Below, piece after piece: positions 1 to 64,000 of a DNA stretch of 64,000 bases. The stretch's first letter is position 1, and every line of letters begins with the position of its first letter. The stretch is from assembly GCF_021129235.1 (NCBI RefSeq), contig NZ_JAJOMA010000001.1, forward strand, positions 1-64,000, read 5' to 3'. Under the pieces are notes generated by a model. It was not told the origin of the DNA, searched no databases, and worked only from the letters and a program-made list of their open reading frames with translations. The position numbers and the translations under genes are program-made. The stretch is from Kineosporia mesophila (lineage in GTDB: Bacteria > Actinomycetota > Actinomycetes > Actinomycetales > Kineosporiaceae).

Positions 1-1329
1 CAGTGGCGCCGGGGGGACACCGTGTCCTTCGTGCCCCGGACGAAAGTCTTGCCGACAGCGGCGGGGGAGGACGGCGTCCTCAAGCGTCTCCCCGCCGCAG
101 GCGCCACCCCCGAGGTGACCTACCGCCGCAGCGGTGACGACAACGTCCTGGTCGAATACGGGCCGATCGTGCTGGATCTGGGCCTGCGGGCGCGGGTGCA
201 CGCGTTGTACCGGCGGCTGGCCGAACTCGATCTGCGGGGTGTCGTCGACCTGACCCCCGGAATTCGCAGCCTCCAGGTGCATGTCGACCCGGACGTCCTG
301 CCGGTGCCGCGTCTGCTCGGGATCCTGGCCGAGGTGGAGGGTGAGCTGCCGTCCTCGAGTGACCTGGTGGTGCCCAGCCGTCGCGTGCGGCTGCCGCTGA
401 GCTGGGACGACCCGGCGACCCGGCTGGCTGTCGAGCGGTACATGGCCGGTGTGCGCGACGATGCCCCGTGGTGTCCCTGGAACATCGAGTTCATCCGCCG
501 GATCAACGGTCTCGACACCCCGGACGACGTCTACCGCACCGTCTTCGACGCCGAGTACCTGGTGCTCGGGCTGGGTGACGTGTACCTCGGTGCCCCCGTC
601 GCCACCCCGCTCGACCCGCGGCACCGCCTGGTCACCACCAAGTACAACCCGGCCCGCACCTGGACCGCGGAGAACTCCGTCGGCATCGGCGGCGCCTACC
701 TGTGCATCTACGGGATGGAGGGCCCGGGCGGCTACCAGTTCGTCGGGCGCACCACCCAGGTCTGGCGCACCTATCCCGAACCCGGCCGGAACCCGTGGCT
801 TCTGGACTTCTTCGACCGGATCAGCTGGTACCCGGTGTCGCCCGAGGAACTGCTCGACCTGCGCGCCGACCTGGCCGCCGGGCGCAGCACCCCGGACATC
901 ACCGAGGGCAGCTTCTCCCTGGCCGAGCACGAGCGGTTCCTGGCCGAGAACGCCGATTCGATCGCGGCCTTCCGCGAGGTGCAGGCCGGGGCGTTCGAGG
1001 CGGAGCGCCGGGCCTGGGAAGCGGCGGGCGAGTTCGACCGGGCTGAACGGGCGGCGGCCGCGGTGGTGCCGTCGCCGGTCGAGGTGGTGGTGCCCCCGGG
1101 CGGTTCCCGGGTGGACGCCCCCTTCGTCGCCAACGTGTGGAAGGTGCTGGTCAAGCCGGGGGACGTGGTCGAGGCGGGGCAGGACGTGGTGGTGCTCGAG
1201 GCGATGAAGATGGAGGCCTCGGTGCAGGCGACCGCGGCCGGCGTGGTGCACGAGGTCCCCGCTGTGTCCGGAGCCCAGGTGGCCCCGGGCGACGCCCTGG
1301 TGGTCCTGGCGTCAGCAGCCCCAGCCTGA
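1..1329 (+). CDS. urea carboxylase, C-terminal part (cut by window edge)
   Basis: The reading frame is open from base 1, so about 442 C-terminal residues of a larger protein are visible. Urea carboxylase is a biotin enzyme that carboxylates urea to allophanate with ATP and bicarbonate. The visible part begins in the carboxyltransferase region, continues through a KipI/allophanate-hydrolase-subunit-1-like domain (DDNVLVEYG near the start, then [20 protein letters not shown]), and ends in a biotinyl domain with EAMKMEA; the biotin-accepting Lys codon is at 1207-1209. Full-length family members are about 1200 residues, so the biotin carboxylase half lies upstream. Pyruvate carboxylase is excluded because the KipI-type domain is present. 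An allophanate hydrolase would be expected next to it, but none follows in this window. Confidence 0.88.
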
Positions 1330-1362
1330 CCCTCGCGGAGGCGCAACAACCTCAGCAAACCT

Positions 1363-1449
1363 TCCGTGATCATGCAAAACCTCCCCAGAGTTCTAGAACT
1401 CCTTGAGCGAGAGTTCTAGAACGTCGGGGAGGTTTTGCATGATCACGGA
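1363..1449. repeat. intergenic palindromic repeat, copy 1 (intact)
   Basis: A long inverted repeat follows the urea carboxylase stop. The outer arms pair perfectly over 24 bp (TCCGTGATCATGCAAAACC at the left, its complement ending at 1449). Inside are two copies of the self-complementary core GTTCTAGAAC separated by about 12 bp. Related elements lie at 19769-19851, 24774-24889, 51941 (half) and 62214-62262. No T-run follows the stem, so it is not a textbook intrinsic terminator, although a folded RNA could still end or stabilise transcripts. Confidence 0.9.
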
Positions 1450-1532
1450 GGAATGGGTGGGGCCATGGTTGTTCGAACGGATGTTCGATAGAATCGGCGT
1501 GTCCGGCACGCCAATTGCGGGGGTGGTGCTAC

Positions 1533-1883
1533 GTGCGACCGATGCAGTCCCGAGCCGTCCGTCAGAGTCTTCCTAGTGATCCCTTCGAGCGGGTGCGCAC
1601 GCCGCCGGAGGCCGTTCCCGTGCTGGCGCTGTTGCGGGGCGACAGCGGTGAGGTGCTGACCGTGGTTCCGGCGGCGGTGCAGGCCTGGTCGGGAGATTCC
1701 GTGCGCATCACCTGGGCGGCGCGGCGGGGTGTCCGGCTCTACTCGGCCTGGATCCCGGCGGCCGACGTGGTGCGGGGTGAGGCGGCCGCCCGGCTGCTCG
1801 ACGAGTTCGCCTTCGGGGGTGGGCATCGGGCCGTGATCGCGCGGTTCCTGGCGTGGCGCGAGGCGCGGCCGCGCTCGGCGTAG
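1533..1883 (+). CDS. hypothetical protein, about 116 aa
   Basis: A small soluble protein I cannot assign to a family. Codon use is strongly actinobacterial. The core (VPVLALLRGDSGEVLTVVP, then RGVRLYSAWIPAADVV) alternates short hydrophobic strands and reads like a small beta-rich domain. The C-terminus is arginine-rich (FLAWREARPRSA). The GTG at 1533 is chosen because GGGGG lies about 10 bases upstream; the in-frame ATG at 1542 is an alternative. It stands alone between a palindromic repeat and a convergent gene. Confidence 0.5.
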   Translation: MRPMQSRAVRQSLPSDPFERVRTPPEAVPVLALLRGDSGEVLTVVPAAVQAWSGDSVRITWAARRGVRLYSAWIPAADVVRGEAAARLLDEFAFGGGHRAVIARFLAWREARPRSA

Positions 1884-1979
1884 AAGAGCCGGGGCGGGCA
1901 TTCCGCTCACCCAGCGCGCGATGACCTCACCCGTGCCGAACCCGGTGACGAACGCCTTCTGGTCGGGAGGTGCCGGCCG

Positions 1980-2450
1980 TCACGGGCCGGGTGGGATGAG
2001 CTGGGGTCCGGCGGCCTCGGCCGCCGCGTCGGCGAGTTCACCGACGGGGAGCACCCGTTCGAACAGGGCCCGGCGAGGGCCGGGCCCGGGCAGCCAGTCG
2101 GTGAGCGCCGTGAGCCGGGCCGGCTCGTGCATGCCGGCCAGGGCGACCGGCACGGGGGAGCGGAACCGCCAGGCCACCAGGATCACCGCGCCGAGGTCGC
2201 ACCGGCCCAGGCAGCCGGTGGAGACCAGGATGCCGCCCGGTGTGCGACGGGTGGCGTCCCGCAGGCCGGGGTTCAGGGCGTCGGCCGGTGTGCCGGTGCC
2301 CGCCATTCGGCACAGTGCCGCACAACGGGGCCCGGTGCAGGCGGCGACCACCGGGCCCACGGTCTCCCGTTCGCGCAGGTGCTCGCGGTGCGGCACGGGC
2401 CGGCCGGCCAGGTGGTCGCCGGGACGCCGGGGCTTGCGTTCCCTGCTCAT
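1980..2450 (-). CDS. (2Fe-2S) ferredoxin-like / metal-binding protein
   Basis: A 156-residue protein with the cysteine layout of thioredoxin-fold (2Fe-2S) ferredoxins: CTGPRCAALC in the N-terminal third and STGCLGRCDLGAVILV in the middle. The N-terminus is basic and the tail is rich in proline and alanine. The electron-transfer or metal-binding role is inferred from the cysteine pattern. A 15-bp palindrome of Zur type lies only 21 bp upstream of the start, so zinc-responsive control is likely and the protein may function in low zinc. It follows the SMI1 gene on the same strand by about 33 bp. Confidence 0.6.
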   Translation of the reverse strand: MSRERKPRRPGDHLAGRPVPHREHLRERETVGPVVAACTGPRCAALCRMAGTGTPADALNPGLRDATRRTPGGILVSTGCLGRCDLGAVILVAWRFRSPVPVALAGMHEPARLTALTDWLPGPGPRRALFERVLPVGELADAAAEAAGPQLIPPGP

Positions 2451-2471
2451 GACTGAGCACTCTAGATGGAA

Positions 2472-2486
2472 TGAGAACCGTTCTCA
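2472..2486 (-). promoter_or_regulatory. Zur-type operator
   Basis: TGAGAACCGTTCTCA is a palindrome with 7-bp arms around one central base. It matches the TGANAA-N3-TTNTCA pattern bound by actinobacterial Zur repressors. It lies 21 bp upstream of the ferredoxin-like start codon and overlaps the stop codon of the preceding SMI1 gene (2484-2486). It does not fit the LexA box (GAAC-N4-GTTC) because the spacing is wrong. Confidence 0.6.
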
Positions 2487-3164
2487 ACTAAATTCGAGGT
2501 CGTAGAGCAGCACACCCTCCGCGAGTTCCTCCGGATCGGCCTGCTCCGGGTCGAGGTCACCGAGCCGTTCCACGCACAGCCGCAGCAGTTCGACGATGCC
2601 GGGCGCGATCACCCGGCGCAGGTCCTCGTCGCGGCCGATCACGATGACCTGCCCGACGGTGCCGCCGGGACGGGGCGCCAGGTCGGCGGCGAGGAAGTTG
2701 CCGCCCCCGTCCGAGGCGAAGGGGATCCAGTCCGGCGAGCTGTACACGCCCATCACCGGGTCGTCCCCGCGCACGGTGACCGCCCGGTCGAGCTCCTGGG
2801 CCATCTCGCCCGGCTTGAAGTGCGCCCGGATGTTCTCCAGATGGGTCCAGGTGTCGGCCAGTTCGCCGATCGGGTCGAAGGTCCAGCCGTCACCGAAGAC
2901 CGGGCCGACCCAGCGGCCGCGCTCACGACCCGCGTCCTCGTCGGCCAGGTCGGCGTAGTTCGTCTGGCCGTCGTTCAGCTGGTAGAGGCCGGCCAGGTCG
3001 GCGGGCAGGGTCCGGCCGACGGTCTCCTGGGCCGTGCCGATCTGGGCCGGGGAGGCGCCGGGCCGGGCCAGCTCGTCCACGGCGTAGCCGGCGCGGGCCA
3101 GGGCGTCGAGCAGGGCGGTCCAGGCATCCTGCACGTGTGCGTCGGGAGGGAGGATGTCGGTCAC
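2484..3164 (-). CDS. SMI1/KNR4-family protein
   Basis: A 226-residue soluble protein resembling SMI1/KNR4 (SUKH) domains: an acidic N-terminal helix region, LPADLAGLYQLNDGQ, then a middle section ending DWIPFASDGGGNFLAADLAP, the usual SUKH landmarks. In bacteria this family includes immunity proteins to polymorphic toxins and many housekeeping proteins; which applies here is unknown. The GTG start at 3164 overlaps the stop of the upstream membrane gene by 4 bp, so translation is probably coupled. No toxin gene is adjacent, which argues against a simple immunity role. Confidence 0.75.
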   Translation of the reverse strand: MTDILPPDAHVQDAWTALLDALARAGYAVDELARPGASPAQIGTAQETVGRTLPADLAGLYQLNDGQTNYADLADEDAGRERGRWVGPVFGDGWTFDPIGELADTWTHLENIRAHFKPGEMAQELDRAVTVRGDDPVMGVYSSPDWIPFASDGGGNFLAADLAPRPGGTVGQVIVIGRDEDLRRVIAPGIVELLRLCVERLGDLDPEQADPEELAEGVLLYDLEFS

Positions 3165-4720
3165 GGCTTCTCTCTCGGATTGGCTTCTTCCGGGTTCTCG
3201 GTCTTCTGGTGGAGCGCCACGGCCACGGCGATGCCGCTGAGCAGTACCTGGAGCGACAGCAGTTCCGGATGCGTGGAGCCGAGGATGAGCGCCACCACGA
3301 TCGGCACACTGCCGATCACCGCGATGTCCGGGCCCTTCACGGCCGACGAGGCCAGACCCGGCGGCAGGGCGCCCATCGGTGAGGTGATGGTCGGGCCGCC
3401 GAAGGTCGCGTTCGGCCGGTACGCGCCCCGGACCGCGGCGGCGGCCCAGGCCGGGGCCGACAGCATGCCGAGCAGGACCCACCAGGCCGGATCGCCGAAG
3501 CGCCAGCCCAGGACCGCGGTGATGACGATGAACCAGAACTCCATCACCACGATCGGCAGGGCCATCCGGGTCAGGCGCACGTCGCGCTGGCCGATCGGGA
3601 ACGCCGCGTCCAGCCCGGGACTGATCTGGGCCCGGCGAGCACCCTCGACGGTGGCCAGCGAGGCCAGGTAGGCACCGATCAGCAGGAGCACGATCGTGCT
3701 GGCCGGGCCCGGGTCGGGCACCAGCAGCCCGAGGACGGGCAGGCCCAGGGCCACGAGCACCTGCACGGGCTGGCGCGGCGTGCGCAGGAAGAGCAGCACG
3801 TCCGAGGTGATCAGGGCGGCCTGCGGCCTCCAGGCCCGGGGGACGCGTGTCAGCCACCGCATCGTCGAGGAGCGGGCCCGGCGGGGCGATTCCGTGCGGA
3901 CCGCCAGCGCGCGTCCCAGTGCCCGGGTGTCCAGGGAGAGCACCGCGACCAGAGCCTCGTCCGTCACCGCCCCGCTGTGCCGCAGGCTCACGGCGTGCAC
4001 GTCGCCGAGACGCCGGTCCCAGCTGACGGCCAGCCCGATCGCGACGACGAGCAGCACCACGGCGACCGGCAGGGCGATCCACGTGGTGCCGGGTGGGGCC
4101 GTGCGCGAAAGGGCCATGAGAATGCCGAACAAGGGGACGCCGGCGGTCACCAGGTCGGCGGCCACCCGGATCGCACGGTGCGCGGTGGGGCGGCTCTGCA
4201 ACCGCCCGGCCGTGATCACCAGGGTCACCGTGAGAGCGGCGAACAGGGCGGTCGTTCCGGCCATGGCGGCCGGCCCGGCGGGCATGGCGAACGAGATGGC
4301 CGCTCCGCACACCGCGCCGACCACCAGGCCGATCCCCGGCCACCGGTAGGCGGCGGGCCGCAGCAGCGAGCGCCGGTCGACGGGCAGCGGTAGCCACCAG
4401 GTGCTCTCGGCCCCGGACAGGGACAGCGGCCCGAGCCGCGTGACCAGCCCGACGAAGGCCGCGACGGCGGCGATCGCGGGCAGCACGGCGATCCAGCCGA
4501 CCGCCAGACCCGGTCCGTCCTGGGCGGCCTGGCGGAACGGGCCCTCGCCCGGGGCGAGCCGGGTGCTCAGGGAGAAGACCATCGTCGCGGCCATCGCGAC
4601 GGCGAAAACCCCGACGTAGACGTCGCCCAGCACGTCGGTGAGCTTGGTCTCGGAGTGGTAGTTGCTGGCGTCGCGGGTAACCCGGCGGACCTGGCCGCCG
4701 GTGGGCAGGGCCGGGCTCAA
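3161..4720 (-). CDS. ABC transporter membrane protein (multi-span)
   Basis: A 519-residue integral membrane protein with many hydrophobic spans (for example VYVGVFAVAMAATMVFSL, AVVLLVVAIGLAVSWD, VLVALGLPVLGLLV). The pairing with the adjacent ATPase makes it the transmembrane part of an ABC exporter; the substrate is unknown. The apparent TTG start overlaps the ATPase stop by 4 bp, and the stop overlaps the SMI1 start by 4 bp, so three genes form a tightly coupled operon (ATPase, permease, SMI1). No closer family is recognised. Confidence 0.65.
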   Translation of the reverse strand: MSPALPTGGQVRRVTRDASNYHSETKLTDVLGDVYVGVFAVAMAATMVFSLSTRLAPGEGPFRQAAQDGPGLAVGWIAVLPAIAAVAAFVGLVTRLGPLSLSGAESTWWLPLPVDRRSLLRPAAYRWPGIGLVVGAVCGAAISFAMPAGPAAMAGTTALFAALTVTLVITAGRLQSRPTAHRAIRVAADLVTAGVPLFGILMALSRTAPPGTTWIALPVAVVLLVVAIGLAVSWDRRLGDVHAVSLRHSGAVTDEALVAVLSLDTRALGRALAVRTESPRRARSSTMRWLTRVPRAWRPQAALITSDVLLFLRTPRQPVQVLVALGLPVLGLLVPDPGPASTIVLLLIGAYLASLATVEGARRAQISPGLDAAFPIGQRDVRLTRMALPIVVMEFWFIVITAVLGWRFGDPAWWVLLGMLSAPAWAAAAVRGAYRPNATFGGPTITSPMGALPPGLASSAVKGPDIAVIGSVPIVVALILGSTHPELLSLQVLLSGIAVAVALHQKTENPEEANPREKP

Positions 4721-5409
4721 AGCTCGTTCCGGATGATCGCGGCCCCGCGCTCGGGATCCACCACCCGGACCTCGGTGTCGGAGATCGCCACGACCTTCGT
4801 CGCCGCGATGGTGACCAGCTGGGGGTCGTGCGTGGCCATCAGGACGCCGCCCCCTTCGGAGCGTTCCTCGACCAGCCAGCCGGCCAGGGCGTCGCGGATG
4901 GCGGCGTCGAGGCGCTGCTCGGGCTCGTCGAGGATCATCAGGGCGCGCGGCCGGGCGAACGTGGCCGCGAGCAGAAGACGTCGGCGTTGCCCGGAGCTCA
5001 GGGCCCCCGGCATCGCCTCGGCCCGCTCGGTGAGGCCGAAAGCGTCCAGCTGATAGTTGGTCACGCTGACCGGGTCGTCCACCCCATGGCCGAAGCAGGT
5101 CAGCATCAGATGCTCGCGCACGGTCAGGCTGGGGAAGAACGCCTCGTCGCCCAGTTCGGAGGCCACCGCTGCCCGGAACGTGCTGCTGCGCTCGTCCAGG
5201 CCGGACCCCAGCAGATTCATCTGCCCGCCCAGCGGCGCCAGCAACCCGACCACCGTGCGCAGCAGCGTGGACTTGCCCGAGCCGTTGGCCCCGACCACGG
5301 CCACCACGTCGCCCGGCGCCAGGGTCAGCGTGATCGGTGGGCAGACCGGAAGCCCGTACCCGACCTCGAGGTCTTCTACTTCCAGCAGAGCTGCGACCGC
5401 CCCTGACAT
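4717..5409 (-). CDS. ABC transporter ATP-binding protein
   Basis: A 230-residue nucleotide-binding subunit with Walker A GANGSGKST, a signature-like LSSGQRRR, Walker B ALMILDEPE and the H-loop ATHD. It would drive transport through the membrane protein encoded next. The ATG at 5409 is chosen because the family's N-terminal strand (LLEVEDLEVGYG) starts just after it. The signature has SSGQ in place of SGGQ, which is tolerated in the family. It is the first gene of the three-gene operon running toward 2484. Confidence 0.87.
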   Translation of the reverse strand: MSGAVAALLEVEDLEVGYGLPVCPPITLTLAPGDVVAVVGANGSGKSTLLRTVVGLLAPLGGQMNLLGSGLDERSSTFRAAVASELGDEAFFPSLTVREHLMLTCFGHGVDDPVSVTNYQLDAFGLTERAEAMPGALSSGQRRRLLLAATFARPRALMILDEPEQRLDAAIRDALAGWLVEERSEGGGVLMATHDPQLVTIAATKVVAISDTEVRVVDPERGAAIIRNEL

Positions 5410-5535
5410 CGTGCCTCCACGTGTGCGCCCAGCCAAAGTTCCTGCCGCATCATGCCCGCTCCACCCCGGGCCCCGGCGCGCACCCCCGAATATGACCTTC
5501 GTGTCGTTTCGCCGGGCGCTCCTTATGCTGACTGG

Positions 5536-6714
5536 GTGAGAGCGTCGCAGCGTGCCCAGGCCGTCCAGCCCTTCTACGCGATGGAGTTCGCCAAGCGGGC
5601 GCAGGCCCTTGAGGCCCAGGGCCGTCACGTGGTGAAGCTGAACCTGGGCGAGCCGGACTTCGGGGCACCCCCGGCCGTGCTGAGCGCGTTGCAGAAGGTC
5701 GCCGACGGCCGTCCCCTTCCCTACACCGGGGCCACCGGCCTCCTGGAACTGCGCGAGGCGATCGCCGGCTTCTACCGCCAGGAGCACGACGTCGAGGTCG
5801 ACCCCCGCCGCATCATCGTCACCGCCGGCGCCTCGGCCGCCCTGCTACTGGTGAGCGCCGCCCTCGTCGACGCCGGTGACAAGGTGCTGATCAGCGACCC
5901 GTCCTACCCGTGCAACCGCCAGTTCGCCGAAAGCTTCGGCGCCGACGTCATTCTGGTGCCCACCACGCCCGAGTCCCGGTTCCAGCTGGACCTGCCCGCG
6001 GTGAAGAAGCACTGGGCCGACGACACCCGCGGCATCATGATCGCCACTCCCTCGAACCCGACCGGCACCTCTATCGAGACCGCCGAACTGCGTGACATCT
6101 GCGACTTCGCCCGCTCGCGCGACGCCTGGCGCATCGTGGACGAGATCTACCTGAACCTCGGCACCCGGGACGCGGCGGGCCGGGCCCCGGCCAGCGTGCT
6201 GTCTGTCGACCCGGACGCCTTCGTCATCAACAGCTTCTCCAAGTATTTCGGCATGACCGGGTGGCGACTCGGCTGGTGCGTGGTGCCGGACGAATTCGTG
6301 CCGGTGATGGAACGTCTGGCGCAGAACTACTACATCTGCTCCTCCACCCCGGCCCAGTTCGCGGCCCTGGAATGCTTCACGCCCCAGTCGCTGCAGGTGG
6401 CCGAGGACCGGCGCGAGGAGTTCGAGCGCCGCCGGGCCGTGGTGCTGGCCGGCCTGGCGACGGCCGGCCTGCCCGTACCGGTACTGCCCGACGGCGCCTT
6501 CTACGTCTACTTCGACGTGAGCGGAACCGGTCTGAGCGCCTGGGACTTCTGCGAGCGGGCCCTGACGGAGAAGCACGTAGCCCTCACCCCCGGAAAGGAT
6601 TTCGGCCCCGGAGGGGCCGACCGCTACGTGCGGCTCTCCTATTCGGCCTCGGTCGCCGAGCTGGAGCAGGGCCTCTCCCGCCTGGCGGAATTCACGGCGG
6701 CCCTCAGACTCTGA
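5536..6714 (+). CDS. PLP-dependent aminotransferase, class I/II
   Basis: A 392-residue fold-type I aminotransferase. Visible landmarks are LNLGEPDF near residue 37, YTGATGL, PSNPTG (172-177), DEIY (202-205) and the PLP lysine K236 in SFSKYFGMTGWRLG, with the C-terminal VRLSYSAS carboxylate-binding arginine. Length and motifs fit aspartate/alanine-type aminotransferases; the exact substrate cannot be read from the sequence. GTG 5536 is chosen because the family N-terminus (RAQAVQPFYAME) begins there, although the frame stays open upstream. It is divergent from the ABC operon. Confidence 0.88.
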   Translation: MRASQRAQAVQPFYAMEFAKRAQALEAQGRHVVKLNLGEPDFGAPPAVLSALQKVADGRPLPYTGATGLLELREAIAGFYRQEHDVEVDPRRIIVTAGASAALLLVSAALVDAGDKVLISDPSYPCNRQFAESFGADVILVPTTPESRFQLDLPAVKKHWADDTRGIMIATPSNPTGTSIETAELRDICDFARSRDAWRIVDEIYLNLGTRDAAGRAPASVLSVDPDAFVINSFSKYFGMTGWRLGWCVVPDEFVPVMERLAQNYYICSSTPAQFAALECFTPQSLQVAEDRREEFERRRAVVLAGLATAGLPVPVLPDGAFYVYFDVSGTGLSAWDFCERALTEKHVALTPGKDFGPGGADRYVRLSYSASVAELEQGLSRLAEFTAALRL

Positions 6715-6724
6715 GAGCCGGGGC

Positions 6725-6757
6725 GCCGCCCTGGTGAACCGGATCACCGAGGGCGGC
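6725..6757. terminator. hairpin between convergent genes
   Basis: GCCGCCCT pairs with AGGGCGGC, and the stem continues inward as GGTGA/TCACC with one bulged base. It lies between the ends of the aminotransferase and the tautomerase and could serve both strands. No T-run follows. Confidence 0.5.
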
Positions 6758-6791
6758 TGCCCGTGCAGTACCCGTCACGGCGCAGCGGGTA

Positions 6792-6998
6792 TCAGTGGCG
6801 CCCGAGCATCTCGGCCGTCAGGACGTTACCGCCCAGACCCCAACCGCCGTCGGCCACCTCCTCGACGATGACGAGGGCGTTCTGCCGGGCCTGATCGCCG
6901 TAGACCTTGCCGTAGGCATCGGTGACGGCGTCGATGAGGATCTTCTTCGACTCGGGGGTGAGGGTTCCGGCGGGGACCTTCAGGTTCGCGAAAGGCAT
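6792..6998 (-). CDS. 4-oxalocrotonate tautomerase family protein
   Basis: A 68-residue protein starting Met-Pro-Phe, so removal of Met exposes the catalytic N-terminal proline of the tautomerase superfamily. The length (60-70 residues) and the pattern PAGTLTPESKKILIDAVTDA, then NALVIVEEV, fit the 4-OT subgroup. Its substrate is unknown; relatives tautomerise enols or have promiscuous activities. It follows the SDR gene by 34 bp on the same strand and is probably co-transcribed with it. Confidence 0.8.
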   Translation of the reverse strand: MPFANLKVPAGTLTPESKKILIDAVTDAYGKVYGDQARQNALVIVEEVADGGWGLGGNVLTAEMLGRH

Positions 6999-7032
6999 GA
7001 TTCTCCTTGAGATTGGTTTTTTCGGTGAGGAT

Positions 7033-7767
7033 TTAGATGATTCCGCCGTTGGCGCGGAGCACCTGGCCGTTGACCCAGCGCCCGCCCGGCCCGGCCAGGA
7101 ACACCACCACGTTCGCGATGTCTTCCGGCGTGCCCAGACGCTCCAGCGGAGGCTGCTTGGCCAGGTGGTCGATCGTGGGCTGGTCTTTGCCCTCGAGGAA
7201 CAGCTCGGTCGCCGTCGGGCCGGGGGCCACCGTGTTGACCGTGATGTCACGCCCGCGCAGCTCGCGGGCCAGGATCAGGGTGGTCGACTCGACCGCGCCC
7301 TTGCTGGCCGCGTAGCCGCCGTAGGTGGGGAACTGGAGCCCGACCACCGAGGTCGACAGCGTGACCACCGCGCCGCCCGCGCGGACGCGTCGCGCCGCCT
7401 CCCGCAGGACGACGAAGGTGCCGCGAATGTTGGTGCGGTGCATGGCATCCAGATCATCGAGGTTGAGCTCGGCGATCGTGGTGAGAACCATGCGCCCGGC
7501 CGAGTTGACCACCACGTCGACCCCGCCGAACTCGCTCTCCGCCGTGTCGAACATCGCCGCGACCGCGTGCTCGTCGGCGACATCGGCCTGCACGGCCACC
7601 GCCCGGCCGCCAGCCGCGGTGATCTCCTGCACCACCTCGGCGGCGGCATCGGCCCGGCCCGCGTACCCGACGACGACGGCCTGCCCCTGGGCAGCCAGGG
7701 TGACGGCGATCTGCCGGCCGATGCCCCGGCTGGCTCCGGTGACGACTGCTACGCGTTGCTGGCTCAT
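7033..7767 (-). CDS. short-chain dehydrogenase/reductase
   Basis: A classical SDR of 244 residues: cofactor loop TGASRGIG (10-17), NSAG (88-91), catalytic Ser near 138-140, and Tyr152/Lys156 in GYAASKG. The YAGR segment after the second strand lacks an obvious acidic NAD-selecting residue, so NADPH is the more likely cofactor. The ATG at 7767 is preceded by GGAGATCC; the frame is open upstream but without coding character. It heads a two-gene unit with the tautomerase, and the leader carries strong symmetric motifs. Confidence 0.88.
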   Translation of the reverse strand: MSQQRVAVVTGASRGIGRQIAVTLAAQGQAVVVGYAGRADAAAEVVQEITAAGGRAVAVQADVADEHAVAAMFDTAESEFGGVDVVVNSAGRMVLTTIAELNLDDLDAMHRTNIRGTFVVLREAARRVRAGGAVVTLSTSVVGLQFPTYGGYAASKGAVESTTLILARELRGRDITVNTVAPGPTATELFLEGKDQPTIDHLAKQPPLERLGTPEDIANVVVFLAGPGGRWVNGQVLRANGGII

Positions 7768-7800
7768 GGATCTCCTCCAGGAATCACTGCCGCGACATGT

Positions 7801-7870
7801 TCGTAACGGCGATACGAAAGAAAGGTAGCAGTGATGTTGATTCACTGCTACCCCGGATTCGTATCAGTGA
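7801..7870. promoter_or_regulatory. symmetric operator-like cluster upstream of the SDR gene
   Basis: Two inverted repeats lie in the gap. TTCGTA (7801-7806) pairs with TACGAA (7814-7819), and GGTAGCAGTGA (7825-7835) pairs with TCACTGCTACC (7843-7853). CAGTGAATC (7865-7873) repeats part of the second motif. Such clustered dyads upstream of an SDR/tautomerase pair suggest a repressor site, but no regulator gene is adjacent. The second hairpin could alternatively be a terminator for the opposing DUF4253 gene side. Confidence 0.4.
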
Positions 7871-7879
7871 ATCGCCCGC

Positions 7880-8746
7880 TCAGGGTCGGTCGTGCAGGAA
7901 CCAGGCGTCGGTGTGGGCCAGGTCCCAGGCGAGCGTCATCGGGGGTATCTGGAGGCTGCCTCCCAGGGCCAGCTGCTGCCGCGCGAGGGTCCAGGCCTCC
8001 GGCCCGAAGCGCGGACGCCGGGTGCTGACGAACTGGAGCATGGTTCCCCATGACGCCACGAGCTCGGCGCCCCAGGCCTGATGCCATTGCTGCAGGCAGG
8101 CCGCCAGAACCCGAGGATCGTCCTCACCGAAGTAGTCCAGCCAGGCCATCGGCGACCAGGCGCTGGTCGTGGGGAGCAGGGCCAGCTGCACGCGATCGGG
8201 GACGTACCAGCCCAGCGCCCCGGAAGTCTCCTTCCCGCCGGGGTGACGTAGCTGCGCAAGCCGTTCCGGGTCGTCCCAGATCTGGTCGAGGAGGTGGCGG
8301 TTCAATGCGTTCCAGGTGGTCGGCGCCGGAATGCCGGGCAGGAGCTCACGGGCCAGGGCGTCGGGATCCCATTCCGGCCCGGTCGGCCCGAAGCCCAGCA
8401 CGTACGAGACGGTCTCCAGATCGACGGTCTCCACGGGTTCGTCGCTGTTCCACCCGTACATCCCGGGCCACGGGTCCAGTGAGAAGGCGGCCGTCTCGAT
8501 CCGGGCCAGGTCGGCCGGCTCGACCTCGGGGAACCAGAGCTCGCCGTCGTGCTCGTCGGAGACCGCGACCGGGCGCCGTCCGGTCACGGCCATCACGTCC
8601 CGCGCCGCCCTCCAGCCGGTGAGCACGTCACCGGGTTCCGGCCACTGCACCACCAGCACATCGCAGTCCGGCACCGGCTCGACGGCCATCCCGTCCAGGG
8701 CTGTTCCCCGGAACGCGGCCATGATCTCGTCAGGTTGATTCAGCAC
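7880..8746 (-). CDS. DUF4253-type protein
   Basis: A 288-residue soluble protein of unknown function. The C-terminal half has the DUF4253 layout: a repeated tryptophan-rich pattern (CLQQWHQAWGAELVASWG) and an ending like AWDLAHTDAWFLHDRP. There is no signal peptide or membrane segment. The GTG at 8746 is chosen because GGAGAGG lies 8-9 bases upstream; the ATG at 8722 is possible. It is divergent from tesB with a 66-bp gap. Confidence 0.65.
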   Translation of the reverse strand: MLNQPDEIMAAFRGTALDGMAVEPVPDCDVLVVQWPEPGDVLTGWRAARDVMAVTGRRPVAVSDEHDGELWFPEVEPADLARIETAAFSLDPWPGMYGWNSDEPVETVDLETVSYVLGFGPTGPEWDPDALARELLPGIPAPTTWNALNRHLLDQIWDDPERLAQLRHPGGKETSGALGWYVPDRVQLALLPTTSAWSPMAWLDYFGEDDPRVLAACLQQWHQAWGAELVASWGTMLQFVSTRRPRFGPEAWTLARQQLALGGSLQIPPMTLAWDLAHTDAWFLHDRP

Positions 8747-8812
8747 CGGACGATCCTCTCCCTGCCGAGGCCCGGCGATCACCCGCCGGCGGGGTGGGGC
8801 CACCCTCCGCCC

Positions 8813-9721
8813 GTGGGTACGCTCCGGTGCATTCGTCATCGGGAGGTAGCCATCACCGCACTCACCCTGCTGGATCTGCTCACCCTGGAAGAGCTCGACA
8901 CCGACCTCTACCGCACGAGCGTGCTCCACCCCGATCCGTACGGCCTCTTCGGGGGCCAGGTTGCCGCCCAGACCCTGCGGGCGGCGGGTCTCACCGTCAC
9001 GGCCGATCGTGGGGTGCACTCGCTGCACGGATACTTCCTGCGCCCCGGAGATCCCGGGCGCCCGGTGGTGTTCGAGGTTCATCGCGACCGGGACGGGCGT
9101 TCGTACTCGGCCCGCCGGGTGGTGGCGCGGCAGGGAGGTCAGGTGATCTTCAACCTGGCGGCGTCGTTCCACGTGCCGGAGGACGGCCCCGACGTGCAGG
9201 CCGGGAAGATGCCCGACGAACCCCTCCCCGGTCCGGACACGACCGGGCTGCGCGCGGGCACGATCGGCATCGACTTCTTCGAGGCCCCGGGCGGTCTTCC
9301 GGGCCGCCGGAACGCCGAACCCTGGTGGGAGCCGGCCCTGCCGGGGGAGCGGCGGCCGGACGCGCGCCCGTCCCGGGTCTGGGCCCGCCCGCAGATCCGG
9401 ATCCCCGACGACCCGCACCTGCACGCCTGCGTCCTGACCTACCTGTCAGACGTCCTGACCGGCCTGTCCACCCTGGCCGTCCCCTCGCCCGACACCCTGC
9501 TGACCAGCCTCGACCACGCCATCTGGTTCCACCGCCCGGTCGACATGAACGACTGGGTGCTCATGGACCTGACCGGCCACTCCCTCGCGGCGGGCCGGGG
9601 CATGTACTCCGGGCGCATCTTCTCTGCGGACGGCCGGCTGGTCGCCGGCCTGGCCCAGGAATCCCTCTTCCGCAAGAACCCGACCGGCGCCCGCCGGCCG
9701 CGACGGGTGACACGGCCATGA
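8813..9721 (+). CDS. tesB: acyl-CoA thioesterase II (TesB family)
   Basis: About 302 residues in a double hot-dog fold. It hydrolyses acyl-CoA to free acid and CoA. Landmarks are DPYGLFGGQVAAQTL, the first-domain HGYFLRPGDP, and the second-domain DHAIWFHRP with GRGMYSGRIF and GRLVAGLAQE, which match TesB. The start is uncertain: GTG 8813 is the best in-frame candidate, but GGGAGGT at 8840-8846 is followed only by non-standard start codons about 7 bases on. Confidence 0.85.
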   Translation: MGTLRCIRHREVAITALTLLDLLTLEELDTDLYRTSVLHPDPYGLFGGQVAAQTLRAAGLTVTADRGVHSLHGYFLRPGDPGRPVVFEVHRDRDGRSYSARRVVARQGGQVIFNLAASFHVPEDGPDVQAGKMPDEPLPGPDTTGLRAGTIGIDFFEAPGGLPGRRNAEPWWEPALPGERRPDARPSRVWARPQIRIPDDPHLHACVLTYLSDVLTGLSTLAVPSPDTLLTSLDHAIWFHRPVDMNDWVLMDLTGHSLAAGRGMYSGRIFSADGRLVAGLAQESLFRKNPTGARRPRRVTRP

Positions 9722-9750
9722 GAGGTCGCTGAGGTGGTCCTTGCCGGAAA

Positions 9751-10087
9751 TCAGCCTTTCGTCTCAGGCGGAAGGATCGGACGGGCCACGGCCACGATGT
9801 CGAGCAATCGCTCCAGGCCCTTGAAGTCGTCTGGGCGCAGCCTCGGCATCAAATGGAATCGGGTCGAATTCGCTCTCGGCGCGCTGAAGGATCTCCATGC
9901 GCCGCGCCCGCTCGTCGTAAGAGTGCTGTTCGCTATTACTGCGAACCTCGTGCGGCCCGGCTGACAGTTCGGCGAGAGTCACGGAGCTGATGGCCATCTC
10001 AACAGGCAGTTCGGTTGGCGCGAGCCAAGCGCGGAGAATGAGGATGCTGGTGTCGATAAGGCCCTGCGGGCGGCTGTCAGTCCTCAT
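9751..10087 (-). pseudogene. VapC-type PIN toxin with internal deletion and frameshift
   Basis: The start is good (MRTDSRPQ, then the PIN strand GLIDTSIL with Asp12) and continues through VTLAELSAGPH to PFDAEAA. The frame then diverges and stops at 9764. In the +1 frame the normal VapC C-terminus resumes at once as PDDFKGLERLLDIVAV and ends at 9751. The usual middle section between these blocks, which carries the other catalytic acidic residues and the DLLIAATA-like helix, is missing. An internal deletion of roughly 40-50 codons therefore fused the ends out of frame, and the toxin should be inactive. It overlaps the antitoxin stop by 11 bp. Confidence 0.8.
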
Positions 10088-10343
10088 ATGCGCCACCGGC
10101 GCCATGGTCTGCTGCAGCGTCTTGGTCGGCGCGGAAGGCATCCAGATCGATGGCCGGCGAATTGCGGGACATTGCGGCGAACTCCTGCCTTGAGACGAAT
10201 CTACGCCGTCGCCACAGGGGGATCAGTTCGCCGATCTGGTGTCCGTCTCGCGTGACGATGAATGTCTCGCCGTGCTCGACGGCATCCATGATCTCCCTGG
10301 AACGGGATCGAAGATCGCGTTGTGTGATCTCATGAATGCTCAC
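10077..10343 (-). CDS. Phd/YefM-family antitoxin
   Basis: An 88-residue antitoxin that would bind its own promoter and a VapC toxin. The N-terminal Phd/YefM pattern is clear (MSIHEITQRDLRSRSREIMD, then GETFIVTRDGHQIGELIP), followed by a toxin-binding tail with SRQEFAAMSRNSP. Start is GTG 10343. The partner toxin downstream is decayed, so this is an orphan antitoxin that may survive as an autoregulator or neutralise other VapCs. Confidence 0.88.
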   Translation of the reverse strand: MSIHEITQRDLRSRSREIMDAVEHGETFIVTRDGHQIGELIPLWRRRRFVSRQEFAAMSRNSPAIDLDAFRADQDAAADHGAGGAYED

Positions 10344-10472
10344 GGTATAACGGTGGCACCGTGTGCCACTTCGTGCCGCGGGTTCATGGCCAGTGGTCTG
10401 TTGGATGCGCGGGTCGAGGCGATCCGCCGTTCGGCTCTCGGTCCTCTCGGACGGGTGCGGTAATCTATTTGA

Positions 10473-11114
10473 ATGCTCAACAAAAACTTCCCGGACCCGG
10501 TCGTCGCGAAGGCCGGGCCGGACGGTGACGCCGGGCGTCCGCTGGTGGTTCTGCTGCACGGGCGGGGCTCGAACGAGGCGGACATCATCGGCCTGGCCGG
10601 GCACCTGCCGGAGGGGGCGCAGTACGTGGCCGTCCGGGCGCCGATCGCCGAGGGTGGGGGCTACGCCTGGTTCGCCAACCGGGGGATCGGGCGGCCGCGG
10701 GCCGAGTCGCTGCGCGAGACCATGGACTGGTTCACTGCCTGGCTCGATCCCTTCGCGGGGGAGCGCCCGGTGTACCTGGTCGGGTTCTCCGGCGGGGCGG
10801 CGTTCGCGGGTGGCCTGATCCTCGACCGGCCGCAGCATTTCGCCGGTGCGGCCATCCTCTACGGCACCCTCCCGTTCGACGCCGGAGTGCCGGTGGATGC
10901 CGACCATCTCGCCGGGCTGCCGGTTTTCGTCGGTCAGGGGCTCGACGACGGGGTCATCCCGCGCGAGCTGCTCGACCGCACCTGGCAGTACCTGACCGAC
11001 GGCTCCGGCGCCCTCGTGCACGCCCTCCGGGCGCCGGGCGGGCACGGCATCTCGATGCCGGTGCTCGAGGACCTGCGCACCTGGCTGGGAGAGCGGTTCT
11101 CAGTCGGTCGATGA
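10473..11114 (+). CDS. alpha/beta hydrolase (phospholipase/carboxylesterase type)
   Basis: A 213-residue cytosolic serine hydrolase. The oxyanion region LVVLLHGRGSNEADI, nucleophile elbow GFSGGAAF, acidic residue in GQGLDDGVIP and C-terminal GGHGIS histidine give a complete triad. Length and order match small carboxylesterases of the YpfH/Est type; the natural ester is unknown. It is divergent from the antitoxin with a 129-bp gap. Confidence 0.82.
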   Translation: MLNKNFPDPVVAKAGPDGDAGRPLVVLLHGRGSNEADIIGLAGHLPEGAQYVAVRAPIAEGGGYAWFANRGIGRPRAESLRETMDWFTAWLDPFAGERPVYLVGFSGGAAFAGGLILDRPQHFAGAAILYGTLPFDAGVPVDADHLAGLPVFVGQGLDDGVIPRELLDRTWQYLTDGSGALVHALRAPGGHGISMPVLEDLRTWLGERFSVGR

Positions 11115-11207
11115 AGGACGTCGTGGTCGCCCGGGTCGGTGGCTGACGGGATGTGCCGGGTACGTGAGGGAGGTCGGCATCATCCGGCCCGGGAGACGAG
11201 CAGTCCT

Positions 11208-11259
11208 CGTTGTGTACACCTGGTACATCCGGTACCGGATGTACCAGGTGTACACAACG
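11208..11259. repeat. perfect 52-bp palindrome
   Basis: All 52 bases are self-complementary around the centre CCGGTACCGG (11229-11238). The left half reads CGTTGTGTACACC, then TGGTACATCCGG. There is no loop and no flanking T-run. GGTAC and TGTAC steps recur within each arm. It lies alone in the gap after the esterase. Confidence 0.95.
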
Positions 11260-11312
11260 GCCAGGGGCCTTCGCCGCCGGCCGGTCGCCGAGACCAAGCG
11301 CTGCTGGTGAGG

Positions 11313-11445
11313 TGACCGGCTCGTGCTGGGGTGACCGGCTCGTGGTGGGGTGACCGGCCTGTGGCGGGGTGACCGGACCGTGGTGGGGGGACCAGCTCGT
11401 GGTGGGGTGGCTGGACCGTGGTGGGGTGGCCGGCTCGTGGTGGGG
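11313..11445. repeat. 19-bp minisatellite, 7 copies
   Basis: Seven imperfect tandem copies of TGACCGGCTCGTGGTGGGG, with substitutions mainly in the TGACC and CTC positions. It fills most of the gap between the palindrome and the AIM24 gene (11260-11490). No credible gene uses it; frames through it are low-complexity Gly/Arg/Val. Confidence 0.9.
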
Positions 11446-11490
11446 TGGCCGGGCGGCCTCACGCCCGTGATCATGAGTTCCCGGTGGAAC

Positions 11491-12201
11491 TCAGCTGAAC
11501 AAGCCACCCAGACCGCCGCCGCCCCCGGCCGACTGGGCCTGCTGTGCGGCGGCGCTCCACTCGCTGGGCTGGACGATCACGAAACCCGGCCCGTGGAAGG
11601 CGTACTGGAACGCCTCGCCGGTGCCGCCGCGCAGCATCGAGCGCATGTTCATGCTGGAGACGATGTTCGGCACCAGGTTCGCCGACCATGCGACGGCCGC
11701 CTGCACGTCGACATAGGTGGGCTGCTGCGAGCAGTCCAGCACGACGGGCTGGCCGACGGAGACGAGTGCGGCGGTGCCCTGCCCGGAGAGCACCGTGTTG
11801 AACAGGCCGCCGGCCATCATGCCGGCGCCCTGCACCCGCTTGATGTCCCAGCTCAGGCTGGCGTCGAAGGCGATGAGGTTCTGCCCGTTGACGCTGAGGG
11901 CGTCGCCGGTCAGCTCGACGAGATGCACGTAACCGGCCTCGTTGGCGAAGAAGACCTCACCCTGGCCGCTGACCCGCATGAGCGGCAGGTCCTCATTGGT
12001 GAGCACCTTCTTGAGGAACTTGCCGACGCTGCCGGACCCCTCGTGGTTGAAGCTGATCTGCCCCTGGAACGCGACCATCGCCCCCTTGGTCGCGAGCACG
12101 TCAGGACCGAGCGCCACCCGCAGCATCTGCGAGTTCTGCAGCGCGAACCGGTTCTGGCCGTTGATCTCGAGATTCGACTCGTGGAACAAGCTGCTTTGCA
12201 T
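11491..12201 (-). CDS. AIM24-family protein
   Basis: A 236-residue soluble protein of the AIM24 (TRAP-like beta-barrel) family. Landmarks are SQMLRVALGPDVLATKGAMV, then GQGEVFFANEAGYVHLVEL, LIAFDASLSWDIKRVQGAG and a glycine-rich C-terminus ending GGGGGLGGLFS. The biochemical role is unknown in bacteria. The ATG at 12201 starts exactly where the family does. It stands alone, convergent with the minisatellite gap. Confidence 0.85.
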   Translation of the reverse strand: MQSSLFHESNLEINGQNRFALQNSQMLRVALGPDVLATKGAMVAFQGQISFNHEGSGSVGKFLKKVLTNEDLPLMRVSGQGEVFFANEAGYVHLVELTGDALSVNGQNLIAFDASLSWDIKRVQGAGMMAGGLFNTVLSGQGTAALVSVGQPVVLDCSQQPTYVDVQAAVAWSANLVPNIVSSMNMRSMLRGGTGEAFQYAFHGPGFVIVQPSEWSAAAQQAQSAGGGGGLGGLFS

Positions 12202-12331
12202 AAGCCCAGGGTAGAGGGGGTGCGGGCGATCGGGGGTGTGATCAACGAGCGTTGCGGAACCGGGAACTTTCCGGGACGGACCGGCGACAGGTCGACATGC
12301 AGGTCCCCAGAACCGGGTTCAAGGTCATTCT

Positions 12332-13813
12332 GTGACGACGCAGCAGCAGACTCCGGGGGACGGACGTGTCCTGCGGAGCAATCTCCCCGCACGGCTCGAC
12401 CGGCTGCCCTGGTCGAGCTGGCACATCACCGTACTCATCGGGCTCGGCACGGTCTGGATCCTCGACGGTCTCGAGGTCACCATCGTCGGTGCGCTCGGCG
12501 ACCGGCTGACCGAGGCGGGCAGCGGCCTGCAACTCTCGGCCGGGCAGATCGGCCAGGCCGCGGCGATCTACGTGGCGGGCGCCTGCCTGGGCGCGCTCTT
12601 CTTCGGCCAGCTCACCGAGAAGTGGGGCCGGCGAAAGCTGTTCATGATCACCCTCGGCCTGTACCTGGTCGCCACGGTGCTCACGGCGTTCTCGATGAAC
12701 CCGCTGTTCTTCTTCGTCTGCCGGTTCTTCACCGGGGCCGGTATCGGTGGTGAGTACGCCGCGATCAACTCGGCGATCGACGAGCTGATGCCCGCCCGCC
12801 TGCGAGGCCGCATCGACCTGATGATCAACGGCTCGTACTGGCTGGGCGCCGCCGTCGGCGCGGCCCTCACCCTGGTGCTGCTGGACACCGACATCCTCCC
12901 GGCCGACATCGGCTGGCGGCTCGCATTCGGCCTGGGCGCCGTGCTCGGCCTGGTGATCTTGCTGGTGCGCCGCAACGTGCCCGAAAGCCCGCGCTGGATG
13001 ACGATTCACGGCCAGCACGAAGAGGCCGAGAAGGTTGTCGCCGACATCGAGCACATCGTCGAGCACCAGGACAAGCTCGAACTCGCACCGGTGGCCGACG
13101 ACAAGAGCATCGAGATCCACGAGCGCGGCCCGGTGAAGGTCTTCGAGATCATCCGCACGATGATCCGGTCGTACCCGCAGCGTTCCGCCCTGGGGCTGGG
13201 CCTCTTCGTCGGCCAGGCGTTTCTCTACAACGCGGTGTTCTTCACCCAGGGCCTGGTGCTGACCACGTTCTTCGACATCGGCTCGGGCACGGCGGGGCTC
13301 TACATCATCCCGCTGGCGCTGGGGAACTTCCTCGGGCCGATCCTGCTGGGGCCGCTGTTCGACACGATCGGCCGCCGCACCATGATCACCCTGAGCTACG
13401 TGCTCAGCTCGGTGTTCCTGGTGGTCACCGCAATCCTGTTCCAGCAAGAGGTTTTCAGTGCCACCACGCTGACTGTCGCGTGGAGCGTGGTGTTCTTCTT
13501 CGCCTCGGCCGGGGCCAGCGCGGCCTACCTGACGGTGAGCGAGATCTTCCCGATGGAGACCCGCGCCATGGCCATCGCCTTCTTCTACGCCGTGGGCACC
13601 GGGCTCGGCGGCATCATCGGGCCGCTGCTCTTCGGCAAGCTCGTCGAGACCGAGAGCTTCGGCGCCGTGGCGGGCGGGTACTACCTGGGGGCCGGGCTGA
13701 TGTTCGCCGCGGGCGTGCTGGAGTGGTTCATCGGGGTGGACGCGGAGAACCGCACGCTGGAAGACATCGCCTCCCCGCTCTCGGCGGCGAAGGCACCGCA
13801 GAACCAGTCGTAG
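12332..13813 (+). CDS. MFS transporter, sugar-porter type
   Basis: A 493-residue membrane protein with 12 predicted spans. The loop 2-3 motif GQLTEKWGRRKLF and loop 8-9 motif FDTIGRRTM are the classical MFS signatures, and RRNVPESPRW at the middle loop is the PESPR motif of the sugar/metabolite-H+ symporter group. The substrate cannot be read. Start GTG 12332; a long cytoplasmic central loop (AEKVVADIEHIVEHQDKLEL) separates the halves. Confidence 0.88.
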   Translation: MTTQQQTPGDGRVLRSNLPARLDRLPWSSWHITVLIGLGTVWILDGLEVTIVGALGDRLTEAGSGLQLSAGQIGQAAAIYVAGACLGALFFGQLTEKWGRRKLFMITLGLYLVATVLTAFSMNPLFFFVCRFFTGAGIGGEYAAINSAIDELMPARLRGRIDLMINGSYWLGAAVGAALTLVLLDTDILPADIGWRLAFGLGAVLGLVILLVRRNVPESPRWMTIHGQHEEAEKVVADIEHIVEHQDKLELAPVADDKSIEIHERGPVKVFEIIRTMIRSYPQRSALGLGLFVGQAFLYNAVFFTQGLVLTTFFDIGSGTAGLYIIPLALGNFLGPILLGPLFDTIGRRTMITLSYVLSSVFLVVTAILFQQEVFSATTLTVAWSVVFFFASAGASAAYLTVSEIFPMETRAMAIAFFYAVGTGLGGIIGPLLFGKLVETESFGAVAGGYYLGAGLMFAAGVLEWFIGVDAENRTLEDIASPLSAAKAPQNQS

Positions 13814-13853
13814 AACCGGTCAGGCACCCTCACCCCCTCAGCAGGCTGGACGG

Positions 13854-13894
13854 CGGATGCGGCTCCTCGAGAGTCACTCCTCAGGCCGCATCCG
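13854..13894. terminator. hairpin between convergent genes
   Basis: CGGATGCGGC (13854-13863) pairs with GCCGCATCCG (13885-13894) across a 21-nt loop, directly between the ends of the MFS gene and the repeat protein. No T-run. Confidence 0.45.
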
Positions 13895-13898
13895 TCGT

Positions 13899-14582
13899 TC
13901 AGCCGTACCGGTGGCTCTTCTGGCTGTGCCCCTTGGCCCGGGTGCAGATGCGGCCGTTCATGCTGCGGTGCCCGCACAGCTCTTCCTCGGGCTCTTCTTC
14001 CTCGGCGGCAGCGGCCTCGGCGGCTTCGACCGGGCGCAGGTCGATGACCTTGGCCTCGGCCGGGCTCGCCTGCGCAACGGGCTCGGCCCCGGCGGTGTCA
14101 GCGTCGGCGTCAGCCACGACAGTCAGCTCGGTCACCGCAGTCGGCTCGACCTCGGCCGTCTGCGTGACACCGGTCTCAGCCTCAGCCGGTTCGGTCGCAG
14201 CCGAGTCGGTCGCAGCGGAATCGGTCGCACCAGCCTCGGCCGCGACCGCCCCGGTCACAGCCGGCTCGGCCGCGACCGCCCCGGTCACAGCCGGCTCGGC
14301 CGCGACCGCCCCGGTCACAGCCGGCTCGGTCACGACCGCCCCGGTCACAGCCGGCTCGGCCGCGACCGCCTTCGCCGCCTTGCCCCGCCCGCGCTTCGCA
14401 GCGGTCTTCTTGGCGGGCTTGGCCGGCTCCTGCTCGAACAGCTCGATCGGCTCCGCGGACACGCTGGGCGCAGAAGCGGCCGGGCGCGCCGGCTTCGCAG
14501 CCTTCGCCTCTTCCTTCTTCTGCTGGGCGTATCGCGCGAACCGCGCCTCACGCATGGCCCGCAGGGCGTCTGCTTTGCTCAT
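13899..14582 (-). CDS. Ala/Glu-rich repeat protein with Cys/His C-terminal motif
   Basis: A 227-residue protein of unknown function. The N-terminus is a basic helix (ADALRAMREARFARYAQQKK). The middle is a low-complexity Ala/Glu/Pro/Thr region containing four copies of a 10-residue unit like EPAVTGAVAA. The last 25 residues carry CGHRSMNGRICTRAKGHSQK and end SHRYG, giving a C-x-H ... C ... H ... H spacing that could bind zinc. The ends look conserved and the middle looks like an expandable linker. It could bind nucleic acid through both basic ends; that is inference only. Confidence 0.7.
   Translation of the reverse strand: MSKADALRAMREARFARYAQQKKEEAKAAKPARPAASAPSVSAEPIELFEQEPAKPAKKTAAKRGRGKAAKAVAAEPAVTGAVVTEPAVTGAVAAEPAVTGAVAAEPAVTGAVAAEAGATDSAATDSAATEPAEAETGVTQTAEVEPTAVTELTVVADADADTAGAEPVAQASPAEAKVIDLRPVEAAEAAAAEEEEPEEELCGHRSMNGRICTRAKGHSQKSHRYG
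14237..14370. repeat. 30-bp in-frame tandem repeat
   Basis: Four full copies plus 14 bp of a fifth of a 30-bp unit beginning CGGCCGCGACCGCCCCGG, inside the gene 13899-14582. The fourth copy differs at two bases. Each unit adds ten residues to the linker. Confidence 0.92.
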
Positions 14583-14773
14583 CGTTCCATCACATGACAG
14601 AGCCTATTGGTTGGCACCGACAAACTTGCCCCTCTCATCGCTGACCAGGCCAGCCTCACCCGAAACAGGTGACCACGGGCGTCCTCAATTACTCCTCAGC
14701 AATCACCCCGCAGAGCCGAACCGATACCCTCGAAGACCTATCAGTTGCGCGCTCAACCAAATGAGGACGTCCG

Positions 14774-15799
14774 ATGGAACTGGGCATCACCACCTTCGCC
14801 GACGCCTATCCGGTGAACGGCGTGCCGACCCCGCACGGGGTGCGGCTGCGCCAGGTGGTCGAGGAGGCGGTGGCCGCCGAACAGGCCGGTCTGGACGTCT
14901 ACGGCATCGGCGAGCATCACCGCGCCGACTTCGCCGCGAGTGCCCCGGCGATCGTTCTCGCGGCCGCCGCCGGGAAGACCGGGAAGATCAACCTGACCAG
15001 CGCCGTCACCGTGCTCTCCTCGGAAGACCCGGTCCGCGTCTGGCAGCAGTTCACCACCCTCGACCTGATCTCCTCCGGCCGCGCCGAGATCATCGCCGGC
15101 CGCGGTTCGTTCATCGAGTCGTTCCCGCTGTTCGGCTACGACCTGGAGGACTACGACGACCTCTTCGGCGAGAAGCTCGACCTGCTGGTCGAGCTCACCC
15201 GCGAGGAGCAGGTCACCTGGCGGGGCCGGTTCCGCCCGGCGCTGCACGAGCAGGGCGTGTTCCCGCGCCCCGAACGCAAGCTGCCCGTCTGGATCGGGGT
15301 CGGCGGCACCCCGCAGTCGATCGTGCGCGCCGCCGCGTACGGCCTTCCCGTCGCGCTCGCGATCATCGGCGGCCGGCCCGCCCAGTTCGGTCCGCTGGCC
15401 CAGTTGCACCGGCACGCGATCAAGGAGTCCGGTTTCGAGCCGGACGACGCTCCGCTCGCGGTGCACATGCACGGCTACGTGGCCCCGACGACCGAGCAGG
15501 CCGTGGACGAGTACTACCCCTCCTACGCACAGGCGATGACGGTGCTGGGCCGCGAGCGCGGCTGGGGCGCCATGACCCGCAACCAGTTCAACAACCTCCG
15601 GGGACGGGGCGGCTCGCTGGTGCTGGGCTCGCCCCAAGAGGTGGCCGAGAAGATCGTCGAGGTGCACCGCGTGCTCGGCGTGCAGCGCTTCATGCTGCAC
15701 ATCAGCGTGGGCACCCTGCCGCACGAACAAGTGCTGCGGGCGATCGAGCTGCTGGGCACGCAGGTCGCACCTCTGGTACGGGCCGAGCTGGGTCATTAA
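14774..15799 (+). CDS. LLM-class flavin-dependent oxidoreductase
   Basis: A 341-residue luciferase-like TIM-barrel monooxygenase that would use FMNH2 or F420. Landmarks are MELGITTFADAYP, GEHHRADFAASAP (the substrate/flavin His pair), TLDLISSGRAEIIAGRGSF and the C-terminal VLGSPQEVAEKIVEVH. Substrate unknown. ATG 14774 is preceded by GAGGACG. It stands alone. Confidence 0.86.
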   Translation: MELGITTFADAYPVNGVPTPHGVRLRQVVEEAVAAEQAGLDVYGIGEHHRADFAASAPAIVLAAAAGKTGKINLTSAVTVLSSEDPVRVWQQFTTLDLISSGRAEIIAGRGSFIESFPLFGYDLEDYDDLFGEKLDLLVELTREEQVTWRGRFRPALHEQGVFPRPERKLPVWIGVGGTPQSIVRAAAYGLPVALAIIGGRPAQFGPLAQLHRHAIKESGFEPDDAPLAVHMHGYVAPTTEQAVDEYYPSYAQAMTVLGRERGWGAMTRNQFNNLRGRGGSLVLGSPQEVAEKIVEVHRVLGVQRFMLHISVGTLPHEQVLRAIELLGTQVAPLVRAELGH

Positions 15800-16264
15800 G
15801 GACGAGGACGAGCCCCGGTGCCCACCTGGGCACCGAGGGCCACCCCCGAAAGGGGGGCTGGCACGCGTCCACCATTTGCCAGCACCTCACCCGCATTGCT
15901 AAATTGCCGCACATCATGGGCATCTTCTCGACTCGCGCGCTGACCTTCGTGTCGGCTGCCGTCGTCGTGCCCGCTCGCCCGGTGGCCGGCGCTCATGTGC
16001 ATCATGGGCATGCCCATCACGGCGTCCATATCTCGCCGGTGGGTGCTGGCTCCCGCTGAACCAGGTCTGACGGCCTGAAACGGGTGAGCCCACACCGATC
16101 GGCGCCCTGCCCCTCGCTCCTGTCACACCACTCTCGTGGCCACAACGCGCCTTTCGCGTGCCCGAGACCGGTGGGCCCGGACGCGTCCACCCTCCAGGCC
16201 ATGAAAATGGGCCGTCGGTGGGCACATCGATGCCAGAACTGCGCAGAATCAGGAAGGTGCCCAC
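15800..16264. other. gap of 465 bp; possible small His-rich peptide
   Basis: No conserved gene is evident. One short frame, 15916-16059 on the + strand (47 residues), has an N-terminal basic stretch, a hydrophobic segment (ALTFVSAAVVV) and then HVHHGHAHHGVH, so it could be a tiny exported metal-binding peptide. It lacks a clear ribosome binding site. The rest of the gap shows nothing beyond weak dyads; the last 40 bp must hold the leader of the gene at 16265. Confidence 0.3.
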
Positions 16265-16987
16265 GTGGGAACCCGGGAAGACGTTTACCAGCTGCTCGAA
16301 GAGAAGATGCTGAAGTACGCCGACTACGCCGAGGTTCCGGTGATCGAGGTGGACGAGGTCGTTCTCTTCGAGGCGGTTCCGCAGCAGGGGGTGCTGCGGG
16401 TCGAGCACATCGACGCGGAGATGAGTGAACTCACCGGCCGGGCCATCTACGTGCGCCGCCCGGTGGTCGACATGCTCTACGCGGCCGGTCAGGAACTGAA
16501 GAGCCTCGACCGCTCACTGACGCTCCGCGTGGTCTACGGCTTCCGTGCGCTGGAGGTGCAGACCCGGCTGTTCGATGAGGCGAAAGAATCTCTGCGGCAG
16601 CAGTATCCGGACGAGAACGAGCTGACCGAGGCGGCCCACCGGCACGTCGCGGTGCCGTCGGTGGCGGGTTATCCGACGGGCGGCGCGGTGGCGGTTGAGC
16701 TGCTGCGCGACGGGGAGCCGGTCGACATGGGCACCCCGGTGATGCAGGCCGACCGCGACGCCTTCACCTTCTCGCCGTTCGTCTCCCGGGACGCCTGGGA
16801 ATACCGGCAGTTGTTGCGCCGGGCGATGATGGCGGCCGGCTTCGCGCCCTTCGACGGCGAGTGGTGGCACTTTTCGTACGGCGACAAGGAGTGGGCGCGC
16901 TACTACCGCCGGCCCGGGGCGCTGTACGACCAGGTCTCGTTCGCGGATGCGCAGAAGGTCGACCCCGACGCCGACCTGGCTCTCTGA
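16265..16987 (+). CDS. VanX-like peptidase homologue (M15) lacking two metal ligands
   Basis: A 240-residue protein related to D-alanyl-D-alanine dipeptidases. The VanX layout is visible: VVYGFRALEVQ (normally YRP/YGFR substrate arginine), the metal segment AGYPTGGAVAVEL, PVDMGTPV, and EWWHFSYGD with the catalytic Glu and third ligand His. In VanX the metal segment is S-x-H-x-x-G-x-x-x-D; here the His position is Tyr and the Asp position is Ala. Either it is catalytically inactive or it uses another chemistry. GTG 16265 follows GGAAGG. Confidence 0.75.
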   Translation: MGTREDVYQLLEEKMLKYADYAEVPVIEVDEVVLFEAVPQQGVLRVEHIDAEMSELTGRAIYVRRPVVDMLYAAGQELKSLDRSLTLRVVYGFRALEVQTRLFDEAKESLRQQYPDENELTEAAHRHVAVPSVAGYPTGGAVAVELLRDGEPVDMGTPVMQADRDAFTFSPFVSRDAWEYRQLLRRAMMAAGFAPFDGEWWHFSYGDKEWARYYRRPGALYDQVSFADAQKVDPDADLAL

Positions 16988-17062
16988 TGCGCCCTGAAAG
17001 CTCCTACGGGTGCGTCGAAAGCGTGATCCGGACCGGCCGGGGGCCGTCCGGGAAGGCCGTGG

Positions 17063-17092
17063 TTCATACCCCGGCCGATGCTCTGCTAATCT
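17063..17092 (+). promoter_or_regulatory. candidate sigma-70 promoter of tRNA-His
   Basis: TTCATA (-35) and TAATCT (-10) separated by 18 bp, ending 9 bp before the tRNA, which would leave a leader of only a few nucleotides for RNase P. Confidence 0.45.
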
Positions 17093-17101
17093 ACTCGGCG
17101 A

Positions 17102-17172
17102 GCCGGGATAGCTCAGTGGTAGAGCACCTGATTGTGGATCAGGAGGCGGGGGTTCGATACCCCCTCCCGGTA
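17102..17172 (+). tRNA. tRNA-His (anticodon GTG), non-canonical acceptor end
   Basis: A complete cloverleaf: acceptor GCCGGGA/TCCCGGT, D-stem GCTC/GAGC, anticodon stem CCTGA/TCAGG around loop TTGTGGA (GTG at 34-36, so His), 4-nt variable region, T-stem GGGGG/CCCCC with loop TTCGATA. The CCA is not encoded. Two features are unusual for a bacterial tRNA-His. The base before position 1 is A, so there is no encoded G-1. The discriminator is A73 instead of C73, and position 1 pairs G with T72. The gene lies 71 bp upstream of a HisRS gene with no terminator between them. Confidence 0.93.
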
Positions 17173-17243
17173 CAAGTAGATCGTTCGTCGGTCTCTTCGT
17201 GCGCCGGGCTACCTCCCCAGCTCATGAGGAAGAAGGCACAACG

Positions 17244-18740
17244 ATGACCGGCCTGGTCCGTCCGCAGAATCTCCGTGGATTCCGTGACCTGCTGCCCGAG
17301 GAGATGCTTCTCCGCAACGAGGTCGTGGCCCGCATCACCCGGGTCTACCAGTCCTACGGATTCGTACCGCTGGACACCCCGGTGCTGGAGAGCCTGCCCA
17401 CGCTGCTCGGTAGTGGTGGCGAAGAGGCCGACAAGCAGATCTTCGTGGTTCGGGAGAACACGAAACCCGTTGTCGCCGAGGGCGAAGCCGCCCCCGTCGA
17501 GGTCGGTATGCGGTTCGACCTGACCGTGCCGTTCGCCCGCATCATCGCGCAGTACGCCCCGCAGCAGATCAAGCTGCCGTTCCGCCGCTACCACGTGGGC
17601 CCGGTCTTCCGCGCCGACGACCCGCAGCCCGAGCAGGGCCGGTTCCGGCAGTTCACGCAGCTCGACGCCGACATCGCCGGCAGCTCCACGGTGGCTGCCG
17701 ACGCCGAGATCGTCGCGGTGATGAGCGCGGCCTTCGACTCCCTCGGCCTGGAGGGTTCCACCGGTTACTTCGTGCGGGTGAACAACCGCAAATTGGTGGA
17801 CGCGTTCCTCGCCGGGGTGGGTATCGAGGACTTCGAGACGGCCCGGCACGTGCTGCGCGTGCTCGACAAGGCCGACAAGATCAGCCCCGAGGCGCTGCGC
17901 GCCGAACTGGGGGAGGGGCGCTTCGACGTCTCCGGCGACCGGATCCGGGGTGTCGGGCTGGCGGGCGACCTGATCGACGCGCTGCTGGTCTTCGTGGGCA
18001 TCGGCAAGGACACCCGCAGCGAGACGCTCGACGCGCTCGAGGCCCTGCTGCCGGCCACGGACCAGGCCCAGTCCGCCGTGGCTGAGGTGCGTGAGTTCCT
18101 GTCCCACCTGGACGCGCTCGGGGTGAGCGAGGCCAGTGTGCAGCTCGACCCGAGCCTGGCCCGTGGTCTGGCGTACTACACCGGCACGGTCTACGAGGCC
18201 ACGCTGGTCGGCGCCGGGGTCGGCTCGGTCGGTGGCGGTGGCCGCTACGACGGGCTGGTCAGCCGCTTCAGCGACGACCCGGTGGCCGCGGTGGGTGTCT
18301 CCATCGGAATCGACCGGCTGGTGACCGGCCTGGCCAACCTGGGCGTGGAGTTCGGTACGGCCCGCACCACGGCCGACGTCGTGGTGCTGGTGATGCCCAA
18401 GGTCGAGCCGGCCGAGGCCACCCGGGTGGCGGCGGAACTGCGCGCGGCCGGCGTCAACACCGAGCTCTACGTCGGTGAGTCGGTGGGCAAGGTGGGCAAG
18501 CAGCTGGCCTACGCCAACGCCCAGGGCTTCCGGGCGGCCGTGATGATCGGTGGCAACGAGGTCCAGGACGGCACCGTCACGGTGAAGAACCTGCAGGCCG
18601 GGGCCGAGTCCCGGGCCGCCATCGCCGACAACAGCGAGTACCGCGCGGCCAGGTCGGCCGGGCAGATGACCGTTCCGCGCGCCGATCTGACGGCGACCGT
18701 CCGGGAGATCCTGGGCGACACCCTGGAGGAGAAGGCATGA
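17244..18740 (+). CDS. hisS: histidyl-tRNA synthetase, eukaryote/alphaproteobacteria-like
   Basis: A 498-residue class II synthetase charging tRNA-His. Motif 2 region FRRYHVGPVFRADDPQ to FRQFTQLDADIAG (113-146), HisA-type motif LARGLAYYTGTVYEA (305-319), GGGRYDG (332-337), motif 3 GVSIGIDRL (351-359) and a complete anticodon-binding domain (about 376-450) are present, which excludes HisZ. The wording RFDLTVPFAR, VRVNNRKLVDAF, VGSVGGGGRYDGL is that of eukaryotic and alphaproteobacterial enzymes rather than the usual 420-residue bacterial HisRS. The Asp of RGLDYY is Ala. It follows tRNA-His and overlaps hisG by 4 bp. ATG 17244 follows GAGGAAGAAGG. Confidence 0.88.
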   Translation: MTGLVRPQNLRGFRDLLPEEMLLRNEVVARITRVYQSYGFVPLDTPVLESLPTLLGSGGEEADKQIFVVRENTKPVVAEGEAAPVEVGMRFDLTVPFARIIAQYAPQQIKLPFRRYHVGPVFRADDPQPEQGRFRQFTQLDADIAGSSTVAADAEIVAVMSAAFDSLGLEGSTGYFVRVNNRKLVDAFLAGVGIEDFETARHVLRVLDKADKISPEALRAELGEGRFDVSGDRIRGVGLAGDLIDALLVFVGIGKDTRSETLDALEALLPATDQAQSAVAEVREFLSHLDALGVSEASVQLDPSLARGLAYYTGTVYEATLVGAGVGSVGGGGRYDGLVSRFSDDPVAAVGVSIGIDRLVTGLANLGVEFGTARTTADVVVLVMPKVEPAEATRVAAELRAAGVNTELYVGESVGKVGKQLAYANAQGFRAAVMIGGNEVQDGTVTVKNLQAGAESRAAIADNSEYRAARSAGQMTVPRADLTATVREILGDTLEEKA

Positions 18741-19750
18741 GCGACCGGCAGATCACCCTCGGCATCCCCAAGGGCAGCCTCCAGCAGAGCACGCTGGGCA
18801 TCTTCGAGCGGGTCGGGCTGCAGTTCACCGGCGGCTCGCGCACGCTGTGGCTGAGCTCGAACGACCCGGAGATCGTGCCGGTCCTGCTGAAGCCGCAGGA
18901 GATCCCCATCTACGTGAAGTCCGGCCGTCTGGACGCGGGTCTGTCGGGCCGCGACTGGATCGTCGAGCAGGACGTGCTGCAGGACATCGCGGTGAAGGCG
19001 GAACTGCCCTTCTCCCGGCAGACCTCGCGCCCGATCCGCTGGGTGCTCGCGGTACCGCAGTCGTCGTCCATCAAGACCGTGGAAGACCTGCGCGCCGAGT
19101 GCGACCGCCGTCGTCTGACCGGCGACCCGTTCGTCATCTCCACCGAGCTCACCCGGATCTCCCGGATGTGGCTGGCCCGCCAGGGTGTCGACGCGCACGT
19201 GGAGTTCTCCTGGGGCGCCACCGAGGCCAAGGCGGAATACTTCGCCGACGCCATCATCGAGGGCGTGGAGACCGGTAACTCGCTGCGGGCCAACCATCTT
19301 CGTGAGGTCGCGGAGGTGTTCAGCTCGACCAACCAGTTCTTCGTCAGCCGCAAGATCTACCGTGACGACGAGTGGAAGCGGAACAAGCTCGACGCCGTCT
19401 CGCACCTGATCCGCGGCGCGCTGCGGGCCAACGACGTGGTCGAGCTGCGCGTGGTGGCCGACAAACCCCTGTCCCTGGAAGAGATCCTCGGACCCGACGC
19501 CAGAGTGGTCTCGGCGTCCGATGCCGTCAACGGACAGGGCTTCACCGCCACCGTCACGCTGCCCCGCGCCTCCGTGCCCTACGCCCTGCCCGCGGTGATC
19601 GCCGCCGGCGCGACCGATGCCTGGGTCTCGCCGATGTCGATCTACTACAGCCACGAGGCCGACGCGACCTCGAAGGCGGCGGCGGAAGCCCGTAACGCCA
19701 GCGCCAGCCTCCCCCTGGCCCCCGTGGCCCCGGGAACCGGCCTGGCCTAG
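18737..19750 (+). CDS. hisG: ATP phosphoribosyltransferase (HisG), divergent, long form
   Basis: The first enzyme of histidine biosynthesis, joining ATP and PRPP. Recognisable parts are the N-terminal LGIPKGSLQ, SGRLDAGLSGRDWIVEQ, and the PRPP-side block DAIIEGVETGNSLRANHL. A C-terminal extension (TLPRASVPYALPAVIAAG) resembles the regulatory domain of long HisG. At 337 residues it is longer than ordinary long forms (about 290) and diverges from them, so a specialised paralogue is possible. The ATG overlaps the hisS stop by 4 bp, which couples charging and synthesis of histidine in one operon. hisE is not adjacent. Confidence 0.75.
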   Translation: MSDRQITLGIPKGSLQQSTLGIFERVGLQFTGGSRTLWLSSNDPEIVPVLLKPQEIPIYVKSGRLDAGLSGRDWIVEQDVLQDIAVKAELPFSRQTSRPIRWVLAVPQSSSIKTVEDLRAECDRRRLTGDPFVISTELTRISRMWLARQGVDAHVEFSWGATEAKAEYFADAIIEGVETGNSLRANHLREVAEVFSSTNQFFVSRKIYRDDEWKRNKLDAVSHLIRGALRANDVVELRVVADKPLSLEEILGPDARVVSASDAVNGQGFTATVTLPRASVPYALPAVIAAGATDAWVSPMSIYYSHEADATSKAAAEARNASASLPLAPVAPGTGLA

Positions 19751-19768
19751 GCCCCCCACGCACTCCTC

Positions 19769-19851
19769 CGTGATCATGCAAAACCTCCCCGGAGTTCTAG
19801 AACTTTCCAACCAGGAGTTCTAGAACACTGGGGAGGTTTTGCCTGATCACG
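19769..19851. repeat. intergenic palindromic repeat, copy 2
   Basis: The same architecture as copy 1: arms CGTGATCATGCAAAACCTCC and its near-complement ending at 19851 (one change, ATG to CTG side), with two GTTCTAGAAC cores inside. It lies between the convergent hisG and pnkp genes and could act as a bidirectional transcript end. Confidence 0.88.
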
Positions 19852-19867
19852 AACAAGGGGTGGGTTT

Positions 19868-22429
19868 TTACAGGCGCGGGTCGACCGGCTCGGACTCCAG
19901 GGCCAGCACCGCGAAGACCGCCTCGTGCACCCGCCACAGCGGGTCGCCCGCCGCCACCCGTTCCAGAGATTCCAGGCCCAGCGCGTACTCCCGCAGGGCC
20001 GCTGACCGTTTACGGCCCACCGCACGGGACTTCAGCCGGCTCAGGTTCTCTTCGAGCAGGTAGTCGGGGCCGTAGATGATGCGCAGGTACTCCTTCCCAC
20101 GCACCTTCAAACCGGGTTGCACCAGGCCGCGTTTGGTCCGGGTCAGGTTGGCCAGGGGTTTGACCACCATGCCCTCGCCGCCCTGACCGGTCAGGTCTTC
20201 CCACCAGGTCACGGCCTGGGCCACGGCGGTCTCGTCGGCGGGATCCAGCACCGTGCGGGCGGTGGTCCGGAACAGCGGGTCGGCGGCCACCAGCCGGTCG
20301 GCCAGGGCCAGGTGCCAGAGGTGGTCGCGGTCGTGGAAGGTCTTTCCCTCGCCGGCGAGCACCTGGAACGGTGCGATCCGCACACCCTCCAGGCCGTCGG
20401 TCGGCCAGACGTACCGCCGGTAGGCCTGGCGGAACGCGGTGGCCGCCTCCCGGCGTGCAGTGGTGTGGTTGCGCAGTTCGAGGAGTGACGGAACCCGTTG
20501 TGCCGCAGCGGTCAGCGCCCTCACGGCCGGGGGCAGCGAGGCTCCGGCGGCGGCTCCGACCGCGGCGTACTGCTGACGGATCAGGTCACCCGCCTTCAGC
20601 GACCAGGGCAGGATCTCGGAATCGAGCAGCAGCCACCCGGTCTCCAGCTCGTCCCAGATCCCCGTGCTCTCCAGAGTGGAACGCACGGTGGTGAGCAGGG
20701 TTTCGGTGTCGGAGTCGGAGAAGAACGGACGCCCGGTGCGGGTGTGGATCACACCGGTGCGGTCAGCGGGGAGACCGAAGCGGGCGGAGGCCACCCCGGC
20801 GTCGCGGCAGACCAGTACCACGGCCCGCGAGCCCATGTGCTTCTCCTCGCAGATCACCTCCGGCACGCCTTCCTTGGCGTAGGCGGCGAAGGCCTCGGTG
20901 GGGTGCTCCAGCAGTCCGGGCCGGTTGCTCGTCGGAGTCGGGGCCATGGTCGGCGGCAGGTAAAGCAGCCGGCGCGGGTCGATCGCGTAGCGGCTCATCA
21001 CCTCCAGGGCACCGGCCGCGTTCTCGGCCGTGACCGTCACCCGGCCGTGGTGCCGGGTCTCCACCGACCGCTTGCCGGACACGTCGGCGAGTGTCAGGAG
21101 ATCGGGGTCGCGGGTCGCGACCGGGGCGGCTGATGCGGCTGGTGTGGCAAGGGGTTTCGCGGGTTCGTACCAGACCTGCTCGGCCGGCACGCTGACGATC
21201 TCCTTCTCCGGGTAACGCATCGCGGTCAGGCTTCCCCCGAACGCGCACCCGGTGTCCAGGCAGAGCGTGTTGTTGACCCACTCCGGCACGACGGTCGGCG
21301 TGTGCCCGTAGAGCACCATGGCCCGGCCGCGGTAATCCTTCGCCCACGGGTAACGCACCGGCAGGCCGTAGCTGTCGGTCTCACCGGTGGTGTCGCCGTA
21401 CATCGCGAAGCTCCGCACCCGGCCCGAGGCCCGGCCGTGGTAAGCCTCTTTCAGCCCGGCGTGGGCCACCACCAGGTTGCCGCCGTCGAGCACGTAGTGC
21501 GCGACCAGGCGGTCGCAGAAACTCGCGACCTCGGCCCGGAACTCCGGCGTCTCGGTCTCGAGCTGGGCCATGGTGCGCTCCAGCCCGTGCGTGAGCTTCA
21601 CGTTGCGCCCGCTGAGCGCCCGCACCAGCTTGTGCTCGTGGTTGCCGCTGACGCAGAGCGCGTGGCCCGACTCGATCATGCCCATCACCAGGCGCAGCAC
21701 GCCGGGGGAGTCGGGGCCACGATCCACCAGGTCGCCGACGAACACGGCGGTGCGCCCGGTCGGCGGCACGGCGTCGACCGGATGGCCGTCCGGGTCGAGC
21801 ACCACGCCGTAACCGAGCTTGCCCAGCAGGCTCTCCAGCTCGGAGCGGCAGCCGTGCACGTCGCCGATCACGTCGAACGGGCCGGTACGGTCGCGTAGGT
21901 CGTTCAGCAGCGGCTCGCGCACGATCACCGCGGCGGTGGCCTTCTCCGGGGTGTCGAGCACGTGCACCCGCCGGAAACCCTCGCGGCGCAGGCCCTTGAT
22001 CGAACGCTGTAGCTGGTCGGCCTGCCGGTGGATCACCCGGTCGCCGAAGGTGCGGTCGGGGCGCGCGGCGTTGCGTTGCAGGCAGACCTCCTGCGGCATG
22101 TCGAGCACGATCGCCACGGGCAGCACGTCGTGGTCGCGGGCCAGTTTCAGCAGGCTCGCCCTCGACTCCTTCTGCACGTTGGTCGCGTCGACCACCGTCA
22201 GCAGCCCGGCGGCCAGGCGCTTACCGGCGATGTGGTGCAGCACGTCGAACGCGTCGGTGGTGGCGTCCTGCGAGTTCTCGTCGTTCGAGACCAGGCCCCG
22301 GCAGAAATCGCTGGAAAGCACTTCGTAGCGGCCGAACTTCGCGGCGGCGAAGGTGGACTTGCCCGAGCCGGAGACCCCGACGAGCACCACCAGGCAGGTG
22401 TCCGGGAGGGTCAGGTGGTGGTCGGTCAT
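19868..22429 (-). CDS. pnkp: polynucleotide kinase-phosphatase-ligase (Pnkp), RNA repair
   Basis: An 853-residue three-domain RNA repair enzyme that phosphorylates 5'-OH ends, removes 2',3'-phosphates and ligates. The kinase P-loop GVSGSGKST is at 18-26. The metallophosphatase has GDVHG (189-193), GDLVDRG (232-238), GNHEHK (262-267) and GHTPTVV. The ligase-like nucleotidyltransferase has K530 in EEKHMGSR. This order and length match Clostridium thermocellum Pnkp. The ATG at 22429 overlaps the hen1 stop by 4 bp. In characterised systems ligation needs the Hen1 partner, which is encoded just upstream. Confidence 0.93.
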   Translation of the reverse strand: MTDHHLTLPDTCLVVLVGVSGSGKSTFAAAKFGRYEVLSSDFCRGLVSNDENSQDATTDAFDVLHHIAGKRLAAGLLTVVDATNVQKESRASLLKLARDHDVLPVAIVLDMPQEVCLQRNAARPDRTFGDRVIHRQADQLQRSIKGLRREGFRRVHVLDTPEKATAAVIVREPLLNDLRDRTGPFDVIGDVHGCRSELESLLGKLGYGVVLDPDGHPVDAVPPTGRTAVFVGDLVDRGPDSPGVLRLVMGMIESGHALCVSGNHEHKLVRALSGRNVKLTHGLERTMAQLETETPEFRAEVASFCDRLVAHYVLDGGNLVVAHAGLKEAYHGRASGRVRSFAMYGDTTGETDSYGLPVRYPWAKDYRGRAMVLYGHTPTVVPEWVNNTLCLDTGCAFGGSLTAMRYPEKEIVSVPAEQVWYEPAKPLATPAASAAPVATRDPDLLTLADVSGKRSVETRHHGRVTVTAENAAGALEVMSRYAIDPRRLLYLPPTMAPTPTSNRPGLLEHPTEAFAAYAKEGVPEVICEEKHMGSRAVVLVCRDAGVASARFGLPADRTGVIHTRTGRPFFSDSDTETLLTTVRSTLESTGIWDELETGWLLLDSEILPWSLKAGDLIRQQYAAVGAAAGASLPPAVRALTAAAQRVPSLLELRNHTTARREAATAFRQAYRRYVWPTDGLEGVRIAPFQVLAGEGKTFHDRDHLWHLALADRLVAADPLFRTTARTVLDPADETAVAQAVTWWEDLTGQGGEGMVVKPLANLTRTKRGLVQPGLKVRGKEYLRIIYGPDYLLEENLSRLKSRAVGRKRSAALREYALGLESLERVAAGDPLWRVHEAVFAVLALESEPVDPRL

Positions 22430-23859
22430 CGGGACACCTCTGCGGCAGACGACGGGTCGAGAGTGAAGACGGCCATCTGGGTGGGCGGCCCGGCCTCGGG
22501 GTGTTCCGCCCCGATGCCCTGGAAGCGCACCGCGTATCCGTACTGCCCGGCCACGGCCGAGGCCCAGGCCTGGAAGGTCGCCCGGTCCCACTCGAAACGG
22601 TGGTCGGTGTGCCGGATCTGGCCTTCGGACATCCCGAAGTGCTGGTTGTGCTCCACGTTCGGGGTGGTCACGAGCACCACGCCGGGCCGGGCCGGACCGA
22701 AGACGCTGGAGGCCAGGGCCGGCAGCCGGGACTCGTCGACGTGCTCGATCACCTCGGACAGCACCGCCGCGTCGAAGCCGGCCAGGCCGGGGTCGGCGTA
22801 GACCAGCGACGACTGGCGCAGCTCGATGCGCTCGGCGGCGCGGTCGGGCAGATCGTCCAGGTGCAGCCGGCGCGCGGCGGCGCGCAGCGATCGGTGCGAT
22901 ACGTCCACGCCGAGAATGCGCTGGTACCGAGGGTTCTCCAGCAGCCGCCCGAGCAGCTTGCCCTCACCGCAGCCGAGGTCGGCCACGCTCCGGGCCTTAC
23001 AGGCCTCCAGGGTCTCGAGGAGGGCGTCGAGACGCTGTGTGGCCAGGGGGACGCGGGTTTCCGAAGTGGCGGCCTCGTCGTCCAGGAGCTCACTCTCGGG
23101 GGGCGGGGCGTCTTCCAGCCCGGCGAACCGCTCGGCGGCGTCGTCGACCAGCCACCGCTGGTGGCGCAGATACCGCTCGGTGATCAGGGCGCGCTCGGGG
23201 TGGGTGGCGAGCCAGCCCTCCCCGGCGCGGACCAGCTTGTCCACCTCGTCGGCGGTGACCCAGTAGTGCTTGGCGTCGTCGAGCACCGGCAGCAGCACGT
23301 ACAGCTGGCTCAGGGCGTCGGAGAGCAGTTGCTCACCGGTCAGCCGCAGGTCCACGTAGGGCGAGTCGCCCCAGCCGAGCTCCGGGTCCAGGGGCACCGG
23401 CGTCACCGTGCAGGTCCAGCCCAGCGGCTCGAACAGGCTGCGGGCCAGGTCCGAGTCGCCCCGGCAGGGCAGTGCCGGTACCTCGATCTCCAGGTTCAGC
23501 GGGGTGCCGGGCAGCTCCGGCCGCACGTCGCAGCGGCCCGAGATGGCAGTCTTGAACACCTTGCCGAGGGCGACGGCGAGCAGTGACGACGCGGCGTAGG
23601 GCCGGTCGTTCACGTACTGCGCGAGGGAGAAACCGTCTACCGGTCTCGAGCCGCGACCCCGTACCAGCGCGATCGGGTCGACCTCCAGCAACAGCGCCGC
23701 GGTGCAGGTCGTCGCATCGGCCCGGGGGTAGAACACATGCGCCGTACCGACGGGCAGGCCGAACTTCTGCGCGCGGTCGGGGTGCTTGTGCAACAGGTAG
23801 CCCAGGTCGGTGGCCGGGGCCTCGTCCCGGTCGCTGGTCGAGGTGATGGTCAGGAACAC
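22426..23859 (-). CDS. hen1: bacterial Hen1, RNA 3'-terminal ribose 2'-O-methyltransferase
   Basis: A 477-residue protein. The N-terminal half (MFLTITSTSDRDEAPATDLG, HKHPDRAQKFGLPVGTAHVF) is the bacterial Hen1 domain that activates Pnkp ligase. The C-terminal half is a SAM methyltransferase with VADLGCGEGKLLGRL and the metal-binding SEVIEHVDESRL followed by ITTPNVEHNQHF-type His residues. It methylates the 3'-terminal ribose before sealing, making the repaired site resistant to recutting. It is the first gene of the hen1-pnkp operon. Confidence 0.93.
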   Translation of the reverse strand: MFLTITSTSDRDEAPATDLGYLLHKHPDRAQKFGLPVGTAHVFYPRADATTCTAALLLEVDPIALVRGRGSRPVDGFSLAQYVNDRPYAASSLLAVALGKVFKTAISGRCDVRPELPGTPLNLEIEVPALPCRGDSDLARSLFEPLGWTCTVTPVPLDPELGWGDSPYVDLRLTGEQLLSDALSQLYVLLPVLDDAKHYWVTADEVDKLVRAGEGWLATHPERALITERYLRHQRWLVDDAAERFAGLEDAPPPESELLDDEAATSETRVPLATQRLDALLETLEACKARSVADLGCGEGKLLGRLLENPRYQRILGVDVSHRSLRAAARRLHLDDLPDRAAERIELRQSSLVYADPGLAGFDAAVLSEVIEHVDESRLPALASSVFGPARPGVVLVTTPNVEHNQHFGMSEGQIRHTDHRFEWDRATFQAWASAVAGQYGYAVRFQGIGAEHPEAGPPTQMAVFTLDPSSAAEVSR

Positions 23860-23930
23860 AGGCGCCAGTCTGTCAAGGCGGGGGCCTCAGGCCCACGCAT
23901 TTTCGCCTCTTCCGGCCTGTTCATTGCTGA

Positions 23931-24153
23931 TCACGGGCTTTCGACGAGCTCGCGCAGCACCGTGGTCCGGTCCTGGACCGAGATCCCGCAGCGGCGCACC
24001 TCCATGGCCCGGCTCCATGTGAGCTGGGCCTTTTCGGTGATCACGGGAGCTGGTGCCGGCCACGCCGGCGGCGGTGGTGGACTGCTGTTCGCCGGTCGCC
24101 GCAATGGTCTCCCGCGACTCGCGGATCCGGTCGACCAGCGTGTCGATACCCAT
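23931..24153 (-). pseudogene. small gene with a probable 1-nt frameshift
   Basis: From ATG 24153 a high-GC3 frame reads MGIDTLVDRIRESRETIAAT for about 30 codons. Past about 24070 the coding signal moves to the +1 frame, which reads APVITEKAQLTWSRAMEVRR and ends ...RELVESP at 23931. Each half looks coding, but the total is 223 bp, not a multiple of three. A frameshift in the GC-rich junction (about 24050-24080), a sequencing error or a recoding site would explain it. The family is not recognised. Confidence 0.4.
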
Positions 24154-24451
24154 GGCGAAACAAGTCCCCGTTCTCGGCCCCCCGGTGTGCTGAACGGATT
24201 CTCGGAGGCCCAGATGTCGATCTGGAGCCCTGACCGCCGGACCGTGCGGAAGAGCCGTTCGTCGACGCCCGGCCGTCCGGTCGGCCCGAAACCGGGAGGA
24301 CCTCTTGCGCGCCGTATGCATCCGGTGCCTTAATGATGGCACTGAGTGCATCGGCGCCCTCACGAGCGCCGACCCTCCCCCTGTTGGGCACGCGAGCCGT
24401 GCGGTCTCCCTCCCCGGCGGGCCGTCTCGGCCTCACGAGAGGAGTCGGGCC
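24154..24451. other. gap of about 300 bp without an evident gene
   Basis: No frame shows convincing coding signal. The last 30 bp contain the ribosome binding site GAGAGGAG for the gene at 24452. Confidence 0.4.
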
Positions 24452-24763
24452 ATGACCAGCACCTTGTCCCCCACCCTCGGCGGTACCAAACACGCCGACA
24501 CGCAGCTCTACGTGACCGCGACGCACAAGGTGCGGTCGACGTCCGGCAAGCCGCCGTTCGCCTGGGTGCCCTACGGGGTGCAGCACGCCTGGCCGGCCGG
24601 TTCCCGCAAGACGCTCTGCGGTGAATGGACCTCGGGCTGGACGGTGTTCTGGGAGCGCTCGTTCTCCGCCACCCCCCACGACGCCTGCCCCGCCTGCGTC
24701 GAGGCCAGTCTCCCGGAAGCCTCCCGCCGCCGCCTCGACCCGGCCCTGCGCCGCACAGCCTGA
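24452..24763 (+). CDS. small cysteine-containing protein
   Basis: A 103-residue protein of unknown function. It has LCGEW and, 25 residues later, CPACVEASL, a spacing that could form a small zinc site. The N-terminal part (HADTQLYVTATHKVRSTSG) is soluble, and the segment WVPYGVQHAWPAGSRKTLCG looks like a compact conserved fold. ATG 24452 has a good GAGAGGAG site. It is followed by a palindromic repeat. Confidence 0.6.
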   Translation: MTSTLSPTLGGTKHADTQLYVTATHKVRSTSGKPPFAWVPYGVQHAWPAGSRKTLCGEWTSGWTVFWERSFSATPHDACPACVEASLPEASRRRLDPALRRTA

Positions 24764-24773
24764 ACTTCCCTAG

Positions 24774-24889
24774 TTCGTGATCATGCAAATCCCCCAGCCT
24801 TCGGCCGGGAGGTGCCCCCACTCCCCGGCGTTCTAGAACTCCTGACTCGACAGTTCTAGAACTCTGGGGAGGTTTTGCATGATCACGAA
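24774..24889. repeat. intergenic palindromic repeat, copy 3 (interrupted)
   Basis: Outer arms TTCGTGATCATGCAAA and TTTTGCATGATCACGAA, two GTTCTAGAAC cores, as in copies 1 and 2. The left arm is interrupted after CAAA by 31 bp that belong to a different repeat (24790-24820), after which CTCCCCGG resumes. Confidence 0.9.
24790..24820. repeat. nested hairpin repeat inside copy 3
   Basis: A 31-bp insert beginning TCCCCCAGCC, with a TTCGG loop and ending GGTGCCCCCA. It resembles a short hairpin repeat common between Streptomyces genes. A related copy lies at 40653-40685 (TCCCCCAGCC ... GGTGCTCCCA). Confidence 0.75.
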
Positions 24890-25033
24890 GGGGTTGGGCG
24901 GGGACGTAGGCCCGCACCTACCGGCGCCGGTGCGCCTTGGGCGCCCACCCGCGTCCTCCAGCAGGTATGTGGGGTGAGCCGGCCCTCGGTCTGCGCCATC
25001 GCCTGTTCTTGTTCGCCGGGTATGGTCACGGGC

Positions 25034-25771
25034 ATGTCACGGGTTCCGCTCGTCCCTGGAGAGCAGACCGCCCCGGGCAGCCATCCGGACACCGGGCGGC
25101 GGATCGCGGCGGCGGCGTTCGAGCTGTTCGAGGCCCGCGGGTACGACGGCACCACCGTCGACGCCATCGCGGAGCGCGCGGGGATCGCCCGGCGCACGTT
25201 CTTCCGGTACTTCCGTTCGAAGGACGACGTGATCTTCCCCGATCACGACTCCCTGCTCGCCATGGTCAATCAGCACCTGATCGCGCAGACCGCGCTCGAC
25301 CCGATCGAGGCGATCTGCGGGGCGGTGAAGCTGGTGCTGCTCAGTTACCTCGACGACCCGCAGGTCTCGGTGCAGCGGTACCGGCTCTCGCGCAGTGTCC
25401 CCGCGCTGCGCGACCGAGAGCTGGCCAGCGTGCAGCGGTACGAGCGCACGTTCAGCCGCTATCTGCGCGGCCGGCTCTCGGGCAGCCTGCCGGAGGCCCA
25501 GGTGGTGCTGCGGGCCGACGTGATCGCGGCCGCGGTCGTCGCCGCCCACAACGCCGTGCTGCGGGAGTGGTTGCGCGCCGGGGGGAACTACGACCCGGTG
25601 GCCGACCTGGACTCCTCGTGCGGCTGGGTGACCGCTACGTTCGGCGCCCGCACCGACCCGCCGCCGGTCCCCGTCGGGGACCGGGACGACGTGGTGGTGG
25701 CCGTGTTCCGGGCCGGGCAGCCGATGGACGACGTGGTCGCCGAGATCTCCCGGACGCTGCGTAAGACCTAG
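25034..25771 (+). CDS. TetR-family transcriptional regulator
   Basis: A 245-residue DNA-binding repressor. The N-terminal helix-turn-helix is typical: RRIAAAAFELFEARGYDGTT, then VDAIAERAGIARRTFFRYFR with SKDD after it. The C-terminal ligand domain is specific and its ligand is unknown. ATG 25034 is the start closest to the domain. It converges on the Rrf2 gene with a 4-bp overlap. Confidence 0.9.
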   Translation: MSRVPLVPGEQTAPGSHPDTGRRIAAAAFELFEARGYDGTTVDAIAERAGIARRTFFRYFRSKDDVIFPDHDSLLAMVNQHLIAQTALDPIEAICGAVKLVLLSYLDDPQVSVQRYRLSRSVPALRDRELASVQRYERTFSRYLRGRLSGSLPEAQVVLRADVIAAAVVAAHNAVLREWLRAGGNYDPVADLDSSCGWVTATFGARTDPPPVPVGDRDDVVVAVFRAGQPMDDVVAEISRTLRKT

Positions 25772-26229
25772 ATGCGTGCGCGCCAGACGTCGTCGTCCGC
25801 GAGCAGCGCGGTGACCTCGGCGGGCAGGGTGCCGTTGGCGACGTCGGCGAGGGTGGCGCCCTCCAGCACGACGCGCATCTTGGCCCGCAGTGCCACCCAG
25901 ATGTCGCGCAGCGCCGTGGCGGCGCCCGAGTAGGCGACGTCTTCCGGCCGCTCACCGGCGATGTTGGCCAGCGGGCCGTCGATCACCCGGATCACGTCGG
26001 CGATCTTGATCTCGGTCGAGGGCAGGGCCAGGCGGTAACCACCCTCGGCCCCGCGCCGGCTCTGCACCAGACCGGCCGTACGCAGCTCGGCGAGGATGTT
26101 CAGCAGGAACGGCAGCGGGATGCTCTGCCGTTCGGCCACGGTCTCGGTCTTGATCCACACACCCTCCGGGGCGGCGGCCAGCTCGAGGGCCGCCCGGACT
26201 GCGTAGTCGGTCTTCGCGGAGATGCGCAC
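25768..26229 (-). CDS. Rrf2-family transcriptional regulator without cluster cysteines
   Basis: A 153-residue winged-helix regulator: MRISAKTDYAVRAALELAAA, then IPLPFLLNILAELRTAGLVQ and SRRGAEGGYRLA are the family core. The iron-sulfur cysteines of IscR/NsrR members (between about residues 90 and 110) are absent; this stretch is EDVAYSGAATALRDIWV. It is therefore probably not an Fe-S sensor. Start ATG 26229. Confidence 0.9.
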   Translation of the reverse strand: MRISAKTDYAVRAALELAAAPEGVWIKTETVAERQSIPLPFLLNILAELRTAGLVQSRRGAEGGYRLALPSTEIKIADVIRVIDGPLANIAGERPEDVAYSGAATALRDIWVALRAKMRVVLEGATLADVANGTLPAEVTALLADDDVWRARI

Positions 26230-26316
26230 CAGGCCATTGTGCCGGTAGCCGGGGGATGGGCCGACCTGCTCGACCTGCTCGCCGCCCGGGTGTGGGGCTC
26301 TGCGAACCTGGTGGAC

Positions 26317-27249
26317 ATGACCAGGCGGCGTGTCGACCCCGAGCTCGTCCTCGTCGGCGTGGTCCTGCTCTGGATCGGGATGTTCCTGCTGGTCGATGCC
26401 GTGCCCGTCGCATCACTGCCGGTCAGCGAGCTGACCCGCCAGCTGGTGCTGGGGGTGAGTACCTGGGCGATGCTCGGCTACCTGCTGAGCCGCGAGAGCG
26501 TGCTGGTGCGCTGGCAGACCCTGCTGGTGGTGCTCTTCGCCTCGATCGTCGAGTACACGTTCTCGCCGCTGCTCGAGGCCTACGTGTACCGGATCGGCAC
26601 CGTGCCGCTGTTCGTCCCGCCCGGCCACGGCCTGGTCTACCTGGCCGCGCTCGCCCTCGGCCGCAGCCGTCCGCTCCGGGCCCACCCGCGGTTCTTCGTC
26701 GGTGCGACCGCGCTCGTGGGCGGGGCCTGGGCGGTGCACGGCCTGGTTCTCGCGCAGCGGCAGGACGTGCTCGGGGCCTTCTGGTTCCTGTGCCTGCTCG
26801 GGTTCCTGGTCTGGGGCCGGGCCCGGCTGCTCTACGTCGGGGCCTTCGTCGTGGTGACCTACCTGGAACTGCTCGGCACCCACCTGAACACCTGGGCCTG
26901 GGCGCCGTTCGACCCGGTGCTGGGCGTGATCGGCCAGGGCAACCCTCCCTCGGGCGCCGCCGGTGGGTACGGCTGGTTCGACCTGTGGGCCACGTTGCTG
27001 GCACCCAGACTTCAGGCCGGGCTTCAGGTGCTGGTGAGCAGTCCCAGGGTGTCGGCGTGGAGGAGGCCGTTGGTGGCCACGGCGCTGCCGCCGAACGGGC
27101 CGTCCTTGCCCTCCACCGAGGTGAACACGCCGCCGGCCTCGACCACGATGGGCACCAGCGCGGCCATGTCGTACAGCTCCAGCGAGGGTTCGCAGGCGAT
27201 GTCCACGGCGCCCTCGGCCAGCAGCATGTACGACCAGAAGTCGCCGTAG
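26317..27249 (+). CDS. integral membrane protein, unknown function
   Basis: About 310 residues with seven or eight hydrophobic segments in the first 230 (for example [49 protein letters not shown]). The membrane part ends near [13 protein letters not shown]. The remaining 75 residues are encoded antisense to the end of hisN (27024-27249), are Ser/Pro/Thr-rich and look like read-through. The natural stop may have been lost. ATG 26317 is chosen at the start of the first basic residues (MTRRRVDPE). Confidence 0.65.
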
Positions 27250-27806
27250 GCCCGGGTCCGCCACACCGTGCGCATCAGCTCGGCGAAGTTGTCGCCCAGG
27301 CCGCGCTCGTCCCAGCCGCCCAGCGAGGAGTAGGAGAGCGAGGCGTCCTGCAGTTCGGCGACGCCCGACACCTGGATGCGCCGGGCCTTGGTCAGGCTCC
27401 GCCCGGTCCAGGCGCCCGTGCCCTGGCTCGCCCACCAGCGCCGCTGGAGGGAGGGGGCCGAGACCAGGCCGACCACCGGCGTCCCGTTGTCGACCAGCGC
27501 GATCAGGGTGGCCCAGACGGGTACGCCCCGCACGAAGTTCTTGGTGCCGTCGATCGGGTCGACGATCCACTGCCGGGGGCTGTTCCCGGTCACGCCGAAC
27601 TCCTCGCCGAGCACCGAGTCGCGCGGCCGCGTGCGCTTGAGCTGGGTGCGGATCATCTCCTCGGCCGAACGGTCGGCGTCGCTCACCGGGGTGAGGTCGG
27701 GCTTCGTCTCCACCCGGAGGTCCGCCGCCTGGAACCGGGCCAGCGTCACCGAGTCCACCTGGTCCGCGAGCACGTGTGCAAGGCGGAGATCGTCTTCATA
27801 GCCCAC
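27024..27806 (-). CDS. hisN: histidinol-phosphatase HisN (IMPase family)
   Basis: A 260-residue inositol-monophosphatase-fold enzyme that makes histidinol from its phosphate. It reads closely like actinobacterial His[13 protein letters not shown] at the start, [19 protein letters not shown], the metal motif [15 protein letters not shown] and the C-terminal [19 protein letters not shown]. Other actinomycetes place it with aroA and rsgA, as here, although a DUF2231 gene now separates them. Start GTG 27806. Confidence 0.9.
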
Positions 27807-27969
27807 AGCCGCCGACGGTACAGCCCCTTGGTCACGCGAAGGTCACGGTGGTGAACACTGCGATTACTGGGAAATGGCTCAGGAATTCCTGTGTCCGGGC
27901 CGAGTAGGACCAGGTACTAGAACCTTTGATACATCGCCGAGAATTGATTGAGGGTTTAAGCTTCTCGCC

Positions 27970-28452
27970 ATGTTCGATCTCATCAACGGTCTGCCGGTCC
28001 ACGCGCTCGTCGTCCACGCCGTCGTCGTGCTGCTGCCGCTGATGTCGGTGGTCACGGTCGCATTCGTGATCCGTCCCCGCTGGCGCCGCGAGCTCCCGTG
28101 GGCCGTGCTGGGAAATCTTCTCGCCGCCGCCGCGACCTACGCCGCCCTGGAATCCGGCGAGAAACTCCAGGCCCGTCTCAGTAATCCGGGTTTCGAGCCG
28201 GTGGCCAAGGACCACGGTGATATTGCGCAGTACCTGATTTACTTCGCGATCGCGCAGTTCGTGGTCTCGCTCGTCGTCTGGCTGCTACTGCGCACCCGGG
28301 ACGAGGCCCCCCGCACCTCCACCCCGAAGCTGGCGACCTCGATCGTGCTGACCCTGGCGGTCGGCGTCGCGGCGATCGCCTGGACCTACCGGGTGGGCGA
28401 CAGCGGCGCCAAGGCAGTGTGGAAAGACTCGATCGCCTCGACGAATCAGTAG
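27970..28452 (+). CDS. DUF2231 membrane protein
   Basis: A 160-residue protein with four transmembrane helices. The DUF2231 signature GLPVHALVVHAVVVLLPL is at the N-terminus, with the paired histidines inside the first helix, and RPRWRRELPWAVLGN follows. The histidines suggest haem or metal binding in some relatives; the role is unknown. It is divergent from hisN and its stop overlaps the end of rsgA by 7 bp. Confidence 0.82.
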   Translation: MFDLINGLPVHALVVHAVVVLLPLMSVVTVAFVIRPRWRRELPWAVLGNLLAAAATYAALESGEKLQARLSNPGFEPVAKDHGDIAQYLIYFAIAQFVVSLVVWLLLRTRDEAPRTSTPKLATSIVLTLAVGVAAIAWTYRVGDSGAKAVWKDSIASTNQ

Positions 28453-29480
28453 TCGGGCGTTCCCACCCGCGCCCGCAGGAGTCGCCTGAACGACTCCAGC
28501 CGGGCCGGGCCGGACGCCCCGGCCCGGCCCTCGGCCACCCACGCATCGAGCCCGCACTCCGGCTCGTCGTGGGTGCAGCCGCGCGGGCACTCGTCGGTGC
28601 CGGCCTCCAGCTCCGGGAAGGCCCCGACCAGACGGTCGGGGTCGACGTGCCCCAGGCCGAAGGACCGCACGCCGGGGGTGTCCACCACCCAGCCGCCGCC
28701 GGGCAGTCGCAGGGCGACCGCCGAGGTGGAGGTGTGCCGGCCCCGGCCGGTCACGTCGTTGACCCGGCCGATCGCCCGGTCGGACCCGGTCAGGGCGTTG
28801 ACCAGGGTGGACTTGCCCACGCCGGAGTGGCCCACGAGCACGGTGACGCGCCCGGCCAGGCGTTCACGCACGGCGTCGAGCCCCTGGACGCCCTCGCCGG
28901 AGCGCCGGGAGACCAGCCAGGGCACGTCGAGCGCCGCGTACTGGGCCGTGAACTCCGCCGGGTCGGCCAGGTCGGCCTTGGTCAGCACCAGTAGCGGGTC
29001 GAGCGAGGCGTCGTAGGCCGCGACCAGGCAGCGGTCGACCATGCGCGGGCGCGGCACCGGGTCGGCCAGCGCGGTGACGATGGCCAGCTGGTCGGCGTTC
29101 GCCACGATCACCCGCTCGACCACGTCGGTGTCGTCGGCGCTGCGCCGCAGCAGGGAGGTGCGCGGCTCGACCCGGACGATGCGGGCCAGCGAACCGGCCG
29201 ACCCGGTCACGTCGCCGACCAGGCCCACCCGGTCGCCGACCACCACCGCGGTGCGGCCCAGCTCGCGGGCCTTCATCGCGGTGATGACCAGGTCGTCGGC
29301 CTCTTCACTGCCGAAACCACCCAGCAGACAGCCGAACCGGCCGCGGTCGACGGTGACGACCTGGGCCGTCACGGCGTCCGCGTGCAGCGGGCGTTCCTTG
29401 GTGCGGGGACGGTTCCCCTTGGGGTTGGGCCGGAACCGGATCTGGGACTCGTCGTCCTGGCCCCTCCGCCGGGGACTCAC
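28446..29480 (-). CDS. rsgA: ribosome small-subunit-dependent GTPase A (RsgA)
   Basis: A 344-residue late-acting 30S assembly GTPase. An N-terminal OB-fold region is followed by the circularly permuted G domain: G4 TKADLADP, G1 [13 protein letters not shown]2/G3 GRHTST and DTPGVRSFG. The zinc knuckle [15 protein letters not shown] closes the protein. Start GTG 29480 overlaps the aroA stop by 4 bp, so translation is coupled. Confidence 0.94.
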
Positions 29481-30808
29481 CGGTGTCCGGTGCCGTCCGG
29501 ACCGGTCAGCATCCGCTCCCAGAGTTGCGTGAACTCGGGCAGGGTCTTGGCGGTGGTGCCGATGTCTTCCACGCTGATGCCCGGCACCTTCAGCCCGATC
29601 ACCGCACCGGCCGTGGCCATCCGGTGGTCGGCGTAGCTGTGGAACACGCCGCCGCGCAGCGGGGCCGGCTTGATGATCAGGCCGTCCTCGGTCTCGGTGA
29701 CGTCGCCGCCGAGCCGGTTCAGCTCGGTGGCCAGGGCCTTGAGCCGGTCGGTCTCGTGGCCCCGCAGGTGCGCGATGCCGCGCAGGTGCGACGGGGTACC
29801 GGCGAGCGCCGCGATCGCGGCAACGGTGGGGGTGAGCTCACCGGCCGCGCTCAGGTCGGCGTCGAGGCCGTAGACCTCGCCGGTGCCGCGCACGGTCAGC
29901 CCGTCGCGGTCGAGGGTGACGTCGGCACCCATCTCGTCGAACAGGTCGCGCAGGTGGTCGCCCGCCTGGGTGGTGTACTGCGGCCAGCCCGGGATCGTCA
30001 CCTGCCCGCCCGCGACCATGGCCGCGGCCAGGAACGGCGCGGCGTTGGAGAGGTCGGGCTCGACCATCACGTCGAGGCCGCCGACCCGGCCGGGCTCGAC
30101 CCGCCACACGTCGGGCTCGGAGTCGTCGATGACCACGCCGACGTCACGCAGCGCCTCGACGGTCATCGTGACGTGCGGCTCGCTGGGCACCTGACCGCCG
30201 ATGTGGCGCAGGGTCAGGCCCTCCTCGAACCGGGCGCCGGCCAGCAGAAGCGCGGAGACGAACTGGGACGACGCCGAGGAGTCGATCTCCAGCGTGCCGC
30301 CCCGCACCGAGCCGGTGCCCTTCACGGTGAACGGCAGACGCCCGCCGCCGTTGTCGTCGACGTCGATCCCGAGACCGCGCAGGGCGTTGATGATCGGGCC
30401 CATCGGCCGGACCCGGGCGTGCGGATCACCGTCGAAGAAGATGTCGCCGTCGGCCAGGGCCGCGATCGGCGGCACGAAACGCATGACCGTGCCGGCCAGG
30501 CCGACGTCGATCGAGGCCGGGCCACGCAGACGCCCAGGCGTGATCAGCCAGTCGGCGCCGAACGCCCCGGTGGCGCCCGCGTCCTGGAGGTCGGTGCCCA
30601 GGCTGCGCACGGCCTCGGCCATGAGCAGCGTGTCGCGGGACCGCAGGGGAGCGCGCAGCCGGGACGGCTCGTCGGCGATCGCGGCCAGCACCAGATACCG
30701 GTTGGTGAGCGACTTGGAACCGGGCAGGAACACCGTCGCGGAGACCGGGCCTTCCACGGTCGGGGCCGGCCAGTTCTCTGTCGCCTCGTCGCTCACCGGG
30801 GTACTCAT
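29477..30808 (-). CDS. aroA: 3-phosphoshikimate 1-carboxyvinyltransferase (EPSP synthase)
   Basis: A 443-residue shikimate pathway enzyme joining PEP to shikimate 3-phosphate. Landmarks are [16 protein letters not shown] (shikimate and PEP lysine), [12 protein letters not shown] (the usual NAGTAMRP position), [42 protein letters not shown] and [12 protein letters not shown]. The LAGTVMR form is common in actinobacteria. The ATG at 30808 starts the family N-terminus. It is the first gene of the aroA-rsgA unit. Confidence 0.94.
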
Positions 30809-30938
30809 CGTTTCGCTCGCGCCACTTCCGTCATCGCCTTCACCGTTAACACAGGTATCGAGCGACGAGACTATCCGCCGTGAGCGTGCGGAGGCAGCCC
30901 CGTGTCCCCGGGCTCGTGCAGCCCGGGGAGCACACGCC

Positions 30939-31601
30939 CTAGACGTGCAGGCTGTCACCGGCCTTGCGAGCCGCCTTCTGGGCCTTGGCGTACTGCTTGG
31001 CCGTGACCTTCTCGGCCTTGCGGCGGGCCCGGCGGCTGGTCTTGCCGGCGTCCTTCGCGGCCTGCTGAGCGGCCTTCCTGGCCTTCTTCGTGGCCTTGCG
31101 GCCGGAGTCGCGCACCTCGATCAGCGACTCGGACGCGTCCACGCGCGCCTCCCGCACCGCGACGGCGGCGGCCTTGCGGGCCTTGCGGCCGCGGTACGCC
31201 ACGCTGGGTTTGCCCTGCGTGTCCACCGTCGCCAGCAGCGCGCCGCCGATCAGGCCGAGCGTCTTCACGAACGTGGCCTGCTTCTCGCGACGCAGCGTCG
31301 GGTCCTTCTCCTTCCAGAAGGGCTCGATCGGCTGCACCACGGGGGCGGTGGCCACGATCGCCAGCGCGGAGAGCCGCGGCAGGCGGCCGACGGCCAGCAG
31401 CGAACCCGCGACGGCCGTCACGGCACCGGCGGAACGCACGACCATCACCGGGTCGTTCGGCAGGCGCAGGGGCCCCGAGACCTGGTTCAGGACCGGCTTG
31501 GCGGCCTCGGCGTGGGAGGCGGGATGACGCGCGACCTCGACCCCGGACTGGATCAGGGGAGCGGCAAGCAGGGGGCGGGCAATACGGCGGACGATCGTCA
31601 T
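30939..31601 (-). CDS. DoxX-family membrane protein with Lys/Ala-rich tail
   Basis: A 220-residue protein. The N-terminal 130 residues contain the DoxX-type four-helix region ([38 protein letters not shown]). The last 80 residues form a strongly basic, alanine-rich helix ([20 protein letters not shown]) predicted to lie in the cytoplasm. DoxX proteins next to sigR occur in other actinobacteria and may be involved in redox homeostasis. ATG 31601. Confidence 0.82.
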
Positions 31602-31706
31602 GGTCCTTTGCTACTCCTGATCGCCCTCCGACGCGAACGGACAGGCCGGAAAAGCACCTAAATCAGCACCGGTTCACAGCCCGGCGCGGCGTTTAGGCTG
31701 GATCAC

Positions 31707-32588
31707 ATGTGCGGACGGTACGCGTCGAGTCGCGGTCACGAGGAGCTCGTCGTCGAGTTCGAGGTCGAGGAGGACCATCTCGACGATCCCCGGGCGGTGG
31801 AGGCGAAGTACAACATCGCGCCCACCGACACCGTGCCCGTGGTGATGGAACGGATGGAGAAACCGGCGCCCGACGAGTCCGATGTGGATGCCCTGGTGAC
31901 GGCTGCCCTGGCCAACGATGCGCAGCACGACGCCCGGGCGGTGCGGCAGTTGCGCCCGCTGCGGTGGGGTCTGGTGCCGTCGTGGAGCAAGGACGCCTCC
32001 GGGGGCGCCCGCATGATCAACGCCCGGCTGGAGACACTGCTCGACAAACCCGCCTTCAAGAAGGCCGCGCTGTCGCGGCGCTGCCTGGTGCCGGCCGACG
32101 GCTGGTACGAGTGGCAGGTCAGCCCGACCGAGAAGGATGCCAAGGGCAAGCCCCGCAAGCAGCCGTTCTTCATGAGCCCCGCCGACGGTTCGCCGGGCCT
32201 GGCCCTGGCCGGGATCTACGAGTTCTGGCGCGACCGGGCCGCGGACCCCGACGGCCCGGTCGCCTGGCTGGTCACCTTCGCCGTCATCACCACCGCCGCC
32301 GAGCCCGGTCTGGACACGATCCACGACCGGATGCCGCTGGTGCTGCCGAAAGACCGCTGGGCCGCCTGGCTGGACCCGGGCGTGAAGGCCGCCGCCGACG
32401 TCCACAATCTGACCATTGACCTTCCGGCGGGCCGATTCTCGGCGCTGCCGATCACCACCCGGGTGAACTCCGTGCGCAACGACGGGCCCGCCCTGCTCGA
32501 GCCGGCCCCCGCCGACAGCCTGATCGGCGTGGTCGACCCGGCCACCGGGGAGTTGCTCGGCGGTCCGGTCGAGGATTCCCTGTTCTGA
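31707..32588 (+). CDS. SRAP-family abasic-site DNA-crosslinking protein (YedK/HMCES type)
   Basis: A 293-residue protein starting MCGRYASS, so Cys2 becomes the N-terminal residue that bonds abasic sites in single-stranded DNA. Other conserved parts are YNIAPTDTVPVV (Asn of the active site), LRWGLVPSWSKD, MINARLETL, KKAALSRRCLVPADGWYEW (Glu) and HDRMPLVLP (His). It is followed by a hydrolase gene with a 1-bp overlap. No LexA box is visible upstream. Confidence 0.93.
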   Translation: MCGRYASSRGHEELVVEFEVEEDHLDDPRAVEAKYNIAPTDTVPVVMERMEKPAPDESDVDALVTAALANDAQHDARAVRQLRPLRWGLVPSWSKDASGGARMINARLETLLDKPAFKKAALSRRCLVPADGWYEWQVSPTEKDAKGKPRKQPFFMSPADGSPGLALAGIYEFWRDRAADPDGPVAWLVTFAVITTAAEPGLDTIHDRMPLVLPKDRWAAWLDPGVKAAADVHNLTIDLPAGRFSALPITTRVNSVRNDGPALLEPAPADSLIGVVDPATGELLGGPVEDSLF

Positions 32589-33292
32589 TGGCGAGCCGAG
32601 TGATTGAGGACGAGGCCGAGCGTCCGGTGGGGGAGCTCGCGTCGGTCGTGGTCGAGATCCCGACCGGGACGGGCCCGGCCCGCGCCCACCTCTGGACGCC
32701 GGACGGGCCGCCGGTGGGCCGGATCGTGCTCGGGCACGGAGCCGGGGGCGGTATCGGTGCGGCCGACCTGGTCGCGGTGCGCGATCGGGCCGTGGCCGCC
32801 GGCTGGCAGGCCGTGCTGGTCGAGCAGCCCTGGCGGGTGGCCGGCAAGAAGGTCGCCTCGCCGCCGCCCCGGCTCGACATCGGCTGGAACGCCGTGATGG
32901 AGGCTCTGCCCGCCCTGCCCGGGGTGCCCCTCGTGGTCGGGGGCCGCAGCGCGGGGGCCCGGGTGGCCTGCCGCACCGCCGCCGCCCACGGCGCCCGGGC
33001 GGTGCTCTGCCTGGCCTTCCCCCTCCACCCGCCCGGCCGTCCGGAAAAATCCCGGGCCCACGAACTGGCGCTGCCGCACGAGGCCGATATCGACGTGCTG
33101 GTGGTGCAGGGGCACCGCGACGCGTTCGGCTCCGGGCCCGACATCGCGGCGCTGGAACTGCCCGGCGTCGAGGTCCGCGGCGTCGAAGGTGATCACTCTC
33201 TGAAGAAGTACGGACCGGTCGCGGACGCGGTCGCCGACCGCCTGCCCGAATGGGCCAGGGCGTGGCCAACCGCGGTCGACGGAGCGGAATGA
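32588..33292 (+). CDS. alpha/beta hydrolase family protein
   Basis: A 234-residue small hydrolase. The oxyanion strand GRIVLGHGAGGGIGAADL, nucleophile elbow GGRSAGARVA, a late QGHRDAFG aspartate and GDHSLKKYG histidine give a triad like dienelactone hydrolase/COG3571 proteins. Substrate unknown. Start ATG 32588 shares its A with the SRAP stop, so the two are translationally coupled. Confidence 0.82.
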   Translation: MASRVIEDEAERPVGELASVVVEIPTGTGPARAHLWTPDGPPVGRIVLGHGAGGGIGAADLVAVRDRAVAAGWQAVLVEQPWRVAGKKVASPPPRLDIGWNAVMEALPALPGVPLVVGGRSAGARVACRTAAAHGARAVLCLAFPLHPPGRPEKSRAHELALPHEADIDVLVVQGHRDAFGSGPDIAALELPGVEVRGVEGDHSLKKYGPVADAVADRLPEWARAWPTAVDGAE

Positions 33293-33597
33293 CCTCCCGG
33301 CTTCGTGCGTTGTGACCACTGCGAAAGTAATCATCGGCCCGTGGGCCCGGGCGTGTCGGAGAATCCAGGCAGGTGGGTTCGTGACCTTCGGTGACCGTTA
33401 CGTAAATCCCTCATGACAGCAACCGTGATCGTGACGGCGGGGTTGTTCATGGGCGTCCGCGAAGAGTGAGGAGTGCGCCGTTGCTACTCGTGACGACGGT
33501 GGAAGAACGGTCTTCCGGGACCAATCAGTCGTCCGGCCAGTCCACAGGGCGAACCTGGGCGGGAAAAGCCGCTCCGGTGCAGCTAGGCTCGTCGGTG

Positions 33598-34218
33598 ATG
33601 GATGCCCAAGCGGGTCGCGCACCGGCGACTGAGAACCCCGAGGAGCGGTCTGCCCGCTTCGAGCGGGATGCCCTGCAGTACCTGGACCAGCTCTACTCGG
33701 CGGCCCTCCGGATGACGCGTAACCCCGCGGACGCCGAGGATCTCGTCCAGGAGACCTTCACCAAGGCGTTCGCGTCCTTCCATCAGTACCAGCCGGGCAC
33801 GAACCTGAAGGCCTGGCTGTACCGGATCCTGACGAACGCGTACATCAACACGTACCGCAAGAAGCAGCGCGAGCCCCAGCAGGCCCAGACCGACGAGATC
33901 GAGGACTGGCAGATCGCGCGGGCCGGTTCGCACACCTCGGCCGGGCTGCGTTCCGCCGAGGCCGAGGCGCTCGACCGGCTGCCCGACTCGGACGTGAAAG
34001 AGGCTCTGCAGCGCATCCCCGAGGAGTTCCGCATCGCGGTCTACCTCGCCGATGTCGAGGGCTTCGCCTACCGGGAGATCGCCGAGATCATGGGCACCCC
34101 GATCGGCACGGTCATGTCGCGGCTGCACCGCGGCCGACGGCAGCTGCGTGACCTGCTCGAGGAGTACGCTGCGGAACGCGGCTTCGTCGCCGCGCGGTCA
34201 GAGGATGGTGCGGCATGA
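33598..34218 (+). CDS. sigR: ECF sigma factor SigR/SigH (thiol stress)
   Basis: A 206-residue ECF sigma factor with region 2 ([37 protein letters not shown]) and region 4 ([39 protein letters not shown]). It directs the disulfide-stress regulon and is held by the zinc anti-sigma RsrA encoded next, whose start overlaps its stop by 4 bp. ATG 33598 gives the standard length. The frame stays open 44 codons further up to GTG 33466, matching the situation in Streptomyces, where a longer unstable SigR isoform uses an upstream start. The preceding 33293-33465 holds no gene. Confidence 0.92.
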
Positions 34219-34472
34219 GCAGCTGCAATGAGCCCGACTGTTCCAAGGTGCTCGACCAGGTCTACGAATACCTGGACGGTGAGCTCGGCGAGGCGGATCT
34301 GGACCAGATCCGCCAGCACCTCGACGACTGCTCGCCCTGCCTGCAGCAGTACGACCTCGACGTAGCGCTCAAGGCCCTGGTGCGCCGTTGCTGCCGGGAG
34401 ACGGCCCCCGCCGACCTGCGCGACCGCATCATGATCAAGATTACCGAGGCCCGGATCGAGCTGAACGGCTAG
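34215..34472 (+). CDS. rsrA: anti-sigma factor RsrA
   Basis: An 85-residue zinc-binding redox switch for SigR. The zinc motif H35-x3-C39-x2-C42 is intact, with further cysteines at C4, C9, C59 and C60, the same set as Streptomyces RsrA. Oxidation to a disulfide would release zinc and SigR. ATG overlaps the sigR stop (ATGA). Confidence 0.94.
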
Positions 34473-34547
34473 GACCTGTCCAGCCGGCCCACCGGTTGCC
34501 CCACAGTAGGCGATGATCCGCAGGACAGGACCTAGAGCCTGGCCCGT

Positions 34548-34595
34548 ACACACAGAAGGCGTTGCTCCCGTGAGGGGGCAACGCCTTCTGTGTGT
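34548..34595. terminator. strong bidirectional terminator hairpin
   Basis: ACACACAGAAGGCGTTGC pairs with GCAACGCCTTCTGTGTGT through a stem of about 20 bp and a small loop, between the convergent rsrA and bL37 genes. A short TTT follows on the + strand. Confidence 0.85.
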
Positions 34596-34614
34596 TTCGC
34601 TGATGCGCGTTGGC

Positions 34615-34689
34615 TCAGGCGTTGGGACGGCGACCGTGGTTGGCCGCGCTGCCCTTGCGCGAGCGGCGCTTGCGTCCGCGCTTGCTCAT
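34615..34689 (-). CDS. 50S ribosomal protein bL37, 24 aa
   Basis: A 24-residue highly basic peptide, MSKRGRKRRSRKG to the end GRRPNA, preceded by a perfect-distance GGAGAAG. It corresponds to the mycobacterial large-subunit protein bL37, which is 24 residues and also ends NHGKRPNA. The gene is too short for ordinary gene callers. It faces rsrA across a strong hairpin terminator. Confidence 0.87.
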   Translation of the reverse strand: MSKRGRKRRSRKGSAANHGRRPNA

Positions 34690-34839
34690 GGCACTTCTCC
34701 TTCACTCGACTACCCGCCATCATTTCATGCCCGGGCCGGTGCTCCGGCCAGGCCGGGATGGAGCAGGGATCGAGCCGGGACCGGGCGGCCTTGACCCGGG
34801 ATTCTCAAGAGTTGCTCAGGACGGCCGATCGAAGTACCC

Positions 34840-35928
34840 GTGAGCCGCCCTCCTGTCTCCGTGGTGCCCTTCCTGCGGGCCCTGTCCGAGCTGTACGGCT
34901 CGGACCTGCACTGCAAGGTCGGTTCGCCGCCACGCATCCGGATCGACGGCAAGCTGCGCCGCCTGGACGTGCCCGCGCTCTCCCCGGCCGACACCGAGGC
35001 GATGGTGGCCGAGGTGCTGCGGGACGACCTGCGGGCGCAGTTCCAGAGCACCAACGAGGCCGACTTCGCCTACTCCCTGAGCGGCGTCGGCCGGTACCGG
35101 GTGAACGCCTTCCGCCAGCGCGGGTCGGCCGGCCTGGTGTTCCGCCGCGTCAACGTCGGCGCGATCCCGCTCGACAAGCTCGGCGTGCCCGACGTGATCG
35201 GCCGCCTCGCCCTCGAGCCCCGTGGCCTGGTACTGGTCACCGGCCCCACCGGTTCGGGCAAGACCACCACGCTCGCCGGCATGGTCGACAAGATCAACAC
35301 CGAGCGCGAGGTGCATCTCGTCACCGTGGAGGACCCGATCGAGGTCCTGCACGAGGACAAGCTGGCGATGGTCAACCAGCGGGAGGTCCGGGTGGACACC
35401 CAGGACTTCTCGGTGGCGCTGCGCGCGGCGATGCGGCAGGACCCCGACGTCATCCTGATCGGTGAGATGCGCGATCAGGAGACGGTGCACTCGGCGCTGT
35501 CCGCGGCCGAGACCGGTCACTTCGTGATGTCCACGCTGCACACCCAGGACGCCAAGGAGACCATCTCCCGCATCATCGACTTCTTCCCGCCGCACGAGCA
35601 GAAGCAGGTCCGGCTCTCATTGGCCGGGTCGCTGCGCGGGATCATCTGCCAGCGCCTGGTGCCACGGGCTGACGGCTCGGGCCGGGCGCTCGCGATGGAG
35701 ATCTGCGTGAACACCGGGCGCATCTCCGAAGCCATCTCCGACCCGGACAAGACCAGCACCATCACCGACCTGATCAAGGAAGGTGCCTTCTACGGGATGC
35801 AGTCGTTCGACATGCACCTGGTGGAGCTGATCCGCGACGGGGTGGTGAGCCTGCACGACGGGATGGCCGTGGCCAGCAACCCGCACGACCTCACCGTGGA
35901 ACTACGCCGGCTGGGGCTGGTGGCCTAG
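34840..35928 (+). CDS. pilT: pilus retraction ATPase PilT
   Basis: A 362-residue hexameric ATPase. Walker A GPTGSGKTTT, Asp box VTVEDPIEVLHE, Walker B DPDVILIGEMRD and His box STLHTQDAKETISRI are all complete, and the N-terminal PAS-like domain reads ALSELYGSDLHCKVG. It would depolymerise type IV pili for twitching or DNA uptake. No other pilus gene is adjacent. Start GTG 34840. Confidence 0.92.
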   Translation: MSRPPVSVVPFLRALSELYGSDLHCKVGSPPRIRIDGKLRRLDVPALSPADTEAMVAEVLRDDLRAQFQSTNEADFAYSLSGVGRYRVNAFRQRGSAGLVFRRVNVGAIPLDKLGVPDVIGRLALEPRGLVLVTGPTGSGKTTTLAGMVDKINTEREVHLVTVEDPIEVLHEDKLAMVNQREVRVDTQDFSVALRAAMRQDPDVILIGEMRDQETVHSALSAAETGHFVMSTLHTQDAKETISRIIDFFPPHEQKQVRLSLAGSLRGIICQRLVPRADGSGRALAMEICVNTGRISEAISDPDKTSTITDLIKEGAFYGMQSFDMHLVELIRDGVVSLHDGMAVASNPHDLTVELRRLGLVA

Positions 35929-35953
35929 GGCCTGCCCTGCGGCCGGCGAGGGT

Positions 35954-36002
35954 CCGTAGGAGATGGACGGCGGGGTCCCGTTCCGCCCTCCACCTCCTAC
36001 GG
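35954..36002 (+). terminator. terminator hairpin after pilT
   Basis: CCGTAGGAG...GGCGG pairs imperfectly with CCGCC...CTCCTACGG (a few mismatches), 25 bp after the pilT stop. The rest of 36003-36161 holds an AT-rich patch (near 36075-36095) and no gene. Confidence 0.55.
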
Positions 36003-36161
36003 GCTCACCCGGTCTCGTCGTCGTGACCAGGGAGCTGGGGCGTTGAGACTGCCCTCGCAACGCCCGATTGGTCCATTATCAAGTTGTTACATTTAAAGCG
36101 CGACTCGTAAACACTGTGGCGTGGGTCACTATGGCCAGAATTCATCCCACGTTTCCGGAAA

Positions 36162-36205
36162 CGACAGCGCCCGGTGGGTCCGATCGGACCCACCGGGCGC
36201 TGTCG
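36162..36205 (-). terminator. perfect 44-bp palindrome after sodN
   Basis: A fully self-complementary 44-bp sequence (left half CGACAGCGCCCGGTGGGTCC) 14 bp past the sodN stop. It would form a long stem in RNA from either strand; no T-run is evident. Confidence 0.75.
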
Positions 36206-36219
36206 CGTGCTCGAAAGAC

Positions 36220-36630
36220 TCAGGCAGCAGCCTTGGTCTCCCAGAAGATCGTGCTGATCTCGTCGATCTTGGCCAGCAGCTGGTCGGCCACGGCCTCGTC
36301 GGTGCTGCCCTTCGTGCCACCCGCACCGGCGAGCTTGGTGGCCTCGTTGAACAGGCCGTGCAGCTGCGGGTACTTCTCGAAGTGAGGGGGCTTGAAGTAG
36401 TCGGTCCACAGCACCCAGAGGTGGTGCTTCACCAGGTCGCTGCGCTCCTCCTTGATCGAGATCGCGCGCTCCTTGAACACCGAGTCGTCCGAGGCGTTGA
36501 ACTTCGCGATGCAGGCCTTGACCGACTGGGCCTCGATCTTGGCCTGGGCCGGGTCGTAGACGCCACAGGGGAGGTCGCAGTGGGCGCTGACCTCGACCGC
36601 GGTGAAGGCGTTGAGGAACCGCGAGAGCAT
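36220..36630 (-). CDS. sodN: nickel superoxide dismutase
   Basis: A 136-residue precursor. The Ni-hook HCDLPCGVYDP begins at residue 17, after a 16-residue propeptide that must be removed so that His1 can bind nickel. The four-helix-bundle body follows (FKERAISIKEERSDLVKHHL, WTDYFKPPHFEKYP). It dismutes superoxide in the cytosol. SodX, the presumed processing peptidase, is encoded immediately upstream with a 42-bp gap. ATG 36630 has AAGGAG. Confidence 0.95.
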   Translation of the reverse strand: MLSRFLNAFTAVEVSAHCDLPCGVYDPAQAKIEAQSVKACIAKFNASDDSVFKERAISIKEERSDLVKHHLWVLWTDYFKPPHFEKYPQLHGLFNEATKLAGAGGTKGSTDEAVADQLLAKIDEISTIFWETKAAA

Positions 36631-36672
36631 GGGTACTCCTTTTCGCGAGGCTAGAGGCTGAGGACTCGTAAC

Positions 36673-37038
36673 CTACTCCGCACCCTGTTGATCTGCGCGC
36701 CGCGGGCCCGTGATCTTCCCCGGGTCGGGCCAGATCCGGAACAGCACCACGGCCAGCACGTCGTCGTCCGGCACCGCGCCCACCTGCCAGGAGTCGACGC
36801 CCTCGGCCGGGTTGTCGCGTTCCACCCACCAGCCGCCGTCCTCGCGGAACGAGAGCCGTTTCACCGAGAGCGGCCGGTCGCCGGGCAGGCGCACCACCGC
36901 CACGCGGCCCACCTGGGGCCGTGCTCCCCAGTGCACCAGCAGCCGGTCGCCGTCCCGCAGGGACGGTTCCATCGAACGGCCGCGCACGATCACCTGGCCG
37001 ATCGGCAGCAGTGGCCGGTGCACCGTAGGGGAGCTCAT
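36673..37038 (-). CDS. sodX: SodN maturation peptidase SodX (S26 family)
   Basis: A 121-residue signal-peptidase-like enzyme without membrane anchor. The Ser motif RGRSMEPSLRDGDRLLV and the Lys segment RPLSVKRLSFRED give the S26 Ser-Lys dyad. Proteins of this type next to sodN cleave the Ni-SOD propeptide. Here it precedes sodN, while in Streptomyces it usually follows. ATG 37038 is chosen since upstream frame has no coding character. Confidence 0.88.
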   Translation of the reverse strand: MSSPTVHRPLLPIGQVIVRGRSMEPSLRDGDRLLVHWGARPQVGRVAVVRLPGDRPLSVKRLSFREDGGWWVERDNPAEGVDSWQVGAVPDDDVLAVVLFRIWPDPGKITGPRRADQQGAE

Positions 37039-37282
37039 CCGCGTCCTCAGTCTTGATCTTTTCATTGATGACGAAAGGTGGGGCCGGTTACACCGTACGT
37101 GCTCGTAGGGGCGCATCGCTGTGCCACGATGAGCGCCACGGGTCACCCCCGTTCACCTGGGCCGGTGGCGCCACCCCGCCGCCCGCGTATCTCCCGCCCT
37201 CTCACTGCGCGCGTATCGCCGCATCCTGGCGGTCTTTTCGTCGTTCCCACCGACCTGTCCAGACCTGTCCCGAGGTGCTCGC

Positions 37283-38482
<1,200 letters not shown>

Positions 38483-38522
38483 CCCTGTGTGACGGCAAAC
38501 TCGGACCTGAACGGCATTTGTT

Positions 38523-38548
38523 GGGCAACCAGTTGCATAAGGTTGCCC
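38523..38548 (+). terminator. small hairpin after malic enzyme
   Basis: GGGCAACC and GGTTGCCC separated by 10 nt, 40 bp past the stop. It could equally be an operator for the DivIVA-like gene at 38600. Confidence 0.35.
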
Positions 38549-38599
38549 GTGCGCGGAAGAGTTCGCATCACACTTCGGCTCCCACCCCTGTGAAGGCTC

Positions 38600-39640
38600 A
38601 TGGACGAGAATCGACCGGTCGTATCCGGGGCACCTCGGGAAGATTCCTTCGACATCGCTGTGCGAGGTTTCAACCGGCAGCAGGTCATGGAGTACATGAC
38701 CCGCACGCACGCGTTACTCAGCACCCTCGAGCGGCAGCTCGCGGTGGCGCGGGCCGAGGGCCAGCGCGCCCGCGCCGGGGCCGAGGCCGCCGTCGCGGAG
38801 ACCCAGAGGCTGCAGGCCCAGGTCGAGGAACTGCGCGACGCGCCCAAGCCGCAGCCGGTGCACGCCGAGCTCAGCGACCGGATGTCGCAGATCCTGCGGC
38901 TGGCCAACGAGGAGGCCGAGCAGGAGCGTTCGCGCGCCAGCGACGACATCATCCGGCTCCGGCAGGAGACCCAGGTCGAGGCCGAGCGCATCGTCACCCA
39001 GGCCCGGGCCGAGGCCCAGCAAGACCTGGAGCAGGCCCGCGCGAGTGCCGTGCAGGAGCTGACGATCGCCCGCGAGACGGCTACGCGGGAGGTGAACGAG
39101 GCCCGGCAGGCCGCCGAGAACGAGCTGACCCGCGCCCACAGCGAGGCCGAGATCACCATCACCTCGGCCCGCACCGAGGCCGATCAGCTGCGGCTCGACT
39201 CCGTGCGGCACGCCGAGCACCTGATCGACGACGCCCAGCGCCGCTCCGGTGCCGTCAACGGCCTGGCCGCCCAGCGTCTCGACGCGCTCACCGGCACTCA
39301 CAGCGAGGCCCTGAACCGGCTCGCCCAGATCCGCGACGTGCTCAGCCAGCTGCTCAGCGCCGATGCCGCGGCCGGTTCGCTGTCCGCCGCGGTCGAGGCC
39401 GCCATGAACAACCGCGACGAACAACGGCCCGAGGGTGAGCCGGTCGAGGGGGAGATCTACGACGACGCCCTGCCGCCCGACCTGCACGAGGTCATCGACG
39501 TGCGCGACGACTACTCCTCGCACGGGCACTCCGGCAGCCACGCGACCATCGACGACGACCTCAACATCGATCCGCGCGATCCCCTCGGAACCGGTCAGAT
39601 CGATCTACGTGGTGTGAGGGTGGTCACAGGACCGGCCTAG
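38600..39640 (+). CDS. DivIVA-domain coiled-coil protein
   Basis: A 346-residue protein. The N-terminus has the DivIVA-like motif FDIAVRGFNRQQVMEYM. Residues 45 to about 230 form an uninterrupted Glu/Ala/Arg-rich coiled coil, and the tail is acidic and His/Ser-rich. Such actinobacterial proteins (DivIVA, Scy and FilP relatives) organise polar growth or cytoskeleton; the exact member is not clear. ATG 38600. Confidence 0.82.
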   Translation: MDENRPVVSGAPREDSFDIAVRGFNRQQVMEYMTRTHALLSTLERQLAVARAEGQRARAGAEAAVAETQRLQAQVEELRDAPKPQPVHAELSDRMSQILRLANEEAEQERSRASDDIIRLRQETQVEAERIVTQARAEAQQDLEQARASAVQELTIARETATREVNEARQAAENELTRAHSEAEITITSARTEADQLRLDSVRHAEHLIDDAQRRSGAVNGLAAQRLDALTGTHSEALNRLAQIRDVLSQLLSADAAAGSLSAAVEAAMNNRDEQRPEGEPVEGEIYDDALPPDLHEVIDVRDDYSSHGHSGSHATIDDDLNIDPRDPLGTGQIDLRGVRVVTGPA

Positions 39641-39674
39641 AGGTCGTGGGGGCGGCAGGACTAGCGTCGTCCCC

Positions 39675-40643
39675 ATGCTGGCTGCCTTCGTCACCAGAAC
39701 CGATGCCGACGACCCGCTCTCCGCACTACAGGTCGCAGAGCGCCCCGCCCCGGACGTGCCCGAAGGCTGGGCCCGGGTCCGGCTGAAGGCCGCCAGCCTG
39801 AACCATCACGATCTGTGGAGCCTGCGCGGGGTCGGCCTGCCCGACGAGCGCCTGCCGATGATCCTGGGCTGCGACGGCGCGGGCCTCGACGACGACGGCA
39901 ACGAGGTCATCGTGCACGCCGTCATCAGCGATCCGGACTGGAAGGGCGACGAGACCCTCGACCCGCGCCGCAGCCTGCTCTCCGAGCTGCACCAGGGCGC
40001 GCTCGCCGACGAGGTGATCGTGCCGAAGAGCAACCTGGTGCCCAAGCCGGCCGGGCTGAGCTGGGAAGAAGCCGCCTGCCTGCCCACGGCCTGGCTCACC
40101 GCCTACCGCATGCTCTTCACCCAGGGCCAGGTGCTTCCCGGCCAGACCATCCTGGTGCAGGGCGCGGGTGGTGGGGTCGCGACGGCGCTGATCGCGCTCG
40201 GCCGGGCCGCGGGGGTGCGGGTCTGGGCGACCAGTCGCGACGAGGGCAAACGGACGCGGGCGGTACAGCTGGGTGCCGATCGCGCCTTCGAGAGCGGGGC
40301 CCGGCTGCCCGAGCGGGTGGACGCGGTGATGGAGACCGTGGGCGCGGCCACCTGGAGTCACTCGGTGAAGTCGCTGAAATCCGGCGGGGCGATCGTGATC
40401 TGCGGTGCCACCAGCGGCGCCGCCCCGAAGAACGCCGAGCTCAACCGCATCTTCTTCCTGCAACTACGGGTGCTCGGGTCGACCATGGGCACCCGCGAGG
40501 AACTCGGCCGCCTGGCGAACTTCCTGCTCACCAGCGGGGTGCGCCCGCGGATCGACACGGTGCTGCCCCTGGAACGCGCTCGCGAGGGATTCGAGAAGCT
40601 CGCGTCGGGAGACGTGGTGGGCAAGGTCGTGTTCACGCGCTGA
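39675..40643 (+). CDS. zinc-type alcohol dehydrogenase/quinone oxidoreductase family
   Basis: A 322-residue MDR-superfamily NADPH enzyme. It has SLNHHDLWSLRG, LGCDGAG, EEAACLPTAWLTAYRML and the Rossmann loop VQGAGGGVATALIALG. Catalytic zinc ligands (GHE with Cys) are not evident, so it is likely a zinc-free quinone/enoyl reductase. Start ATG 39675, 34 bp after the coiled-coil gene. Confidence 0.86.
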   Translation: MLAAFVTRTDADDPLSALQVAERPAPDVPEGWARVRLKAASLNHHDLWSLRGVGLPDERLPMILGCDGAGLDDDGNEVIVHAVISDPDWKGDETLDPRRSLLSELHQGALADEVIVPKSNLVPKPAGLSWEEAACLPTAWLTAYRMLFTQGQVLPGQTILVQGAGGGVATALIALGRAAGVRVWATSRDEGKRTRAVQLGADRAFESGARLPERVDAVMETVGAATWSHSVKSLKSGGAIVICGATSGAAPKNAELNRIFFLQLRVLGSTMGTREELGRLANFLLTSGVRPRIDTVLPLERAREGFEKLASGDVVGKVVFTR

Positions 40644-40652
40644 AAATGGAGG

Positions 40653-40685
40653 TCCCCCAGCCCTGGAGGGCCGGGGGTGCTCCCA
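40653..40685. repeat. second copy of the nested hairpin repeat
   Basis: Begins TCCCCCAGCC, forms CCCCCAGCCC/GGGCCGGGGG, and ends GGTGCTCCCA. It matches the layout of the insert at 24790-24820. Confidence 0.7.
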
Positions 40686-40723
40686 GCGTGCCCGCTCCCC
40701 TTCGGGGAGCCGAGCGGGCACGC
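40686..40723. terminator. hairpin terminator between convergent genes
   Basis: GCGTGCCCGCT pairs with AGCGGGCACGC around an inner CTCCCC-TTC-GGGGAG hairpin, 42 bp after the reductase stop and 21 bp before the convergent SGNH gene. Confidence 0.7.
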
Positions 40724-40744
40724 GTGTCTTCAGGCAATTTCTTT

Positions 40745-41380
40745 CTAGGGCCGGGGCACGCCGAGCCACTCGTACCAGCCGTTGTGCAGCACCAGCCAGG
40801 CGATCAGGCCGTAGCCGGCCTGGCGCGGGTGCTCCCCGTCGCCGGAGGCCAGGTCGGTGAGCCAGTCCTCGTGCGCGTAGAGCGGGTCGAAGCAATCCAC
40901 GTAGGGCACGCTGCGACGGCGGCAGACGTCACTGAAAGTGGCTGACAGCTCTTCGATCCGGAGGTTCAGCGCGTGGTCGGCGGCCGGGGGCGGGCCGACC
41001 ACGAAGGCGGGCAGCCGTCGGGCGTGCGCGTCGTCGAGCATGTTGGCGAGGTTCAGCCGCGAGCGCGGGATGCTCAGGCCGGCCTCGATGTCGGCCCGGC
41101 CCAGGCCGATCACCACGCGGTGTTCGCCCTGGTGGTCGCCGAAGCGGCGCCCGGCCTCCGACCACCAGCGGGTGCCCAGGTCGGCCGTGTTCTCCCCGGG
41201 AACACCGAGAGTGTAGACGGACAGGGCCATCTCGTCCTGAGGGGTGCGCGCCGCGACCCGGCCCACCCAGCCCAGCGCCTTGGGGTCGCCCACCCCGGAG
41301 ACCAGCGCGTCACCGACGACGCAGATCCTCACCTCCGGTGCACCGGCGGGGGTGCTGGAGGCTAGGCGCAATCGGCTCAC
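40745..41380 (-). CDS. SGNH/GDSL-like protein with Ala in place of the catalytic Ser
   Basis: A 211-residue flavodoxin-like hydrolase fold. Block I reads VGDALVSGVGDPKALGWVGR, so the GDS serine is alanine; block V has GEHPRQAGYG with the histidine. Close actinobacterial relatives commonly have GDEL here, so loss of serine appears to be a family trait; the biochemical role is unknown. The GTG/ATG start at 41380 overlaps the stop of the small DUF6104 gene region by 4 bp. Confidence 0.72.
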   Translation of the reverse strand: MSRLRLASSTPAGAPEVRICVVGDALVSGVGDPKALGWVGRVAARTPQDEMALSVYTLGVPGENTADLGTRWWSEAGRRFGDHQGEHRVVIGLGRADIEAGLSIPRSRLNLANMLDDAHARRLPAFVVGPPPAADHALNLRIEELSATFSDVCRRRSVPYVDCFDPLYAHEDWLTDLASGDGEHPRQAGYGLIAWLVLHNGWYEWLGVPRP

Positions 41381-41562
41381 TGGACCTCGTCGTCATCGTC
41401 GTCGAGCCGGGCCAGCCAGGTGGCCAGTCGCTCGACCGGGGTCTCGAAATCCGGGTTGAGGTCGACGAAATGCTTCAGCTGCTCGGCCAGCCAGGCGAAC
41501 GACACTTCTTCGTCCCCACGGCGCTGCTCGAGCTCCTCGATCCCTCGGTCGGTGAAGTACAT
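41377..41562 (-). CDS. DUF6104 small protein
   Basis: A 61-residue acidic protein, MYFTDRGIEELEQRRGDEEV, then FAWLAEQLKHFVDLNPDFETPVE and an Asp-rich end. The same small protein is found next to kgd in many actinobacteria, as here. Function unknown. Confidence 0.82.
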   Translation of the reverse strand: MYFTDRGIEELEQRRGDEEVSFAWLAEQLKHFVDLNPDFETPVERLATWLARLDDDDDEVQ

Positions 41563-41630
41563 GGTCGTATTCTGTCCGACTTCATCCGCAAGATCTCGTA
41601 GGTGGACCGGTTGAGTAGTGCGATTTCGCT

Positions 41631-41668
41631 GAAACGGCTCCGCACCCACATGGATGCGGAGCCGTTTC
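41631..41668 (-). terminator. terminator after kgd
   Basis: GAAACGGCTCCGCA and TGCGGAGCCGTTTC, a perfect 14-bp stem with a 10-nt loop, 12 bp past the kgd stop. Confidence 0.85.
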
Positions 41669-41680
41669 GCGTTGTCCCGC

Positions 41681-44600
41681 TTAGCGGTTGAACGCCTGAG
41701 CGATCAGGGCCGCCTGCTCGGCCTGGTGCTTCTTGGCCGAACCGGTGGCCGGGGAGGCCGCCGCGGGGCGGGAGATGCGCAGCAGCGGACGCCCGCCCAG
41801 GTCTTGCGGAAGGCTCAGGGCGATCGACGGCCAGGGACCCTGGTTCGCCGGCTCGTCCTGCACCCAGACCAGCTGGGCGTCGCGGTACGGCTGGATGGCC
41901 GCCTGCACACCCTCGGCGTCGAGCGGGTAGAGCTGCTCCAGCCGCACGATCGCGGTGCTGGTGTCACCACGCTTGGTGCGCTCCGCTACCAGGTCGTGGT
42001 AGATCTTCCCGCTGCACAGCAGCACCCGGTCGACCTGCCCCAGCTTGGCGTTGTCGGGGATGACCGGGAGGAACTCACCGTTGGTGAACTCCTCGATCGG
42101 CGACACGGCGGCCTTCAGGCGCAGCATCGACTTGGGTGTGAACACCACCAGCGGCTTGCGCGGCTTGGCGTAGGCCTGACGGCGCAGCAGGTGGAAGTAG
42201 CTGGCCGGGGTCGACGGCTGGGCGACGAACATGTTGTTCTCGGCGCACAGCTGCAGGTAGCGCTCGATGCGGGCGCTGGAGTGGTCCGGCCCCTGGCCCT
42301 CGTAGCCGTGGGGGAGCAGCAGCGTCACCGACGACCGCTGGCCCCACTTCTGCTCGGACGAGGAGATGAACTCGTCGACGATGGTCTGGGCGCCGTTGGC
42401 GAAGTCACCGAACTGCGCCTCCCAGAGCACCAGGGCGTCGGGCCGCTCGACCGAGTAGCCGTACTCGAAGCCCATCGCGGCGAACTCGGACAGCAGCGAG
42501 TCGTAGATCCAGAACTTGCCCTGGTTCTCGTTCAGGTTGAGCAGAGGGGTCCATTCCTCGGCCGTGATCTTGTCGGTCAGCACCGCGTGCCGCTGGGTGA
42601 ACGTGCCGCGCCGGGTGTCCTGCCCGGTGAACCGGATGTTGGTGCCCTCCATCAGGATCGATCCCAGCGCCAGCAGCTCGCCGAACGCCCAGTCGACCCC
42701 GCCGTCGGAGGCCATCGTGGCCCGGCGCTCCAGCAGCGTCTGCAGCTTCGGGTGTACCGAGAAGCCCGCGGGCGGCGAGACGTACGCGTCGCCGATCTGC
42801 TTCAGCACCTCGGCCGGGACCGCGCTGGTGTGGCCGTTGCCGGCGTTGCTGTCCTGCTGCTGCGCCTTGGGCAGGTCGAGACCGGCCGTGACGTCGCGGT
42901 TCACCGTGGGCGGGTGGTTCACCGTGTCGCGGGTCTCGGCGAAGACGCGCTCCAGCTGCTGCTGGTAGTCGCGCAGCGCCTGCTCCGCCTCTTCCACGGT
43001 GATGTCACCGCGCCCGATCAGGCCCTCGGTGTAGAGCTTGCGAACGCTCCGCTTGGCCTCGATCAGGTTGTACATCAGCGGCTGGGTCATCGAGGGGTCG
43101 TCGCCCTCGTTGTGGCCGCGGCGGCGGTAGCAGACCATGTCGATGACGACGTCCTTGTCGAACGCCATCCGGAACTCGAAGGCCAGCTGGGCCACCCGGA
43201 CACAGGCTTCCGGGTCGTCCCCGTTCACGTGGAAGATCGGCGCCTGGATCATCCGGGCGGCGTCGGTGCAGTAGACCGACGAGCGCGAGGAGGAGGGGGC
43301 GGTGGTGAAGCCGACCTGGTTGTTGATGACGACGTGCACCGTGCCGCCGGTGCGGTAACCCCGCAGCTGCGACAGGTTCAGCGTCTCGGTGACCACACCC
43401 TGCCCGGCGAACGCCGCGTCGCCGTGCATCAGCACCGGCAGCACCGAGAAGATCTCGCCCTGCCGGTTCAGCCGGTCCTGCTTGGCCCGGGCCACACCCT
43501 CGAGCACCGGGTTGACCGCCTCCAGGTGGGAGGGGTTCGCGGCCAGGTAGACCTTGGTCTTCTCGCCGGTCTCGGCGGTGTAATGACCCTCGGTGCCGAG
43601 GTGGTACTTCACGTCGCCGGAACCCTGCACGCTGCGCGGGTCCTGCTGACCCTCGAACTCGCGGAAGATCTGGCCGTAGCTCTTGCCCGCGATGTTGGCC
43701 AGCACGTTCAGCCGGCCGCGGTGCGGCATGCCGATGCAGACCTCGTCGAGCTTCTCCCGGGCGGCGTTCGACAGCAGCTCGTCGAGCAGGGCGATGACCG
43801 ACTCGCCGCCCTCGAGGCTGAAGCGCTTCTGGCCGACGAACTTCGTCTGCAGGAAGGTCTCGAACGCCTCGGCCGCGTTGAGCCGGCCGAGGATGCGCAG
43901 CTGCTCCTCGCGGGTCGGCTTGGCGTAGGGCCGCTCCAGCCGGGCCTGCAGCCAGCGCCGCTGCTCCGGGTCCTGAATATGCATGTACTCGATACCGACC
44001 GTGCGGCAGTAGGTGTCGCGCAGCACGCCGAGGATGTGGCGCAGCTTGGCCACTGGCTTGCCGCCGAAACCGCCTGTCGGCACCTCGCGTTCGAGGTCCC
44101 AGAGGGTCAGGCCGTGGGTGGTGATGTCGAGGTCGGGGTGACGGCGCTGCTTGTACTCCAGCGGGTCGGTGTCGGCCATCAGGTGGCCCCGGACCCGGTA
44201 GGAGTGGATCAGCTCCTGCACCCGCGCGGTCTTGTTGATCTGGTCGTCGTGCGACACCGAGATGTCGCGCACCCAGCGCACCGGCTCGTAGGGCAGGCGC
44301 AGCGAGCGGAAGACCCGGTCGTAGAAACCGTCCTCGCCCAGCAGCTTGCTGTGCACCACGCGCAGGAACTCGCCGGACCCGGCGCCCTGGATGATGCGGT
44401 GGTCGTAGGTGGAGGTCAGCGTCATCATCTTGCTGACCGCCAGGCGGGCGATGGTCTCTTCCGACGCGCCCTGGTACTCGGCCGGGTAGTCCATCGCGCC
44501 GACGCCGATGATGGCGCCCTGGCCCTTCATCAGCCGCGGCACGGAGTGCACGGTGCCGATGGTGCCGGGGTTGGTCAGGCTCAGCGTGGTGCCGGCGAAG

Positions 44601-45553
44601 TCGTCGGCCCCGAGCTTGCCGTTACGGGCCCGGCGCACGACGTCCTCGTAGGCCGCCCAGAACTCGGCGAAGTCCATGCCGTCGCAGTGCCGCACGTTCG
44701 GCACCAGCAGCTGGCGCGTGCCGTCCGGCTTGGGCATGTCGATCGCGATACCGAGGTTGATGTGGGCCGGCTGCACGATCGCCGGCTTGCCGTCCTCCTC
44801 GGTGTACGAGGTGTTCATCGACGGCATCAGTTCCAGCGCCTCGACGAGGGCGAAACCGATCAGGTGGGTGAACGACACCTTGCCGCCGCGGGAGCGGGCC
44901 AGGTGATTGTTGAGCACGATCCGGTTGTCGATCAGGAGCTTTGCCGGGACGGCCCGCACGCTGGTGGCGGTGGGCACCTCCAGGCTGGCTTCCATGTTCG
45001 TCACGACCCGGGCCGCCGGGCCCTTCAGCCGGGTGACCTGCGGGGCGTCCCGGTTGGTCTTCGCCGGGGCGGCGGCCGCCGGTTCCCGGGGGGTGCGGGC
45101 GGCCGGCAGGGTGGCCGGCTGCTGCGCGGGCTTCCTGGCCGGGGTGCTCGTTGAGTTCGTTGAGTTCGGGGTGGTCGTGGCACTGGCTGCGGGGGCGGGC
45201 TGCGCCGGTGTCGCCTCGTTCGGCCTGGTCTCGCTCCGGCCGGCCGGGGTGGCCGGGGCGGTAACAGGTGGGGCCGCAGGCTTCGGTGGCTGCAGCGCGG
45301 CGGTCGCGACCGGACGGCCTTCGGCCGCCCCGTTCGGGCCCGTCGCAGGAATGGTGTCCGAGGGATCCGAGGTGGTCTCGTCAGGCTGCCGGGAGCTGGC
45401 CCGCAGGTGCGGGGTCTCGCTCGGCTGGTAGTCCGCGAAGAATTCCCACCAGGCGGGATCCACCGAGGACTTGTCTGACAGGTACTGCTGGTACAGCTCG
45501 TCGACCAGCCACTCGTTCGGTCCGAACTCGGTCACCACAGGCTCGGAGGACAC
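41681..45553 (-). CDS. kgd: multifunctional 2-oxoglutarate decarboxylase/dehydrogenase Kgd (E1o with fused E2 domain)
   Basis: A 1290-residue protein. The N-terminal E1 signature [15 protein letters not shown] is followed by a Pro/Ala/Thr linker (about 50-150), an E2-like acyltransferase catalytic domain (ending [19 protein letters not shown]), and the thiamine-diphosphate E1 body ([43 protein letters not shown]). This fusion is the actinobacterial OdhA/Kgd type feeding succinyl-CoA or succinic semialdehyde into the TCA cycle. The E2 domain lacks a lipoyl segment, as in relatives. Start ATG 45553. Confidence 0.96.
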
Positions 45554-45917
45554 GGCGAGAATCGCCTTCTTTCAGTGCGGGGCTGAAGGGTGTGTCAACC
45601 CTAACCCGATCGAGTGGGAGTGCGAGGGATTAGCACTTCCACTCGGCGCCGCCGCGGGGTGGGCTGCGCCACGACCTGCCGTAAGATGGATTTACCATGC
45701 CTCCACGAAGGTGCCGGCCTGTGGCCGGCTTACCCCAGTCCTGTACGTCGCCGTCGCGCCAACGTCGCGCGGCATCCACCAGCGGCTCGCACCGAGCGCC
45801 GTCCGGAACGGCCCGCTCGGGCCCGCTTCCGACTGCTCCGGCGCCTGCCCCCGAGTTCGGCCCGAACGGGCACAGCCGGTCGCGGAACGTCTCGTTCCGC
45901 CGCGGCGTCACAGTCTT
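45554..45917 (+). other. 364-bp divergent gap with structured leader of the CNNM operon
   Basis: Between kgd and the first CNNM gene. On the + strand, GTAAGATGGATTTAC (GTAA/TTAC) is followed by GCCGGCCTGTGGCCGGC, and several more GC-rich hairpins run to about 45900. A long structured leader before a magnesium/cobalt-efflux-type gene suggests a cis-acting RNA, but it does not match the M-box or yybP-ykoY consensus that I know. Confidence 0.35.
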
Positions 45918-47285
45918 ATGACCGAATGGATCCTGCTCGGCCTCGGCGTACTGCTCACGCTGGGAACCGCGATCTTCGTCGCGGCCGAGTTCTCCCTGGT
46001 CGCGCTCGACCGCTCCACCGTCGAGCGGGCGATCGAGTCCGGCGACAAGCGCGCCGTCGGCGTTCTGGCCGCCATCCGTACCCTTTCCACCCAGCTGTCC
46101 GGGGCCCAGGTCGGCATCACGATCACCACGCTGGTGGTCGGTTACCTGGTGCGGCCGTCCCTGGCGTCGCTGCTCGAGGGCCCGGCCGAGGCTGTCGGCC
46201 TGGAGGGCGCGGCCGTCGGGTCGGTGAGTGTCGCGATCGCGCTGATCATGGCCACCGGCTTCTCCATGGTCGTCGGCGAGCTGATCCCGAAGAACCTGGC
46301 GATCTCCGTGCCGCTGCCCACGGCCCGGGTGGTCGCGGGCCCGCAGCGGGCGTTCTCCACGGTGATGAAGCCCCTGATCACCGTGCTCAACGGCTCGGCG
46401 AACCGGCTGCTGCGCCTGGTCGGCGTGGAGCCGCAGGAAGAGCTGTCCGCGGGCCGTTCGCCCGAGGAACTGGCCGCGCTGGTGCGGCACTCGGCCGCGG
46501 CCGGCACGCTCGACCAGCAGACGGCCACGCTGCTCACCCGGTCGCTGGGCTTCTCCAGCCGCTCGGCGGCCGACGTGATGACCCCGCGGGTGCGCATGCT
46601 GGTGCTGCAGAAAGAGGATGCGGCCTCGGCCGTCATCACCATGGCGCGCCGCACCGGGCACTCCCGGTTCCCGGTGGTCGACGGTGACCTCGACGACGTC
46701 GTCGGTGTCGTGCACCTGAAGAGCGCGGTGGCTGTTCCGATGGAGCGCCGCGACGAGGTGCCGGTCGCCGCGATCATGTCCGAGGCACTGCGTGTGCCGG
46801 AGACCATGCGGCTCGACCCGCTGCTCGTCGAGCTGCGGGCCCTGGGCCTGCAGCTGGCCGTGGTGGTGGACGAGTACGGCGGCACCGCGGGCGTCGTCAC
46901 CCTCGAGGACGTGGTCGAGGAGCTGGTCGGCGACGTGTCCGACGAGCACGACCGCAGCCGCCCGGGCATCGTGCGCCGGCGCGACGGGGCCTGGCTGGTG
47001 CCGGGCCTGATGCGGCCCGACGAGGTGCGTGAGCGTACCGGGGTGGGTGTGCCGGACGGGCACGCCTACGAAACTCTCGGCGGGTTCGTCATGGCCGGTC
47101 TCGGGCGGATCCCGGTGGTCGGTGACGAGGTGCTGCTGGACGACGGGCGGGTGCGGGTCGAGCGGATGGACGGACGCCGGGTCGACCGGGTCCGGCTGGT
47201 GCTGGCCGAGGGAGCTGCCCCGGTGCGTGGTCAGGAGACCCGCACCCGTTCGGTCCTCACGTCCTCGGGAGGGGAGCGCTCATGA
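45918..47285 (+). CDS. CNNM/CorC-type transporter (hemolysin family)
   Basis: A 455-residue membrane protein: DUF21/CNNM transmembrane domain (about 1-190, with AAEFSLVALDRS and ELIPKNLAIS), two CBS domains (about 210-330, MTPRVRMLVLQ and VVVDEYGGTAGVVTLEDVVEE) and a C-terminal CorC_HlyC domain. Such proteins are linked to magnesium and cobalt efflux. It overlaps the next gene by 4 bp. ATG 45918. Confidence 0.9.
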   Translation: MTEWILLGLGVLLTLGTAIFVAAEFSLVALDRSTVERAIESGDKRAVGVLAAIRTLSTQLSGAQVGITITTLVVGYLVRPSLASLLEGPAEAVGLEGAAVGSVSVAIALIMATGFSMVVGELIPKNLAISVPLPTARVVAGPQRAFSTVMKPLITVLNGSANRLLRLVGVEPQEELSAGRSPEELAALVRHSAAAGTLDQQTATLLTRSLGFSSRSAADVMTPRVRMLVLQKEDAASAVITMARRTGHSRFPVVDGDLDDVVGVVHLKSAVAVPMERRDEVPVAAIMSEALRVPETMRLDPLLVELRALGLQLAVVVDEYGGTAGVVTLEDVVEELVGDVSDEHDRSRPGIVRRRDGAWLVPGLMRPDEVRERTGVGVPDGHAYETLGGFVMAGLGRIPVVGDEVLLDDGRVRVERMDGRRVDRVRLVLAEGAAPVRGQETRTRSVLTSSGGERS

Positions 47286-48340
47286 CCAACCTGCTCATCG
47301 CCCTCCTGCTGCTGGCCCTCAACGCCTTCTTCGTCGGTGCCGAGTTCGCCGTCATCTCGGCCCGGCGCAGCCAGGTCGAGCCGCTGGCCGACGCCGGCAG
47401 CCGGGCGGCGAAGACCGCGATGGTCGCCATGGAACAGGTCTCGCTGATGCTGGCCTGCTGCCAGCTGGGCATCACGATCGCCTCGCTCGGCCTCGGTCTG
47501 GTGGCCGAGCCGGCGATCGCGCACCTGATCGAGGCCCCGGCCGAGGCGGCGCACCTGCCTGAGGGCCTGATCCACCCGATGGCCTTCGCCATCGCCCTGG
47601 CCGTCGTCAGTTACCTGCACGTGGTGCTGGGCGAGATGGTGCCGAAGAACCTGGCCCTGGCCGGCCCCGACCGGGCCGTGCTGCTCCTGGCCCCGCCGCT
47701 GATGGCGGTGGCCCGGGCCACGTCGCCCGTGATCCGGCTGCTGAACTGGTTCGCCAACCACGCGGTGCGGCTGCTGCGGGTCGAGCCGAAGGACGAGGTG
47801 GCCTCCACCTTCACCGCCGACGAGGTGGCGTCCATCGTCAACGAGTCGACCCGTGAGGGTCTGCTCGACGACCATGGCCTGCTCACCGGCGCCCTGGAGT
47901 TCAGCGAGCTCTCCGCCGGCGACCTGATGATCCCGGTGGGCCGGCTGGTCACCGTGCCGGTCGGCAGCACGCCGGCCGAGGTCGAGCGGCTGGTCACCCG
48001 CACCGGGTTCAGCCGTTTCCCGGTGGTGCGGTCGGTGACCGGTGAGCTCGAGGTGCTGGGCTACCTGCACCTGAAAGACCTGCTCTATGCCGACGACGAG
48101 CGTCACACCCTGCCGATCCCGGAGAAGCGGGTGCGGTCGCTGGTGTCGGTCAGCGGTGAGGACGAGGTGGAGGAGGCCCTGGCGACGATGCAGCGGGCGG
48201 GCAGTCACCTCGCCCGGGTCGTCGACCACGAGGGCCGCACGCTGGGCGTGCTCTTCCTGGAAGACGTGCTCGAGGAGCTCGTCGGTGAGGTCCGTGACGC
48301 CACCCGTCGCGATCAGGAGCGGGCACCGGCCAAGGCCTGA
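47282..48340 (+). CDS. second CNNM-type transporter, lacking CorC_HlyC domain
   Basis: A 352-residue paralogue with the CNNM membrane domain (GAEFAVISARRSQVE, EMVPKNLALAG) and CBS pair (MIPVGRLVTVP, RTLGVLFLEDVLEELVGEV) but it stops after the CBS domains. The ATGA overlap with the first gene implies equal translation, so a heteromeric pair with one full and one short subunit is plausible. This tandem arrangement is common in actinobacteria. Confidence 0.9.
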   Translation: MTNLLIALLLLALNAFFVGAEFAVISARRSQVEPLADAGSRAAKTAMVAMEQVSLMLACCQLGITIASLGLGLVAEPAIAHLIEAPAEAAHLPEGLIHPMAFAIALAVVSYLHVVLGEMVPKNLALAGPDRAVLLLAPPLMAVARATSPVIRLLNWFANHAVRLLRVEPKDEVASTFTADEVASIVNESTREGLLDDHGLLTGALEFSELSAGDLMIPVGRLVTVPVGSTPAEVERLVTRTGFSRFPVVRSVTGELEVLGYLHLKDLLYADDERHTLPIPEKRVRSLVSVSGEDEVEEALATMQRAGSHLARVVDHEGRTLGVLFLEDVLEELVGEVRDATRRDQERAPAKA

Positions 48341-48371
48341 CGATTGGTGGCACTGATCAGTCGTGGTGGTC

Positions 48372-48411
48372 AAGAGGCTCATTTCCCGGCAGCCCGGGGA
48401 GTGAGCCTCTT
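48372..48411 (+). terminator. terminator after the CNNM pair
   Basis: AAGAGGCTCA and TGAGCCTCTT enclosing a CCCGG/CCGGG inner stem, 31 bp past the stop. Confidence 0.82.
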
Positions 48412-48799
48412 CACGTGGATCCGGCGTAACGGCTTAATGGCACTGCGCGATAAAAGTCCGGACGCGCCGTCGTCCCGCAGGTTTCAGACGCTTCGATCGA
48501 GGTTCTGACTGCGAATGGCACAGCGGGGTGTCACTGAGTTCCGTGCCACATCAAGATTTTCACGATGTGTCACTGATCGGATTCGATCCGTGCTCGGTGT
48601 CACGGAAGTGATAACACTGGGTTGAGGATTTCATGCTCCAAGTGCGGGATATTGGACGTCGTACGAACGGGTTAAGACCCGCAGCGCGTCTCGACTTGAT
48701 TTACCCCACCCCGTGGCCTTTATAGTTCCGTGACTCATCACCCAGAGTGCGGTTGGTAGGAACCCCCTCCACCTCCTTCAGCCTCCAGGAGGATCACCA
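48412..48799 (+). promoter_or_regulatory. long leader/promoter region of the VanY-like gene
   Basis: About 390 bp without a gene. The motif GTGTCAC or GTGCCAC recurs (near 48528, 48541, 48575, 48597). A candidate promoter is TTGATT at 48696-48701 with TATAGT at 48721-48726 (19-bp spacing). No ydaO or other riboswitch core was recognised. AGGAGGATC precedes the start codon. Confidence 0.45.
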
Positions 48800-49663
48800 G
48801 TGCCGTCGCATCGCGCCGACACAGCTGCCCCTGCGTTACGTCCCAGAAACAACAAGGGATCGCGGTCCACCGGACCGCAGCGTCGTTCAGGTTCCAGCTC
48901 TGCCCGTCGTCCCATCGGTAAGCCCCGCTCATCGCTGAGCGCCCCCCAGGTCGGCATCGCCGGCGCGCTGGGCATCGCCACGATCGCCGCACCCATCAGT
49001 GGTGCGATGGCCGACCCGATGCCGCAGGCGAAGGTCAACCAGATCAGCAGCACGGTCGCCAGCGTCAGCACGGTGGCCTTCCCGACCCGGGCCGACGCCG
49101 CGGGTGTCGGGGTCACGACCCTCAAGGTCGTCACCACCGACTCGGTCTCGGCCGACACGCCCGACCTGCTCGCCGCGCCCAAGACGATCATCGTCGACCG
49201 GGCCTCGCGCTCGGGTGAGCGTTCGGTGCTCCCCGGTTGCAGCGGTGTGCCGACCACGAGCACCGCGAGCAACGGTCAGCTCCCGGACAGCTCGCTCTGC
49301 ACGCTGTGGGACACGAACCACCGTCTGCGCGCCGATGCCGCTGTCGCCCTGGCGAAGCTCAACATCGCGTACAAGCAGCAGTTCGGCGACGACATGTGCC
49401 TGACCGACTCGTACCGCTCGCTCAGCCAGCAGTACTCGGTGAAGGCCCGTAAGCCCACGCTCGCGGCCGTTCCCGGTACCAGCGAGCACGGCTGGGGTCT
49501 GGCCGTCGACATGTGTGACGGCGTCGAGACCGGTAGCGGTGCCCGCTTCCAGTGGCTCGTCGACAACGCCGCGTCGTACGGCTGGGACAACCCCAACTGG
49601 GCGAAGACCGGTGGTGGCGGCCCCTACGAGCCATGGCACTGGGAGTACACCGCCGGAGAATGA
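48800..49663 (+). CDS. secreted D,D-carboxypeptidase-like M15B peptidase (VanY family)
   Basis: A 287-residue exported peptidase. A long Ser/Arg-rich N-region precedes the hydrophobic signal segment (about 51-71, ending SGAMA). After a linker comes the M15B domain: TDSYRSLSQQYS, SEHGWGLAVDMCDG (zinc His and Asp) and the final EPWHWEYT. It would trim peptidoglycan stem peptides. Start GTG 48800 with an excellent AGGAGG site. Confidence 0.9.
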   Translation: MPSHRADTAAPALRPRNNKGSRSTGPQRRSGSSSARRPIGKPRSSLSAPQVGIAGALGIATIAAPISGAMADPMPQAKVNQISSTVASVSTVAFPTRADAAGVGVTTLKVVTTDSVSADTPDLLAAPKTIIVDRASRSGERSVLPGCSGVPTTSTASNGQLPDSSLCTLWDTNHRLRADAAVALAKLNIAYKQQFGDDMCLTDSYRSLSQQYSVKARKPTLAAVPGTSEHGWGLAVDMCDGVETGSGARFQWLVDNAASYGWDNPNWAKTGGGGPYEPWHWEYTAGE

Positions 49664-50260
49664 TCCGGCGCTGCGCTCTGTGTTTTCTTCATGATATGAA
49701 CCCGCGGCCGGTGTTTCGGCGACTCCAGCAGCGGCCCGGCTCGCGCGTTTCGGCAGTTCTCCCCTGACCGTGGGGAGAGATTCACGGACAGGCTGCCGGT
49801 TCGCTGCGGATGACCGTCCCCGGGGCGGCCGAATCACCGGCCGCGGGTAGTTCTTGTTAAAGGCTTTGAGGAGAGGGGGCCCGCTTCAGGGGCGGGCCCA
49901 CCTCTTCTGGTGGCTCCACCGATCCTGCGATGCTCATCGCAGGACCAGGAGCTCGTCCCATATTTTCTTAACTATCTGGTCGGTGTCGCACGACTCCCGT
50001 GCCGACCCCGGTCGGGAGAACACCGGCTCGGGTCGAGTGGCCCTCATCGTGTTCCCTCTGGCATTTCGTGCCGCTCTGGATTTTTGCCCGTGGAGTGCGC
50101 CGTCTTCAGGACGCCTGCCGTGGGGTGTTGCTGTCGTGCCGTGTGACTGTGGTGCTGGCCGTTCACGTGACCCTGGTGCGGCCCCGAACGGGCTCGACTC
50201 GGCTGTCAGGTTCTGGCGCTTCTAGGTACTGGTACTGCTCAGCGGGGGGAATTGCTGGTT
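49664..50260. other. gap of 597 bp without a convincing gene
   Basis: Several open frames exist but none has actinobacterial codon bias or a recognised domain. Two clear hairpins are present: GGGCCCGC/GCGGGCCC near 49879-49901 and CCTGCGATG-CT-CATCGCAGG at 49924-49943. They could terminate the VanY-like transcript or belong to a small RNA. Confidence 0.4.
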
Positions 50261-50587
50261 TCAGCTGGCTTCGCGCAGCTGAGCTTCTTTGCGGGCCTCA
50301 CGACGCTCTTTGCGCTCCGCCGTGTAGATACCCTCGCGGTCTTCCTCGGTGAGACCGCCCCACACACCGTACGGCTCCCGCACCGACAGGCCGTGCTCAC
50401 GGCACTGCTGCATGACCGGGCAGCCGGCGCACACGGCGACCGCTGCGGCGTCACGCTTGTGACGGGCCGGGCCACGCTCGCCTTCGGGGTGGAAGAAGAG
50501 CTGGGGATCGGCCTCGCGGCACGAACCCTGGTACTGCCACTCCCACACGTCGGCGACGGGGACGGGGAGACGAGAGAGCTCAGCCAT
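50261..50587 (-). CDS. WhiB-family Fe-S regulator (WhiB3/WhiD-like)
   Basis: A 108-residue protein with the four cluster cysteines C23, C53, C56 and C62 (AVCAGCPVMQQC) and the turn PYGVWGGLTEEDRE, followed by a basic tail (AERKERREARKEAQLREA). The WEWQ segment and FFHPEGERG are closest to the WhiB3/WhiD branch. It would bind a [4Fe-4S] cluster and act with the principal sigma factor. Start ATG 50587. Confidence 0.92.
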   Translation of the reverse strand: MAELSRLPVPVADVWEWQYQGSCREADPQLFFHPEGERGPARHKRDAAAVAVCAGCPVMQQCREHGLSVREPYGVWGGLTEEDREGIYTAERKERREARKEAQLREAS

Positions 50588-51074
50588 GGGAAACCTCCGC
50601 TGTGTTGCAGTGACCAGCCCCTCGGCTGATCGAGTGGTTAGACCTTACTAACCGAGTCAGCAATTGTTCAAGCCCTTCGATCCGAAACTTGTTCAGGGGT
50701 ACTTCAAGGTTCAGTGATCCGAGGTGAACGGTTTGCCGCGGAAGGCGGGCCGGGGGTGGTTCGCGGCCTTGGCGAGGTTTCGGAAATGGGGCTTTGACCT
50801 GCGGTTTCATGAGAGTTGACCACGGAACGATCAAGGCCGGACAGCTGCTGTTCACCTGCCTGAACAGGTTGTTCATGGGGACGTTGCGGGTGCATCGCTT
50901 CGCACGGATCGCTGCACGAAGCGGTCAACGGCGAAGCGATTCACCGGCGTGTCACGCTCGTGCAACGATTCGCGAGCCCCTTCGGGCGGTCGCTGAAGCG
51001 ATTCGCGTGAAGCGGTTCGGGAGGGTGTGGAGCGTTTCGGGGCGGTCTGATGCGCTCTGGCCCGCTGGAGCGCT
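50588..51074 (-). other. 487-bp upstream region of whiB
   Basis: Contains the whiB promoter/leader. No gene is supported. The motif GAAGCG(A/G)TTC and its complement recur several times between 50895 and 51035 in both orientations, a possible multi-site binding region or relic. The AT-richer stretch 50640-50700 may hold the promoter. Confidence 0.4.
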
Positions 51075-51929
51075 TCAGACCGGCGCGAGGAAACCGGTCA
51101 CGGTCTCCAGCGTGCGCGGCTCCCGCAGGATCGTGCCGTGCGTTGCGCCGTCCACCACGAGAAGTTGTGCATCGGGCAGCACTTCGTGCACGTGCAGCGC
51201 AGTGGTCACGCGCTCGAGGTCCAGGGAGCCGACGATCATCTGGGTCGGTATGTCGAACCGTTTCAGCGTCTCGTCATCCACACCCGGGTCCTCTTCCGCG
51301 CGGGACATGTAGGCAGCGAGTGCCACGGGATCGTTCGCGGAGAAGGCGTGGCGGGTGGCGGCGTCGAGCGGTGCACCGGTGTGGGCCTGCCAGCCCCGGA
51401 GGAACCCGTCCATCCCCTCTTCCTCCAGGGTCGCGATGCAGCCGGGGAAGAAGACGCGGTCGAACGTGCCCCGGACCGTGCTCGCGGCACCGGCGATGCT
51501 GACGAATCGATGCAGCCGTTCCGGGTGGGCGGCGGCCAGGGAGAACCCGACCCGCCCGCCGAGCGAGTAGCCGACGTAGTCCGCCGTCGGGGTCCCGGTC
51601 TTATCCAGCACCGCGACAAGGTCCGCCACGAACGAGTCCAAGCCGTACGCGGAAGCCTGGTGCGGGCCCTCGCTACGCCCATGGCCCCGCAGGTCCACCG
51701 TGATCACCCGATGCGTGTGGGTGAGGGCGCGGACGTACCCGAAGCCCCGCCAGATCGCCTGGGACAACGCGGTGCCGTGGGACATCAGCACAGCTGGAGC
51801 CGCCTCGTCACCCGAGTCGCACGGAAAGGTGCGGTAGACGATGCGCGTGCCGTCGGCAGGGCTGACCACGGATTCCACGAGTACGACGGTACTGGGCCGT
51901 GCCGGCATCCCCGCGGTGCGCGGTGCCAC
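51075..51929 (-). CDS. alpha/beta-fold hydrolase
   Basis: A 284-residue hydrolase. Oxyanion HGTALSQAIWRGFG, VDLRGHGRSEGPHQ, nucleophile elbow VGYSLGGRVG, acid in VGSLDLERV and final THGTILREP histidine form the triad. It resembles 3-oxoadipate enol-lactonase and related esterases; substrate unknown. The start may be ATG 51929 or 51908. Confidence 0.85.
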   Translation of the reverse strand: MAPRTAGMPARPSTVVLVESVVSPADGTRIVYRTFPCDSGDEAAPAVLMSHGTALSQAIWRGFGYVRALTHTHRVITVDLRGHGRSEGPHQASAYGLDSFVADLVAVLDKTGTPTADYVGYSLGGRVGFSLAAAHPERLHRFVSIAGAASTVRGTFDRVFFPGCIATLEEEGMDGFLRGWQAHTGAPLDAATRHAFSANDPVALAAYMSRAEEDPGVDDETLKRFDIPTQMIVGSLDLERVTTALHVHEVLPDAQLLVVDGATHGTILREPRTLETVTGFLAPV

Positions 51930-51940
51930 TCGACTAGTTG

Positions 51941-51964
51941 TTCGTGATCATGCAAAGTCTCCCC
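51941..51964. repeat. intergenic palindromic repeat, copy 4 (left arm only)
   Basis: TTCGTGATCATGCAAAGTCT followed by CCCC, the left arm of the family. The core and right arm are missing. A weak match to a right end (TGGTCACGAAC, one change) is at 52229-52239, with the 8-bp minisatellite between them. Confidence 0.7.
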
Positions 51965-52088
51965 GGTTGCCACCATGGGAGGGAGGCCTCAGGGGGAAGA
52001 GCGGCACCTCGCCAGGTAGGCAGGGATCGGCTGCGCCCAGGCGGCTCCAGATCTGCTCTGGCTCAAGCTCCGGCGCGGGGCTTCTCCT

Positions 52089-52200
52089 GGCTCGAAGGCT
52101 CGAAGGCTCGAAGGCTCGAAGGCTCGAAGGCTCGAAGGCTCGAAGGCTCGAAGGCTCGAAGGCTCGAAGGCTCGAAGGCTCTGAGGGTCTGAGGGTCTCC
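52089..52200. repeat. 8-bp minisatellite, 11 perfect copies plus 3 degenerate
   Basis: GGCTCGAA repeated 11 times without change (52089-52176), then GGCTCTGA, GGGTCTGA, GGGTCTCC. It lies in the 816-bp gap 51930-52745, which holds no supported gene. The identical copies indicate recent slippage. Confidence 0.97.
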
Positions 52201-52468
52201 GGTGGCTTCGACTGGGTCGCCTGGGCGGTGGTCACGAACCTCGACCGGTTCCCGCTCAAGCTGCATCAATCGCTGGGTGAGTTTCGTGCGCCCTGACCGC
52301 ACGGAACCTACCCAATGATGTTCAAAGCCTTGTGGGGCAGCTCAATATGCGCCCGACTGTACGTGATGACACCGGTGCTGATTCCCGCCGCCTTGACCAG
52401 CCGTACTCGACCAGTCGGATACGGTGCCTCGGCGAGCGTCCGGCGCGCACTTCACCGCGCCCGGCACC

Positions 52469-52660
52469 CACCTCGTCCGGCAGCCACCTCGTCCGGCAGC
52501 CACCTCGTCCGGTAGCCACCTCGTCCGGTAGCCACCTCGTCCGGTAGCCACCTCGTCCGGTAGCCACCTCGTCCGGTAGCCACCTCGTCCGGTAGCCACC
52601 TCGTCCGGTAGCCACCTCGTCCGGTAGCCACCTCGTGCGGCGGCCACTTCGTCCGGCACC
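52469..52660. repeat. 16-bp minisatellite, 12 copies
   Basis: CACCTCGTCCGGTAGC repeated, two copies with C in place of T, eight identical, then two degenerate copies. It is the second tandem array in the same gap, 270 bp from the 8-bp array. Frames through it (for example YRTRWLPDEVATGRGG on the - strand) are repetitive and without a start context. Confidence 0.97.
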
Positions 52661-52745
52661 CACCGCGCTTTGCCCAACGCCCACCGCACCGCAGTATTGC
52701 CTCGCGGCCGATCGGGGCGCCGGGTTGCTCAATCTTCGAAAGGGC

Positions 52746-54071
52746 TCAGCGGCGGGGAATTTCGGGGGAGGCGGAGTCGAGAGGGACGGCGTGGGCCCGG
52801 ACCAGGTTCAGTTCGGCGGACTCCCGGGGGAGCACGGTGTTGAGAGCCCACTCGGCGGCGGTGCGGACGCGGTTCCCGGGCATCGAGAGCAAATGGTAGC
52901 CGCGGGTCACTGCCTTGGCGGGGAAGCCGGACAGGGGGATCTGCAACGGGTTCGCGGCCGCCTGCGTTCCGCCGAGATCGACGACGAAGCCCAGGTCGTG
53001 GTGCTTGTAGGCCTTGCGCTCACCGTGCCCGAACGAGGCCGCGACGTTGGCCGCGGCGCGCTTGCCCTGACGGGTGGCGTGCTGGGCGGTCATCGCGGTG
53101 GCCTCACCGGGCCGGGTCAGATCGGGGACGGCTGCGATGTCTCCGCACGCGAAGATCTCGGGATGCCCTGGCACGTTGAGGTATTCGTCGACCACGAGGC
53201 GCCCCTTCTCGGCCGGCAGGCCCAGGTCGGACACCAGCGGATCGGGCTGCACCCCGACGCACCAGATCAGGCTGCGGGTGGGTACGAAGTCTCCGTTGGT
53301 GAGCAGAACACCCTCGGGTGTGGCCTCTTTCACCGATTCACCCATCATCACCTCGACACCGCGCCGGCGCAGCACCCGGTCTGACGATTCCGACAGCCGC
53401 TGGTCGAGCGTGGGCAGCACCCGCTCCGCGGTGTCGAGCAGCAGCCATCGCATCTTCTGCCCCGCCAACCGGGGCCGGTCGGCCAGCAGGGCATCCGTGA
53501 TCAGAGGACCCTGCGCCGCCACCTCCGTGCCCGTGTACCCGGCACCGGCCACGACGAAGGTGCACCGCTGGTCACGCTCGGCCTGGTCGTCGGTGGTGTC
53601 GGCGAGCGCGATCTGCCGGACGATGTGGTCGCGCAGGTAAACGGCCTCGGGGATACCGCGGAAACCGTGGGCGTACTCGTCCACACCCGGCACCGGCAGC
53701 AACTTGTTCACGCTTCCCGCAGCGATCACGAGCCGGTCGTAGCCCAGCGTGCCCTTCCGATCCTCGGCATCGACGTAGGTCACCGCCCGGGCCGCGAGGT
53801 CGATGCCCTCTACCGACCCGAGCACGAGCCGCACCTTCGGCAGCGCGTGCGACAGGGACACTGTGACCCGCCGGGGATCGAGTGTCCCTGCCGCCACCTC
53901 GGGCAGGAGCGGCAGGTAGAGGAAGTAGTTGGTCGGATTGATCAGGACGATCTCGGCAGCCTCACCCGCGGTCCGGCTCAGCCCACGGGCAGCCTCGAAC
54001 CCGGCGAAGCCCGCGCCCACGACAATGATTCTCGCGCGCCGACGATGGGCGAAGGCGGCATCCGTCATCAT
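52746..54071 (-). CDS. type II NADH:quinone oxidoreductase-like protein
   Basis: A 441-residue FAD enzyme. FAD-binding VVGAGFAGFEAARGL at the N-terminus, NAD-binding VVAGAGYTGTEVAAQG near 172, and the FAD motif IFACGDIAAVPD. NPTNYFLYLPLLPEVAAGTL is the NDH-2 signature. It would oxidise NADH and reduce menaquinone at the membrane surface. Start ATG 54071. Confidence 0.88.
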   Translation of the reverse strand: MMTDAAFAHRRRARIIVVGAGFAGFEAARGLSRTAGEAAEIVLINPTNYFLYLPLLPEVAAGTLDPRRVTVSLSHALPKVRLVLGSVEGIDLAARAVTYVDAEDRKGTLGYDRLVIAAGSVNKLLPVPGVDEYAHGFRGIPEAVYLRDHIVRQIALADTTDDQAERDQRCTFVVAGAGYTGTEVAAQGPLITDALLADRPRLAGQKMRWLLLDTAERVLPTLDQRLSESSDRVLRRRGVEVMMGESVKEATPEGVLLTNGDFVPTRSLIWCVGVQPDPLVSDLGLPAEKGRLVVDEYLNVPGHPEIFACGDIAAVPDLTRPGEATAMTAQHATRQGKRAAANVAASFGHGERKAYKHHDLGFVVDLGGTQAAANPLQIPLSGFPAKAVTRGYHLLSMPGNRVRTAAEWALNTVLPRESAELNLVRAHAVPLDSASPEIPRR

Positions 54072-54119
54072 GATGCGACCTTAGGTCGGACCTTGGCTAC
54101 CTGCCTCTTCTGCTGCCAC

Positions 54120-54890
54120 CTAAGCCGCGGCACCGGACGATTCCAGCTGCAACAGCGTCTGCTTGGCCACGGGCCCGCCGACGTACTGACCCATCGTGCC
54201 GTCGCTGCGCACCACCCGGTGACAGGGGACCACCACCGGCAGGGGATTGCGGGCGCAGGCCGTGCCCACAGCCCGCACGGCCTTAGGGCTGCCAGCGGCC
54301 ACCGCGACGGCGGCATAGCTGGCCGTGCTGCCGTACGCGAGAGTCTGCAGGTGGGTGAGCACACTGTGCCGAAAACTGCCGGACGCCAGGCGAAGATCGA
54401 GCGTGAGGTCGAAACGGTGCCGGTCACCGTGCAGGTACTCGTCGATCTGGTGCGCGGCCAGGTCGAGCTGCGCCGGCGCGTGCAGAACCCGCGGACCGAC
54501 ACGATCGGCCAGATCGATCAGCACCTTCTCGTGCCCCTCCACCGCGAACGCGACCCGGACCAGCCCCTGCGGCGTCGCCGCCAGCAGCAACGGGCCCAGC
54601 TCCGTATCGATCGTGCGGTACGCGACATCGAGCAGCTCGTGCTCACCGGCCGCACGGGCGAGGCGCGCTCGCAACCTGGCCTGATGATCAGCGTGATCGG
54701 TGCGGGGCCCGAAGCCCTTCCCGTGCTCGGTCGGTCCACGGTCGAGCAGGTCGGTCAGCGCGTGTTCGACGGCACTCAACTCCACCGCGTCGAGCTCGGC
54801 CAGTTCTTCGGGGAACGCCTCGTCGGTGTCGGTCAGCACCGCGGCCTCCTTAGGCGTCGAAAGCGCGGCACGCTGGTGAAAAATGTTCAC
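54120..54890 (-). CDS. ogt: methylated-DNA-[protein]-cysteine S-methyltransferase, N-extended
   Basis: A 256-residue suicide alkyltransferase. The active site VVPCHRVVRSDGTMG, the preceding AVGTACARNPLP and the helix-turn-helix ASYAAVAVAAGSPKAVRAVG are complete. About 85 N-terminal residues (ELDAVELSAVEHALTDLLDR) are extra relative to ordinary Ogt (about 165-175 residues). Its GTG start overlaps the stop of the ECF sigma gene, so the two are co-translated. Confidence 0.9.
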   Translation of the reverse strand: MNIFHQRAALSTPKEAAVLTDTDEAFPEELAELDAVELSAVEHALTDLLDRGPTEHGKGFGPRTDHADHQARLRARLARAAGEHELLDVAYRTIDTELGPLLLAATPQGLVRVAFAVEGHEKVLIDLADRVGPRVLHAPAQLDLAAHQIDEYLHGDRHRFDLTLDLRLASGSFRHSVLTHLQTLAYGSTASYAAVAVAAGSPKAVRAVGTACARNPLPVVVPCHRVVRSDGTMGQYVGGPVAKQTLLQLESSGAAA

Positions 54891-55480
54891 GGCGTCTCCA
54901 AGGTCAGGGCAGACTTCTGTGGCTGAAAAATGTTCCGCAGCGTGGCAATACCGTCAGCTGCGGCCCGGCGGGCAGCGGGCACCGAACAGCCGAGGATGGC
55001 GGCGACCTCGGCGTAGGGAAGCCCTGCCACATGGTGATAGGCGACGGCCTGGCGTTGTCGCAGGGGCAGGGCCAGCACGGCCGGCCACGGGTCGAGCAGG
55101 TGATCGGCGTTCGGTACGGCGCCGACCACCTCGGCCCCGTTCAGCTCGGCCTCGCGCCCTTGGGCGATGGTGTGGCCCAGCACGATCTCGTCGATGTCGG
55201 GTGCATCGTCAGGAGGATCGCTCCCGGCCGGGATCTGGGGCACCGGCACCGGGTGGCGCGAGGCCAACCGGATCTGATCGACGGCCTTGCGGTGGGCGAT
55301 CGTGACCAGCCAGGCCTCGACGTCGCTGTCGGGAGCCAGTCGGGGATAGGCCCTCAGCGCGGCGAGAAAGGTCTCTGACCAGGCATCGTCGGCAGCGACC
55401 GGCCCGACGACAGCACGACAGACCCGCAGGACGGTGGGCCCGTGGCGCTCGACCACTCGCTCGAAAGGTTCTCGCTTCAC
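54887..55480 (-). CDS. ECF-type RNA polymerase sigma factor
   Basis: A 197-residue sigma factor: region 2 (HGPTVLRVCRAVVGPVAADD, ETFLAALRAYP, EAWLVTIAHRKAVDQIR) and region 4 (LPLRQRQAVAYHHVAGLPYA, EVAAILGCSVPAARRAAADG). Coupling with ogt (4-bp overlap) resembles actinobacterial sigma/alkyltransferase pairs, so it may control the response to alkylation. No anti-sigma gene is adjacent. GTG 55480 is chosen at KREPFERVV. Confidence 0.85.
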   Translation of the reverse strand: MKREPFERVVERHGPTVLRVCRAVVGPVAADDAWSETFLAALRAYPRLAPDSDVEAWLVTIAHRKAVDQIRLASRHPVPVPQIPAGSDPPDDAPDIDEIVLGHTIAQGREAELNGAEVVGAVPNADHLLDPWPAVLALPLRQRQAVAYHHVAGLPYAEVAAILGCSVPAARRAAADGIATLRNIFQPQKSALTLETP

Positions 55481-55572
55481 AGTTGGTAAACGCCACCCAA
55501 GACCCGAACGTGAGGTCCCACCCCCGACAATTTCCGGGCACCCACCCATCCCCGGAACCGCCATGAGGATAG

Positions 55573-56118
55573 ATGCCCCAGGAACCCGTCGTCCTGCGTC
55601 CACGCACCGAAGCCGACGTGACGACCGCGGCCGTACAGCTGCGCACCGTGCACGAACAGGACGGCTATCCCTCGCTCTGGCCGGACGATCCGCAGAAGTG
55701 GCTGAGCCCGCCGGGAACCGCCGCGGCCTGGGTGGCGGTGGAGACAGCCGACCGTGACCGCGTCCTGGGGCACCTGTGCGTCGTGACCGGTGTCGACGAT
55801 CCCGCGGCGACGGCCCTGGCGAGGTCCACCGGCCGGACCGAAACGGAACTGGCGGGCGTCTCCAGATTGTTCGTCACCCCGGCCGCCCGGGGAAGAGGAC
55901 TGCGCCTGGGCGAACGTCTGCTGGGGGAGGCCCGCGCCTGGGCCCGCGACCACCACCGTCTTCTGATGCTGGATGTGGTGGAGGACGGCGGATCGGCGGT
56001 GGCCCTGTACGAGCGCCTCGGGTGGCAGCAGGCCGACCGCCGGGTCGCGGACTGGGCCACCCCGGACGGTCGGTACCTGCCGATGCGGATCTACCTCGCC
56101 CCGCCCGACCACGACTGA
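55573..56118 (+). CDS. GNAT-family N-acetyltransferase
   Basis: A 181-residue acetyltransferase: LRPRTEADVTTAAV at the start, acetyl-CoA loop VTPAARGRGLRLGERLL and the C-terminal DGGSAVALYERLGWQQ. Substrate unknown. It is divergent from the sigma factor gene with a 92-bp gap. The 56119-56313 gap following it has no feature. Confidence 0.88.
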   Translation: MPQEPVVLRPRTEADVTTAAVQLRTVHEQDGYPSLWPDDPQKWLSPPGTAAAWVAVETADRDRVLGHLCVVTGVDDPAATALARSTGRTETELAGVSRLFVTPAARGRGLRLGERLLGEARAWARDHHRLLMLDVVEDGGSAVALYERLGWQQADRRVADWATPDGRYLPMRIYLAPPDHD

Positions 56119-56313
56119 ACAGCCGTGGTCCTGCACCCCGCGAGCACCCCCTGAACCAGGACCGGATCCCGCGAACTTCCCTGGCCGGGACCCCGGCCTC
56201 CCGGTCGGGGCCGGATCGTGAAGGCCCGGTGAAGGGCCGGACGTGCTCCCGGCCCGGAAGACACGACGGCAAGGACATGTGCACCAAGTGTCCCGACATG
56301 ATTCGATGCCGAA

Positions 56314-56913
56314 GTGAACTCCATCAGTCGGGGCTGGCTGGTCGTCATCCTGTTCGCCGGCGTTGCCCTGCTGCTCCTCATGGCACGTGGGTACGGCGGC
56401 AGCGGCGACATCAGGGGTTCGGTCGAGAGCGAGACGACCAACCCCGGGATCCCCTATGCCGGAACAGCCACCACATCGGGCGGATCGGCCGGGGCACCCG
56501 ACGAACGACCGGCCGATCCCGGGCCCACCCGCAACGGCCGCCAGCCGGTCGGCAGCATCTACTCGACCGGTGAGCAGGTCTTGCCGATCGAGGGCAACAC
56601 CAAGGACCTGGGCACCTACGTCGGCGACCGCGCCACGGCCCGCGCCGTGCCGGTGCAGTCGGTGGACGCGGACGAGGGGTTCTGGGTCGGTAGCGAGGGC
56701 GACCGGGTCTGGGTGCAGCTCGTCGGCCCGCCGCCGGAGTCCCCGTACCAGGTGCGGGCCGGTGACTCCGTCAGCTTCACCGGCACCGTGGTGAAGCACG
56801 ACGCCGGCTTCGCGGCGCGCGTGGGCGTGAGCCGGGCCGACGGGTCGCGCTCGCTGACGTCGCAGGGAGCCCACATCGAGGTCCGCAAGAGCACCCTCAC
56901 CCTCGCGCCCTGA
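56314..56913 (+). CDS. membrane-anchored extracytoplasmic protein, unknown
   Basis: A 199-residue protein with one N-terminal membrane anchor (WLVVILFAGVALLLLMARGY), a Gly/Ser/Pro linker (about 30-75) and a C-terminal soluble domain (ATARAVPVQSVDADEGFWVG, VWVQLVGPP, VSFTGTVVKHD) that reads as an OB-fold-like beta barrel. Function unknown. Start GTG 56314. Confidence 0.7.
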   Translation: MNSISRGWLVVILFAGVALLLLMARGYGGSGDIRGSVESETTNPGIPYAGTATTSGGSAGAPDERPADPGPTRNGRQPVGSIYSTGEQVLPIEGNTKDLGTYVGDRATARAVPVQSVDADEGFWVGSEGDRVWVQLVGPPPESPYQVRAGDSVSFTGTVVKHDAGFAARVGVSRADGSRSLTSQGAHIEVRKSTLTLAP

Positions 56914-56988
56914 CCACCCGTCCGGGTCAGCGCGAACTTGAAGCGTTGACTACCTGGATCACCCGAACGGATCAGGGATGCCCTGCGC

Positions 56989-59127
56989 GTGGGGGCTCAG
57001 GCCGGGGCCCGATGTGTCGATAACCGGTGCGTGCCTCTCGCATCGACGGTTCTCGGAACCACACTCTCGCCCGGGAAGATCGATCCCCAGCCTCGTGCGG
57101 CCCGGCCCGAGTTCCGGCCGGACATCGAGGGCCTGCGGGCGATCGCGATCATCCTGGTGGTGCTCTACCACTGCGGTGTCAGCGCGTTCAGCGGCGGCTA
57201 CGTGGGCGTCGACGTCTTCTTCGTCATCTCCGGCTTCCTCATCACCGGCCATCTGGCCCGTGAGGTGGAGTCGACGGGACACCTGCACATCGGCCGGTTC
57301 TACGCCCGCCGCGCGATGCGGCTGCTGCCCGCGGCCACGCTGACGACCGTCGCCACGCTGCTCGCGGCCTGGTGGTGGCTGCCCTCGGTGCGCCTGAAGG
57401 ACATCGCCACCGACGGTCTGGCGGCCACCGGCTACGTGCTGAACTACCGCCTGGCCGCGACCGGCACGCAGTACCGCGGCGAGGGCGACCTCCCCTCCCC
57501 GCTGCAGCACTTCTGGTCGCTCGGCGTGGAAGAGCAGTTCTACCTGGTCATCCCGCTGCTGCTGGTGATCACGGCGGTGCTGGCGAAGCGCCGCTGGGCC
57601 TTCGTCGCGGTGATCGCGCTGATCACCGCGGCCTCGTTCGCCTGGTCGGTGATCTCCACCGGCCAGCTCGCCAACTGGGCCTACTTCGGCGCGCCGACCC
57701 GGGCCTGGGAACTCGGGGCCGGCGCTCTGCTCGCCCTCGCCCTGCCCCACACGCCCCGGCTGCCCGACCCCCTGGCCACCCTGCTGCGGCTGGTCGGACT
57801 GATCATGATCGTGGCCGCGGCCGTGAACTTCGACGAGCGCACCCCGTTCCCCGGCTATCACGCCGGGCTGCCGGTGATGGGCGCGTTCCTGGTCATCGCC
57901 GCGGGCCGGGCCACGAGCGGTCGTCTTCTCTGCCACGGCGCGATGCGGGCCGTCGGTGCCCGCTCCTACTCCTGGTACCTCTGGCACTGGCCGGTGCTGC
58001 TCATCGGCCCCTACGCGCTGGACGAGGACTTCGGCACCGGCAAGAAGCTCGCCGCCGCCGGCTGCGCCTACCTGATGGCCGTGATCAGCTTCGCGATGGT
58101 CGAGCGGCCTATGCACGAGGTGGGGCGCGAACGCTCCGGCTGGGGCCGCAACGCCATCACCGGGCTGTGCCTGATGGCCGTCGCCGCAGTGCTGGCGCTG
58201 CTGCTGCCGGTTCTTCCCGACCGCACCCCGCACGGCACGGTGAACGCGGGCCGGGTGGAGCTGACCGGCAGCACGACGGCCCGCGAGAAGCAGCTGGAGC
58301 GCCGGCTCACCGCGGCCATGGAGAACGACGCGCTGCCGAAGAACCTCACACCGAGCCTGGAGAACGCGGCCCACGACCTGCCGCCGGTCTACTTCGACGG
58401 CTGCCACCGCGAGCTCAAGGGGGTGACCGCCCCGCGTTCGTGCGAGAACTTCGGCGACTCCTCCTCGAAGAAGAAGGTGGTGCTGTTCGGAGACTCGCAC
58501 GCCGCGCAGTGGTGGCCGGCGATGAACCAGATCTCGAAGCAGAAGAAGTGGCGCCTGGCGAGCTTCACCAAGAGCGCCTGCACCGCGGCCGATGTCACGA
58601 TCTACCTGGAACTGGTGAAGCGTAACTACACCGAGTGCGTCCAGTGGCGGAAGAACACCATTGCCCGCATCAACCAGATGAAGCCGGCCATGGTGGTGAT
58701 GTCGTCGAACGCCGATGGCGGCGAGGCCCTCAACGGTGACGGATCACAGGACGAGCGCTGGGTGGACGGCTGGCGTCGCAACGCCGAGGCGATCCAGGCC
58801 TCGGGCGCCCAGGTGGTCTACCTGGACGACAGTGCCTGGCCGAAGGTGAACGTGCCGGAATGCCTTTCGACCAAGCCCACCAATATCTCCGAGTGCGCCG
58901 CCAGTGAGCGCCAGGCCACCACCGCCCCCGACCGGCGCAAGCTGCTCCGGGAGATGTTCGAGGACATCGGTGGCACGGTCATCGACACGATGCCCTGGTT
59001 CTGCGCGAAGAAGGGCTGCCCGACCGTGGTCGGCGACATGCTCGTCTACCAGGACGACAGCCACGTCACCCAGGTCTACGCCAAGTTCCTGGCACCCATC
59101 CTCGGCGAGAAGCTCCGGCTGAAGTAG
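56989..59127 (+). CDS. OafA/YrhL-type acyltransferase with SGNH domain
   Basis: A 712-residue membrane O-acyltransferase. The acyltransferase-3 signature RPDIEGLRAIAIILVVLYH with GVDVFFVISGFLITG opens the membrane part (ten or more spans to about residue 410). A periplasmic SGNH domain follows (VVLFGDSHAAQWWPAM and the late DDSHVTQVYAKFL). It would acetylate an extracellular glycan or wall polymer. The start may be GTG 56989 or GTG 57031. Confidence 0.9.
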   Translation: MGAQAGARCVDNRCVPLASTVLGTTLSPGKIDPQPRAARPEFRPDIEGLRAIAIILVVLYHCGVSAFSGGYVGVDVFFVISGFLITGHLAREVESTGHLHIGRFYARRAMRLLPAATLTTVATLLAAWWWLPSVRLKDIATDGLAATGYVLNYRLAATGTQYRGEGDLPSPLQHFWSLGVEEQFYLVIPLLLVITAVLAKRRWAFVAVIALITAASFAWSVISTGQLANWAYFGAPTRAWELGAGALLALALPHTPRLPDPLATLLRLVGLIMIVAAAVNFDERTPFPGYHAGLPVMGAFLVIAAGRATSGRLLCHGAMRAVGARSYSWYLWHWPVLLIGPYALDEDFGTGKKLAAAGCAYLMAVISFAMVERPMHEVGRERSGWGRNAITGLCLMAVAAVLALLLPVLPDRTPHGTVNAGRVELTGSTTAREKQLERRLTAAMENDALPKNLTPSLENAAHDLPPVYFDGCHRELKGVTAPRSCENFGDSSSKKKVVLFGDSHAAQWWPAMNQISKQKKWRLASFTKSACTAADVTIYLELVKRNYTECVQWRKNTIARINQMKPAMVVMSSNADGGEALNGDGSQDERWVDGWRRNAEAIQASGAQVVYLDDSAWPKVNVPECLSTKPTNISECAASERQATTAPDRRKLLREMFEDIGGTVIDTMPWFCAKKGCPTVVGDMLVYQDDSHVTQVYAKFLAPILGEKLRLK

Positions 59128-59817
59128 TTACTCGCCCACCCAGCCGTGCCGCCGGGCCATCGTGAGCACCGCCCGGCGCAGCTGGGAGATCTGCTCACCG
59201 GTCAGGCTGGGCACCGATTCCAGGCACAGCTCCACCACCTCGACACCGAGGGCGTCGGGCGTGAGCGGGGCCAGGCCGGCGCCGTTGACCGGAGCAGCAC
59301 CGTTGATCACACTCAGCACCTGGGCCGGGCTCGCGCCGTTCGCCGTGCGTTGGGGGGCGATCGTTGCCGGGGCGTGGGACGCGGCGGCCACGGTGGCCGG
59401 GGTCACCATCGGTGGGGCGGCAGTGGCCACCGAGCCGTTGGCCGCGCTGGTGTGTGGCTGGGCAGCCGGAACAGAGGACGAGGGATGCGGCTGCGGTGGA
59501 GTCGGCGCCGGTGGCGACGGGGCCGGGGTGGCCGGGCCGTGCGTGGCCGCAGCCTGCATCGCCGGAGAGGGCACGGGAGCCGGTTTCGTGACCGGCGCGG
59601 GAACTCCCGCACGGCCCTTGACCACCCGCACAGCCGTCGCCTTGAGGCCGCGCTCACCCTCGATCACGTCGAACTCGACCGGAACGCCCGGCTGGTACTG
59701 GTGTTTTTCCGCAAGCAACGCATTCGCGTGAAGAAAGACGTCTTCCCCACCCGAGTCCGGCGCAATGAAGCCGTACCCACGAATTTCGTCGAACCGCAAG
59801 ATCTTTCCTGTCGCCAC
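59128..59817 (-). CDS. cold-shock-domain protein with long Pro/Ala linker and C-terminal helix domain
   Basis: A 229-residue protein. Residues 1-66 are a cold-shock domain (KILRFDEIRGYGFIAPDSGG, EDVFLHANAL) that binds single-stranded nucleic acid. A Pro/Ala/Thr linker (about 72-175) leads to a conserved-looking C-terminal segment LCLESVPSLTGEQISQLRRA ending ARRHGWVGE. This fused CSD is longer than CspA (about 70). GTG 59817 is chosen at the CSD start. It converges with the acyltransferase without a gap. Confidence 0.85.
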   Translation of the reverse strand: MATGKILRFDEIRGYGFIAPDSGGEDVFLHANALLAEKHQYQPGVPVEFDVIEGERGLKATAVRVVKGRAGVPAPVTKPAPVPSPAMQAAATHGPATPAPSPPAPTPPQPHPSSSVPAAQPHTSAANGSVATAAPPMVTPATVAAASHAPATIAPQRTANGASPAQVLSVINGAAPVNGAGLAPLTPDALGVEVVELCLESVPSLTGEQISQLRRAVLTMARRHGWVGE

Positions 59818-60018
59818 AGCAGTCGCATCCTTCTCGTCGTCAGGTGCGCGAGGTGGTCGATAATAGCGGATCCGTCCTCGCTGAATACTTCTGGCGGACA
59901 CTCTTCCAGATAACAGAATGCCTGATCAGGGGGGTTGTGAGAACTTTCCGCCGGGGGCCGGAAATGACTCGCGAGTATCTTCGCGGGTGTAACGATGCCA
60001 GTGGGCTTTCGGTTCCGT

Positions 60019-62016
60019 TCAGGCCAGCGGTAAATCCGCCGAACGGCCCGACGCCAATGCCCGGAAGCGGGAGATCAGATCGGCCTGGCGGGACGGAAGA
60101 AACTCCTGAGCCAGAGCTGTCGCATCGTCGTAGGCGGAGATCAGGAGTTTCCGGGCAATGGGTTGTCCGGTGCTCTCGATCAACGTGAGTGTTGCCAGAG
60201 TGAGGGCGAATCGCAGCCGGGGCGGAAGTGCGGCCGTGTGCAGTGCGCCGTCCCGCGGAATGCTGGGCACGCACTCGCCGAGATGGCTCATCGCCGCTGA
60301 GGCCAGGGCGTGCCGGGCCTCCGGATCGTCCTCCCGGGCGCAGGCCAGCAGCGAGTTCTCGGCGGTGGCGATGCGCGGATCGGGCTCGGGTTCCGGGTCG
60401 CGGGAGTGAATCACCTCCAGCCGGTCGAGTCCCTCGTGGCCGCTGTGGATACTGCGGACGATCGGAGCGCCGGACGCGCCCGGCTCACCTGGTGCGGTGG
60501 GCGGCTGCCGGGTCGGTTGTGATGCCCGGGTGGCCCAGGGGCCGCGGTTGATCTGGGACGCACGGGACGACGGCGCGGAGTGCGAGGGGCGGGGCGCTGG
60601 CCCTGCCGACCCGGGCTGGGGAGGCCGGGCACGAGGGGTGCGCGCCCGGCGGAGCGACGGGTCCGAGGGCGGATCGCTGCGTGGAGAGCGGGTCGCGGGG
60701 GTCGGTGAGAGTGAGATCTGCGGGAACGAAGCGGCGTGGAACGGCGCCTGTGGGGGTGGAGCGAAAGGAAGGGACGGGGGTGCGTCCGGCGCGGGGGAGT
60801 CCCAGGCGCGGTCCTGTGCGGGTGGGCCCGAGAGGGACAGGTCCGGCGGATACGTGTCCGGGGAGAGCGGGTCCTGAGGACCGGAGCCGGATCGGCGCGT
60901 CTCGGGGAAGGGGTGAGGAGGGACGTGCGGCGGGAACGAGGGCGGTCGGGCCGGCTCCGGTGAGGCCACGTGTGAGTGGACGGAACGGGACGGTGCTGAG
61001 CGGGGCGGTGCTGAGCGGGACGGGCTCGGCGCAGCCGGGGGGAATGGAGCGGGGGCCTCGGGGCTGGGCGAAGAGATCGGCGACGGGAGCGAATCACGCT
61101 GGAAGGCAGAGGCTTCGGCGTCGGAGCGGAAGGTCTGGCCGGAGCCGGGTGTCCGAGGGGCATCGTTGCGCGGGTCGTCCGCTGACGTCGGTGCCGGCGG
61201 CTGCCAGGGGGCCCGGTCGGCCGAGCTGCGGGACTGCCGGGTGCGCGGGGAAGCGCCAGTGGGCCGCGCCTTTCCGGATGCGCGGGCCTGGTCGGGCTTA
61301 TCGCTGGTCGCGGAGGTGCCCTCGGGAAGCGGGGTCTCGCCGGTCGGGAGGTCTGGTTCGGTCCGCAGATTCATTGCCGGTGTGGAGTTTTCGTGCTGCG
61401 CCGGATTCTTGCCGGGTGCCGGATTCCGGCCGGGCGCCTGCCTCCGGTCCAGCGCCGGGCGCGGAGCGCTCGTACCGGACGACGTGTAGCCGCCGCTGGT
61501 GTAGCCGCCACTGGTGAAACCGCTCGGGGCAGGGCGGTTGTGGGCCTGGTCACCGCGTTCGGGACGACGTGCCCGGGGCGTGGAGCGCGGCGGCCGCGGG
61601 CGGGAACGCGTCGGTTCGGCGGGCAGCGGTTCCTCCGGAGGCAGTGGTTCCGGAGGCGGAGATGCTTGAGGACGAGGTTCCTGGGGCGGCGCGGTCACGG
61701 TCGGCTGAGGGGGCCGAGGACTGGGCGGCTGGTCACCGAAGTCATCGAGGGCGGGGTCGGTGAGGTCCAGCGACGGCGGGAGGACCGGCGAGGAGACGGA
61801 GGTGATGCGGTGGGCCAGGGCGTCGGGATGCAGTACCCGGTAGCGCGGCGAGGCGGGGTGGGCCTGGTGGCGGGGGATCCGCTTGGTGAAGAGATCACCG
61901 TGCTCGTCCAGGACGATCAGCACCCGGGCCTCGTCGGTCTGGCAGTACGCGGCCACGGTCGCGGCGTCGAACTCCTGCAGTCCTGCCGCGGTCGACAGCA
62001 CATCCACGTCGATCAC
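60019..62016 (-). CDS. large proline-rich protein, unknown
   Basis: A 665-residue protein with two ordered ends and a disordered centre. The first 70 residues read as a small winged-helix-like or regulatory domain (FDAATVAAYCQTDEARVLIV, EHGDLFTKR). Residues about 95-520 are Pro/Ser/Arg-rich. The last 140 residues (LLACAREDDPEARHALASAA, RLRFALTLATLTLIESTGQP) form a helical domain without a family I recognise. There is no signal peptide. ATG 62016. Confidence 0.68.
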   Translation of the reverse strand: MIDVDVLSTAAGLQEFDAATVAAYCQTDEARVLIVLDEHGDLFTKRIPRHQAHPASPRYRVLHPDALAHRITSVSSPVLPPSLDLTDPALDDFGDQPPSPRPPQPTVTAPPQEPRPQASPPPEPLPPEEPLPAEPTRSRPRPPRSTPRARRPERGDQAHNRPAPSGFTSGGYTSGGYTSSGTSAPRPALDRRQAPGRNPAPGKNPAQHENSTPAMNLRTEPDLPTGETPLPEGTSATSDKPDQARASGKARPTGASPRTRQSRSSADRAPWQPPAPTSADDPRNDAPRTPGSGQTFRSDAEASAFQRDSLPSPISSPSPEAPAPFPPAAPSPSRSAPPRSAPSRSVHSHVASPEPARPPSFPPHVPPHPFPETRRSGSGPQDPLSPDTYPPDLSLSGPPAQDRAWDSPAPDAPPSLPFAPPPQAPFHAASFPQISLSPTPATRSPRSDPPSDPSLRRARTPRARPPQPGSAGPAPRPSHSAPSSRASQINRGPWATRASQPTRQPPTAPGEPGASGAPIVRSIHSGHEGLDRLEVIHSRDPEPEPDPRIATAENSLLACAREDDPEARHALASAAMSHLGECVPSIPRDGALHTAALPPRLRFALTLATLTLIESTGQPIARKLLISAYDDATALAQEFLPSRQADLISRFRALASGRSADLPLA

Positions 62017-62213
62017 GGCGGTGGCCCCCTCAGGCGTTCAGCTACTCCCAGCAATCATGAGGGGCCCATTCTCTCGACACACAGTGACCATGGTCCGAGC
62101 GACACGCCCTGAACTTCTGTTACTGGGGAGATTCGGCTGAACAGCTGGGACGCGCGGGCTGGAAGGTGAGCCGACCACTATCGGTGCGCATCCGCGTCCT
62201 CAAGCAATAAAAA

Positions 62214-62262
62214 GTTCGTGATCAGGCAAAGTGTCCCGGGGACACCTTGCCTGATCACGAAC
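62214..62262. repeat. intergenic palindromic repeat, copy 5 (short, no core)
   Basis: GTTCGTGATCAGGCAAAGTG and its complement meet almost directly, a 24-bp stem with one mismatch. The GTTCTAGAAC cores are absent. It lies 17 bp past the ackA stop and could end that transcript. Confidence 0.85.
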
Positions 62263-62279
62263 GGGTGAGCGGTGGTGGA

Positions 62280-63371
62280 TCAGCCGAGGAGGCTGCGGAC
62301 CTCACCGGAGATCTGCAGGTCTTCGCGGGCGGTGATGACGAAGGTGCGCGCCGTTGCGTTCTCGGAACTGATCTCCAGGTCGCTGTGGGCCTGGCTGTTC
62401 AGGGCACCGTCGACCGTGATCCCGGCCCAGCCGAGAGCGACAGCGACCCGCTCGCGGATGATCGGCGAGTGCTCGCCGACACCACCGGTGAAGACGAGCG
62501 CGTCGATACCGCCGGCCGAGGCGATCATCGAGCCGATGCTGCTGATCAGCCGGTGCACGTAGGTGTCGAGCGCCAGGATCGAGCGCTCGTCACCCTTTTC
62601 GACACCGGCCTCCACGTCGCGCATGTCGTTGCTGCCGGACAGGGCGATCAGGCCGCCCTCGCGCTCGAGGCCCTTGGCCACGTCCTGCGCGGACAGGCCG
62701 GCCTGCTGTTGCAGCCAGAGCACGATGTTCGGGTCGACCGTGCCCGAGCGAGTGGCCATGACCAGCCCCTCGAGCGGGGTGAACCCCATGGTGGTGTCCA
62801 CGCTGTTGCCACCGGCGACCGCGCAGAGCGAGGCGCCGGCGCCCAGATGACACACCACCGTGCGCAGTTCCGACACCGGCCGCCCGGCCAGGTCCGCGGC
62901 CCGGGCCGACGCGTAGGCGTGGGAGAGACCGTGGAACCCGTAACGGCGGATGCCGTAAGTCTCCCGCCATTGCGCCGGCACCGCGTAGGTGTAGGCGCCC
63001 GGGGCGAGCGTGGTGTGGAACGCCGTGTCGAAACAGGCCACGTGCGGTACGTCGGGCAGCAGCTGACGAATCGCCTCGAGCCCGGCGATCGCCTTCGGCT
63101 GGTGCAGCGGGGCGAGCGGGGTGATGGCCCGCAGTTGCTCCATCACCTCGTCGTCGATGAGGGCGGGCCCGCTGAACTGCGTGCCGCCGTGCACGAACCG
63201 GTGGCCAACGGCCTGCGGTCTCGGCCAATCATCGAGTGCCGCAGACAGTTCGGCCACATCGAAGCCCGAGGTGTCGGCCGGCAGGTCGACCGTGCCGATC
63301 ACTTCGTCCGCATCCCCGAGGAGACGGACCTTGAGGCTCGACGAGCCCGCGTTGACCACCAGTACGTGCAT
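62280..63371 (-). CDS. ackA: acetate kinase
   Basis: A 363-residue ASKHA-fold kinase converting acetyl phosphate and ADP to acetate and ATP. Signatures: VNAGSSSLKVRLL, HRFVHGGTQF, ACFDTAFHTTLAP, YGFHGLSHAY, HLGAGASLCAV, GFTPLEGLVMATRSG and FTGGVGEHSPIIRE. It lies 5 bp after the phosphoketolase stop and so completes the phosphoketolase-acetate pathway. Start ATG 63371. Confidence 0.95.
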   Translation of the reverse strand: MHVLVVNAGSSSLKVRLLGDADEVIGTVDLPADTSGFDVAELSAALDDWPRPQAVGHRFVHGGTQFSGPALIDDEVMEQLRAITPLAPLHQPKAIAGLEAIRQLLPDVPHVACFDTAFHTTLAPGAYTYAVPAQWRETYGIRRYGFHGLSHAYASARAADLAGRPVSELRTVVCHLGAGASLCAVAGGNSVDTTMGFTPLEGLVMATRSGTVDPNIVLWLQQQAGLSAQDVAKGLEREGGLIALSGSNDMRDVEAGVEKGDERSILALDTYVHRLISSIGSMIASAGGIDALVFTGGVGEHSPIIRERVAVALGWAGITVDGALNSQAHSDLEISSENATARTFVITAREDLQISGEVRSLLG

Positions 63372-63376
63372 CGTTG

Positions 63377-64000
63377 TTACTCCTGCTCCGTGCTACCGCT
63401 TGCGTCGCTGTCACTGTAGGGCCAGGACCAGTCGGCGATCTCGGGGGCGTCCTCACCGTGTTCCCGGGTGTAGGCCCGGGCGGCGATCCGGAAGTCGTCG
63501 AGCTTCTGCCGGAGCACGGCCCGGCTGCTGCCGAGCGAGGGCACCCGGTCGATGACGTCCATGGCCAGGCGGAACCGGTCCAGGTCGTTGAGCATCACCA
63601 TGTCGAAGGGCGTCGTGGTGGTGCCCTCCTCCTTGTACCCGCGGACGTGGATGTTGTTGTGGTTGCGCCGCCGGTAGGTGAGCCGGTGGATCAGGGTCGG
63701 GTAGCCGTGGTACGCGAACACCACCGGCTTGTCCTCGGTGAAGAGCGCGTCGAACTCGTTGTCCGACAGGCCGTGCGGGTGCTCCGACTCCGACTGCAGA
63801 CGCATCAGGTCGACCACGTTGATCACGCGGACCTTCAGGTCCGGCACGTACTGACGCAGCAGGTCGACCGCGGCCAGGGTCTCGAGGGTCGGGATGTCAC
63901 CGGCGCAGGCCAGCACCACGTCGGGCTCGCCGTCGCAGTTCGACGCCCACTGCCAGATACCCAGACCGCGCGTGCAGTGCGCGATCGCCTCGTCCATCGT
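63377..64000 (-). CDS. xfp: phosphoketolase, C-terminal part (cut by window edge)
   Basis: The last about 207 residues of a thiamine-diphosphate enzyme that splits xylulose 5-phosphate or fructose 6-phosphate to acetyl phosphate. The visible part ([73 protein letters not shown]) is the phosphoketolase C-terminal domain. The frame continues past base 64000. It is upstream of ackA in one operon. Confidence 0.93.

Follow-up and report, generated by a model that had tools for sequence, protein, structure and literature searches.

Has one short repeat been inserted into another at positions 24774-24889 of the window (the whole 64-kb stretch of DNA analysed here), and does this locus tell whether either of the two repeats moves? 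The initial annotation had answered both questions in the affirmative, describing a palindrome whose left arm is split by a 31-bp repeat. The structure of the locus was read again, the two repeats were searched for in the whole genome and in other genomes, and their orthologous places in a congener were compared.

A palindromic repeat split by a 31-mer

By direct reading of the window, the element at 24774-24889 consists of TTCGTGATCATGCAAA, the 31-mer TCCCCCAGCCTTCGGCCGGGAGGTGCCCCCA (24790-24820), CTCCCCGGCGTTCTAGAACT, a loop, and AGTTCTAGAACTCTGGGGAGGTTTTGCATGATCACGAA, in this order. It is an L-type palindromic repeat with the 31-mer in its left arm, and it was found in the window copy and in its ortholog in the congener G005. 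On the plus strand, the outer left arm (24774-24789), which is near-constant among the subtypes seen, pairs with 24874-24889. It is followed by the 31-mer, with its TCCCCC end pointing outward, the inner left arm (24821-24840), an 11-nt loop private to this copy (CCTGACTCGAC, 24841-24851), and the right arm (24852-24889), which is unsplit. The split of the left arm is thus as described, and the palindrome copies at 1363-1447 and 19767-19851 indeed lack the insert. When the 31-mer was excised in silico, TGATCATGCAAA|CTCCCCGG was obtained, as compared with TGATCATGCAAAACCTCCCCGG in the unsplit arm. The expectation that excision restores the arm nearly exactly holds for the arm as a whole, but two bases (AC) are missing, so that the arm does not become intact. 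A target-site duplication at the 31-mer, which had been proposed as a thing to look for, was not found in the comparison of the arms with and without the insert; AC is replaced instead.

The composite folds with a z-score of -7.8 against shuffled sequences, and a plain (unsplit) copy with a z-score of -12.3. For the 31-mer on its own, folding with DNA parameters gave no advantage over dinucleotide shuffles (z = +0.30), which makes the label "hairpin" previously given to it a weak one. At the Rfam gathering score, the only match in the 64-kb window is a tRNA at 17102-17172, and neither repeat is a known RNA family. The composite is flanked on the upstream side by a 103-aa ORF (24452-24763, plus strand; the start codon is my choice), whose stop codon lies 10 bp before the palindrome and which has no Pfam match at E 0.01, and on the downstream side by a gene for a TetR-family regulator (25034-25771, plus strand; TetR_N, 2.9e-17). 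A second copy of the 31-mer had been assigned to 40653-40685. The sequence there (plus strand) turned out to be a diverged cousin with seven edits, which is free-standing and has no palindrome end before it.

The composite belongs to a recurrent class

The genome containing the window (G000) is a 7.78-Mb draft of 61 contigs, and that of the congener G005 is a draft of about 90 contigs. The arm motif TGATCATGCAAANC occurs 183+191 times in G000 with one mismatch or less, as compared with 0 for the reversed-pattern control, which corresponds to about 190 palindrome elements. The stricter L-type arm TGATCATGCAAAACCTCCCC was found 119+121 times in G000 and 99+110 times in G005, and it had no match in the other 36 of the 38 genomes searched, four of them congeners. 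The palindrome family is patchy between congeners.

Is the 31-mer similarly frequent, and where does it lie? The genome-wide search that the initial annotation had called for found 20 copies in G000 with three mismatches or less (eight of them exact), as compared with 0 in the control, and all 20 come after a palindrome end. With four edits or less, 21 of the 22 copies in 579 kb of G000 come after a palindrome end and the 22nd comes after a degenerate end. The same position was seen for all 34 copies in the part of G005 that was read, a sample biased to the L-type as its loci were chosen mainly by a pattern including the L-type junction. No free-standing exact copy of the 31-mer as a possible donor was found in G000. 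The composite is not a single encounter of two repeats; it belongs to a class that recurs, with the 31-mer at a fixed site.

There are two settings of the 31-mer, namely the L-type CAAA-31mer-CTCCCCGG.GTTCTAGAACT... and the S-type CAA-31mer-CTTCCCCGGGGAAGG... A short element at C12:361179 of G000 has related units in both arms. Using a simple gene finder, it was found that the elements lie between ORFs in 27 of 27 cases in the G000 blocks and in 22 of 23 cases in the G005 blocks. Tandem or convergent gaps hold 44 of these 49 intergenic elements, a weak excess over the 285 such gaps among all 371 gaps longer than 50 bp.

Filled and empty palindromes at orthologous places

Is the insertion at the window locus a recent one? 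The orthologous place in G005 (C1:1430740-1430849) is occupied by the same composite, whose loop differs from that of the window copy, in the direct orientation, at only one of 11 bases. In G001-G004, the two neighbour genes are present, with no palindrome of this family between them. As judged from the sequences of the two species, the presence of the same composite in G005 indicates that the insertion at 24774-24889 is old and predates the split of G000 and G005. The alignment of relatives was carried out as had been suggested, and an unsplit form of the locus was found in none of the five congeners. Thus, the part of the original claim that took this locus itself as direct evidence of movement did not hold. 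In the G003 gap orthologous to window 24764-25033, a different, unrelated palindrome (arms around GAACCAAGGCGGCTTGAGGACGTTC) was seen.

The general part of that claim, that one of the repeat types moves, fared better at other loci. The comparison covered 224 kb of G000 and 214 kb of G005, both of them drafts in which some palindrome interiors could be misassembled, plus further blocks, 19 further G005 loci of the 31-mer (18 mapped to G000, C1:465180 only by a short weak match), and 15 further G000 loci of the 31-mer (13 mapped to G005). Orthologs were located by flank homology, and the 11-nt loop and two spacer triplets served as the tag of each palindrome copy. Chance palindromes within coding sequence, such as C1:11467, C1:143194, C1:143230, C10:66951, and C10:111010, were left out. 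For 20 of the 25 L-type ortholog pairs, the distance of loop and triplets was four or less in one orientation, as compared with 24 of 600 non-orthologous comparisons. The other five pairs (C5:173787, C14:90576, C13:60267, C24:78255, and C5:129091) were dropped due to a poor loop match. Among the 20 loop-matched pairs, the 31-mer is found in G005 only (10 pairs), in G000 only (one), in both (one), or in neither (eight); these figures are counts and not rates, since the loci were partly selected for carrying the insert.

Ten of the 11 discordant pairs share the junction CAAA[31-mer]CTCCCC in the filled palindrome and CAAA-AC-CTCCCC in the empty one. The 11th pair (G005 C1:663310) lacks CTCCCC, which represents a small deletion at the junction. 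Outside this strict set, G000 C24:34497 is plain and G005 C8:260474 is filled with an identical loop, G000 C10:81936 is filled and corresponds to a plain S-type element in G005, and at several loci where one species has the 31-mer, the other has no element. At the few aligned sites where one species lacks the palindrome, no clear target duplication was seen. The same palindrome occurs with and without the insert, and the exact 31-mer also splits repeats of Streptomycetaceae (see below). Taken together, these sequence comparisons indicate that the 31-mer moves or, at a minimum, undergoes gain and loss. Composites of one repeat within another usually come to notice only after the event. Here, filled and empty orthologs share a defined junction, so that each locus can be examined for gain or loss.

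A few other differences between the two species were noted. The palindrome is absent or a short remnant in one species at G000 C1:154646/G005 C1:1553398 and at G000 C1:161190/G005 C1:1559783. Differing arm types (ACCTCCCC versus GTGTCCCC kinds) occupy orthologous places at 19767-19851/G005 C1:1424840, where the G005 palindrome has other, mutually complementary arms (TGTGTCCCC/GGAGACACT), and at G000 C14:90576/G005 C1:49562. In the unsplit copies among these arm-type swaps, both arms are complementary, as if they had been replaced jointly.

The 31-mer outside the genus

In a collection of species genomes, the exact 31-mer was found in at least 117 stretches, and the 80 matches listed are all from Streptomyces, Kitasatospora, Actinacidiphila, or Streptacidiphilus (Streptomycetaceae). 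None of the 82 Streptomycetaceae copies with flanks, among the matches listed, lies behind TGATCATGCAA. What, then, does the 31-mer split in these bacteria? For 51 of 84 copies among the matches listed, the two flanks also occur in another sequence of the pool at a spacing of 0-8 bases, as compared with 35 of at most 252 in a re-paired control, so that about 12 of the 51 could have arisen by chance. The split sequences are themselves repeats, and 2-4 host bases are commonly missing. Such host repeats are GCGCAGTTC[CC]CGCGCCCC, its reverse partner GGGGCGCGGGG[AACT]GCGCGAC, CCCCAGCTACC[GCTG]GGAGGTGCCCC, which is a relative of the 31-mer, and GTCCTCAAAC[GCCG]GACGGGCTGG; the bracketed bases are gone in the filled copies. 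Nested copies, in which the 31-mer lies inside its own relative (CCCCAGCTACC[31-mer]GGAGGTGCCCC or near), were seen in the Streptomycetaceae stretches L273, L294, L300, and L332.

Five unsplit Streptomycetaceae host repeats of 26 nt each were folded, and the z-scores were -2.3, -2.3, -0.2, +0.6, and -0.8. Palindrome targeting did not hold up as a rule in Streptomycetaceae, as only two of the five fold better than shuffles. Thus, palindrome targeting is clear in the genus of the window and not in Streptomycetaceae.

In 394 genomes drawn from the class, the 31-mer was found with one mismatch or less in five, which are G000 and four genomes of one other genus belonging to a different order. The 31-nt module is common, exactly, to bacterial orders of one class, and if mobile it would rank with the smallest units of mobile DNA. 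In G001, G003, and G004, eight of the 11 pattern matches inspected by eye resemble free-standing cousins with unrelated flanks, and none of the 11 lies behind TGATCATGCAA. A plasmid or phage origin was also considered and rejected. Four plasmid records of Streptomyces contain the 31-mer (E up to 0.01), a query with the composite matched one plasmid record (in its 31-mer part only) and no phage, and the junction pattern of the composite had no match among viral contigs.

In-place inversion of palindrome interiors

The comparison of G000 and G005 also revealed that the interior of the palindrome is inverted in place at five loci, once together with a gene. Three of the 20 L-type pairs match only as the reverse complement, with 15 differences in the direct and three in the inverted orientation at C1:1382 (the window copy at 1363-1447), 12 and two at C2:17424, and 13 and none at C8:14414. 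An interior distance of three or less was reached in four of 600 comparisons by chance. In a short element at C1:205792, the 31-mer is in opposite arms between the species (34 versus 11 differences).

At G000 C1:144964-146084 and G005 C1:1543646-1544827, a unit of 1.1 kb is inverted between fixed flanks, with 91.9% identity on the minus strand. In this unit, a gene for an AbiEi_4 protein lies between two outward palindrome arms, and there is a sub-threshold match to the REase_MTES_1575 nuclease model. Both arms have the 31-mer in G005 and neither has it in G000. Full-length matches of the unit were found at one place only in G000 and in G005. It was considered as an autonomous IS with the ends of the palindrome, which was rejected, as it encodes the AbiEi-like protein and no transposase.

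The arms, of about 70 bp or less, are shorter than common short reads, and misassembly behind the inversions is thus unlikely. As far as can be told from the aligned sequences, the in-place inversions point to a putative active route of palindrome processing.

How the 31-mer may spread

I favour, with guarded confidence, a reading of the 31-mer as a very small mobile module that is not autonomous and that, in this genus, would enter palindromes at a fixed point and in one orientation, replacing AC. The module lies where the outer stem (TGATCATGCAAA) gives way to the inner stem (CTCCCC), in the position held by AC in the empty arm. The palindrome serving as target may be extruded, forming a hairpin or cruciform, or may be single-stranded at the fork. 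An enzyme supplied in trans would cut the stem at the step from the outer to the inner stem and join a copy of the module to it. The interior might be inverted as a side effect of this processing of the hairpin, or when a strand switches from one arm to the other.

What kind of enzyme might this be? A Y1 transposase (PF01797) had no match in G000, G005, and three of the four other congeners, drafts that are 97-99% complete, as compared with one match in G004 and matches in five of 14 named genomes as the control. Among the palindrome ends that were read, no transposase-coding element with such ends was found either; the only long unit seen between them is the 1.1-kb AbiEi_4 unit. A more specific version of the idea, namely that an as yet undescribed enzyme, neither Y1 nor a duplication-making DDE transposase, inserts the 31-nt module into extruded palindromes and other repeats, replacing 2-4 bases, and that the same activity flips the interiors, is rather unlikely to be right in full. 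My estimate of it was lowered because only two of the five Streptomycetaceae host repeats fold better than shuffles.

Alternatively, the 31-mer may spread among palindromes by ectopic exchange (gene conversion or template switching) within the arm sequence common to them, without transposition of its own. This is a real possibility, to which I give less than an even chance. All the near-exact copies read in G000 and G005 are in the same shared arm sequence, a free exact copy was not found in G000, and the 1.1-kb unit with both arms filled in G005 and both empty in G000 is what arm-to-arm copying predicts. The junctions are also compatible with a switch of strands between copies at short stretches of homology. 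However, the 11 discordant pairs show 5 differences in 33 positions both for the triplet that lies 6 bases inward of the insert and for the triplet of the other arm. As the triplets are equally conserved in both arms, no exchanged tract is seen beyond CTCCCC, whereas ordinary gene conversion should extend inward. An exchanged tract would have to end within about 6 bp, and usual recombination tracts are far longer than about 6 bp of shared sequence. Moreover, ectopic exchange does not account for the presence of this 31-mer in different repeats in Streptomycetaceae.

It is unlikely that the process went in the opposite direction, with ancestral inserts most of which G000 lost through palindrome correction, in which the nascent strand copies the intact arm and AC is restored exactly. 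Quasi-palindrome correction is an established process and would yield perfect arms as seen in G000. In addition, no outgroup searched has the L-type arm, so that the polarity cannot be set and gain looks the same as loss at each locus. Nevertheless, the strict set would require 10 precise restorations in G000 versus one in G005, and the entry of the 31-mer into other repeats elsewhere would be left unexplained.

I give only a small probability to the explanation that the composites are bidirectional terminators or RNA-processing hairpins under host selection, with the 31-mer as a variant of the stem. Such a role would agree with the position of 49 of the 50 elements examined outside predicted ORFs, with the weak excess in tandem or convergent gaps (44 of 49), with the compensating changes between arms, and with the strong folds of the composite and the plain copy. 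Selection does not account for an identical 31-mer gained at one point, for a 31-mer common to Streptomycetaceae, or for four congeners without the L-type arm. A terminator role can be true alongside mobility of the 31-mer.

Finally, that a single ancient insertion gave rise to a composite subfamily transposing as a whole is very improbable: near-identical composites do exist at many loci with different flanks, but 11 of the 20 loop-matched loci are filled in one species and empty in the other, which contradicts movement as a unit for these 11 (it could still hold for others), and the private loops vary from copy to copy.

Relation to known repeat systems

Among known elements, MITEs are similar in that the palindrome has long inverted repeats and about 190 copies, the short copies having no coding capacity. 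Unlike MITEs, the 31-mer has neither a target duplication nor long inverted repeats. IS elements that target REPs are about 1 kb or more in length. According to PMC1525189, IS elements target REPs, and palindromic repeats are insertion hot spots. The present palindromes likewise serve as insertion sites; in contrast to those systems, the insert is of 31 nt and not a whole IS.

REPs and REPINs are thought to be moved in trans by the Y1 transposase TnpA-REP (RAYT), and the role of GTAG in the action of TnpA-REP has been treated (PMC8266576). The palindrome family resembles them in being short, high in copy number, palindromic, and extragenic. In contrast to them, a GTAG/CTAC or CGTC/GACG tag was found in neither the 31-mer nor the palindrome arms by direct reading of the window copy, and a Y1_Tnp match was found in neither G000 nor G005; the latter also distinguishes the repeats from IS200/IS605-type elements with their Y1 TnpA. 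With no tag and no transposase, the repeats were not classed as REPs.

A precedent is that of REP units inside longer palindromes, which PMC3733652 describes for GTAG-15 of A. variabilis, CGTC-1 of H. neapolitanus, and GTAG-23 of T. roseum. Hundreds of empty target palindromes exist in T. roseum, and none were found in A. variabilis and H. neapolitanus (PMC3733652). Here too, a short repeated unit lies within a second, palindromic family, with empty targets as in T. roseum. The present system differs from those three in having no tag of the GTAG or CGTC kind, and in that filled and empty palindromes were compared at orthologs of two species. In a collection of open-access papers searched by keyword and by sequence string, no paper describing either repeat was found, as judged by title and abstract.

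Other repeats in the window

Further members of the palindrome family and some other repeats are present in the window. A single-arm remnant of the family lies at 51941-51967 (plus strand), and its G005 counterpart is likewise a remnant. A short palindrome with GTGTCC arms at 62215-62261 is also present in G005, with compensating changes in the arms. Outside the family, a perfect palindrome of 52 bp, consisting of two 26-bp arms with no spacer, was found at 11208-11259. Degenerate tandem arrays with units of 19 bp and 15 bp lie at 11286-11471 and 14138-14385, and neighbouring tandem arrays with an 8-bp unit (GGCTCGAA) and a 16-bp unit lie at 52073-52213 and 52405-52699.
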